Below the pieces are notes generated by a model. The model was not told the origin of the DNA, did no database searches, and was given only the letters and a program-made list of their open reading frames with translations. A DNA stretch of 36,525 nucleotides from an uncultured Pirellulaceae bacterium (GTDB lineage Bacteria > Planctomycetota > Planctomycetia > Pirellulales > Pirellulaceae). A program made the translations under genes and the position numbers. Location: the NCBI GenBank assembly GCA_938010615.1, contig CALLUY010000023.1, positions 1 through 36,525 of the forward strand, given 5' to 3'. Below, one piece after another: positions 1-36,525 of the stretch; the first letter of the stretch is position 1, and each line of letters opens with the position of its first letter.

Positions 1-75
1 TACATTGAGTACTACAACAAACATTTCGCTCACCCATTCGCATGGACCTACGCCGGGAAAGTTCTCAACGTTTGA
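1..75 (+). CDS. IS630-like transposase, C-terminal end (partial)
   Basis: Reading from base 1 in frame 1 gives 24 residues and a TGA stop at 73-75. The peptide contains YNKHFAHPFAWTYAGK. From memory, this matches the extreme C-terminus of IS630/Tc1-mariner-type DDE transposases, where the usual form is YFNRTMAKPFKWTYxGK. Everything upstream, including the DDE catalytic residues, lies outside the window, so it cannot be told whether the element is intact. No terminal inverted repeat could be identified in the 69 bases between the stop and the end of the next (minus-strand) gene. The identity rests on one short motif, so confidence is moderate. Confidence 0.6.
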   Translation, partial: YIEYYNKHFAHPFAWTYAGKVLNV

Positions 76-144
76 AGAAAATGTGAAACTGAACAAAAAT
101 CAAACCTCAAGCTGCAAGAACTCGTTCCCGCGGCACTAGTGAGC

Positions 145-1149
145 TCAGCGAGGGGGGCCGGTGGAATCTCGAACCACGACTTGGGTTTTAAGTTTCGGCA
201 GTTCGTAGTCTTCATCCAAAATCATGCTGAGCATTGCATTCGCCGCTACGGCACCCATTTCGTGGGCGGGCTGCTGGATGGTCGTCAAAGGAGGCGTGAA
301 GAAAGCAGATTCGGCTTGATCATCGAAACCCACGATCGAAACGTCTTGCGGGACCTTGATTCCGCGTCGATAAAGAGACAGTCTGGCACCGAAGGCCATC
401 ATGTCATTCGCTGCGAAAATGGCCGTGAATTTGATGTCTCTTTTCAGCAAATTCTCAATCGCTTCAACGCCCGATTGTCCGTCGAATGAGCCTTCGCAAA
501 TTAGGTCTTCATCGATATCGATTTTGGCTTCCTCGAGAGCGCGACGATAGCCGGCCTCGCGGCGAATGGCATCCTGATGATCTTTGATCCCGGCGATGTG
601 TGCGATGCGTCGATGTCCCAGATCGATCAAATGCTTGGTGGCGTCATAGCCCCCCTGTACGTTGTCTAGGAATAGGCATCTTCTTTCCCAACGATCAACC
701 TCGCGCCCGACTAGGAAAATAGGCACACGATTTTCTAGGGCAGCAAGGTCTTGCTCTGTAAGGCGACTTCCGACGATGATCAGGCCGTCGACCATCCGCC
801 CCAGCAACGTTTCAGCCGCGACGATTCCGGCTTCAGCTTTCCAACGCCCGTCGGCAAAGATAGGAGAGTATTCCGATGTTGTCAGTCGGGTCAAAATTCC
901 CTGAGCAATCGAATCGTAAAAAGGAGTACCAATGTTCTGCGTCATGACTCCGATCGTGCGAGACTGACCGCTGGCGAGCCCGCGAGCAAAAATGTTGGGC
1001 TCAAAATTGAGCTCCTTCATCGCTTTCAAAACTGCTTCCCGCTTCTCCTCGTGGACGGGTGTTGTGTTGTTGATCACGCGCGAAACGGTGCTCTTGGAGA
1101 CATTCGCTCGTTTCGCAATGTCGGTGATCGTGATGGGTTTTTTGTTCAA
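145..1149 (-). CDS. LacI-family transcriptional regulator
   Basis: A 334-residue protein of normal LacI/GalR length. The N-terminal helix-turn-helix is at residues 6-28 (ITDIAKRANVSKSTVSRVIN). The rest is a periplasmic-binding-protein-like ligand domain, with IGVMTQNIGTPFYDSI opening its first subdomain and VSIVGFDDQ and PLTTIQQP near the end. The start is TTG: an in-frame TAA lies ten codons upstream with no ATG or GTG between, and no clear ribosome site is seen. The gene is divergent from the GH16 glucanase at 1447, and a LacI-consensus operator lies between them. The likely role is ligand-responsive repression of the glucanase; the ligand is unknown but an oligosaccharide is a reasonable guess. 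Family call is certain, target is inferred. Confidence 0.93.
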   Translation of the reverse strand: MNKKPITITDIAKRANVSKSTVSRVINNTTPVHEEKREAVLKAMKELNFEPNIFARGLASGQSRTIGVMTQNIGTPFYDSIAQGILTRLTTSEYSPIFADGRWKAEAGIVAAETLLGRMVDGLIIVGSRLTEQDLAALENRVPIFLVGREVDRWERRCLFLDNVQGGYDATKHLIDLGHRRIAHIAGIKDHQDAIRREAGYRRALEEAKIDIDEDLICEGSFDGQSGVEAIENLLKRDIKFTAIFAANDMMAFGARLSLYRRGIKVPQDVSIVGFDDQAESAFFTPPLTTIQQPAHEMGAVAANAMLSMILDEDYELPKLKTQVVVRDSTGPPR

Positions 1150-1352
1150 GGCGCTAGCGGCAAAACTGATTTGGAATTACTCGTGCGATCAATGTAGCGG
1201 CAATTGCAGTATTGAGACACTTGGTGTTGGGAAAGCAATCGCAGGAAATTCTCAAAAATTGATTTCACGGCAGGAGTGGCATTTCGTCCGGTGATTCAAT
1301 CCAGCGACCATTTTTCGCTACCCAATTCAGCGAAATCACGTATTCTTGATTC

Positions 1353-1366
1353 TGAAACCGCTTGCA
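1353..1366. promoter_or_regulatory. Candidate LacI-family operator
   Basis: TGAAACCGCTTGCA fits the LacI/GalR family half-site pattern TGnAAnCGnTTnCA at every fixed position, centred on the CG dinucleotide typical of this family. It lies 80 bases upstream of the GH16 ATG and about 200 bases upstream of the regulator start, as expected for repression of the glucanase. Binding is inferred. Confidence 0.7.
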
Positions 1367-1379
1367 AGAATTCATGATG

Positions 1380-1415
1380 GATTTATGCCACGGTTTAGAT
1401 TTGTGCCACGGTTTA
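1380..1415 (+). repeat. 18-bp tandem direct repeat in GH16 leader
   Basis: GATTTATGCCACGGTTTA (1380-1397) is followed immediately by GATTTGTGCCACGGTTTA (1398-1415), with one mismatch. It lies between the candidate LacI operator and the GH16 start. It could be a duplicated activator site or a chance duplication in the untranslated leader. Confidence 0.85.
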
Positions 1416-1446
1416 CTTTCCCTCCGCTATCGAATTGGGCCGAACA

Positions 1447-3426
1447 ATGAACCCATCAATTGTCCGACTTGCAGTCGCTACATTGGTTACTGTTATTTGC
1501 AACGTTACAACAGCGTTTGCGCAACCGCCACAACGTTCTGGCTATGACGTCGCGTGGTTTGACGAGTTCGATTCGAATTCACTCGACACCGCAATATGGA
1601 CAGCGGGAAATACGAATTCGCCAACGAATTTTTCCCAGCAAGACTATTTGCCTGGACAGATCTCGGTGTCCGGAGGAAGCCTACGGATCCTAAGCGAAAA
1701 CATCGCGTCTCGCGGCTTGCCATATCGCAGTGGGCTCGTCGAAACCAAAGCGTATCAAAAGTATGGTCGTTGGGATGTTAGAGCCAAGCTTCCGACATCG
1801 AAAGGTATGTGGCCAGCGATTTGGCTGCTGTCGGATACCGCCGCAGCTCCTTGGCCAAGTGAAGGCGAAATTGACATCATGGAAAATCGTGGGGACGAGC
1901 CAAACCTCACCAGCAGCGCATTCCATTACGGGATCAACGACGGAAACAATTTTGAACACAACTTTGTGTACAACGAACAGACATCGGTTCAGGATAGCTC
2001 GATCGTAAACTACCACGACAGCTTCCATACATACTCAGTCGAATGGGATCCCAAGCAAATCAGATTTTATGTCGACGACGTTCATCACTACACCGTTCGC
2101 GATTCTGATGTCGACGGGTTTCTAACCAACGATGTTGGCGAAATGCGGCTGATTTTGAACACCGCCATTGGCGGAACATTCCTCGACAATCCCGACGGTT
2201 CGACCGTTTGGCCTCAGGAATTCGAGATTGACTACGTACACGCTTATACAAAGTCGTCGACGCCACCGGTTTTGACATTCGAAAACGGCGGCTTTGAAGA
2301 CAACGGTGGCTCGATCGCTCACTGGACAAAATTTGGCGCCAGTCCAATCGGCAACGTCAGCAGCGGAAACGAGTACGTTGACGAAGGTGCGGAGGCTCTG
2401 AAGCTTTATGGACAATTCAATGGCACAACAAACTATTCTGGAATTGAGCAGGGGATTTCAGTGACCGCTGGCGACGAAATTGTTGCCTCTGCAAGATCGC
2501 TGATTAATTCGGCGGATTCGATTTCGGGATCGAGCAACGTGGTCTACCTCAAAATTGACTACTACAGTGAACTCTACGGACTGTTCGGAACAAGTGAGTA
2601 CATTTCATCGGATTCAATCGTGATCGCCGATAGTGCGACGCAGAACGATGCTTGGTTGGACAATGAGATCATGTCGGTTGCGCCTGCGGGAGCCGTGGAG
2701 GCGAGAATCGCGATCGTGTTTGAACAACCCGCGAACGAGGGTGGAGCCGTCTACGTTGACGATGTCCAGTTCGCGATCGCCGCTGCTCCGATCGTCGCCA
2801 ACGTCGAATTGAACATTGGGGAGCCGCAACGTTCGGCTGTCGAGTCACTCACCCTTTTCTTCGAAGGAGATGTCGTCTTCGCAAACGGCGCAGTCAACGT
2901 TGTGCAGCGCAGCACCCAGACGGAGGAGACGTTTGAAACCGTTGCGACCGTTGTTTCGCGGCAGTTCATCAACAATCAGACGATCGCTACGGTTCAGTTT
3001 GCATCTCACGTTCGCAATTCCAACAACGCATTGGTTGATGGGAACTATCAGCTAACTCTGACCGGAGGTCTTGTCACGCGTGGCGGAATCCCAATGGGGC
3101 AGGACTATGTTTTCGGTGACACCGCGGCTGATGCGTTCTACTCGTTTTACGGTGATACTGACGGAAATCGGATGATCAACGTTTTTGACTTGCTTGCGTT
3201 CCGCCAAAGTTACAACACCGTTTCCGGATCGCCCGGCTACGAATACTTCTTGGACTTTCAGGCTAACGGTTTGATCAATGTGCTTGATTTGCTACCTTTT
3301 CGACAGCGATACGCGACTTCGTTGCCATTTGTGTTTGGAAACCTGAGGGCTTCGCGACTAAAGGCAGGGTCAACTCCCGCAAGTAAAGCTGTGGTTACCG
3401 GCAACCGCATCCTTGAACGGAATTAA
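1447..3426 (+). CDS. Secreted GH16 family beta-glucanase with dockerin-like C-terminus
   Basis: A 659-residue secreted multidomain glycoside hydrolase. I chose the ATG at 1447 over the TTG at 1435 because it gives a clean Sec signal peptide (SIVRLAVATLVTVIC, cleaved near AFAQ). The GH16 domain covers roughly residues 30-265 and has the family signature EGEIDIMEN: Glu141 nucleophile, Asp143 and Glu146 acid/base. Family members cut beta-1,3 or mixed-linkage glucans (laminarin) or related algal galactans; the exact substrate cannot be read. Residues ~270-440 look like a carbohydrate-binding beta-sandwich (FENGGFEDN at its start). A further beta-sandwich follows, then two EF-hand-like dockerin repeats near residues 570-625 (GDTDGNRMINVFDLLAFRQ and ANGLINVLDLLPFRQ). 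Such dockerin-like tails are common in planctomycetes, without known cellulosomes. Confidence 0.93.
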   Translation: MNPSIVRLAVATLVTVICNVTTAFAQPPQRSGYDVAWFDEFDSNSLDTAIWTAGNTNSPTNFSQQDYLPGQISVSGGSLRILSENIASRGLPYRSGLVETKAYQKYGRWDVRAKLPTSKGMWPAIWLLSDTAAAPWPSEGEIDIMENRGDEPNLTSSAFHYGINDGNNFEHNFVYNEQTSVQDSSIVNYHDSFHTYSVEWDPKQIRFYVDDVHHYTVRDSDVDGFLTNDVGEMRLILNTAIGGTFLDNPDGSTVWPQEFEIDYVHAYTKSSTPPVLTFENGGFEDNGGSIAHWTKFGASPIGNVSSGNEYVDEGAEALKLYGQFNGTTNYSGIEQGISVTAGDEIVASARSLINSADSISGSSNVVYLKIDYYSELYGLFGTSEYISSDSIVIADSATQNDAWLDNEIMSVAPAGAVEARIAIVFEQPANEGGAVYVDDVQFAIAAAPIVANVELNIGEPQRSAVESLTLFFEGDVVFANGAVNVVQRSTQTEETFETVATVVSRQFINNQTIATVQFASHVRNSNNALVDGNYQLTLTGGLVTRGGIPMGQDYVFGDTAADAFYSFYGDTDGNRMINVFDLLAFRQSYNTVSGSPGYEYFLDFQANGLINVLDLLPFRQRYATSLPFVFGNLRASRLKAGSTPASKAVVTGNRILERN

Positions 3427-3520
3427 GTAACGCAAGTATTTGTTTGAGATTTGAGGTTCCCTACGCGCGGCACGGTGCCAAGAATAGCAATCTCCACTTC
3501 CTGATTGCTCACTTCTCCAA

Positions 3521-5425
3521 ATGAACCGTATCTCAACATCTCGAGGCCGCTTTGCGGAATTCGTCGACAAATTCCGCAAAGGTGAATTTAAGCAGAAGGA
3601 CAAGGACGAGGAAGACTCCGACGAAGATCAGCCCAAATCTGACGATCCGGCTGCCAAGAAAGAGAAGAAGCAGAAACGTCGCGGCTATCTGAAGGTTTAC
3701 ATTCGTCAGCTGTGGCCGCACTGGAAGATGGTCCTGCTGCTGATTTGTTTGGCCGTGACCGTCGCCGTGTTGGAAATCGCGTCGCCGCTATTCGGTCGCT
3801 ACATCATCGATGAAATTCTATTGGCCGATCGACCCGACGCCGATAAGTTTTGGGCACTGAACATCGTTGGCGGTATGTTTCTGGTTGTGGTGATCGCAAC
3901 GCGAGCCTGCGGCATGACGCGAGCTTGGTTTCAACGGTTGCTGAATGTTCGCGTGATATTGACGCTCAGACGTGCTCTGTTTGAACGTTTGCTGAAGCTG
4001 CCGTTGGATCAGCTTTCGGATATGAAAGTCGGCGGAATCATTTCGCGTTTGACCGACGACATCAACAAGACGACTGGTCTGATGCAAATGGCAGTCGTTT
4101 CTCCAGGAGTCGCTATTTTGCGATTGCTGCTGGCGATGGGGATTCTGATTTTCATCAACTGGAAGTTGGCCATCGCTGCACTGGGAATCATTCCGCCGAT
4201 CATGTTGCTGAGCATGATTGCGATCCGCCGTATTCGTCCGGTGTATCGAGCGATTCGCAAAGATGTCTCGTTCGTTGACGGTCGCGTGGGCGAAGCGTTC
4301 CAAGGGATCCGCGACGTTCGTGCCTTCGGCGGAGAACATCGCGAAGAAACCGAATACACGCTCGGTCATCACACCATCACGCGGATGCGAATGTTTGCGG
4401 CCAGTCGCGAAATTTTGCTGTGGAGTTGTTGGGGTCTGTTGATGGGCCTGATCGGCGTCGTGATTACTTGGCTTGGCGGCTACTGGTTCGTCCGCGGTGA
4501 AGCCACAATCGGCGACATTACTGCGTTTCAGTTTTACGTTTTCATGTTGTTGAATCCTGTCTGGCAGATCGTTGAATCGCTAACCGAGTTACAGCGTTCA
4601 CTCGCTTCGATGGAACGAGTCTTCGAAGTCCTCGAATCTCCGATCGACAAACCTGACCGCTCGGATGCGATCGAGGCAACGCCGCCGATTGAAACGATCG
4701 AATTGGACGACGTGTCGTTCGCTTACAACGAAGGCACCGAAGTCATCAAGAACTTCAACCTCAAAGTCAAAGGCGGTTCGGTCACAGCGCTGGTCGGTCG
4801 CAGCGGTGCCGGCAAGACGACGATCACCGATTTGGTGGCTCGATTCTACGATCCGACCAAGGGTCAAATTTTGCTCAACGGCCGCGACCTGCGTGACTAT
4901 CAGCTCAAGAGCTTTCGCGAGATGTTGGGAGTCGTGCAGCAGGAAGTCTTCCTGTTCGATGGGACCGTTTTCGAAAATATCGCTTACGGAAACAAGCGTG
5001 CTTCATTGGACCAAGTTGTTGCCGCCGCCAAGCAAGCCAACGCCCATGAGTTCATCGCCGAGTTGGAGGAAGGCTACGAATCGCTGATCGGGGAACGCGG
5101 AGTGAAGCTTTCGGGAGGGCAGCGTCAACGGCTTTCAATTGCCCGGGCGTTGCTTGCCGATCCAAAAATCTTGATCCTCGATGAAGCGACCAGTAACCTC
5201 GACACAGAAAGCGAGCAGTTGATTCAGGCTGCGATGTCGGAGCTGTTGAAGGACCGCACGACGTTTGTGATCGCTCATCGTCTTTCAACGATCACTCATG
5301 CCGATCTGATCGTCGTCATCGATGATGGCGAGATGATCGAATCCGGAACGCATGACGAACTGATCGCGGCCGACGGTCACTACGCGGAGATGATCCGTCG
5401 TCAAACCGATGCGGTTACGGTCTAA
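3521..5425 (+). CDS. ABC exporter, fused permease and ATPase (intact)
   Basis: A 634-residue half-transporter of the MsbA/multidrug exporter type. A charged, lysine-rich N-terminal extension (residues 1-55) precedes six membrane helices (about 60-350), including FGRYIIDEILL near the start and FQFYVFMLLNPVWQIVESLTELQ at the end. The nucleotide-binding domain is complete: Walker A GRSGAGKTT (426-434), Q-loop VVQQEVFLFDGT, signature LSGGQ (530-534), Walker B ILILDEATS with Asp554 and Glu555, and H-loop His586. It should work as a homodimer in the inner membrane, exporting a lipid, drug or peptide; the substrate is not determinable. It starts 94 bases after the GH16 stop and ends 16 bases before the stop of a convergent gene, so it is probably a single-gene unit. 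Confidence 0.93.
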   Translation: MNRISTSRGRFAEFVDKFRKGEFKQKDKDEEDSDEDQPKSDDPAAKKEKKQKRRGYLKVYIRQLWPHWKMVLLLICLAVTVAVLEIASPLFGRYIIDEILLADRPDADKFWALNIVGGMFLVVVIATRACGMTRAWFQRLLNVRVILTLRRALFERLLKLPLDQLSDMKVGGIISRLTDDINKTTGLMQMAVVSPGVAILRLLLAMGILIFINWKLAIAALGIIPPIMLLSMIAIRRIRPVYRAIRKDVSFVDGRVGEAFQGIRDVRAFGGEHREETEYTLGHHTITRMRMFAASREILLWSCWGLLMGLIGVVITWLGGYWFVRGEATIGDITAFQFYVFMLLNPVWQIVESLTELQRSLASMERVFEVLESPIDKPDRSDAIEATPPIETIELDDVSFAYNEGTEVIKNFNLKVKGGSVTALVGRSGAGKTTITDLVARFYDPTKGQILLNGRDLRDYQLKSFREMLGVVQQEVFLFDGTVFENIAYGNKRASLDQVVAAAKQANAHEFIAELEEGYESLIGERGVKLSGGQRQRLSIARALLADPKILILDEATSNLDTESEQLIQAAMSELLKDRTTFVIAHRLSTITHADLIVVIDDGEMIESGTHDELIAADGHYAEMIRRQTDAVTV

Positions 5426-5441
5426 GTGGACGAACGTCGAA

Positions 5442-6566
5442 CTACCCAAGCAACGATTTTACGGCTCGGCCGATTTGCAGGATGGATTGAATCAATCGAG
5501 CCCGAGTGCCGCGGCCTGTGATCTCATAGCGCACGTTGTCGATCCGATGCGTGTCGAAACGAGATTTGTAAGGTTCGTCTCCGCGAAGAAAGTCGATGAA
5601 CGTTAGATTGTGCTGCATCGCGAGTTCCATTTGGCTCTTGATGATCGCGCGACCGGGTTCAAGGTTCAGGTGGTCGGGAGAGAGGCCGCCTTGATAAGTA
5701 AATAGTCCGCCTTCGCCATAGTAGCCAATGTCTGCGGCAATTGGCTGGCCTTCGAATGTCAACCAGATAAGGCTGAGCGTTCCTGCGGCCAACTTTTCCT
5801 GCGCCATGCCGTTGAGGAACTCTCCAAATTTAGGTGACGCGAAACATCCACCTTCACCGAGTGAGTTCCAACGCTGTGTGTGAAGTGTTTCCAGAATTCG
5901 CAATCCTTCCTCCAGTGATTCGCGATCTGTCGCTCGATGAAGTTCGCTTTTCCCATCCAAAGCGCGAGCCTGTCGTCGATATTTTTTTCGACTGTTCTTA
6001 GAAAGCGAACTTAGGAACTCCTCCCAATCGTTGGGCAAGTTCATTCGAAAAGACGGCAGTGTCGAAACCGCTTCGGACTGACAGTCGTGCCCTTCCATTG
6101 AAGCAGCGAAGTGGATCATTTGTGTGTTGGAGGCTTCGATGCCGTCGAGTTCTATGCGATCCCACAGGTTTTCATTTTCATGCAACCAATCCGCAACAGC
6201 AGTTGCAACAGCGGCTTCATAGCCAGCTAGTGCTGGAAAACTCATGTAGTCGGCACACGCTTTTCCACTGCCGACAAATACGAAATGCCGACCGCGTTTG
6301 AGGGAGTCCTGAAGCACAAGCGGTGCGTATCCAACAACGACTGAGGCAGAATTACGCACCAGCAGAAAATGAAGCTTCGAAGGAGCGGTGCAGTAAGCCT
6401 CGATCCACGGAAACATCCAAGCGGTTTGTAGAAATGGTAGTTGACTCAGCGCATCGATTTGTGCACGTAACGACTTTAGCTCGCCCAGCGATCCCAGACT
6501 CGAAACTCTCAGCGAGGATTTTTGGTCCGAATGAGTGTTGGGTTTGGATTTCAATCCAGTATTCAT
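5442..6566 (-). CDS. CelD/FemAB-like GNAT-fold acyltransferase
   Basis: A ~374-residue protein of the CelD/BcsL type (Acetyltransf_6, FemAB-like double GNAT fold). Supporting motifs are SKNSRKKYRRQARAL in the middle, GQPIAADIGYY and GRAIIKSQMELAM, and the hallmark FLRGDEPYKSRF near the C-terminus. Relatives acylate or aminoacylate cell-surface polysaccharides or peptidoglycan precursors; the substrate here is unknown. The ATG at 6566 overlaps the TGA of the upstream subtilisin gene (ATGA), a classic translational coupling arrangement. An in-frame GTG at 6578 is a less likely start. The coupling suggests the two proteins are made in fixed ratio, possibly with a surface-related role. Confidence 0.85.
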   Translation of the reverse strand: MNTGLKSKPNTHSDQKSSLRVSSLGSLGELKSLRAQIDALSQLPFLQTAWMFPWIEAYCTAPSKLHFLLVRNSASVVVGYAPLVLQDSLKRGRHFVFVGSGKACADYMSFPALAGYEAAVATAVADWLHENENLWDRIELDGIEASNTQMIHFAASMEGHDCQSEAVSTLPSFRMNLPNDWEEFLSSLSKNSRKKYRRQARALDGKSELHRATDRESLEEGLRILETLHTQRWNSLGEGGCFASPKFGEFLNGMAQEKLAAGTLSLIWLTFEGQPIAADIGYYGEGGLFTYQGGLSPDHLNLEPGRAIIKSQMELAMQHNLTFIDFLRGDEPYKSRFDTHRIDNVRYEITGRGTRARLIQSILQIGRAVKSLLG

Positions 6567-9500
6567 CTTTGTTTCCACTGTCCACGCAATACAGATTGAA
6601 AATCGACTCGTTCCATGTCGTAGGATGCGATCGCGCCGTCAACGGCAGACACTTCCAGAAAGTCGATACCTTCGGCTTCAATTCGATGGTGCTCCAAGAC
6701 GGCAACAGCACGGTCGCCAATCGAAGCCAGCACATCAAGGGTCTGGGCGTCGTCGATGTAAACGGAGTCGCCTCCACCATGCCCATCGAAGTCGGTTGAC
6801 TCAACGTTGCGAGCAACCGTTTTGATATTTCCGCTTTGGAAAATGGAACGGCTGTCGTTCACATCCAGTAAATCAGCGTTTTCCGAACCGTTCAGGAAGC
6901 TCATGTCTTGGCCCCCTGCCCCGTCGAACGAAACGTCACCAAAGCCAACCGTGCGAACGATCGAGCCACCATCGAAAACAGCAGATGCACTATTGCTGTT
7001 AACGAAGAACTGGTCGCTGCCTCCCGTTCCAAGAATATTTGCGGTGTCGTAGCCTTGAAAATTTGACACGACGTTGACGCGGTCAACTTGATTCAGTTCG
7101 ATTTGGGTGCTTCCAGTTCGGAGCGTCGTGCGTTCGCGGGACGCATTCAAATTGTCGGCTCCTTGCGTCGCGCCTATTTGAGCCACGTCGTAGCCGTCGG
7201 TTGAGTCAAAAACCACGTTCGAATACTGGTGAGCAACCAAATGGGCTCCATCAGAGAACAATTGTGATGTGCCGTCCGCGTATAGAAAGCGATCGTTGCC
7301 GTCTGAGTCGGTGAATACAACAGTGTCGTTTCCGTTTCCGTTGAATGCGGTGGCTCGTTCAAAGCCTGTCGCGGTCAAGTTCGTGCGACCGTTGGAGACT
7401 TTGATTTGGTCAGCGCCCAAATTCAGTTGGTCGTCGATTTCGGATCCAAAGAGATTGGTGATGTCATGTCCACCGCCGCCATCGATTCTCAAATCTTCAT
7501 AATTGATTGCGATCAAATTTGTATCGCTGTTTCGCAACGCGCTGTAATCGTTCTTCGAAAACATGATGTCATTGCTTTCGCCGCCGGTGAACCGAACCGA
7601 ATCGTTTCCGCCTTTTCCGTCGGCGATTACTTTTTCATAGCCGTGTCCCGTAGCGCGGGCGCTTCCTGACGTGATCGACATGCTTTCGAAGTTGCCGTGG
7701 ATCGTGTCATCAACATCGGAGCCCGCAACGGTTAACAGACCACTTCCCACAACGTCGATCGTTTGAAAGCCAATTGCTCGAAAAGTATTCGTTCCATTAA
7801 AAGCATCGACGCGATTCTGTCGCAGAACCGTTCGCTCGTATCGATCGCTCAGATTCAATTCCAGTTCGTCCATCGCAGCGTCACCGCGAACGACCACGGA
7901 AGAAACATCCGCTTGTTGAAAGCTGTATTGCGTGCCGTTGACTTCGATGTCGAGTGTACTGCCATCGTTGATGACGAAGGAGTCAGCCCCGTCGGTGCCG
8001 TTGACGGTTAACGTTCCGTTATTGATCGCGACAAGGTTGTCTACCGTAAGTTCGACATTTCCGTCAGCTTGGAGCAACACAAACAGTGACTCGCCTTCGG
8101 TGACGTCAAACTGGAAGTCAACTCGTCCGTCGACAACCCGTTGCGATGTCAGGCGATTCATCGCGGAATCGTAGACCTCGATGGTGCCAAGATTTGAATT
8201 GGTTGCAAAGCCAAACGCCATTGGGCCAGAGTTGCTGGCCGTCAGAGAATAGGTTCGCTCGCCGGCAATGAAGTCGGAAACTTCAATCGAATCGATGATG
8301 CCCAGTTCTGTTGCTGCAGCCGTTTGTTGGAATTGGGTCGAGATCTGATAGTGGCCTGTTCCTGAAACACTGGAAACTTCCATGCGATACGATTCGCCAG
8401 CGGTCACATTGATGTAAACGCGATCTCCATCGAATTCGAGATTGATGTTTTGGCCGTGACTGTTGGTGATTTCAAGTGTTGGGTCAAGCTGATCTGTCGC
8501 TTCGAACGTAAGCTCGATTTGTCCGTTACCGGCTGCTGAAAATTGATACCGATCGACGTCGCTGGCCGAACCGATCGTTCCACGAATCGTCTCGCCACCG
8601 GAGATGGTTCCGATTTGAGTCACCGTATTGTCGACTTGCGAAGCAGCGTTTCCGACGATCGACTTAATCGCGGCATCAAGATCGAGTTGCCGAAACGTTG
8701 TCTGCGTTATCGAATCGTAGATTTGATTGGATGTGTCCCAAAACGTCTGATAGATCGTGTCCTGATCGACTTCGCCGAACCCGATGTGTTCATAGGCATC
8801 ACGCAAAACAGCGCTGGCGCCGGCAACGTAAGGAGCCGCCATGCTGGTTCCGCTGGCGCCGAGCAGTTGATCGACTTTGCGTGTGCCAAACAGATGATTC
8901 GGGACTGTGCTCTTGATCTGTTCGCCAGGCGCGACCAAAACATGATCGTCCCGTTGGCTGAAATCGCTGAGTTGATTGTTGGCATCGTGGCTGGCAACGG
9001 CGACAACGTTTTCGTTCGCCGCAGGATGGCTTAGTGTCTTCGAGAAGAAGTCCTGAAAGTCGTTTCCCGCTGCGACGCTGATGAAGACGCCTTCGCTCTT
9101 GAGTGCTGCAAGTTCGTCAGAGATGACGTTCCAGTCGCTGATTGATTCTGTTTTCCAATCAGCTCCCAGAGACATGTTGACGGTCGTGATTGGATTCTCG
9201 AACGAGTCCAAATTGTTTCGAACCCATTGAAGTGCTGACTCGACCCATTCGATTTCGCCAATGCCTTGGTCGTTGAAGACTCTTAGGCCGACCAAATCGG
9301 CTCCAGGTGCAACGCCTTTAAAATTGTCTCCGTTTCCAGCTGCGATGCCGGCGACGTGTGTTCCATGAAATCCTGCCGGTCCGTCGTCATAAGGATCTGC
9401 ATCGTTTTCGGCAAAGTCCCAGCCGCCGACGACTTTGTTTCCATAGCCGTAACCGCTGCCGAGCGCTGCGTGATCCCACGCGATGCCTGAATCGATAACG

Positions 9501-9730
9501 GCGATCGTTTGGCCGGAACCGTCAAATCCATAGGACTCTGCGACGGCTGAAGAAGAATCGTTCGCCGGATCGACGGGAGATGTGTCGACAGAGGCTGGTG
9601 TGATATCTTCGATCAGCTGGCTCAAATCGGGAGCTGCGGCACCGATACCTTGTGCACTCATTACTAAACGCTGTTCGAATTGCTCGAATCTGCGTTTGCG
9701 TTCGTTTTTTGATTGTCGACTGCGTGCCAT
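6563..9730 (-). CDS. Subtilisin-like (S8) serine protease with LEPR-like N-terminus and long repeat region
   Basis: A 1055-residue protein starting at the ATG at 9730. The ORF runs 42 codons further upstream, but that extension has no protein-like character. Residues 15-26, FEQFEQRLVMSA, match the planctomycete LEPR-type N-terminal motif (FExLExRxLLSA) found on very large exported proteins. The S8 domain spans about 70-390, with a full triad: Asp80 (VIDSG), His122 (HGTHVAG) and Ser296 (GTSMAAP), plus oxyanion Asn223. A beta-sandwich like bacterial pre-peptidase C-terminal domains follows (~400-500). Beyond residue ~600 lie degenerate repeats rich in Gly, Asn and Asp (GGNDSVRFTGG, NGNDTVVFTDSDGND), suggesting a calcium-binding or beta-helical stalk. 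Probably cell-surface or secreted; translationally coupled to the acyltransferase downstream. Confidence 0.92.
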   Translation of the reverse strand: MARSRQSKNERKRRFEQFEQRLVMSAQGIGAAAPDLSQLIEDITPASVDTSPVDPANDSSSAVAESYGFDGSGQTIAVIDSGIAWDHAALGSGYGYGNKVVGGWDFAENDADPYDDGPAGFHGTHVAGIAAGNGDNFKGVAPGADLVGLRVFNDQGIGEIEWVESALQWVRNNLDSFENPITTVNMSLGADWKTESISDWNVISDELAALKSEGVFISVAAGNDFQDFFSKTLSHPAANENVVAVASHDANNQLSDFSQRDDHVLVAPGEQIKSTVPNHLFGTRKVDQLLGASGTSMAAPYVAGASAVLRDAYEHIGFGEVDQDTIYQTFWDTSNQIYDSITQTTFRQLDLDAAIKSIVGNAASQVDNTVTQIGTISGGETIRGTIGSASDVDRYQFSAAGNGQIELTFEATDQLDPTLEITNSHGQNINLEFDGDRVYINVTAGESYRMEVSSVSGTGHYQISTQFQQTAAATELGIIDSIEVSDFIAGERTYSLTASNSGPMAFGFATNSNLGTIEVYDSAMNRLTSQRVVDGRVDFQFDVTEGESLFVLLQADGNVELTVDNLVAINNGTLTVNGTDGADSFVINDGSTLDIEVNGTQYSFQQADVSSVVVRGDAAMDELELNLSDRYERTVLRQNRVDAFNGTNTFRAIGFQTIDVVGSGLLTVAGSDVDDTIHGNFESMSITSGSARATGHGYEKVIADGKGGNDSVRFTGGESNDIMFSKNDYSALRNSDTNLIAINYEDLRIDGGGGHDITNLFGSEIDDQLNLGADQIKVSNGRTNLTATGFERATAFNGNGNDTVVFTDSDGNDRFLYADGTSQLFSDGAHLVAHQYSNVVFDSTDGYDVAQIGATQGADNLNASRERTTLRTGSTQIELNQVDRVNVVSNFQGYDTANILGTGGSDQFFVNSNSASAVFDGGSIVRTVGFGDVSFDGAGGQDMSFLNGSENADLLDVNDSRSIFQSGNIKTVARNVESTDFDGHGGGDSVYIDDAQTLDVLASIGDRAVAVLEHHRIEAEGIDFLEVSAVDGAIASYDMERVDFQSVLRGQWKQR

Positions 9731-10150
9731 GGGGAACTGCTCATCGTGCGCGCAGGTTAATATCAACGAGAGGTGCGCGCACGTTCCATCTCGAAAACCA
9801 TCATGGAGGGGAAACGCCGGAATCCGTTTGGGCGTGGAGAGCAGCAGGGAGTGCAAAACAATATTGAATATTGATTAGCTGGGGGAACCTTCGAATCCTT
9901 CAAAGGCCTGCCAGCAACTGTACGTTTCACTTTAGAGATTGTTTTGAAATGGAGTCGATGGACTGCAAAACCGCTGGCCATGACTCCGATCGTGGCAAGC
10001 TGTAACGGTTGAGTGGACTGGTTTGAACAGCGAAGCGTGCTGGTTTCGGTTAGATGTTCTGGTTTCGCCGGTTTCGATGATAGTTCTTTGTGGGTTAGGC
10101 CGATTATTCATGAGTCTACACTCGTGAACGCCCAAAGCACGGTCTGAGCC
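9731..10150. promoter_or_regulatory. Divergent intergenic region, 420 bp
   Basis: This stretch separates the minus-strand protease from the plus-strand methyltransferase-like gene. It contains a perfect AT-rich palindrome, CAATATT-G-AATATTG (9859-9873), about 130 bases upstream of the protease start. It also has a hairpin, TTCATGAGT (10107-10115) with ACTCGTGAA (10120-10128), 22 bases before the plus-strand ATG. Either could be a regulator site. No promoter elements could be assigned with confidence and no small gene is convincing. Confidence 0.4.
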
Positions 10151-10717
10151 ATGAAGCCACTATCAACTCTTCAGTACCTTTCATGGAGCCAGTTCTCCAA
10201 GCCAACGAACGATCGAATCGCGTACCGCACGATCAAGAAGAACAAGTTTCGGTCGGTGGTAGAAGTTGGACTCGGCGACGGAATCCGTTGCGAGCGCATG
10301 ATTCGCGTCGCGCAGAAGTTTAGCGGCTCTTCAACGATTCGCTACACAGGCATTGATCTGTTTGAGGCTCGCGAGTCATCCGAGACTCAGTTGAAGTTGA
10401 TCGAGATGCACCGACAGTTGAACGGGCTCGGTGCCAAGGCTCAACTGGTACCAGGCGATTTTGGCAGCACGATTCAGCGGATCGCGAATTCTCATTTGCG
10501 AACGGACTTGGTCATTCTTCAGTGCGACACCGGCGGCGATGTTTTTGCTAACGAAGAATTCGCCAACGGTTGGAAGTTTTTGCCGCGGATGTTGCACGCA
10601 AGTTCTCAGGTGATGCTGTTCTTTCCGAATGACGAGTACGAAGTGTTTAACTTCCTAGACGTTGAAGATCAGCTTCGGAGCTTGGAATCGCGGACAGAGA
10701 TGAGGCGAGCGGCTTAA
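10151..10717 (+). CDS. Putative class I SAM-dependent methyltransferase-fold protein
   Basis: A 188-residue protein. VVEVGLGDGIR (~residues 37-47) resembles motif I of Rossmann-fold methyltransferases (VxExGxGxG), and YTGIDLFEAR fits the acidic strand-2 residue that contacts SAM ribose. LVPGDFGSTI fits the motif III position, and DLVILQCDTGG resembles the strand-4 motif. The protein is short and no substrate-binding domain is evident, so the activity is unproven and the substrate unknown. The gene stands alone on the plus strand, convergent with the receiver-like gene at 10766, with a hairpin between them. Confidence 0.6.
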   Translation: MKPLSTLQYLSWSQFSKPTNDRIAYRTIKKNKFRSVVEVGLGDGIRCERMIRVAQKFSGSSTIRYTGIDLFEARESSETQLKLIEMHRQLNGLGAKAQLVPGDFGSTIQRIANSHLRTDLVILQCDTGGDVFANEEFANGWKFLPRMLHASSQVMLFFPNDEYEVFNFLDVEDQLRSLESRTEMRRAA

Positions 10718-10719
10718 GG

Positions 10720-10745
10720 GTCTGGCGTGGTTTCGGCTTCCAGAC
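10720..10745. terminator. Hairpin between convergent genes
   Basis: GTCTGG (10720-10725) pairs with CCAGAC (10740-10745) around a 14-base loop in the 48-base gap between two convergent stop codons. There is no clean T-run on either strand, so it is only a possible bidirectional terminator. Confidence 0.3.
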
Positions 10746-10765
10746 GCAATATGTTTTGCAGCAGA

Positions 10766-11104
10766 CTAAAGTTCGCCGGCCACAATGTCGCTGACGCCAG
10801 CGTGCATTTGTCCTCGTGTAAGCACGTTTTCAAACGCCAAGTCGCGTCCACGCTTCAGCAAGTCAACATGAACGTGCTGAGCAAAACCAATCGCACGTGG
10901 GACTTGAGCAACCAGTTTCTCGAGCTCGTCCCAATCAAGTCCGGCGGTTTGTAGATCCACCAGCAACAATTCACATTCGTTGCCTTCGAGTTTTGCGTTC
11001 GCTCGGTCAACTGATCCAACGAAGCGAAACGTTCCAGCCTCCGCGCGAACCGCCGCAGAGACGGTCGACGACATCATTAGATCTTCGCTGATCAACAGGA
11101 TCAT
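10766..11104 (-). CDS. Degenerate response-regulator receiver-like protein
   Basis: A 112-residue protein. MILLISEDLMMSSTV resembles receiver strand 1 with its acidic pocket (Glu7, Asp8). CELLLVDLQTAGLDWDEL resembles the phospho-acceptor strand (LLLVDLxxPGxDG), with Asp50 as the candidate acceptor. The usual late Thr/Ser and Lys positions are not obvious, and there is no output domain. It may be a stand-alone or pseudo-receiver that works by protein contact. Its ATG overlaps the TGA of the upstream lipoprotein metallopeptidase gene (ATGA, 11101-11104), so the two are translationally coupled. Function is not established. Confidence 0.65.
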   Translation of the reverse strand: MILLISEDLMMSSTVSAAVRAEAGTFRFVGSVDRANAKLEGNECELLLVDLQTAGLDWDELEKLVAQVPRAIGFAQHVHVDLLKRGRDLAFENVLTRGQMHAGVSDIVAGEL

Positions 11105-11955
11105 GGTTTTACGGTCTTTCGCAAGAACTCAAAGTGGCTGAGCAATTCAGTCGCATCGCGATTGGACTGAGTTAGCAAATCGTGTAACGATCTCGCGCCG
11201 GCGGGATCAAGGCGGACTTCCTCAATGTGGGCCTGCAAAATTCCAGCGGTTTGGACATCGTGATGCAGAAGGTAGTGTACCCACAGCCACGACTCCGCAT
11301 AATCCATTTGCGTCAACGCATTAGCTTTACGAAGGTTTTCCAGTCGGCTTAGGTCGGGCTGCCATTGTCCGGCGTCATATTGCTCCAACAACAAATGAAA
11401 GTGTGGAGAATTGAAACCACTGTTGGCTCGAGGAGTCTCAAAGTATTCGGCGATGCCTTCGTCGAGCCACAACGGAATGTCATTGACGGCGCTGTGTACG
11501 TAGCCGTGAGTGACTTCGTGGCGAAGGTCTTCGGCGACTCTGCTTCCCCACCAGGCAAACACCATCAGCGAAGTATCATTTTTGACGAAGAACGCACGGC
11601 GGTTAGGAAACAGCGGATGTTTGCGCTGCATGTAGTCCGTGAACGCCGATTCGTTTTCAAAAAGATAAACGTGGATCGGTTCGTCAGAGACCGGAATGTT
11701 CAATAGCTCGGTTATGTCCTGGCGGCGCTGTTCCAGTTCGTCCAACAGTCGATGGCGGCGCGGTAGGTGAAAGTCCGAATGAACCACGAGTTGGCCGCGA
11801 ACGACCTCACGCTTGCCGGGCGGATCGAGCGACCGGAGCAGCATGCTCTTGGTTGCTGGCAGGGCCTGGCAACCGGAAAGCAGAATTAGAATAACAACAA
11901 AGAACCGCACGGCCACGTCGCTCGCAGTCAGGAACAAGACGCGGGACGATAGCAA
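11101..11955 (-). CDS. Lipoprotein zinc metallopeptidase-like protein (gluzincin, DUF1570-like)
   Basis: A 284-residue protein from the TTG at 11955. A GTG at 11910 would give a shorter, more typical lipoprotein signal starting at RFFVVILILLSGC. Both starts lead into a lipobox (LLSGC) with the modified Cys at residue 29. The active site is HEVTH (His146, Glu147, His150), followed by WLDEGIAEYF, whose Glu166 is the likely third zinc ligand. This pattern matches DUF1570-type gluzincin proteins common in planctomycetes. Expected location is the outer or inner membrane facing the periplasm; the substrate is unknown. It sits 28 bases after a secreted thioredoxin-like gene and overlaps the receiver-like gene by 4 bases, implying a three-gene operon. 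Confidence 0.82.
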   Translation of the reverse strand: MLSSRVLFLTASDVAVRFFVVILILLSGCQALPATKSMLLRSLDPPGKREVVRGQLVVHSDFHLPRRHRLLDELEQRRQDITELLNIPVSDEPIHVYLFENESAFTDYMQRKHPLFPNRRAFFVKNDTSLMVFAWWGSRVAEDLRHEVTHGYVHSAVNDIPLWLDEGIAEYFETPRANSGFNSPHFHLLLEQYDAGQWQPDLSRLENLRKANALTQMDYAESWLWVHYLLHHDVQTAGILQAHIEEVRLDPAGARSLHDLLTQSNRDATELLSHFEFLRKTVKP

Positions 11956-11983
11956 AATGCGGCGATCAGCGAAATGTCAGCAT

Positions 11984-13201
11984 TTAGTGCTGTTCAGACG
12001 AGGAAAACAAGCTCGTTGGCGAGTCCTTTTCTTGGTTGATCAGCTCGTTGGTGATCGCGGCCAGCTGGTGAAAGTTGTGCGGGCCTTCTGCGATGAAACG
12101 GACTTTACCTTCGGAGTTGATAAACAGAACAGTCGGCAGCTTCTGTCCAGGAGCCAACTGATTCATCATCGAACGATTGCCCATGGCAACCGCGTACTCA
12201 ACACCGTTGTCGTCAACAAAGTTGCGAACGACTTTCATTGACTTCCGAGGATCGTCGGGATTGTCCATGGAAACTCCAACCACATCGACGTTGCTCTCGC
12301 GAAACTTTTCGTCAAGCTTGACGAAATGCGGGATGGCTTCACGGCACGGCTGGCACCATGTTGCCCACAAATCAAGAACGAGAATTCGTCCGCGGAAATC
12401 TGAGTTTCGAATTCGGCCAGCATCAATGTCGGCAACGTCAAATTTGAAGTCAAACGAATTGAAATTGGCGACTGATTCACGAGCCCATTTCTTGAGCTGC
12501 TTCTGGTAGGCGAGAAACTTGCTTTCGATCAAACCGTCGATTTTTTTCGACTTGAGATTTTTGACGAACTGATTCTCCAGTAGTTTTTCGTAGCTGGTGA
12601 ACCCTGCGTCAAAAGAAACCTGCATCGCAGCCAAGGTTGCGTCGGCATCCTTTTGCATTGCGCTGGCAATTGCTTTACTCATCATTGGTTCTGCAAGCAG
12701 CGGCAATGACTCTTGAGGGAAACCAGGATTGTTCTTCAGGTTTGTCGCCACTTTTGCTTGGGCGGCGAGGATTTTAGCGGCGATCTTTGGGCTGGTCTCG
12801 GAGAGAGAATCGCCAAGCTTTCCGATGGCTGTCATGTAGTGCCAAGAGAATTCGGCATCCTGAGTACCATCGCCGATTTTAGCGACTTCCAGTTCGTTGG
12901 CGGCTTTCAAAGCCTCATTGAACAGAGCGTTACGATGTCTGTCGTCCGACATGTCGGCCATGTCGACGACTGCAACGATGAATTGGACTGCAAATTTCAA
13001 GTCACCCTGTGCGGAGCTGCGAGCCTTGCGCGCGTTTGAAAGGGCTTCTTTGTAGTGCCCGTCGAGGGAAGCTTTTGTTGCCGCTGCCAAGCTTTGGTCT
13101 GCGGTTTCAACAACGGTTTGAGAATGTGCGGCGAGAGAAGGAATAAGAGCAAAAAGAATAAGTGCAGCAGAGAAGATGGTTCGGCGTGTTCCGTATCGCA
13201 T
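11984..13201 (-). CDS. Secreted TlpA/ResA-like thioredoxin-fold protein
   Basis: A 405-residue exported protein. The signal peptide is TIFSAALILFALIPSLAAHS. Residues ~30-245 form a helical, Ala-rich region of unknown function, possibly TPR-like (ASLDGHYKEALSNARKARSS). The thioredoxin domain covers ~255-395, with the redox site WATWCQPCREAIP (Cys283, Cys286) and the cis-Pro segment GQKLPTVLFIN. TlpA/ResA proteins reduce or isomerise disulfides outside the cytoplasmic membrane, for example in cytochrome c maturation. The helical N-terminal half suggests a more specialised partner. It is first in a minus-strand operon with the lipoprotein peptidase and receiver-like genes. The start ATG is clear. 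Confidence 0.9.
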   Translation of the reverse strand: MRYGTRRTIFSAALILFALIPSLAAHSQTVVETADQSLAAATKASLDGHYKEALSNARKARSSAQGDLKFAVQFIVAVVDMADMSDDRHRNALFNEALKAANELEVAKIGDGTQDAEFSWHYMTAIGKLGDSLSETSPKIAAKILAAQAKVATNLKNNPGFPQESLPLLAEPMMSKAIASAMQKDADATLAAMQVSFDAGFTSYEKLLENQFVKNLKSKKIDGLIESKFLAYQKQLKKWARESVANFNSFDFKFDVADIDAGRIRNSDFRGRILVLDLWATWCQPCREAIPHFVKLDEKFRESNVDVVGVSMDNPDDPRKSMKVVRNFVDDNGVEYAVAMGNRSMMNQLAPGQKLPTVLFINSEGKVRFIAEGPHNFHQLAAITNELINQEKDSPTSLFSSSEQH

Positions 13202-13717
13202 TTCGATTCCTGTGGTTCAACAAGATTGATGCAACCAAGAACCGCTCAGGGAACGAACGCATGCACAGACGGCGCTTAAAAAGCGCTTTCTTTGGAAGTG
13301 CGGCGGGGGTCTTCATCCTGAAGGAGTCAAGGCAACATGATCACGGTGATTCTTCCCAGTTTCGCGTTTAGGCGCTTACTTAGGTCTAGCCGACGCTAAC
13401 TTGGAAGAAAATCCATTGGCACCAGCCTACCAATGATGGCCCTACGGTCCAGTAGCTCGTGGTGAATCCGTCATAGATTGAGCTCAATTTTGTGATCGCA
13501 GGCATTAACGAACCTTTAGCGTCTCATTGAGGGTAATTATCTTCCTTTGGGTGCTTGCGATTCCCTTTTGAGTCGCAGATTAGCTCAGATACCCGCAAAC
13601 AATAGCGAAGCAGCTAACAAAGCGCACATTTCCATTGGCTGGTGCGAAAGATCTTGCTAGTTTCGGCGTCAAACCGGTGATCGGGCGTATGAAAGCCCTA
13701 AACTAGTAAATCCAAGG
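13202..13717. other. Gene-free stretch, 516 bp, with one terminator-like hairpin
   Basis: Divergent spacer between the TlpA-like gene and the DsbD-alpha-like gene. The only structure noted is GCGCTT-AAA-AAGCGC (13272-13286) followed by TTTCTTT on the plus strand. It resembles a small intrinsic terminator, yet no plus-strand gene ends there. A 20-codon ORF at 13337-13399 has AAGGAG upstream but no other support. No tRNA or other RNA gene was recognised. Confidence 0.4.
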
Positions 13718-14362
13718 ATGGATCCGATGAGTAATATTTTGCTTCGTTCTGCTGTTTTGTTCGCATCAATGGTTGTTTTGACCGGAGCAAATTCTGCGAT
13801 TGGCCAAACGCAGTCTGGAATCGCTCCGGCGGTGTCGGGCATCCAAAATCAGGCTCAAGCACAGGCTGCCGTCCAAACTGGTTCTCAAAAAGAGGCCGCT
13901 GCCAAGCAACGTCCATGGAAGCTCACCAGCCGGATCCATTTGGAGAAGGGCACAACAAAAGGCTATTTGGTCGTGCAGCTGGATCTGGCCGACGGCTATC
14001 ACGTTTATTCGCTAAATCCGAAAGGCTCCCCGTCGCCAACAAAACTGACGGTTTCCCAATCAAACGACCTTCGTTTGGTCTCAAAGTTTGCTTCCGATAA
14101 AGCACCGATCGTCATCGAGAAAGATCCCGTGTTTGAGCAACGAATCGAAAAGCACAAAGGACAAGTTCAATTCTTTGCCTCGATTGAGGTTCGCCAAGGC
14201 GTCGACTTGCAGAAGCTCGTTCAGGAAATTCAGTTCAGCGGCCAAGTCTGCTCCGAAAGTGCGTGTCAGCCGATTCGCAATCAAGCTGCGACGGCCAAGT
14301 TTTCAGGTTACTTCGAACCGCCCAAAACGCGCAACGCCGCGAACGAACAAAAGCTCAAATGA
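13718..14362 (+). CDS. Secreted DsbD N-terminal (alpha)-domain-like protein
   Basis: A 214-residue protein with a Sec signal peptide (LLRSAVLFASMVVLTGANSAIG, cleavage near residue 30). An ATG at 13727 is an alternative start. Residues ~66-200 resemble the immunoglobulin-like DsbD-alpha (DsbC) domain: WKLTSRIHLEKG, GYHVYSLNPKG and the C-terminal GQVCSESACQPI, whose two Cys (178 and 183) match the paired Cys of DsbD-alpha that passes electrons to periplasmic partners. In full DsbD this domain is fused to an eight-helix membrane domain and a thioredoxin; here it stands alone. It may be a free periplasmic thiol carrier or substrate-binding protein. It lies 115 bases upstream of, and co-directional with, another secreted protein gene. 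Confidence 0.78.
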   Translation: MDPMSNILLRSAVLFASMVVLTGANSAIGQTQSGIAPAVSGIQNQAQAQAAVQTGSQKEAAAKQRPWKLTSRIHLEKGTTKGYLVVQLDLADGYHVYSLNPKGSPSPTKLTVSQSNDLRLVSKFASDKAPIVIEKDPVFEQRIEKHKGQVQFFASIEVRQGVDLQKLVQEIQFSGQVCSESACQPIRNQAATAKFSGYFEPPKTRNAANEQKLK

Positions 14363-14465
14363 ACGCTTGCATCGCGTTCCAAAGATTTGACTTTGCTTGC
14401 CGATTGGCGTGAACGAAACAGAAGTTGCCTTCGTACACTCCTCGAGTTCTCAAATTGCTTTTCAA

Positions 14466-14471
14466 AAGGAG
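14466..14471 (+). promoter_or_regulatory. Strong ribosome binding site setting the 14478 start
   Basis: AAGGAG with 6-base spacing to the ATG at 14478. It is one of few strong Shine-Dalgarno sites in the window and argues against the longer ORF from 14397. Confidence 0.8.
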
Positions 14472-14477
14472 TTGGAA

Positions 14478-15620
14478 ATGCGATCGTCAAATGTTGCTGT
14501 TTTCGTGTGTTGGCTGGTGCTTTCTGTTGGCACGGTAGCAGTGGCCCAAGAAGAATTCACGCCGCAGGAAGCTAAAGACTTTAAGGGGCAATATTCTGTC
14601 GGGATAGGTCTGGCTGGTTTTACTTCCTCGACTGATTACGTGATGGCGGATGACCATGGAATCGGCTACGACGTGATGTCGCTGCTGCGGAACCCGGCCG
14701 CAAGAGAACGAATCGGCGTCTCAGAGGACCACTACGCAGAGCTTTCTGATCTGCAAGTTGAGCTGAAGACGAAAATGGAATCGATGCATCTGTCAGCCTA
14801 CGCTGAAGAAGAAAGAGACAAACTCAAAGCCCTGTTCTTTGAAACCGAAGCCGAGATGCGTCAGGAACTGAATGCGGAACAGCTTTCGATGCTCAAATTC
14901 GAAAGAGCGCGGAATGGAATTGAGGTGATGGGACCAAGCTACCTTGCCGAACCCGAAATCGCGTCTTCGCTTGGAATCACTGTCGAAGCTGCAACGCTGA
15001 TCGGTGAGCGTCGCAACAGCTATCGTCAGCAAATGAAGACGTTGAAGCTTAATCTGCTAAAAGAGGCGAACGAGAAACTGATCGAATCGCTGACGGCACC
15101 CCAGCTGGAAAGAATGGGGGATATATTCGATGAGAAGACTCGAAAGCAATTTCTCGAGACGGCGCTTTTCGCCGAAGGGAAACTCGTACGTCGAAAGTCA
15201 AAGCCATGGGCCAAAAAGTACCTGTCTTGGGTGGGGCTGAACTCAGTCCAGCGAAAATTGAGTCTGTCACAAGGGCAACTCCAGCGGATCGATCAGCTCG
15301 AAGAGGAGCAGCCAGAACTTGAGAAATCGATCGCTGACATTCTCACGCCGGAGCAGCTTCATTTGCTGGACCGACGTGGAGTACGTGCTGGAGTTCGGAA
15401 GCCCGGCACCGTGAACTTGATGACCGACGGTTTGGTTGGTCAAAAGCTGGACCTGAACGATGAGGAGAAGGATCGAATGTTTGAACTCGGAAAAGAGTTG
15501 CACGCCAATCTGGAATCCCAAATGGAACAGGCGTCGAAAGACTGGGCGGTCAAAGAATTTGGGCCAGACGAGGACCAAGCCAAACAGATGACCGCAGTGA
15601 TGCGTTTGGTTGGCGAGTGA
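14478..15620 (+). CDS. Secreted alpha-helical protein with LTxxQ-like repeats, unknown function
   Basis: A 380-residue protein. The ORF opens at 14397, but the start is set at the ATG at 14478 because AAGGAG (14466-14471) lies 6 bases upstream and a clean signal peptide follows (VAVFVCWLVLSVGTVAVAQ). The mature protein is charged and helical. It repeats a motif of the LTxxQ kind seen in Spy/CpxP periplasmic chaperones: LNAEQLSMLKF, LTAPQLERMGD and LTPEQLHLLDR. Its length and spacing differ from Spy, so only a loose resemblance is claimed. It is probably periplasmic and may be co-transcribed with the DsbD-alpha-like gene. The specific function is not recognised. Confidence 0.8.
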   Translation: MRSSNVAVFVCWLVLSVGTVAVAQEEFTPQEAKDFKGQYSVGIGLAGFTSSTDYVMADDHGIGYDVMSLLRNPAARERIGVSEDHYAELSDLQVELKTKMESMHLSAYAEEERDKLKALFFETEAEMRQELNAEQLSMLKFERARNGIEVMGPSYLAEPEIASSLGITVEAATLIGERRNSYRQQMKTLKLNLLKEANEKLIESLTAPQLERMGDIFDEKTRKQFLETALFAEGKLVRRKSKPWAKKYLSWVGLNSVQRKLSLSQGQLQRIDQLEEEQPELEKSIADILTPEQLHLLDRRGVRAGVRKPGTVNLMTDGLVGQKLDLNDEEKDRMFELGKELHANLESQMEQASKDWAVKEFGPDEDQAKQMTAVMRLVGE

Positions 15621-16142
15621 AAATTACCCCCGCGATTGGCACCAACTGTCCGATTCTGTGTTGAATTGGTGAGGCTTATCACTGAAAAAGCTGCGGAGAA
15701 CGCTTTCTTGTTTTGCGGAATCCCGGCGAATCTACCTCTGATTGCCGTTTAGTGAATCATGATGCCGTTAAATTCAGTTACGGGGATCCACAGCGCATTC
15801 ATGAGCTCACCAGATCCGTGATCATCAAGGTCGCCTCGGATCGTCATTTCTTCGCCAACGGTGAGTTAAGGAACTCGATTTGGGGGGCCGTCATAATGCC
15901 GTCCAAACTTCACTGAATTTTCTTGACAATGAGTTTGAGTCGTCAATAATGCCTCCGAACTGGCTAAGGATGTCTTGCCAGTTTCCGGAAAGGAATCTGG
16001 AACACAACTCTCGTCTGGGTGGGATTGGGCAAACTGGAATGCTCGTTAACGATGAATTAACAGAAGCGTAAAGGTCAGGCTCGTCGTCGACTCCCTTCTT
16101 CATTGCACCCGGATTGCTCCTTAAACTTTCAAGGTTCATTTT
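15621..16142. other. Gene-free stretch, 522 bp
   Basis: Spacer between two plus-strand genes. Open frames on both strands here (for example 15713-15916 plus, and a minus-strand frame from 16319 that overlaps the next gene) lack recognisable protein character and were not called. No repeats or RNA genes were recognised. It presumably holds the promoter of the small gene at 16143. Confidence 0.4.
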
Positions 16143-16376
16143 ATGTCTTCGCGTAAGCAAATTAACAATGTCTTCGAAGCGATTCTCGAGTACGGTCACG
16201 ATGAGGATTTCGTGCCGCATGAGGGTGAGCAGTTCATTCCTACAGACGCTCCGGCCGGCAGCGCTGAAAAGATCGAAGCCCTTCGTCAGCGAGTTCTTGA
16301 CGGCCGCCCACTTTGGCACGGCGAAGATCGTTGCGATTACACTGGCTTGACTGGTGCTATCCGCCCTCGCGAGTAA
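16143..16376 (+). CDS. Small acidic protein, unknown function
   Basis: A 77-residue protein starting SSRKQINNVFEAILEYGHDE, with no signal peptide or membrane segment. Its composition looks genuine: a basic N-terminus, acidic middle (YGHDEDFVPHEGEQF), a helical ALRQRVLDGRPLWH and an ending in IRPRE. The gene ends 26 bases before a strong intrinsic terminator, which supports it being a real transcription unit. I have an impression of similar short proteins in related planctomycetes but cannot verify it. No function can be assigned; a possible AAGG ribosome site lies 10-15 bases upstream. Confidence 0.7.
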   Translation: MSSRKQINNVFEAILEYGHDEDFVPHEGEQFIPTDAPAGSAEKIEALRQRVLDGRPLWHGEDRCDYTGLTGAIRPRE

Positions 16377-16402
16377 TCGCCGATCGACAATTTGAAAGTC
16401 AC

Positions 16403-16427
16403 AGCCCGCTCAAAAGCGGGCTTTTTT
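16403..16427 (+). terminator. Rho-independent terminator
   Basis: AGCCCGC (16403-16409) and GCGGGCT (16416-16422) form a perfect 7-bp GC-rich stem with loop TCAAAA, followed by a run of T. It terminates the small gene ending at 16376. Confidence 0.92.
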
Positions 16428-16440
16428 AATGAACCGCCTA

Positions 16441-17000
16441 GCAATACAAGCCCGAATCGCAAGTTTTGATGTTGCGCATTAAAGTTGGAATTTCTTGTTT
16501 TACTTAACAAGACAAGTGGAAATTGAAAAATACGAAGCGTTGCAATACAAGCCCGACGCGCAAGCGAGGGATCGGGAAATCCTCGGAAATATTCCCTCGC
16601 TTGCGCTCTTTGAAGTTGCACTACTTCGAGCCCATCCCGAAGGGATTCAAGCGATTAGCCGGTGATAAGCGCAGCGCCATCACCGGATTCTGTCGAAAGC
16701 AAACATGATCCCGAAGGGATCACAGCGGGCGTTTGCTGCGATCCCTTCAGGATCGAATCGTGCATTCCTTGGGTTCCGGAGGTGGTCGCTACGCTCGACC
16801 TCCGGCTAATGGCTGAAATTCCTTCGGAATAAAAATGTGTGCAACTTCAAAACTTGCGCGTCGGGCTTGTATTTGCGCAGCATCAAAAGCGCAAGCGAGT
16901 GGTCGCCGCCCGTCATTGAATAGTCGAGTAGGTATTGATCGTTCAGCCAAACCAACGAATGCAAATGACCACTCGCTTGCGCGTCGGGCTTGTATTTGTG
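16441..17000. repeat. Cluster of hairpin repeats (AATACAAGCCCG family and companions)
   Basis: About 560 bases built almost entirely of repeat elements. The 12-mer AATACAAGCCCG occurs at 16443 and 16544 on plus, and at 16862-16873 and 16985-16996 on minus. Perfect long hairpins are formed by 16558-16571 with 16593-16606 (14 bp, GCGCAAGCGAGGGA) and 16889-16904 with 16967-16982 (16 bp, GCGCAAGCGAGTGGTC). Other palindromes are CCGGTGAT/ATCACCGG (16659-16686), GATCCC-GAA-GGGATC (16707-16721) and CCGGAGGT/ACCTCCGG (near 16776-16805). The family recurs at the window's right end. These resemble REP-like intergenic elements typical of Pirellulales. The last copy ends about 24 bases from the stop of the sigma-kinase gene. 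Confidence 0.88.
16772..16822 (+). repeat. 51-bp dispersed repeat, copy A
   Basis: The segment from GGTTCCGGAGGTGG to GCTGAAATTCC matches the reverse complement of 31773-31823 at 49 of 51 positions. It contains an internal CCGGAGGT/ACCTCCGG inverted repeat. It is embedded in the hairpin cluster. Confidence 0.9.
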
Positions 17001-17019
17001 TTGTCAAACACCGCCTCCG

Positions 17020-18342
17020 TTAAAGCTTCTCAAGCCTTAAAACGATTTCGCGCGAAGACAATCGATTGTCAGGATCGATGGCCGTAGTCAATTCAACAAT
17101 TTCAGCCAACCCTACTGGGACGCCATCGCTGCCTCCCTCAACCATGTTCTTCATCGCGAAATCAACAACCTTCCCAAATGCAAACATGTCGCTTGATGGA
17201 TTGGCGTTGAGCTCAGGTGCGATAAAGCCGGAAGTTCCGCCTCGCAGTTTGCTGCTCGCTCCATCAGCTTGTTGCGCGAAACCAAAATCGATTACCTGAA
17301 CAACACCATTGCAAACGATGATGTTGGCTGGCTTTAAGTCACCATGCGTCAATCCGTTGTCGTGCAGGAACTCCAGTGCTCTGCAAGTCTGCAGCAACCA
17401 GTTCAGAATTTCAGTCGAGGTGGTTTTTGAGTTGATTGCGTGTTTTAGGCTAACTCCGTTTGCATACTCCATCACGATGAACCAGCTGCCGTTTGGTAGT
17501 CGGCCAGCGCCCAGAAACTGAACTACGTTTGTGTGTTCTATTGAAGCGAGAATTTTGGCTTCATTCAAAAACAGTGATTCTGCTGTTTCGTCGCCCAGCC
17601 AAGATTTGCGAAGCGCTTTCACAGCGACTAAAGAGTTCGTCCGATGACTACGTGCCAAATACACTTTCCCAAAAGCGCCTGCGTCGATCATTTTCAACAG
17701 GTCAAAGTCATCGTAGTTTGAGTCAAGCAAAGCTGCATCGTGGTCCGGACCTGTCGTCTTACTCTCGCCATCAAAATGAAATTGGAGGTTCAGTGTCGAT
17801 TCTTTTGCCAGCTTCGCCTTTAGGATCTGAAGGATGCGGCGGATAGTCCTTTCGGAACGCCCAGTCCGCTCGGCGATCTCGGCCAACGTGAATCCGGCGA
17901 GACGTCCTTGAGCGACTTGAGAGACAAGTGGCTTTTCGTTGTGGACCAACGACTCCAGTAATTCGGCAAGCTTGTTTCCTGCGCCATCGAGGCGATTGTC
18001 GAGTTCTACTTCAATTGCATGTTCCAGATTCGTATTCCGCTTGGCCGCGCCGAAGTGTTCGACCTCGCGCTTGAGATGGTTGATGCAAATAGCCGCAAGT
18101 AATCGCCACAGGTCGCCCTGTTTGTTCCAGAAAACTTCATCGCGGTCCGCTTTCGCAAAGAAGGCCTGAAACGCCGACTGCATGACGTCTTCAGGGTCGA
18201 TTTTTGCCGTGAGTTGCTTTCCGATTCGGGTTCTTGTCAGCGCGAAAAGTCGCTGAGCGTATCGCGAATAGATCTCGAACGCCGCTTCAGAGTCGCCTTC
18301 ACGGTATCGGTTCAGCAGGATTTTGGAAAAGTGGCTGTCCAT
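17020..18342 (-). CDS. ECF sigma factor fused to Hanks-type Ser/Thr protein kinase
   Basis: One 440-residue polypeptide with two complete modules. Residues ~8-95 are sigma region 2 (LLNRYREGDSEAAFEIYSRY, DPEDVMQSAFQAFFAK, LWRLLAAICINHLKRE). Residues ~125-180 are region 4, with the helix-turn-helix LAEIAERTGRSERTIRRIL. Residues ~213-440 are a kinase: glycine loop DAGAFGKVYLA (220-230), Lys242, Glu261, catalytic HGDLKPANI (Asp335, Lys337, Asn340), DFG (352-354) and APE (375-377). All catalytic residues are kept; the HGD in place of HRD marks a non-RD kinase. It may act as a promoter-specific sigma factor controlled by its own phosphorylation state. Planctomycete ECF groups linked to kinases are known; a direct fusion in this order is notable. 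Confidence 0.92.
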   Translation of the reverse strand: MDSHFSKILLNRYREGDSEAAFEIYSRYAQRLFALTRTRIGKQLTAKIDPEDVMQSAFQAFFAKADRDEVFWNKQGDLWRLLAAICINHLKREVEHFGAAKRNTNLEHAIEVELDNRLDGAGNKLAELLESLVHNEKPLVSQVAQGRLAGFTLAEIAERTGRSERTIRRILQILKAKLAKESTLNLQFHFDGESKTTGPDHDAALLDSNYDDFDLLKMIDAGAFGKVYLARSHRTNSLVAVKALRKSWLGDETAESLFLNEAKILASIEHTNVVQFLGAGRLPNGSWFIVMEYANGVSLKHAINSKTTSTEILNWLLQTCRALEFLHDNGLTHGDLKPANIIVCNGVVQVIDFGFAQQADGASSKLRGGTSGFIAPELNANPSSDMFAFGKVVDFAMKNMVEGGSDGVPVGLAEIVELTTAIDPDNRLSSREIVLRLEKL

Positions 18343-18435
18343 TGAGGCTCAGCGAACGAAAAAAATAATCAGAAATTGTGGCCGCTTCGTTGGGCGGATC
18401 CGGAACAACGTTTGTACCACGAATTTTTTCTGATT

Positions 18436-18440
18436 GGAGA
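18436..18440 (+). promoter_or_regulatory. Ribosome binding site of ferredoxin gene
   Basis: GGAGA lies 5 bases before the ATG at 18446. The TTG at 18434 overlaps this site, so it is rejected as the start. Confidence 0.75.
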
Positions 18441-18445
18441 GCCCG

Positions 18446-18703
18446 ATGGCTCATGTTGTTACGCGTAATTGCATTGGTTGCAAAGATATGGCTTGTGTCC
18501 CCGTTTGCCCGATGGAATGTTTTCACATCGGACCTCAAATGCTCTACATCGATCCGGATGACTGCATTGACTGCGAGGCATGCGTTGTCGAATGTCCGGT
18601 CGAGGCGATCTTTCAGGAAGATGATATCCCCAGCGAATTCGCTCAGGATATCGCCCTGAATGCTCGAATGGTCAAGATTCATCCGAATCAAACTGAGGTT
18701 TGA
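18446..18703 (+). CDS. fdxA: 7Fe (3Fe-4S/4Fe-4S) ferredoxin
   Basis: An 85-residue ferredoxin starting AHVVTRNCIGCKDMACVPVC after the Met. The first cluster motif CIGCKDMACVPVCP and the second CIDCEACVVECP, with CFHIGPQMLYIDPDD between, closely match the Azotobacter vinelandii FdI type. In that type one Cys set binds 3Fe-4S and the other 4Fe-4S. It is a soluble low-potential electron carrier; partners cannot be read from the sequence. The gene is divergent from the sigma-kinase gene, 103 bases away, so it could be one of its targets, though this is only positional. An AT-rich stretch with no clear hairpin follows the stop. Confidence 0.93.
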   Translation: MAHVVTRNCIGCKDMACVPVCPMECFHIGPQMLYIDPDDCIDCEACVVECPVEAIFQEDDIPSEFAQDIALNARMVKIHPNQTEV

Positions 18704-18785
18704 GCGCTAAGAATCATTTAAAAAAAATAACTTGGGCACTCGCGCAATGCAAAACATAAACTGGGAGCTGAATAACATTGGTTTT

Positions 18786-19385
18786 TCACTTCGCCTTCTC
18801 CATCGCCGCTGCTCTCGCCTGTTTGATCTGTGAAGGTGAGTCACGTCGGTTTTCGCGTTTCGGCGTGATGCCCGTTGTGATTTCAATAGCCCACTCCAAC
18901 CTTCGCCAGAATTTGATTCGTTCCAAAACCGAGTTCACTTGCGAGGTCAGTACACAGTAATACTGGTTGTGGGGTTGTTTGTGATGCATTGAATGTTGAC
19001 GCTGCATCTGGATCAGCCCCGAATCCTTCATGAATGTCACGAATGGGCCGGTCTTGGACATGTGATTCCAACGGTGGACTTCGTTGCCGAACGAAGTCAG
19101 CAGCAAGGTCAAGAATGTGAATGGATTTCCCAATCCAATGCACCAAAGAATTCCAAACATCCCGGCGCACAATCCCCACTGCAGAATGTTCCTAGAGATG
19201 AACGTTCCCGTGCGAACCATCAGCTGCGGATCGACGTGATGTTCGATGTTGGGCTCGCAAATGAAACTTCCGATCAGCGGATAGTTTTCGAGGCAGTACG
19301 TATCTTCCATCCAATGAAAGAAGCCGCTCAGAAAATCAGCAGACCACAAACAAATGAAAAAGAAACCAATCGCTTTCAACACCAT
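18786..19385 (-). CDS. Plasmanylethanolamine desaturase-like protein (CarF/TMEM189/Kua family)
   Basis: A 199-residue integral membrane protein. The start is the ATG at 19385, preceded by GGGAGA (19392-19397 on the minus strand, 6 bases away); the ORF extends to 19532 without support. Membrane segments are near 3-23, 63-85 and 87-103. The family's histidine-rich metal ligands are present: FFHWMED (His24), NIEHHVDP (His49, His50), NEVHRWNHMSK (His104, His108) and QRQHSMHHKQPHNQYYC (His131, 134, 135, 139), followed by TSQVNSVLERIKFWRRLE. This set identifies the CarF/Kua lipid desaturase family, which uses O2 and diiron to form the vinyl-ether bond of plasmalogens. A FAD4-like acyl desaturase role is the main alternative. 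Confidence 0.88.
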   Translation of the reverse strand: MVLKAIGFFFICLWSADFLSGFFHWMEDTYCLENYPLIGSFICEPNIEHHVDPQLMVRTGTFISRNILQWGLCAGMFGILWCIGLGNPFTFLTLLLTSFGNEVHRWNHMSKTGPFVTFMKDSGLIQMQRQHSMHHKQPHNQYYCVLTSQVNSVLERIKFWRRLEWAIEITTGITPKRENRRDSPSQIKQARAAAMEKAK

Positions 19386-19710
19386 CGTCGTTCTCCCAGA
19401 AACAATCAAAGTTGATCGTCCGTGATGCCAATTGGCTCCGCGGACGAACTCCCTAAAGCGAACTTGGTGCCAAACCAGATTTTCTTTGGCTGGTGGATTG
19501 AAACGTCGGCATTTCCTTGCTGAATTGGACAATGTTGGGCATGATCGTCGAGTCGGTGTACATCCAATGTCGAAGCCGCCGTCATTGGCTGCACGGTTCC
19601 AGCGAAGTGTCCTCAGTAGATCAGCTCAGCGGTAAACACCGGTGTTTCGGTTTTCGTGGGCAATTGCGTAGAATTGGCTTCCGCTACTTCTCTCCCTACT
19701 AAGCCACGAC
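19386..19710. promoter_or_regulatory. Divergent intergenic region, 325 bp
   Basis: Separates the desaturase (minus) from a membrane protein gene (plus). Apart from the desaturase ribosome site (19392-19397), no operator, repeat or small gene was recognised. Confidence 0.35.
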
Positions 19711-20946
19711 ATGCTCGCAAGCCACCAATCGCCCAACTACCGTACGCTCGCGCTGCGGTTAATTTGTATTCTGTTAGCGATCGTTTCGATCGGCTCACTT
19801 CTGCAATGGTCCCCGCAAACTCAAGAGGTTGCCCAGCTGTCGGGTCTGGTTCCAGATGCGTTGCAGACTGATCCTTTGTCAGCGAAAGATCACGAGCTGG
19901 CAACTGGTTTGGCCGGAACGGTATCTGCGTTTGAGTGGTTGGGCCCTTTGGCGCCCATCGCGATTTCTCCGTTCTTTGGATTGGCGTGCCTTTGCGGAAT
20001 TAGTCTGTACGGAGGCGATTGGATGCCTGCGTTTGCAAGCGGCAATCCCGTTCTGCAGAATCCCGCAGTGCTGTGGGCGTTTGTGATTCTGACTGTGGTT
20101 ACTTCGTTGCCACGTTTAACGAAAGTCAGTAAGCCAGTTGGCCAAGCGATTGACCAGCTGGAAGCGTGGTCAGGGATCATTGCCATCATCGTGATCCGAA
20201 TCGCGTCGGCAACATCCGATCCTGCGGCGGGTGAAGCGACTGCTATGGCGGCGATACCGGTTTTCGAGTGCGGGTTCTTTTCGATGTCCGCGGATGTCCT
20301 GTTTTCGATCGCAGCAATGATCAACATTGTTGTGATCAACACGGTTAAGTTCTTCTTTGAAGTCTCCGTTTGGTTGATGCCATTCCCATTCGTGGATGCA
20401 ATGCTCGAAGTCGCGAACAAATCAGTCTGTGCAGCGTTGATGGCGGTTTATGTATGGAGTCCGTTTTGGGCGACGATGTTGAATCTTGTGATCTTCCTCG
20501 CCTGCTTCGCAGCTTTCAGTTGGGTTAAGCGACAGGTAACTTACATGAGAAGCATACTTTTCGATCCGGTTTGGACGATGGTGCAGAAGTCTTATGGGCA
20601 GCCCAAAACAAAAGAGCTGACCGTGTTCCCGCAGCAGGGGATTGGCCCGTTTGCCGCGAGAGAGCGATTGCAGTTGGTGGATACGGGCGAGTCTTGGGAA
20701 CTTCGACAAACACGAATGTTATTCCCGTCAAAGACTCACGTGTTGCCGAAGTCTGACTATCAAATGCAGATGCAAAGCGGCATGATTGTGAACAAAATCA
20801 ATGTTGCGGGTCCAGAGACTCCTGAAACGCTTCTCTTTACACGTCGCTTCAATGATCACCTCGATCAGCTGGCGGGATTGCTGGGAGTGGAAGTCGCGGC
20901 TCAGGAAGAGCAGTCGTCGGTCAGTGATCTGGCGATCGGGACGTAG
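19711..20946 (+). CDS. Polytopic membrane protein, unknown function
   Basis: A 411-residue protein that I do not recognise. Six or so hydrophobic stretches are visible: near residues 13-31 (LALRLICILLAIVSIGSLL), 78-100, 117-134, 152-166, 195-228 and 245-270 (FWATMLNLVIFLACFAAFSWV). A soluble C-terminal region of about 140 residues begins at KRQVTYMRSILFDP and has a mixed alpha/beta look with no catalytic motif. The N-terminal ~75 residues contain a likely non-cytoplasmic loop (QTQEVAQLSGLVPDALQTDP). It is flanked by a lipid desaturase and a repeat-bearing spacer, and appears to be a single-gene unit. No Shine-Dalgarno site is evident at the ATG. Confidence 0.82.
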   Translation: MLASHQSPNYRTLALRLICILLAIVSIGSLLQWSPQTQEVAQLSGLVPDALQTDPLSAKDHELATGLAGTVSAFEWLGPLAPIAISPFFGLACLCGISLYGGDWMPAFASGNPVLQNPAVLWAFVILTVVTSLPRLTKVSKPVGQAIDQLEAWSGIIAIIVIRIASATSDPAAGEATAMAAIPVFECGFFSMSADVLFSIAAMINIVVINTVKFFFEVSVWLMPFPFVDAMLEVANKSVCAALMAVYVWSPFWATMLNLVIFLACFAAFSWVKRQVTYMRSILFDPVWTMVQKSYGQPKTKELTVFPQQGIGPFAARERLQLVDTGESWELRQTRMLFPSKTHVLPKSDYQMQMQSGMIVNKINVAGPETPETLLFTRRFNDHLDQLAGLLGVEVAAQEEQSSVSDLAIGT

Positions 20947-21134
20947 GGGCAGGAGAAATGCAACTTGGTGATCCAGCCTTTTGGCGAAACTGTAAACTTT
21001 CAAGTAGCACGGTGGTCTCCACCGTAACTGCATGTCGACGTTGGAGACCAACGTCCTACGCTCCACCGTAACTGCATGTCGACGTTGGAGACCAACGTCC
21101 TACGATGCGACGGCCGGAAGCCGCGGTTCCGTAT
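20947..21134. other. Intergenic spacer with tandem hairpin repeat
   Basis: A spacer between convergent genes. It is dominated by the 44-bp perfect tandem duplication annotated separately, plus the hairpin CGGTGG-TCT-CCACCG (21010-21024). It may serve as a bidirectional terminator region, but there is no T-run. Confidence 0.5.
21017..21104. repeat. Perfect 44-bp tandem duplication
   Basis: The segments 21017-21060 and 21061-21104 are identical. Each begins CTCCACCGTAACTGCATGTC and ends CCAACGTCCTACG, and each contains the hairpin CGTTGG-AGA-CCAACG. Confidence 0.97.
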
Positions 21135-21605
21135 CTAAAGGGCGCCCATTTGGCGGCGGTAACTTGCTTCGTCGATTGCGGCGGATAAAAACTGATAACT
21201 CAGAATGTACTTTTGAATTCTAAGGCTGTCATTTGCGCAGCTTTTTTCGCGGTACAACGTTCGCTCAAGCGAAGTGTTGTCTTTCAAGTCGGCAAGTTTT
21301 ACTTCGGTCGCGATTGGGTTGTCTTTGATTGCGACAACGTAATCTTCATAGCTGACGTCGTCTCTATGTGTCACCAAGTCGACGCCATCGACTACCTCTT
21401 TCGAAAACCCCTTCTCTCGAAGCTGTTCCAATGTCATTGGCGTGTCTTCAACCAGATCGTGCATCACGGCGACCATTTTTGCGTCCAGGGAACCAACGGA
21501 CATCATCGCGCGAATGCAATGCAGCACGTACGGCGCACCGCTCTTGTCTTTGATTCCGCGGAAATTGTCTGCGACCAAATTTAGCGCTTCATCCAGATCC
21601 GACAT
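21135..21605 (-). CDS. HD-domain hydrolase, RelA/SpoT (MESH1)-type, possible small alarmone hydrolase
   Basis: A 156-residue protein consisting of a single HD domain. Motifs follow the ppGpp-hydrolase pattern: YVLHCIRAM (His29), VAVMHDLVEDTP (His49, Asp50, with the following Glu-Asp) and VKLADLKDN (Asp106). Its length fits stand-alone small alarmone hydrolases, which remove pyrophosphate from (p)ppGpp with Mn2+. It lacks synthetase, TGS and ACT domains. The nucleotide substrate is inferred; other nucleotides are possible. The start ATG at 21605 follows the selenoprotein stop by 24 bases on the same strand, so the two genes probably form an operon. Confidence 0.82.
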   Translation of the reverse strand: MSDLDEALNLVADNFRGIKDKSGAPYVLHCIRAMMSVGSLDAKMVAVMHDLVEDTPMTLEQLREKGFSKEVVDGVDLVTHRDDVSYEDYVVAIKDNPIATEVKLADLKDNTSLERTLYREKSCANDSLRIQKYILSYQFLSAAIDEASYRRQMGAL

Positions 21606-21629
21606 TCAAGTGTTCCTTGTGCTGGTGCG

Positions 21630-21980
21630 TTATCCAAATACGGATTGATACATTTCTTCGTTGAACCCGACGACCATTTTCTTTCCAACTAGCAAAGTCG
21701 GTGCTCGTAGGTTTCCTGTTGGCCCAAGGACCAGTTTCAGGATCTCGTCTTGGCTCAATTCGGTCTTCTTCAGGTCAACTTCGATGACTTTCTTCCCTTT
21801 GGCAGATATCAAGGTCGATGCCTTTTTCAGTACACCAATCGCGTCGTCTTTCTGGTGCGTTTCTTTCTTCGCATCGACTTCGACTTTTGATTCAATGCCT
21901 GCATTCGCAAGAAACTCTTGCGTCTTTGTGCAGGTCTTTCAGCCACGACGGTGGTAGCTCCAGTCAATCTTCTTTGGCAT
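21630..21980 (-). CDS. ArsC/Spx-like thioredoxin-fold selenoprotein (TGA at codon 14 = Sec)
   Basis: Ordinary translation breaks this gene in two, but one frame runs from the ATG at 21980 to the TAA at 21630, interrupted only by TGA at 21941-21939 (codon 14). With Sec (U) there, the protein is 116 residues: N-terminal PKKIDWSYHRRGUKTCTK, giving a UxxC redox motif (Sec14, Cys17) after the first strand, where family members have CxxC. The remainder fits the ArsC/Spx-like fold: helix TQEFLANAGIESK, a basic middle, and LGPTGNLRAPTLLVGKKMVV with the cis-Pro segment RAPTLL. A bacterial SECIS-like hairpin follows the TGA (21898-21934). It is probably a cytoplasmic thiol/selenol oxidoreductase; the substrate is unknown. 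It is in an operon with the HD hydrolase. The alternative, a disrupted pseudogene, is unlikely given the intact frame and hairpin. Confidence 0.88.
21898..21934 (-). promoter_or_regulatory. Bacterial SECIS element
   Basis: Four bases after the UGA, CCTGCA pairs with TGCAGG (outer 6 bp). Inside it CGCAAGA pairs with TCTTGCG (7 bp, perfect), separated by an asymmetric internal loop (CAAAGA and AA), leaving apical loop GUU. Exactly 23 bases separate the UGA from the loop G. Known bacterial SECIS elements have a small apical loop with an early G about 16-37 bases after UGA, and this fits. Confidence 0.85.
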
Positions 21981-22113
21981 GTTACTTTCAGCGGGTTTAT
22001 AGGTTTGACAATCAGTCGGGCAATGCCTCAAATGGTGCCCGACAACATTGTCAATAACTGAATTCGAATTGTACAGGGCGGTCTGTCTCGTTAACCCGCA
22101 GGCCGAAATTAAA
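21981..22113. promoter_or_regulatory. Divergent promoter region, selenoprotein and DUF3127 genes
   Basis: A 133-base spacer between the divergent starts at 21980 and 22114. No specific promoter or operator could be assigned by eye. Confidence 0.4.
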
Positions 22114-22497
22114 ATGAGTGAATCGTCAACTGTTCGCGGCATCGTCCACGTAATCGAAGAAACAAAAACATTCGGCCAAAAAGGTTTTCGCAAGCGAACC
22201 GTGGTGCTGGAAAAAGACAACGGTCGGTTTACGAACTACGTGCCGGTCGATTTTTTGCGTGATGCGTGCGATACCGTCGATGAAATGAAGGTCGGCGACG
22301 AAGTCGAGATCAGCTACCAGCTTTCGGGTCGAAAGTGGCAGCGTGACGCTCAAAGCGAAGTCAAATATTTTCTTTCAGCAGAAGCGTTTAGCTTCAAAGT
22401 CGTTTCAGGCGGCGGTGGAGCAGCGGCGGCTGCAGATTCAGGTTCAGCCAACGATGCATTTGCTGAGTCGTACGACGAAGGCGACATTCCGTTCTAA
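22114..22497 (+). CDS. DUF3127-family OB-fold protein with SSB-like acidic tail
   Basis: A 127-residue protein. The ORF opens at 22048, but the ATG at 22114 gives the family-typical start SESSTVRGIVHVIEE. The core (residues ~5-95) matches DUF3127: TKTFGQKGFRKRTVVLE, NYVPVDFLRDACD, GDEVEISYQLSGRKW. It is thought to be OB-fold-like. After a flexible Gly/Ala/Ser linker the protein ends EGDIPF, resembling the acidic DDDIPF tip by which bacterial SSB recruits partner proteins. A nucleic-acid-binding role with SSB-like partner recruitment is inferred; it is not a canonical SSB. It is divergent from the selenoprotein gene and convergent with the TolC gene. Confidence 0.82.
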   Translation: MSESSTVRGIVHVIEETKTFGQKGFRKRTVVLEKDNGRFTNYVPVDFLRDACDTVDEMKVGDEVEISYQLSGRKWQRDAQSEVKYFLSAEAFSFKVVSGGGGAAAAADSGSANDAFAESYDEGDIPF

Positions 22498-22531
22498 GGA
22501 CGTCTTGAGTTCTGAATTGGCGAAGCGACGA

Positions 22532-24382
22532 TTACTCGAAAGCTAAACCGCTTCGAGCAGTTTCATATACTGCCTGGTAGAAGAAGTACTTGTACTGGGC
22601 ATCAAGCAATTGAAGTTCAGCATCGGCAACTGCGGCTTCGTAAATGTTGAGCGTAATCAAGTCGATGTCGCCTTCTTCGAACGAGATACGGCCGAGTTCC
22701 AAAGACTTATTTGTGAGTCGCAAGTTTTCTTTTGACTGTTGGATCTGTTCATCCGCCGCGTTGACGGCGGATGCAGCATCTTGAAGTTCAGCGCGAATTT
22801 TGTCGCTTGTGAAACGGATTTTGGCGTCGATTTGAGTCAGCTTGCCAGACGCTGACTGAATCTTACCGCGTCCTTTGCGTCGCTCGAGCGGGACTTCGTA
22901 GAAGACTCCCAGTTGAAGCTCAAACGGCGTCTTGTCTCCCAAGCTGCTGGTTTCGCCACCGACATCTTGGCCGGCGAAGCCTTTCAAATCGAGCTTGGGC
23001 AATGTCAGGTTTTCGCCGTATTGCCGGTCGATACAAGCCTCCTTGCGCATCGCTTGTAGTTCAAGTAACTCTGGCCGAACAGCGAACGCATTTTCAATGT
23101 CTTGCGCCAATTGGCTCTGTTCAATTCGAGATGATCCGGGGAACAGTTGAGGCAAAAGTTGCTCAGATGCGATCACCGGTTCGCAGTTCGCATCTCTCCA
23201 GAAAATCGACAGCTTGATCGCGGCCTTCTCAAGCGAACGACGGGCTTTGATCAAATCGTTCTTCCGCTTTGCGATCAAACGGTCGTTGTCGATTTGAGCG
23301 ATCTCGGCCAAGTCGCCTTCTTCGACGCGCGTTTTGATTGCAGAGACACGTGTTTCTGCCAGCTGCAATAGCCTTTGCTGAATCTGAGCGGCTTGTCCCG
23401 AGGCTAGCCAATCCCAGTATGCTTGTGTTGCGAAGCGTTGGAACTGAAGCAAACGTGACTCGACGTTCGATTCGACTTGCTCACGTTGGGCATCGGAGGA
23501 AAGCAGTTTTGCACGTCGCTGGTCGATGTCGCGGTCTTTCAATAGTGGAATCGAAAATCCAGCTTTGAGTTCACCACCTTCGTTAGTTTCACGCTCACCG
23601 AACCACGGCTCAAAATTTCCATCGCCAATCCGATAAGTGCCGTAGACTTCGCCGCCACTGTAAAGCGGGCGATTGATGCCGACTCCGTTTCGATACGTTT
23701 GATAGAAACCCAGCGGCTGCGAAATGCTGTGTCCGGAAACGACTCGATCAAACTCGCCCCATGAGGATAGAACTTTTCCGTTCGCTGTTTCAATTTCGCC
23801 AACGGCAATTTCAATCTCCGGATAGCAGGTTTTAACTGATTCGAGAACTTGGTTGAGAGAGAGAGGGGAGGGAGTGCCCGTCAAAACATCTTGTCTCGAA
23901 TTCGACTCAACCAGATTGGAAGATTCTTCCGTGGCTTCGTTCAAGGAGGCCTCTTCGTCGACGGTAGAAATTAATCCTTCAGTTGGCTTTTCTTTTTCGT
24001 CTTGGGAGAATGACGCCAGTTGAATTGGGCTCTTTGCTTTTGCCGTAACTCGACCTTCGCTTCCTGTGAAATGGTTGCTTGAGAGGCTGGTTTCTATGGG
24101 ATGGCGATGAAACGGATTGCTCACTTTGCAGCCAGCAATCGCGGCAACAAAGACAACCAAGCTAACAGAAACACAAAAGCGTACTGTCGAGATCAGAGAA
24201 TCGTTTACTTCGGGATTTTCGGCGGCTTGGCAAGTTTCTTCTTCGATTCTTCCGTCGTCGTCATGACAGGGAAGCCGTTCATTTGACGCCAAACTTCGTA
24301 GCCTAACGAGACGTTGCCCAGCACCACCCAGCCGTTGGTGCGGACTCCTTGTCTTAGAAAACGATCGCTTTCGATTGGCCAT
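22532..24382 (-). CDS. TolC-family outer membrane efflux lipoprotein
   Basis: Up to 616 residues from the ATG at 24382. The real protein probably begins near residue 60, where the lipoprotein signal STVRFCVSVSLVVFVAAIAGC lies. Between 24382 and that signal the only other usable start is a TTG at 24292, and the first ~60 residues overlap the upstream adaptor gene and look unlike protein, so the start is unresolved. The mature part has the long TolC helices: LNQVLESVKTCYPEIEIA, FQRFATQAYWDWLASGQAAQI and LELGRISFEEGDIDLITLN, with a repeat of the helical hairpin unit in each half. It forms the outer-membrane exit channel. It is last in the operon with the HlyD-like adaptor and the ABC protein. 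Confidence 0.88.
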   Translation of the reverse strand: MANRKRSFSKTRSPHQRLGGAGQRLVRLRSLASNERLPCHDDDGRIEEETCQAAENPEVNDSLISTVRFCVSVSLVVFVAAIAGCKVSNPFHRHPIETSLSSNHFTGSEGRVTAKAKSPIQLASFSQDEKEKPTEGLISTVDEEASLNEATEESSNLVESNSRQDVLTGTPSPLSLNQVLESVKTCYPEIEIAVGEIETANGKVLSSWGEFDRVVSGHSISQPLGFYQTYRNGVGINRPLYSGGEVYGTYRIGDGNFEPWFGERETNEGGELKAGFSIPLLKDRDIDQRRAKLLSSDAQREQVESNVESRLLQFQRFATQAYWDWLASGQAAQIQQRLLQLAETRVSAIKTRVEEGDLAEIAQIDNDRLIAKRKNDLIKARRSLEKAAIKLSIFWRDANCEPVIASEQLLPQLFPGSSRIEQSQLAQDIENAFAVRPELLELQAMRKEACIDRQYGENLTLPKLDLKGFAGQDVGGETSSLGDKTPFELQLGVFYEVPLERRKGRGKIQSASGKLTQIDAKIRFTSDKIRAELQDAASAVNAADEQIQQSKENLRLTNKSLELGRISFEEGDIDLITLNIYEAAVADAELQLLDAQYKYFFYQAVYETARSGLAFE

Positions 24383-25569
24383 GCTTCTTCGGTTTCGTCG
24401 GGGGTAACCAATATTCTAAATTCGCCTTTACCGTTGTCGGTCGCGTCCACCGTGGTCACTTTCCCGGTAAACGTCCCGACCGCTAACGACGGCCAACCAG
24501 CGACCTGAACCGCCGGCCATCCTTCAAACTGTAAACGAACTTCTTGGCCGGGTTTGACCAAAGTAATGTCGTTGCCTTTAACGTAAAGTTCGACTGCCTT
24601 TTGTGTTGCCTCTGGAATAATCGTCAGTAGTGAGTCGCCCTGTTTGACGGCATCGCCACGCTCGTTCACATTAAGCCGAAAAATCGTTCCGTCGCGTGGA
24701 GCGGTAATCGTCAGCCGGCTCATCTCCTCAAGCTTCATCTGAACGTCACCAATCTCTTTACGACTCGTTGCAGCACTTCCTAAAGCATCCTGTTGCATCG
24801 CAATCGCGTAGTCGATTTTCGTTTTGGCGATTCGTCGCTTCTCTTCCAGCTCCTCTTGTTTTGCTTTCAACTCGTTTTGCAGTGCCATGACGTCTTGCTG
24901 AATTGATTCAACATCCGCCTGCGTGACGTCCCACTCTTTCTTCAGTTTTTCAATCTCTTTGGCCGGCTTGAGCCCTTTATTAAAGAGACTTTTTTGTCGC
25001 TCGTAGTTCAGCCTCGCTTGAAGTTCTTTCGCCTCGTAAGCTCTAACCTGTCTCTTTTTACCCCTTAGTTTTGCCTCTGACGCCGAAACCATTTCTGTGG
25101 CAGCGCTGATGGCGAAGTCTCTTGCTTCAGTAAATCCCTCGACGTTTTGACCATACGCTTCTGCCTTGACGTTGGCTGTTTCTACTTTCGTTTTAAGTTC
25201 ATCCAGTTGTCCGTTGAGCTGCTCAACCATGTTGGCTGCGAATGGCTGAACTTCCAAAAGGAAGTCGCCTTTCTTGACAACCGAACCCTCGACCAAACCT
25301 TCAGCAATCTGCGCCACAATCCCCTTGGTCGGTGAATTCACTGACTGCTGACGTTCTTGCGGAGCAAACGCAACGACTTGTCCAGTTCCCCTCGAAGTCT
25401 GCTGCCACGGCAAAAATAACATCGCAGGGACCGAAAGGATCAAACCGAACAACAGCAGTTTCGCCAGCCGACGCGCGAAGCGCGACGACTGCACCAAGTG
25501 AATCGCAGACTTGCTATTCTTTGTTGGCGCGACCGGACTAAACCGACTGCTGTGCTTGTTTGTTATCAT
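24205..25569 (-). CDS. HlyD-family periplasmic adaptor (membrane fusion protein)
   Basis: A 454-residue protein. One N-terminal membrane helix (LAKLLLFGLILSVPAMLFLP) is followed by a split biotinyl-lipoyl domain (GIVAQIAEGLVEGSVVKKGDFLLEVQP; later ITAPRDGTIFRLNVNERGDAVKQGD). A long coiled coil of about 170 residues lies between the two halves (from VEQLNGQLDELKTK to VQMKLEEM), then a beta-barrel domain (GNDITLVKPGQEVRLQFEGW). This is the HlyD architecture of type I secretion and related tripartite exporters, bridging inner-membrane ABC protein and outer-membrane TolC. It starts 53 bases after the ABC gene and its 3' end overlaps the annotated 5' end of the TolC gene. Confidence 0.92.
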   Translation of the reverse strand: MITNKHSSRFSPVAPTKNSKSAIHLVQSSRFARRLAKLLLFGLILSVPAMLFLPWQQTSRGTGQVVAFAPQERQQSVNSPTKGIVAQIAEGLVEGSVVKKGDFLLEVQPFAANMVEQLNGQLDELKTKVETANVKAEAYGQNVEGFTEARDFAISAATEMVSASEAKLRGKKRQVRAYEAKELQARLNYERQKSLFNKGLKPAKEIEKLKKEWDVTQADVESIQQDVMALQNELKAKQEELEEKRRIAKTKIDYAIAMQQDALGSAATSRKEIGDVQMKLEEMSRLTITAPRDGTIFRLNVNERGDAVKQGDSLLTIIPEATQKAVELYVKGNDITLVKPGQEVRLQFEGWPAVQVAGWPSLAVGTFTGKVTTVDATDNGKGEFRILVTPDETEEAWPIESDRFLRQGVRTNGWVVLGNVSLGYEVWRQMNGFPVMTTTEESKKKLAKPPKIPK

Positions 25570-25622
25570 CGTATTTTTCGTTGTAAATTCTCAAAGCGAT
25601 AAGGCTTAAAGCCACCAATTGC

Positions 25623-27767
25623 CTAACCGGAATATCTTTCCAGCGTCCAATTTTCGGTTTGCAAGTCCATCGTTTGGCTTGCCCAGCGAGCGATCGACTT
25701 TCGTCCGGTCGAAATGATGACCGTCGTGTCGTCCGTGAAAGACTCCAAACGTGATAGCACATCGGTCGTGTCATCGTCTGACAAACGATCAAGCAAGCCA
25801 TCGACGAACAAAATTCCCGGCTTCGCGATTAAGGCTCGCGCCAACACCAAACGAATCGCTTGCCCTTGCGAAAGCGGATATCCACTGATGCTTAGCCGTG
25901 TCGCGAAACCGTCACTTAGCGTCGACAAGACTTTCCGCATGCCCAGTCGCGCGACGATGTCGTTGACTTTGGCGGACCCGATATTCTCGCGGCCCATTCG
26001 CAAGTTCTCATCGACGGTGCCTTCGAACAGCTCAACCTCGCGCACCAGGCTAATGTTCTCCTGAAGCGATTCGGCACTGAGCGCATCGACTCGATAGTCC
26101 TCCAACAGGACATGACCAGCGCTCGGCTTGAGTTGTCCAACTAGGACTTCTGTCAGTTTTCCACGGAGCAATTCCGATCCGCCGTAGATGGCGTAGGTTT
26201 GTCCGGGAAGGAAGTCGAGATCGACTTCCTGCGGCGTGGTTGCATCAAGTTTCATATTGACCAGCGACACGCCGTCAGCGCCAGGGTCTCGAGCCACCTG
26301 AAGTTTGTCGACTCGTTCAACGGGCAAATCAAACAACTTGCCAAGTTTATCAACCGAAGCCATCAAATCGTAGTAGCTCTCAAGGTCTTTCCCAAGCTTC
26401 GCAAACGATCCGAGGATTACGGTGATGATCAGTTCAGCGGCAACGAGTTGGCCCAGCGTCATTTGTTTTTCGATCACCAGATAGCCGCCCAATGCCAACA
26501 AGACCGTCGCGGCAACAACTTGCATGACCATCGCAAACGAAATCTGCTTGATCAGAATTCGAAAGTGGCTTTGGCGATGGTTGATGTATTGGGCCGCCAG
26601 CTCGTCGGCGCGATTGATCGCGTAACCCAATCCGCCGTTGTATTTAAACGTCGTCGGGTGGCGAACGATCTCCTGAAGCCATGCTGCCGTTTCGTATTTC
26701 AGTTGTGATTCGTCCCTAGCCGTTTTGACAGCCCCTCGTCCGATGAACCAGAGCACAATCGTCATGATCACCAACAGCCCGATGTCATAGCCCAGCAGGA
26801 ACGGGTGATAGAAAGCGAGAACCGTCAGTCCGATTACCGTTTGCAGTCCGAGCATCAACGTTTCAAGCAACAGTTTCGACGTCACCTTTTGAACATTGAC
26901 GATGTCGAAAAAACGGTTCACCAGTTCAGTGCCGTGATACTTCTTCCATGTCGAAAGCGGCACACGCGTCAGTCGATAAGAAAGGTCTTCAACCGTTCGC
27001 ACGAAAAGTTTCCGCTGAATGGTCTCTGTCACTACCGTCATCAACACGCTCAAGCCCGCTCGAAAACCGAGAAAGACCAGCACGATTAAGGACAACACGA
27101 TCAGTGGCTGCAAGGTTCGGCCGTAAGCAATCGTGTTCACGACGGCTTCTACCGCCAGCGGCATCGTCAAGCTAAGAAGGCCGATAATGATCGAGTAAAT
27201 TAGGATTACTCGCACGTCTTGTGCTTCTGGCTTTAGCAACGCCACGAAACGACGAAACGGCTTCATCGGCGCTGAGAGCGTTCCCGTTTGATAATGAAAC
27301 CTAGATGCGTTTTCTGCCGCCAGCATCGGCTGGATTAGCAACCAATGAAACTTTTTGTTTTCGTCCTGCTGAAAAAGCTTTCGCAACGCTCCAAAGGAAA
27401 CTGTTTTGTCTTCGCCGTTTTGATTGATCAAAAACCGGTTCCGTGGCTTTGCAGCCTTAATCAGAAAGGCGTTGCCCGATCCGTTGGGCGATGGGGCCGT
27501 TTTGGCTAAAGCGATTCCTGCGTCACCAACGGTATGTGCGAGTTCACGCAGCGCCCCGGACATCTCTCGAAAACGAATCCCGAAGTGTTTTCCGATCGCG
27601 TTTAGCTCTTCGACTTCGCCAACGGTCACGCCATCTTGATTGAGATCGGCCAGACTTGGGAAGACCTTGTTCGCCGAAAACGCGATCCCAAGATGCTCGC
27701 AAATGCGTTGCATCAAACCAGCGATTTCATTGCTGGAAATTCGGTTGTCAGGGAGTAATTCGGGCAC
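25623..27767 (-). CDS. HlyB-like ABC exporter protein with degenerate ATPase domain
   Basis: A 714-residue protein from a GTG start. Residues 1-165 resemble the N-terminal C39-peptidase-like domain of HlyB/bacteriocin exporters, with no obvious catalytic Cys in the expected place. Membrane helices span ~185-455 (IYSIIIGLLSLTMPLAVEAVVN, LVVIEKQ region near 430). The ATPase domain is recognisable from fold order but has lost its key residues. Walker A is YGGSELLRGKLTE (528-540), lacking the GxxGxGKS/T pattern. The Q-loop is SLVREVELFEGT with no Gln. The signature is LSQGQ (632-636). Walker B is ILFVDGLLD, with Gly657 replacing the catalytic Glu. The H-loop is IISTGRKS with no His. ATP hydrolysis is doubtful. 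It is first in the operon with HlyD-like and TolC proteins. Confidence 0.88.
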   Translation of the reverse strand: MPELLPDNRISSNEIAGLMQRICEHLGIAFSANKVFPSLADLNQDGVTVGEVEELNAIGKHFGIRFREMSGALRELAHTVGDAGIALAKTAPSPNGSGNAFLIKAAKPRNRFLINQNGEDKTVSFGALRKLFQQDENKKFHWLLIQPMLAAENASRFHYQTGTLSAPMKPFRRFVALLKPEAQDVRVILIYSIIIGLLSLTMPLAVEAVVNTIAYGRTLQPLIVLSLIVLVFLGFRAGLSVLMTVVTETIQRKLFVRTVEDLSYRLTRVPLSTWKKYHGTELVNRFFDIVNVQKVTSKLLLETLMLGLQTVIGLTVLAFYHPFLLGYDIGLLVIMTIVLWFIGRGAVKTARDESQLKYETAAWLQEIVRHPTTFKYNGGLGYAINRADELAAQYINHRQSHFRILIKQISFAMVMQVVAATVLLALGGYLVIEKQMTLGQLVAAELIITVILGSFAKLGKDLESYYDLMASVDKLGKLFDLPVERVDKLQVARDPGADGVSLVNMKLDATTPQEVDLDFLPGQTYAIYGGSELLRGKLTEVLVGQLKPSAGHVLLEDYRVDALSAESLQENISLVREVELFEGTVDENLRMGRENIGSAKVNDIVARLGMRKVLSTLSDGFATRLSISGYPLSQGQAIRLVLARALIAKPGILFVDGLLDRLSDDDTTDVLSRLESFTDDTTVIISTGRKSIARWASQTMDLQTENWTLERYSG

Positions 27768-28203
27768 GTTCAGTGTCTTTCAGGAATCGCAAACTGGGAG
27801 TCCGCCCGACTCGGTGAAGTCGGTTCAGCGCGGAGTACTGGAAACTAAAGGTTAGGTTTGAACTAAGCACTTGCCCGCATTTGCAGGTGCGAAATCATTG
27901 CTTTTCTGAACAGTTATGAACCATTAGTCAAAATTCCCGAAACCCAGTACGCTGAAACCGTCATGCCAACCGTAATACCGTTGCTTTCCATTTTCAAGGT
28001 TTGTGTTTCATTCATGACTTCGCCAGTCGCTGCTAAGGGGTTCGTTGTTTGATTAACAACTTATACGTCCTCAGGTACCTATTGATCCAATAGATAAACA
28101 CTTACTGATATATTCAAAAAATAAATACATCAAAAACCGCCTCGTTTGGAGCCGTTGAATTGAAAACTGGGCTCCATAAGCCGCCGGCTGCTGTCGCTTT
28201 TGT
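27768..28203. promoter_or_regulatory. Intergenic region upstream of secretion operon, 436 bp
   Basis: Separates the NhaR-like gene end from the ABC operon start, both on the minus strand, so it should carry the operon promoter. It includes an AT-rich part (28080-28135) and a possible hairpin GGAGCC/GGCTCC (near 28147-28173) that may terminate the NhaR transcript. No gene was recognised here. Confidence 0.4.
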
Positions 28204-29115
28204 CTATTCCGTGGTCCCAAACAGGTTGTCACGAGCAAATTCTGAAATCTTGACAACGGCAGGATGCTTCAATCGTTTCTCAATCGAGATCGCGTAAAAC
28301 CGCTCCACGAGTTCGGGAAGCCTTCCGACAACTTTGACTGAATACTGTTTGCAGACGTCGTCTTCGATCGCAGTGGGAGTCATGAACAAGCCGTGCCCTT
28401 CTTGTCCAAACACTTTGAGAACTGCACTGTCTTCAAATTCATGCGAAATCTTTGGGTAGATTTCGTTGTCGTCAAACCATTGCTCAAGCTGGCGTCGCAA
28501 CGTCGTATTTTGTGTTGGCAACAACATCGGAGCGCCGTTGAGCGACTGTGGAAAATTCTTTTTGTACTTTCTCGCCAGCTTGCTCGATCCATAGACAGTC
28601 ACGCCACATTTCCCGAGCAAGTGATTGAAGGCCCGGACATGGTTGTCGGGAGTGAGTGGACGGTCAGCGATGACGACGTCCAATCGGTGCATCGCCAGCT
28701 CTCCAAGCAATTCGTTCAATTTTCCTTCGAAACAGACGATCTGATATTCATTCTGTGCGCATTCAAGCGCGGGCCGAAGTAGTTCGTAGGCCACCAGTTT
28801 CGGTAGCGCTCCTTGCACGCCAACCAGGAATCTGGACCTGTCTGTGTTGGTTCGGTTGTGAAGCACATCAGCCAACTCCTGTCCAAGCCCAAAGATTTCA
28901 TCAGCGTACCGATAGACCAGTTGACCGGTCTCGGTCAGGACGAGGTTCCTTCCAGATCGCTCAAACAATTGGTGGCCAACAGCTTTTTCAAGCTTCTTGA
29001 TCTGGCTGCTAAGCGTCGGCTGCGCGAGATGCAGAACTTCGGCGGCGCGAGAGACGCCACCTTCTTTTGCAACGGTCCAGAAGTACAGCAGGTGGTGATA
29101 GTTTAGCCAGTCCAT
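28204..29115 (-). CDS. nhaR: LysR-family transcriptional activator, NhaR-like
   Basis: A 303-residue LysR-type regulator. The N-terminal helix-turn-helix is AEVLHLAQPTLSSQIKKLEK (residues ~26-45), in the context NYHHLLYFWTVAKEGGVSRAA and followed by LVYRYADEIFGLGQELADVL. This wording closely matches NhaR (NYNHLYYFWHVYKEGSV; LVYRYADKMFTLSQEM), as do HRLDVVIADRPL, KCGVTVYGSSK and LVERFYAISIEKRLKHPAV. E. coli NhaR activates a Na+/H+ antiporter gene in response to Na+, but no antiporter gene is in view. It is the last gene of an operon: its ATG lies 3 bases after the stop of the HugZ-like gene, with AGAGG as a possible ribosome site. Confidence 0.88.
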   Translation of the reverse strand: MDWLNYHHLLYFWTVAKEGGVSRAAEVLHLAQPTLSSQIKKLEKAVGHQLFERSGRNLVLTETGQLVYRYADEIFGLGQELADVLHNRTNTDRSRFLVGVQGALPKLVAYELLRPALECAQNEYQIVCFEGKLNELLGELAMHRLDVVIADRPLTPDNHVRAFNHLLGKCGVTVYGSSKLARKYKKNFPQSLNGAPMLLPTQNTTLRRQLEQWFDDNEIYPKISHEFEDSAVLKVFGQEGHGLFMTPTAIEDDVCKQYSVKVVGRLPELVERFYAISIEKRLKHPAVVKISEFARDNLFGTTE

Positions 29116-29118
29116 CGT

Positions 29119-29898
29119 TCAACCTCTTGCTTCTTCCACCATCGCGACCAGGACTTTGCGGACTTCCATCGGAGAGTTTACGATTTTCGTAAATCCGATT
29201 CGTCCACCTCGCGATTTCGATTCGATGTTCATGCGGACGTTGAATCCGTACCGATCAACAGTCGTCATTCGGGCGGTGTCGGCCTCTAAACCGAGATGCT
29301 TTTGGATCAGTAAGACCATCGAGTCGACGTGGTCCTCGTTCATGTGATCGATGATATCGCGAGCTGATTCGGCCAACGGATCTGGTTCCGCCGCGGCATA
29401 GTCAGTGGCTGTTACCCAGCCCATCACTCCGAAACCGCCGACAAGATAGATGTCCCTAACCGCCATGCGATAGAAACCGAAATCGCCGAAGCCAGCCCAC
29501 TGACCGGATTCAGGGTGAGCCGCAAGATACGGAGCGGCGACACTTTCTTCGTCGGTTTGCTCGACGAGTGCAAAGTCTCCCATCAAAGAAATCCTCGCAG
29601 CACCAAGCGGCGATCCTGATTGCTCGGCAACCAACAATGTCGCTCGTGGATCGGCTCGCAGGTTTTTCGTGTGCATCGCCATTTGGCTGATCAGCACGAT
29701 CGGATTGCCGGAATCGTCAATCGCGTATGGCATCACTGATCCAAACGGATAGCCGGGATGCTTCACCGACATCGTCGAAAGGCTGCTGGCGCCTCCGATA
29801 TGCATTAGTGTTCGAGCACGTTCGGCGAGCGTCGGTTCTGGAGCGGTTGGTTGCGACGAACCACTCGAATCGTGAAAGGAATCAGATTTCTTGGCCAT
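29119..29898 (-). CDS. HugZ-like heme/FMN-binding split-barrel protein (PNPOx-like plus DUF2470)
   Basis: A 259-residue protein of the heme-utilisation HugZ type. Residues ~22-165 form a pyridoxamine-phosphate-oxidase-like split barrel: AERARTLMHIGGASSLSTMS, GYPFGSVMPYAID, ISQMAMHTKNLRADPRATLLV and GDFGFYRMAVRDIYLVGGFG. Residues ~175-255 are a DUF2470-type domain with DIIDHMNEDHVDSMVLL, whose His residues bind heme in relatives, and VDRYGFNVRM. Family members degrade or bind heme or handle flavin; the exact activity is not readable. The gene lies 5 bases after the Gfo/Idh gene and 3 bases before the NhaR-like gene, indicating one operon. Confidence 0.87.
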   Translation of the reverse strand: MAKKSDSFHDSSGSSQPTAPEPTLAERARTLMHIGGASSLSTMSVKHPGYPFGSVMPYAIDDSGNPIVLISQMAMHTKNLRADPRATLLVAEQSGSPLGAARISLMGDFALVEQTDEESVAAPYLAAHPESGQWAGFGDFGFYRMAVRDIYLVGGFGVMGWVTATDYAAAEPDPLAESARDIIDHMNEDHVDSMVLLIQKHLGLEADTARMTTVDRYGFNVRMNIESKSRGGRIGFTKIVNSPMEVRKVLVAMVEEARG

Positions 29899-29903
29899 TG
29901 GGT

Positions 29904-31301
29904 TTACTTCAATTCCCAGCCGGCACGATAGGTACCTTTGATGATTCGATCGGCCTCGTCAGAGTTGGTGACGCTCATCGAATCGTGGTCCCATTCGATT
30001 TTCTTGCCCAGCCGTAGCGCCACGACGCCCAGCAGCGTGATCTCCGTCAGATGAGCACCGTATTCAAAGTTCGAACTTGCCGCGGGTCCGCCGCGAGCGG
30101 CATCGATCCAGTCCTGATGATGTCCGTTGGTGACGGCAAGCGTTGAGGCAGGTTCCTTAAAGTTCTCTTTCAGTTCCGGCTCGAGCAATTCCGGACCGGC
30201 GGAGTAGGCTCGGTCCATGATGCGACCTTTATCACCAACGAACATGACGCCGCGATCCGGTAGTTCGGCGTCTCCCATGACGTCTGGCTTTTTCGGTTTT
30301 GGCCCGCCGCTGTACCAAGTGATTTTGACAGGCGGCTTGTCTCCGCGAGCGGGGAACTCGAAGTAGCCAAGTTCGCCGTGAGGGATGATGGTGTCGTCCA
30401 TGAATCCGGCCGGATGCATCTCGACGCTGGTTGGTGTTGGGAGATCGAGTGCCCAAACCGCCGCATCAAGATCATGGCACCCGAAGTCTCCCATTGCTCC
30501 AAGGCCATAGTCCCAGAAGTCTCGCCATGCGACGGGAGCATAGGCTGAATGAAAGTCCACTTTCTCGCGTGGGCCGAGCCACAGATCCCAGTCGAGGCCT
30601 TTCGGGATCGGCATGGCCTTCTTTGGTCGTGCATTGATCGTCGGAGTCCATCGCGATGCAGGAACCCACGCGTGATACTCTCGTACGTCGCCGATTACTC
30701 CGGCTTTGACCCATTCGACCATTTGACGAACGTCTTTGCTGGAGTGACCTCCGTTTCCAAGCTGCGTTGCGACGCCAGTTTCTTTGGCGACTTTCGCGAC
30801 AAGTCGTGCTTCGGCAATGTTGTGCGTCAATGGTTTTTCGCAGTACACATGTTTGCCTTCTCGCATCGCACGCAAACTAATCAAAGCATGCAAGTGGTCA
30901 GGCGTCGCGCAAAGGATTGCGTCGACATCTTTGGCTTCTTCGCTGTCAAAGAATTTCCGATAGTCTTGATGATGTCGGCATTTGTGTTCGTGCTTGGCAT
31001 TGGAGTAATGTTCGTCAATCGCAGCGGCGACTGGCAGTCGGCCAGCAACGCCTTTGTAGTAAAAGCTTTCCAGATCCCAATGCTCGGCCGGATCGACGAC
31101 ATCAGAGATCGTAACGCCTTCGAGTTTCATCAGCTCTTTTGCGTTTTGAAATCCTCGGCCTCCAGCGCCGATGATTGCAACATTCACTTGATCGCTTGGC
31201 GCGGTGTGGCCTGAACCTCCGAGCACATGTCGTGGAACGATGGAGACCGATGCTGCCGCAGCGGCAGACGATTTGAGAAACTTGCGTCGTGAAGTAGTCA
31301 T
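29904..31301 (-). CDS. Tat-exported Gfo/Idh/MocA-family oxidoreductase
   Basis: A 465-residue protein. The N-terminal Tat signal is SRRKFLKSSAAAAASVSIV. The NAD(P)-binding Rossmann fold has VAIIGAGGRGFQNA (41-54) and the conserved EKP motif in HVYCEKPLTHN (Glu155, Lys156, Pro157). The C-terminal domain includes WRDFWDYGLGAMGDFGCHDLDAAVWAL, with the Gly-rich and His-containing active-site segment typical of the large planctomycete/verrucomicrobial Gfo/Idh group. Such enzymes oxidise or reduce sugars or sugar derivatives, often with tightly bound cofactor when exported. The substrate is unknown. It is first in the operon with HugZ-like and NhaR-like genes, an unexpected combination whose logic is unclear. 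Confidence 0.93.
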   Translation of the reverse strand: MTTSRRKFLKSSAAAAASVSIVPRHVLGGSGHTAPSDQVNVAIIGAGGRGFQNAKELMKLEGVTISDVVDPAEHWDLESFYYKGVAGRLPVAAAIDEHYSNAKHEHKCRHHQDYRKFFDSEEAKDVDAILCATPDHLHALISLRAMREGKHVYCEKPLTHNIAEARLVAKVAKETGVATQLGNGGHSSKDVRQMVEWVKAGVIGDVREYHAWVPASRWTPTINARPKKAMPIPKGLDWDLWLGPREKVDFHSAYAPVAWRDFWDYGLGAMGDFGCHDLDAAVWALDLPTPTSVEMHPAGFMDDTIIPHGELGYFEFPARGDKPPVKITWYSGGPKPKKPDVMGDAELPDRGVMFVGDKGRIMDRAYSAGPELLEPELKENFKEPASTLAVTNGHHQDWIDAARGGPAASSNFEYGAHLTEITLLGVVALRLGKKIEWDHDSMSVTNSDEADRIIKGTYRAGWELK

Positions 31302-31492
31302 GCGTCGATTTCAGATACAGGTTGAAGAGGCTTTCTCCGTCCAACCAGTTTAGCAGTCAATTGCATGAAAGTACGAGCCCGAAGCTCAAGAGGAAATTGC
31401 ATGGTTTGGATTTGCAGTATTCAGTACTGAAAGCACCGCATGCATTTGCCATTCGAGCTGAGGTGGCATAAGCCTCTGGCTTGTGATCGTGC

Positions 31493-31557
31493 TTAGTGCT
31501 TAGTGCTTCGTGTTTAGTGCTTCGTGTTTAGTGCTTCGTGTTTAGTGCTGAAAGCAC
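31493..31557. repeat. 14-bp tandem repeat array ending in a hairpin
   Basis: TTAGTGC occurs at 31493, 31500, 31514, 31528 and 31542. The last three intervals are exactly 14 bases and the repeat unit is TTAGTGCTTCGTGT. The array ends with GTGCT-GAA-AGCAC (31545-31557). Confidence 0.93.
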
Positions 31558-31772
31558 GGCATGTTGTAGCCATGGACGCAAGTCCATGGAAAACGTTGAC
31601 AACAATCGGTAGTCCTGAAAGGACGACAGGAAAATCGCGGTCGTGCGATGCTTGGCTCCTGCCGTGCCTTCGGCACTCTACGGCGACTCATTCACTCTAG
31701 CCACGGACTTACGTCCATGGCTAATACAAGTCGTCACTTCGTGACTGAAGTTGCAAACGTTTTAATTCACAA

Positions 31773-31823
31773 GGAATTTCAGCCATTCGCCGGAGGTCGA
31801 GCTTAGCGACCACCTCCGGAACC
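31773..31823 (-). repeat. 51-bp dispersed repeat, copy B
   Basis: Reverse-complement copy of 16772-16822, 49 of 51 identical, located 3 bases upstream of the stop codon of the coiled-coil gene. It contains the CCGGAGGT/ACCTCCGG inverted repeat. Confidence 0.9.
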
Positions 31824-31825
31824 AC

Positions 31826-34117
31826 TTAAGCAACTGATCGAGCAGTTTTACGTTTCTGGTTGTAAAAGAATCGTGCTTGGCCTTGCCAGTCATCCCGGTC
31901 AATGCGATCACGGAATGCGAGCAATCGAGAGAACTCTTCGATCTCCAAAGGCTTCCATTCCATCACTTGGCGGAACGTATAAATTCCGAAATCGTTAAGA
32001 CGCTTTTCCAAAACTTCGGCGATGCCAGAGATCCGTTTTAGATCGTCACAAGTCTCAGGTGCCTCAGTGAATACAATTCCACGATTCGCATCGCGACGCG
32101 TGCGTCCTCCGTATTCGGGATCGTAATCCTCTTCGACGACAGGCTTTGATTCTTCGATCGCTTGTGTGAACGAAATGATTGTGGCTTCCGGTTCCCGAGC
32201 TTGATGCTTTTCAGCGAGCGTTGCCAAAACCATGGCTCGCTCTTTTCGCAAATCATTGATCGTTTCGAGACTGACGCTGAGTTGTGCTTCAAGTTCATGG
32301 ATTCGAGCAATATCTTTGGACCTTTCTGATTCGCGAGCGATTTGACGCGAGACCATTTCGTCCAGTTGGCATTGGGTTTTTTCTTGACGATCTTTCGCGT
32401 CCTGATAACGTTGACGCAGTCGCTCAAGTTCGTTCGCTTGTGCCTGAAGTCGTTTGGCTTCCTGATCACGTTGTCCAAGAGCACGTTCAAGGTCAACGAT
32501 TCGAGCCTGTGAAAGATCAAGTTCGGTTGTGAACGCCTGATGAGAACTGATTTGCTCTTGCAGCGGAACGATAGACTCGTGCAACTGCTCCAGTTCAGTA
32601 CGCAAGTCGTTGCGTTCGCGTTGCAGTTCGCCAATCGTTTCGCTGTCCTGCTTCAGTTGCATCTGCATCTGTGATCGAGCTGTCTCGAGTTCCTGTTTCA
32701 GTTGCTCTCGCTTGGCATCGAGCTTGACGATTGATTCGGTGTAAGTGGCAGAATCCGTTTCCAGCTGTTGGATTCGATTCTTGTACTTGGACTTCGTGGA
32801 ACTCAATTGAGATGCCATCGCTTGCGACTCAGAGGTGACTCGATTTCGTTCAGAGTCCAATTCCTTGCGTTGCTGTGCAAGTTGATCTCGCAGATCTCTC
32901 GAGTGTGCGGCGTATTGTGAAGCTTGTCGTGAAAGCTGCTCGCGAAGCTCACTGAGCTGAGATTCGTATTTTGATACGTGTTCGGTTTTGATCCCGTCCT
33001 TTTCTTCGCGAAGACTTGCCAGTTGGGCTTCGTAGTCTTCACGAATTGCTTGAGTTCGGGCATCGAATTTGGATTCCAGTTCCGTACGGATTTTCAATTC
33101 GTGCTTCAAATTCTCAAGAGCATCGTCCTGACTTTGCCGCAGCATGTGGATGGTTGACTCTTGATTGTCGAGTCGTTTCTGGAGTCCGGAAGCGACAACG
33201 CCAGTCGCTTTCTCCAACTCCATGGATTGGTTGCGTTGCTCGGTTACACGAGCAAGCTGTTGTTGGGTTGTTGTCAACGCAGCTTGGCTTGTTTCCAATT
33301 TCTGTTCATTGTTGCGAATTTGTTCGCGAAGGGTTTCGAGTTCTTTTTGAACGACGGCGAGCTCTTTTTCAGCGTCCGATGACTCTTGGATCGCGACGTC
33401 ACGTTGTGATTTTACCTTTGCGATTTCAGCTTTAGCCTGCTTCAGTTGATCGTTGGTTGATTTGAGGCCCGTTTCAAGAGAAACATATTCTTGCTTCAAG
33501 CCAGAAGCATTCGCTGTCGCCGTTTCGAACATGCTCTTGCTAGATTTGATCTCTGACTCCAATTCGGCAATCCGAGCATTTGCGGTGTGCAGTTGGTTTG
33601 AGAGCTGAGCACGATCACCCTTCACAGATTCGAAATCGATAACTTGTTTATTCAACGCAGTTTCAGTTTCGGCTTGCCGCGAACGCCATTCTTCTTCAAG
33701 CGTCGCCTTGGAGGCGATTTGCTCTTGGGTAAGTTTGTGCAGTTGGTCTTCTAGCTCAACACGTTTTTGCTTCTCTTCGCGGAATTCTTTCTCCAGCTCG
33801 GAGGCACGCGTCGTCTTTGAAGAAAGGTTGGCTTCAAGTTGAGCTCGCTCTCGCTCTGACATTTCGCGACTGGAAGACCAGTCGTCGCAAAGCTGCTGGA
33901 GCACGTTCAATTGCCCCCGCTGGCGGCCAAACTTCTCTTGAAGCGAATCAAACGCGACTTGGGAAGTCTGCACCGAACGACGGAGTTCGTTGTTTTCCTT
34001 TTTCAGTTTTCCGCGAACTGATTCTTCTTGACTGCGGTCACGGTAGAACAACCAGTAGCCAACAATCAGACCTGAAAGGACCAAAAACATCGCAGTAAAT
34101 AGTTCAAGTGCGTCCAT
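31826..34117 (-). CDS. Membrane-anchored long coiled-coil protein with C-terminal helix-hairpin-helix
   Basis: A 763-residue protein. Residues 5-25 are one membrane helix (LFTAMFLVLSGLIVGYWLFY), followed by about 600 residues of almost unbroken heptad-rich, Gln/Glu/Arg-rich coiled coil (for example ELRRSVQTSQVAFDSLQEKF and QLETDSATYTESIVKLDAKR). After an acidic linker, residues ~690-763 hold a helix-hairpin-helix-like domain: CDDLKRISGIAEVLEKRLND, GIYTFRQVMEWKPLEIEEF, similar to C-terminal extensions seen on other bacterial proteins (GIGPKLEKKLNELGI pattern). It may link the membrane to DNA or organise the cell interior; this is inference from architecture. No enzymatic motif is seen. Confidence 0.87.
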   Translation of the reverse strand: MDALELFTAMFLVLSGLIVGYWLFYRDRSQEESVRGKLKKENNELRRSVQTSQVAFDSLQEKFGRQRGQLNVLQQLCDDWSSSREMSERERAQLEANLSSKTTRASELEKEFREEKQKRVELEDQLHKLTQEQIASKATLEEEWRSRQAETETALNKQVIDFESVKGDRAQLSNQLHTANARIAELESEIKSSKSMFETATANASGLKQEYVSLETGLKSTNDQLKQAKAEIAKVKSQRDVAIQESSDAEKELAVVQKELETLREQIRNNEQKLETSQAALTTTQQQLARVTEQRNQSMELEKATGVVASGLQKRLDNQESTIHMLRQSQDDALENLKHELKIRTELESKFDARTQAIREDYEAQLASLREEKDGIKTEHVSKYESQLSELREQLSRQASQYAAHSRDLRDQLAQQRKELDSERNRVTSESQAMASQLSSTKSKYKNRIQQLETDSATYTESIVKLDAKREQLKQELETARSQMQMQLKQDSETIGELQRERNDLRTELEQLHESIVPLQEQISSHQAFTTELDLSQARIVDLERALGQRDQEAKRLQAQANELERLRQRYQDAKDRQEKTQCQLDEMVSRQIARESERSKDIARIHELEAQLSVSLETINDLRKERAMVLATLAEKHQAREPEATIISFTQAIEESKPVVEEDYDPEYGGRTRRDANRGIVFTEAPETCDDLKRISGIAEVLEKRLNDFGIYTFRQVMEWKPLEIEEFSRLLAFRDRIDRDDWQGQARFFYNQKRKTARSVA

Positions 34118-34147
34118 GGATGGACTCCGTCGATTCGGAAGGATGAT

Positions 34148-34345
34148 TCATTGCAAGTGCTGGCAGTACTTTTTCAATGCGCACGGTTGATGCGCATTGG
34201 ACCCGCCAGTTTCTTGATGGATCGGAACCGTCAGGTCTTCGTCTTCAACAGAATTGGCATAATCGCCAAACTTTGCCACCAATGGATCCGAACCGCTAGC
34301 GGCATTGGTGTTCATGAGAACGGTCTTGACGCGACAGTTTGTCAA
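34148..34345 (-). CDS. Possible small protein, unknown
   Basis: Up to 65 residues (or 55 from an internal ATG at 34315). It lies 30 bases upstream of the coiled-coil gene on the same strand. The sequence SDPLVAKFGDYANSVEDEDL has a protein-like, acidic composition and the C-terminus has two Cys (PCALKKYCQHLQ). No ribosome site is evident and no family is recognised. It could be a non-coding leader of the downstream gene. Confidence 0.33.
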   Translation of the reverse strand: MTNCRVKTVLMNTNAASGSDPLVAKFGDYANSVEDEDLTVPIHQETGGSNAHQPCALKKYCQHLQ

Positions 34346-34813
34346 AGAGGAATTCAGACCGTTGCAGCGAGCGATTTTTGCAGTCGTCCGGGATGAACAT
34401 GCGTGTGCTTGCGCGCAACGTCTGTGAACTTGGTATCACCTTGACGTTGCGACGGTGTTGTCGACTGCATTCAATGCATAACGTTTGACGACAGCATGAT
34501 CAACATTTTCAGAAGTGTCGTTTAGAAAATGACTTGGTGTCCTGTGACTCATTGCAAAAAATAACACAATGTTGCATTTAAGATATTTTCAATGAGTATG
34601 AACGCATGCAGAATGTTTAAGTCTCGATGAAAGCGAGCCGGCTACGACAAACTACACGAACGAAAATCCTGCTATCTTCAAGTCAACTGACCTCAAAGAA
34701 AATTTCTTTCTGTGTGTCGTACTTTGGCATGGAATAAAAGTTCGACTATGCAAAACAACTTGAAATAATTGACGTACCTCAGAGCGCCGCTTCCGGGACT
34801 TTACATTTTTCTC
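34346..34813. other. Gene-free stretch, about 470 bp
   Basis: An AT-rich spacer between a minus-strand unit and the plus-strand metallopeptidase-like gene. It presumably holds both promoters, but no -35/-10 pair, operator palindrome, repeat or RNA gene stood out. Confidence 0.35.
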
Positions 34814-34818
34814 AGGAG
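34814..34818 (+). promoter_or_regulatory. Ribosome binding site deciding the 34825 start
   Basis: AGGAG is immediately followed by ATG (34819), ATG (34825) and ATG (34831) in one frame. Only 34825 has ideal 6-base spacing. Confidence 0.7.
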
Positions 34819-34824
34819 ATGGAA

Positions 34825-35394
34825 ATGAAGATGAGGCGAATTAAGAGGTTGTGTGCGGGTGTGGGTGTAATGGTGTTGAGTGTTTCAGGGGTGATCTCTT
34901 TTCATTCAAGCGAGGCGTCGGCGCAAAGGATTCGAGAAGTTGCGGTGCCAGGGATGAGAGGTATTGCTTCGGTCGGATATCGAGGGAAGGATCTGACGGT
35001 GGAGTACAACCCGAGGGTTTGTGCGCGGATGGGGCCAGAACTGTGTTCGTTTTTTCGTGCTCACGAATACGGGCATATTGCGTTGCGGCATTTGGAACGT
35101 AAGACTCCCGTTCGACAGGCAGAGCACGAAGCAGACGTTTGGGCTGCCAAAAACTCGACTCCGGCAGCCAGAGCCGCAGCGGTTCGGTATTTCAGGTCTG
35201 GCAGCGGCGGTAGTTTAGCGCATGGCTCGGGGGCGACCCGAGCCAATCGCGTCGCGACTGCCAGCACGAGTACTCCGGTGCGGGTGACCGTTCGTCCAGA
35301 TGGCTCTCGAGTCATCAAACGGGGTTACAGCGCTATTTCATCACGTCCATTTAGTACTCGATCGATTAGGACTGTGTTTCGACGTGGACGTTAA
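34825..35394 (+). CDS. Secreted HExxH zinc metallopeptidase-like protein
   Basis: A 189-residue protein with a signal peptide (LCAGVGVMVLSVSGVISF, cleavage near SEASAQ). A short domain of about 80 residues contains FFRAHEYGHIALRHLERK with the zinc motif HEYGH (His80, Glu81, His84), then AEHEADVWAA, where Glu102/Asp104 resemble the third-ligand region of M48-type peptidases. The C-terminal ~80 residues are low complexity, rich in Ser, Thr, Arg and Gly, and strongly basic (ending RSIRTVFRRGR), suggesting cell-surface or nucleic-acid/polysaccharide contact. The catalytic domain is much shorter than a typical M48 enzyme, so activity is uncertain. It is a single gene followed by a hairpin. Confidence 0.75.
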   Translation: MKMRRIKRLCAGVGVMVLSVSGVISFHSSEASAQRIREVAVPGMRGIASVGYRGKDLTVEYNPRVCARMGPELCSFFRAHEYGHIALRHLERKTPVRQAEHEADVWAAKNSTPAARAAAVRYFRSGSGGSLAHGSGATRANRVATASTSTPVRVTVRPDGSRVIKRGYSAISSRPFSTRSIRTVFRRGR

Positions 35395-35406
35395 TTGGTG
35401 ATGTTG

Positions 35407-35438
35407 TTTCCAGGGGCCTTTCGGGAGGGCCCTGGAAA
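35407..35438. terminator. GC-rich hairpin after metallopeptidase-like gene
   Basis: TTTCCAGGG (35407-35415) pairs with CCCTGGAAA (35430-35438), with two more GC pairs inside and loop TTTCGGGA. There is no T-run after it, so termination is plausible but not canonical. Confidence 0.5.
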
Positions 35439-35515
35439 AGAGTATTCTGTGGTGAGCGAAACGTGATGGGAATTACGGTTTGCTCACCATTTTTTACTTC
35501 TATCGAGAGCTCGAC

Positions 35516-36394
35516 GTGTCTTTGATTTCCGGTTTCGAACACTTTGTTCGCGAGAACGAACCTCTGTCCCCATTAACAAGCCTGCGACTTGGTGGTGCTG
35601 CGGAATACTTCGCAGAACCGACAAGCGTCGATGAGTTGGTTGCGATCGTAAAACGGTTTTCTGAAGAGGGCGTTTCCGTTCGCCTAATTGGTGCCGGAAG
35701 CAATGTCTTGGTTCCAAAAGATGGCGTCAAAGGTCTTGTGATCAATCTTTCTGCTCCAGCGTTTTGCCAAATTGAAATTGACGGCACGAAGATGCGTGTT
35801 GGCGGAGGAGCTCGTCTGTCTCACGTTGTATCCAACGCGGTCCGCGAAGGATTGAATGGCCCGCAGCATCTGGTCGGGATGCCTGGTACGATCGGCGGCG
35901 CTTTGCATAGTAACGTCAACTTTCCCAATGTGGATATTGGAACGTGGGTTCGGTCAGTTGATGTGATGAAGCGAACAGGCGAACGATTGACATACCGTGG
36001 TGAAGAGGTTGCATTTTCATCGCACCAATCCAGCTTTGGTGATTTGGTGATCCTTGCGGTGGAAGTCGAATTCGAAAAAGAGTCTCCTGAATCGTTGACG
36101 AAGCAGATGCAGAAGCTGTGGATTGTCAGTAAAGCCAAACGGCCTCCTGCGGATCTCAACGCGGCTTATGTTTTCCGTGACCCGAGTGGAGAGTCGGCAG
36201 GTGATCTGATTGAGAGTGCCGGGTTGAAGGGTTCGAGCGTTGGTGGCGTTAGTTTGTTCGACGCGAACCCGAACTACATGGTGGCAAGTGACGGCGCCGA
36301 TGCAGGCGATGTGGTGAAGCTGATCGACATGGTGACCAATCAGGTGAATGAAAAACTGGGTGTGAAGTTGGAAACGGCAATTCAAATTTGGTAA
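35516..36394 (+). CDS. MurB-like FAD protein lacking MurB catalytic residues
   Basis: A 292-residue homologue of UDP-N-acetylenolpyruvoylglucosamine reductase. The start is the GTG at 35516, with GAGAG 6 bases upstream; a TTG at 35480 would add 12 atypical residues. FAD-binding motifs are kept: LIGAGSNVLVPKDGVKGLVI (58-77) and GMPGTIGGAL (121-130). The C-terminal domain is recognisable (DPSGESAGDLIESAGLKGSS). The active site is altered. The FxYRxSxF motif reads FSSHQSSF (167-174), so Tyr and Arg are Ser169 and His170. The proton-donor Ser/Cys of GS/CVFxNP is Tyr218 in NAAYVFRDP. The terminal LExE Glu is Ala288 (KLETAIQIW). Normal MurB makes UDP-MurNAc for peptidoglycan; this one probably does not. 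I therefore withhold the murB symbol. Confidence 0.85.
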   Translation: MSLISGFEHFVRENEPLSPLTSLRLGGAAEYFAEPTSVDELVAIVKRFSEEGVSVRLIGAGSNVLVPKDGVKGLVINLSAPAFCQIEIDGTKMRVGGGARLSHVVSNAVREGLNGPQHLVGMPGTIGGALHSNVNFPNVDIGTWVRSVDVMKRTGERLTYRGEEVAFSSHQSSFGDLVILAVEVEFEKESPESLTKQMQKLWIVSKAKRPPADLNAAYVFRDPSGESAGDLIESAGLKGSSVGGVSLFDANPNYMVASDGADAGDVVKLIDMVTNQVNEKLGVKLETAIQIW

Positions 36395-36414
36395 CGCCGA
36401 ATTTTTCGAGAGCC

Positions 36415-36525
36415 AATACAAGCCCGAAGCGCAAGTTTTGATGTTGCGCAAATACAAGCCCGACGCGCAAAAATACAAGCCCGACGCGCAAAAATACAAG
36501 CCCGACGCGCAAAAATACAAGCCCG
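36415..36525 (+). repeat. AATACAAGCCCG repeat, then 21-bp tandem array running off the window
   Basis: A single copy at 36415-36450 (with AAGTTTTGATGTTGCGCA) is nearly identical to 16443-16478. After it AATACAAGCCCG recurs at 36451, 36472, 36493 and 36514, exactly every 21 bases, with GACGCGCAA between. The fourth unit is cut by the window end, so the true copy number is unknown. Confidence 0.95.

Follow-up and report, generated by a model that had tools for sequence, protein, structure and literature searches.

Does the in-frame TGA at codon 14 of a short minus-strand frame encode selenocysteine (Sec), or does it simply end a small peptide? The question is raised by a locus within a 36,525-nucleotide stretch of DNA from an uncultured Pirellulaceae bacterium, which is referred to in full as the window. 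An earlier inspection of the letters (the sequence-only reading) had proposed that the frame encodes a redox protein of the ArsC/Spx type in which UGA replaces the first cysteine codon, and that the gene carries its own SECIS element. Our analysis leads to the same answer. The locus is almost certainly a genuine selenoprotein gene, in which UGA codon 14 would be decoded as Sec through SelB, tRNA-Sec, and the SECIS hairpin, giving an ArsC/Spx-fold UxxC redox protein. The features on which this answer is based are collected in Table 1.

Table 1. Coordinates of the putative selenoprotein gene and of the elements within it
Feature	Position	Strand	Remarks
Putative selenoprotein gene, ArsC/Spx-like (NF041106)	21630..21980	minus	ATG at 21980, TAA at 21632-21630; 116 residues, counting UGA as Sec
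UGA codon 14, predicted selenocysteine, first residue of UxxC	21939..21941	minus	homologues have only TGA or a Cys codon here
Cys17 codon, second residue of the UxxC pair	21930..21932	minus	invariant across all 51 aligned rows
Five codons Thr-Gln-Glu-Phe-Leu (codons 20-24), which also encode the SECIS	21909..21923	minus	synonymous choice frozen in UGA-type homologues
SECIS apical hairpin, 7-bp upper stem and GUU loop	21906..21922	minus	UGA-type homologues keep the stem through compensatory changes
Apical loop GUU, G = 21915	21913..21915	minus	G in 97/97 distinct UGA-type sequences (set includes the best 80 of 554 loci)
Whole two-tier hairpin of the sequence-only reading	21898..21934	minus	lower stem 21934-21929 with 21903-21898 not conserved

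A protein family that spans the UGA codon

The minus-strand frame from 21980 to 21630 contains a single in-frame TGA and zero other internal stops, and both the letters and the translation bear out the earlier description. The translation reads MPKKIDWSYHRRG, followed by UGA (21941-21939) and by 102 residues up to the TAA; the peptide at the UGA is MPKKIDWSYHRRG-U-KTC, the HRRG-U-KTC that had been claimed. The 116-residue protein matches the NCBIfam profile NF041106, 'ArsC family (seleno)protein' (ArsC_rel_Se_1), with 137.8 bits against a cut-off of 85, and the alignment pairs residues 5-111 with profile positions 1-107 of 107, on both sides of the TGA. Because this match spans the TGA, we regard the frame as one gene. 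The Pfam ArsC profile is also matched (39.7 bits, cut-off 24). Membership in NF041106 entails Sec or Cys at the first UxxC/CxxC position, which is where the TGA falls. The assignment of a selenocysteine to an ArsC/Spx-like protein thus finds support in a family score above cut-off across the UGA, and NF041106 is already catalogued as a selenoprotein family, in line with the earlier statement that ArsC-like proteins are among the families with selenoprotein members.

The family was searched in the genomes of 147 relatives and in 14 control genomes. An NF041106-type gene was found in 52 of the 147, in 51 over the cut-off, and in the control genomes the family exceeded the cut-off in 0 of 14. At the column of the UGA, the 51 loci of the relatives (the window's own excluded) have TGA in 46, one of which (L070) is cut by a contig end, and TGC or TGT in five (L021, L022, L024, L028, and L064). 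A further set was drawn from named genome contigs, where the best 80 of 554 confirmed loci have TGA in 76 and Cys in four, proportions that are biased since the ranking was by likeness to a UGA-type query. The two sets overlap, as some genes are common to both. Every locus in each, 51/51 and 80/80 (the latter the best 80 of 554), carries Cys or Sec at this column, which answers the check proposed beforehand and places the TGA where the first redox Cys of the family is expected. A sequencing error at the TGA is unlikely, because TGA recurs, together with the hairpin, in 46 independent loci of relatives. The record titles of the best 80 of 554 loci are mostly those of Planctomycetota and Acidobacteriota; one record each is titled Verrucomicrobiales, Rokuibacteriota, Tectomicrobia, Nitrospinae, and Zixiibacteriota. 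The UGA form also occurs in a complete genome, in the record titled Planctomycetes bacterium K23_9 (CP036526.1).

These homologues bear on the reading in which the UGA is an ordinary stop that ends a short peptide, what follows downstream being the remains of a pseudogene or a gene of its own. TGA does act as a normal stop elsewhere, ending five of the 15 window ORFs picked for a check, and it also terminates 10 of the 45 complete homologues of the UGA type. Against this stand the span of NF041106 across the UGA, the recurrence of UGA at one column in 46/51 relatives' loci with the remaining frame open and conserved and Cys the sole alternative, and the selection on the hairpin described below. 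The conservation of the column, the exchange with Cys only, and the selected hairpin led us to reject an ordinary stop or pseudogene as very improbable.

On a 107-row tree with poor resolution, parsimony gives six Sec-to-Cys changes, of which well-supported branches force only one, and repeated conversion is therefore unsupported on this tree. The tree leaves out one UGA-type homologue (L149) that has an additional in-frame TAG five codons past the UGA and is either a decayed copy or an error. Two planctomycete- or acidobacteria-like copies (L139 and L121) lie on contigs whose titles name Klebsiella pneumoniae and Kuenenia stuttgartiensis (MAGs), probably through mislabelling or mixed bins.

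Selenocysteine machinery in the source genome and its relatives

The sequence-only reading had asked whether selA, selB, selD, and selC are present in the same genome. The source assembly (4.70 Mb, 221 contigs, 84.28% complete) contains all of them above their curated cut-offs: selA with 552 bits (cut-off 267.9), selB with 349.8 bits (cut-off 242.25), selD with 262.6 bits (cut-off 125), and selC, the tRNA-Sec gene, with a score of 65.9 against a gathering score of 47 and the anticodon TCA as assigned by ARAGORN. A second NCBIfam scan returned identical names for the SelA, SelB, and SelD proteins. This is the complement of selA, selB, selD, and tRNA-Sec by which a bacterial selenoprotein is judged. 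Sequence comparison therefore establishes the gene, the putative UGA recoding signals, and the machinery, from which Sec would be predicted to be inserted at codon 14. In the locus L010 (G000:C68:22772-23689), the selD match lies inside an open frame of 741 residues, and the product may be a fusion protein.

Across the relatives, selA exceeds the cut-off in 89 of 147 genomes. It is found in 40/47 genomes with the UGA form, in 3/5 with the Cys form, and in 46/95 in which the gene is absent; with relatedness ignored, the Fisher P for 40/47 versus 46/95 is 2e-5. Among the seven UGA-form genomes without selA over the cut-off, tRNA-Sec is found in four and selB in three, one or both of them in five, and neither in two (G004 and G023). 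The latter genomes are 80% and 71% complete, respectively, and a fragment of selA lies at the end of a contig in G023. One genome given as 99% complete (G029, with loci L069 and L078) has the UGA form, an intact hairpin, and tRNA-Sec, with selA and selB below cut-off or absent; that these are assembly gaps is a plain guess.

The machinery also bears on whether the UGA might be read through, or reassigned to another residue such as Trp, with no selenocysteine involved. The frame would be open under such a code, and G004 and G023, two of 47 UGA-type genomes, lack selA, selB, and tRNA-Sec over the cut-off. However, all nine non-UGA rows (from the rows that include the best 80 of 554 loci) carry Cys and never Trp, a tRNA-Sec with anticodon TCA is present beside SelA, SelB, and SelD, and TGA remains in use as a stop. 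We consider this reading extremely improbable; as with the ordinary stop, UGA as Trp is rejected by the conservation of the column, by exchange with Cys only, and by selection on the hairpin.

A conserved apical hairpin within the coding sequence

The selenocysteine reading predicts a SECIS element close behind the UGA. A gap of four bases (21938-21935) separates the UGA from a hairpin with a lower stem of 6 bp and a perfect upper stem of 7 bp (21922-21916 with 21912-21906), and the loop G lies 23 bases from the UGA. RNAfold, given the 51 nt after the UGA, returns the identical fold at -16.1 kcal/mol, in agreement with the hairpin, gap, stem, and GUU loop that had been described from the letters. 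The bacterial SECIS model as given in a review (PMC13188914) has a loop of 3-9 nt, an upper stem of 4-16 bp, an MFE of at most -7.5, a G in the first two loop positions, and a spacing of 16-37 nt. The window's element falls within this model (3-nt loop, 7 bp, G first, 23 nt, -16.1 kcal/mol), as the earlier expectation of a SECIS just downstream of the UGA with an early loop G had anticipated. A covariance model that covers this hairpin type found no second copy in the genome, the next-best hit having E 1.32.

Taken alone, the window's hairpin is only moderately unusual. Among 200 synonymous recodings, 4% are equally stable (MFE, P = 0.04), and 21.5% have a stem of 7 in one or another of the allowed registers (P = 0.215). 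Folding energy was set aside as proof of a SECIS; it is weak alone, with a mean z of -0.76 for 47 UGA-type sequences versus +0.59 for five Cys-type sequences, and when any allowed register is admitted, two of the five Cys-type sequences form a 6-7 bp stem by chance. The case therefore rests on conservation of the hairpin.

For this purpose the relatives' loci and the best 80 of 554 contig loci were joined, and all counts from this set, which ignore relatedness, are to be read with that selection. The joined set holds 123 UGA-type rows, corresponding to 97 distinct 45-mers, and nine Cys-type sequences. The loop G is kept in all 97. An uninterrupted stem of 6-8 bp forms in one of two registers in 92 of the 97, in the window's register in 87 and as a 7-bp stem shifted by one base, with the loop AGUU, in five; in the other five, only the closing pair is mismatched, and pairs follow below it. 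Of the seven stem pairs, four (18-32, 20-30, 22-28, and 23-27) show changes on both sides among the 88 rows in the window's register, and 27 of those 88 lack pair 17-33. The stem is lost in the Cys-type sequences, where all nine have three pairs or fewer in either register and two of nine retain G at the loop position. The lower stem is not conserved, each of its six pairs forming in only 16 to 34 of 47 UGA-type rows, and the 'two-tier' description accordingly holds for the upper tier and fails for the lower. The pattern in these sequences indicates that the apical hairpin is under selection. The register-shifted elements (L118, L121, L124, L140, and L152), in which a 7-bp stem and an AGUU loop are built from other bases, amount to a natural redesign of the element.

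The hairpin also appears in the choice of codons. In 46 complete UGA-type rows, counted with relatedness ignored, Thr is encoded by ACG in 30/30, Glu by GAG in 44/44, and Leu by CTT in 45/45, although CTT makes up 10% of Leu usage. The shares of CAA and TTT under the hairpin are 0.89 and 0.90, and the share drops to 0.57 at the next codon. The motif Q-E/G-F-L-A at this site of helix 1 is gone in eight of the nine Cys-type proteins (set including the best 80 of 554 loci). We lean slightly toward a reading in which the SECIS dictates part of the protein, the freezing of codons 20-24 fixing QEFLA, the stretch of helix 1 that lies behind the active site, with the lineages that changed Sec to Cys having lost the hairpin there.

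Fold, probable function, and place among known selenoproteins

A model was computed with AlphaFold2 from the 51-row alignment, with Sec entered as Cys (pLDDT 91.0, pTM 0.83). Its helix 15-26 begins right after residue 14, and the invariant columns of the alignment include W7, Y9, R11, position 14, C17, R92, and P94. The 116-residue product would have an ArsC/Spx fold with UxxC at the start of helix 1. Decoding of UGA codon 14 by SelB and tRNA-Sec would be directed by the hairpin, which lies within the coding sequence 16 nt downstream of the UGA and offers the conserved loop G. The fold and motif suggest that the protein most likely acts as a redox protein of the thiol-disulfide type; by the same token, the Sec selenolate would attack the substrate, Cys17 would resolve the selenenylsulfide, and a thioredoxin- or glutaredoxin-type reductant would recycle the protein. 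Both this catalytic cycle and the nature of the substrate are read from fold and motif.

Two more specific functions can be weighed against this general one. The first is a selenoprotein that would act on RNA polymerase as a redox switch in the manner of Spx. Among solved structures, Spx proteins come closest both in sequence (3l78, E 1.7e-8, with both Spx Cys residues aligned with positions 14 and 17) and in fold (TM 0.52-0.56, rmsd about 6-7 A, a moderate likeness), and Spx and MgsR (PDB 3l78, 1z3e, and 6ghb) share the ArsC/Spx fold with a redox pair, CxxC in Spx, at the same place. Spx and MgsR, however, have Cys in both positions of the pair, whereas Sec replaces the first here, and the Spx/MgsR profile TIGR01617 is scored at 42.7 bits against a cut-off of 75.05. 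We judge such a switch quite unlikely.

The second is an arsenate reductase proper. The Pfam ArsC match speaks for it, and reviews place the family among 'Arsenate reductase-like' proteins (PMC13188914 and PMC9312934). ArsC arsenate reductases and their UxxS selenoprotein form share the Pfam ArsC superfamily with the window's protein, and Sec at the nucleophile. Yet the protein scores 20.5 bits with the glutaredoxin-type arsenate reductase profile TIGR00014, where the cut-off is 106.05; it has UxxC in place of the UxxS listed for the arsenate reductase selenoprotein, and none of the six neighbouring proteins scanned is of the ars type. A dedicated arsenate reductase is fairly unlikely, and a thiol-disulfide type redox protein remains our preferred reading.

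The gene neighbourhood, compared across 50 loci, gave no functional clue. A divergent DUF3127 gene (22048-22497, plus strand) adjoins the selenoprotein gene in 6/50 loci; its product has the C-terminus EGDIPF, which we take to resemble the acidic tail of single-strand-binding proteins. The downstream 156-residue gene, with a weak HD_4 match below cut-off, stands beside the selenoprotein gene in 0/50 loci, and so do two other neighbours, the flanks being about 0.5 to 1.5 kb and the two far neighbours often beyond reach. A promoter scan upstream of the gene found nothing, and a phage collection searched with 20000-23500 in 'near' mode gave no match. Elsewhere in the window, two Acido-Lenti-1 RNAs (RF01687, gathering score 37) face opposite ways with about 110 bases between them, at 31544-31589 (minus, 51.6 bits) and 31701-31746 (plus, 43.7 bits), and a single 440-residue ORF at 17020-18342 (minus) combines an ECF sigma factor domain with a protein kinase domain.

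In the 2026 review PMC13188914, an 'Arsenate reductase-like protein, NF041106, UxxC' is listed with a citation of PMC2398784, a 2008 GOS ocean survey that has 'Arsenate reductase 2, cd03032, UxxC' with 42 sequences beside a UxxS form; in our own reading, this row fits best with the present family. PMC9312934 carries the same UxxC entry, and PMC1794560, PMC1088965, and PMC4807772 describe ArsC-like selenoproteins, arsenate reductase selenoproteins, and planctomycete selenoproteins, respectively. A literature search over a limited collection found no paper on Mariniblastus together with selenocysteine. The likeness to the NF041106 entry comprises a full-length match, UxxC, exchange of Sec and Cys, and a bacterial SECIS after the UGA; there is no categorical difference, and the window's gene is a planctomycete copy.

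The gene is thus an added member of an already catalogued selenoprotein family, real, correctly read, and largely ordinary, and the finding is less surprising because that catalogue entry exists. It illustrates that raw sequence can suffice for a correct reading of genes with an in-frame UGA, and the family gains a planctomycete example whose own genome encodes the machinery. A further benefit is a well-sampled set (97 distinct UGA-type and nine Cys-type sequences, including the best 80 of 554 loci) in which a bacterial SECIS is visible both under selection and after its loss. If the SECIS does dictate part of the protein, a whole redox family would have an active-site helix shaped by translation and not by catalysis, and its natural Cys members would reveal the sequence that the protein would otherwise choose at that helix.
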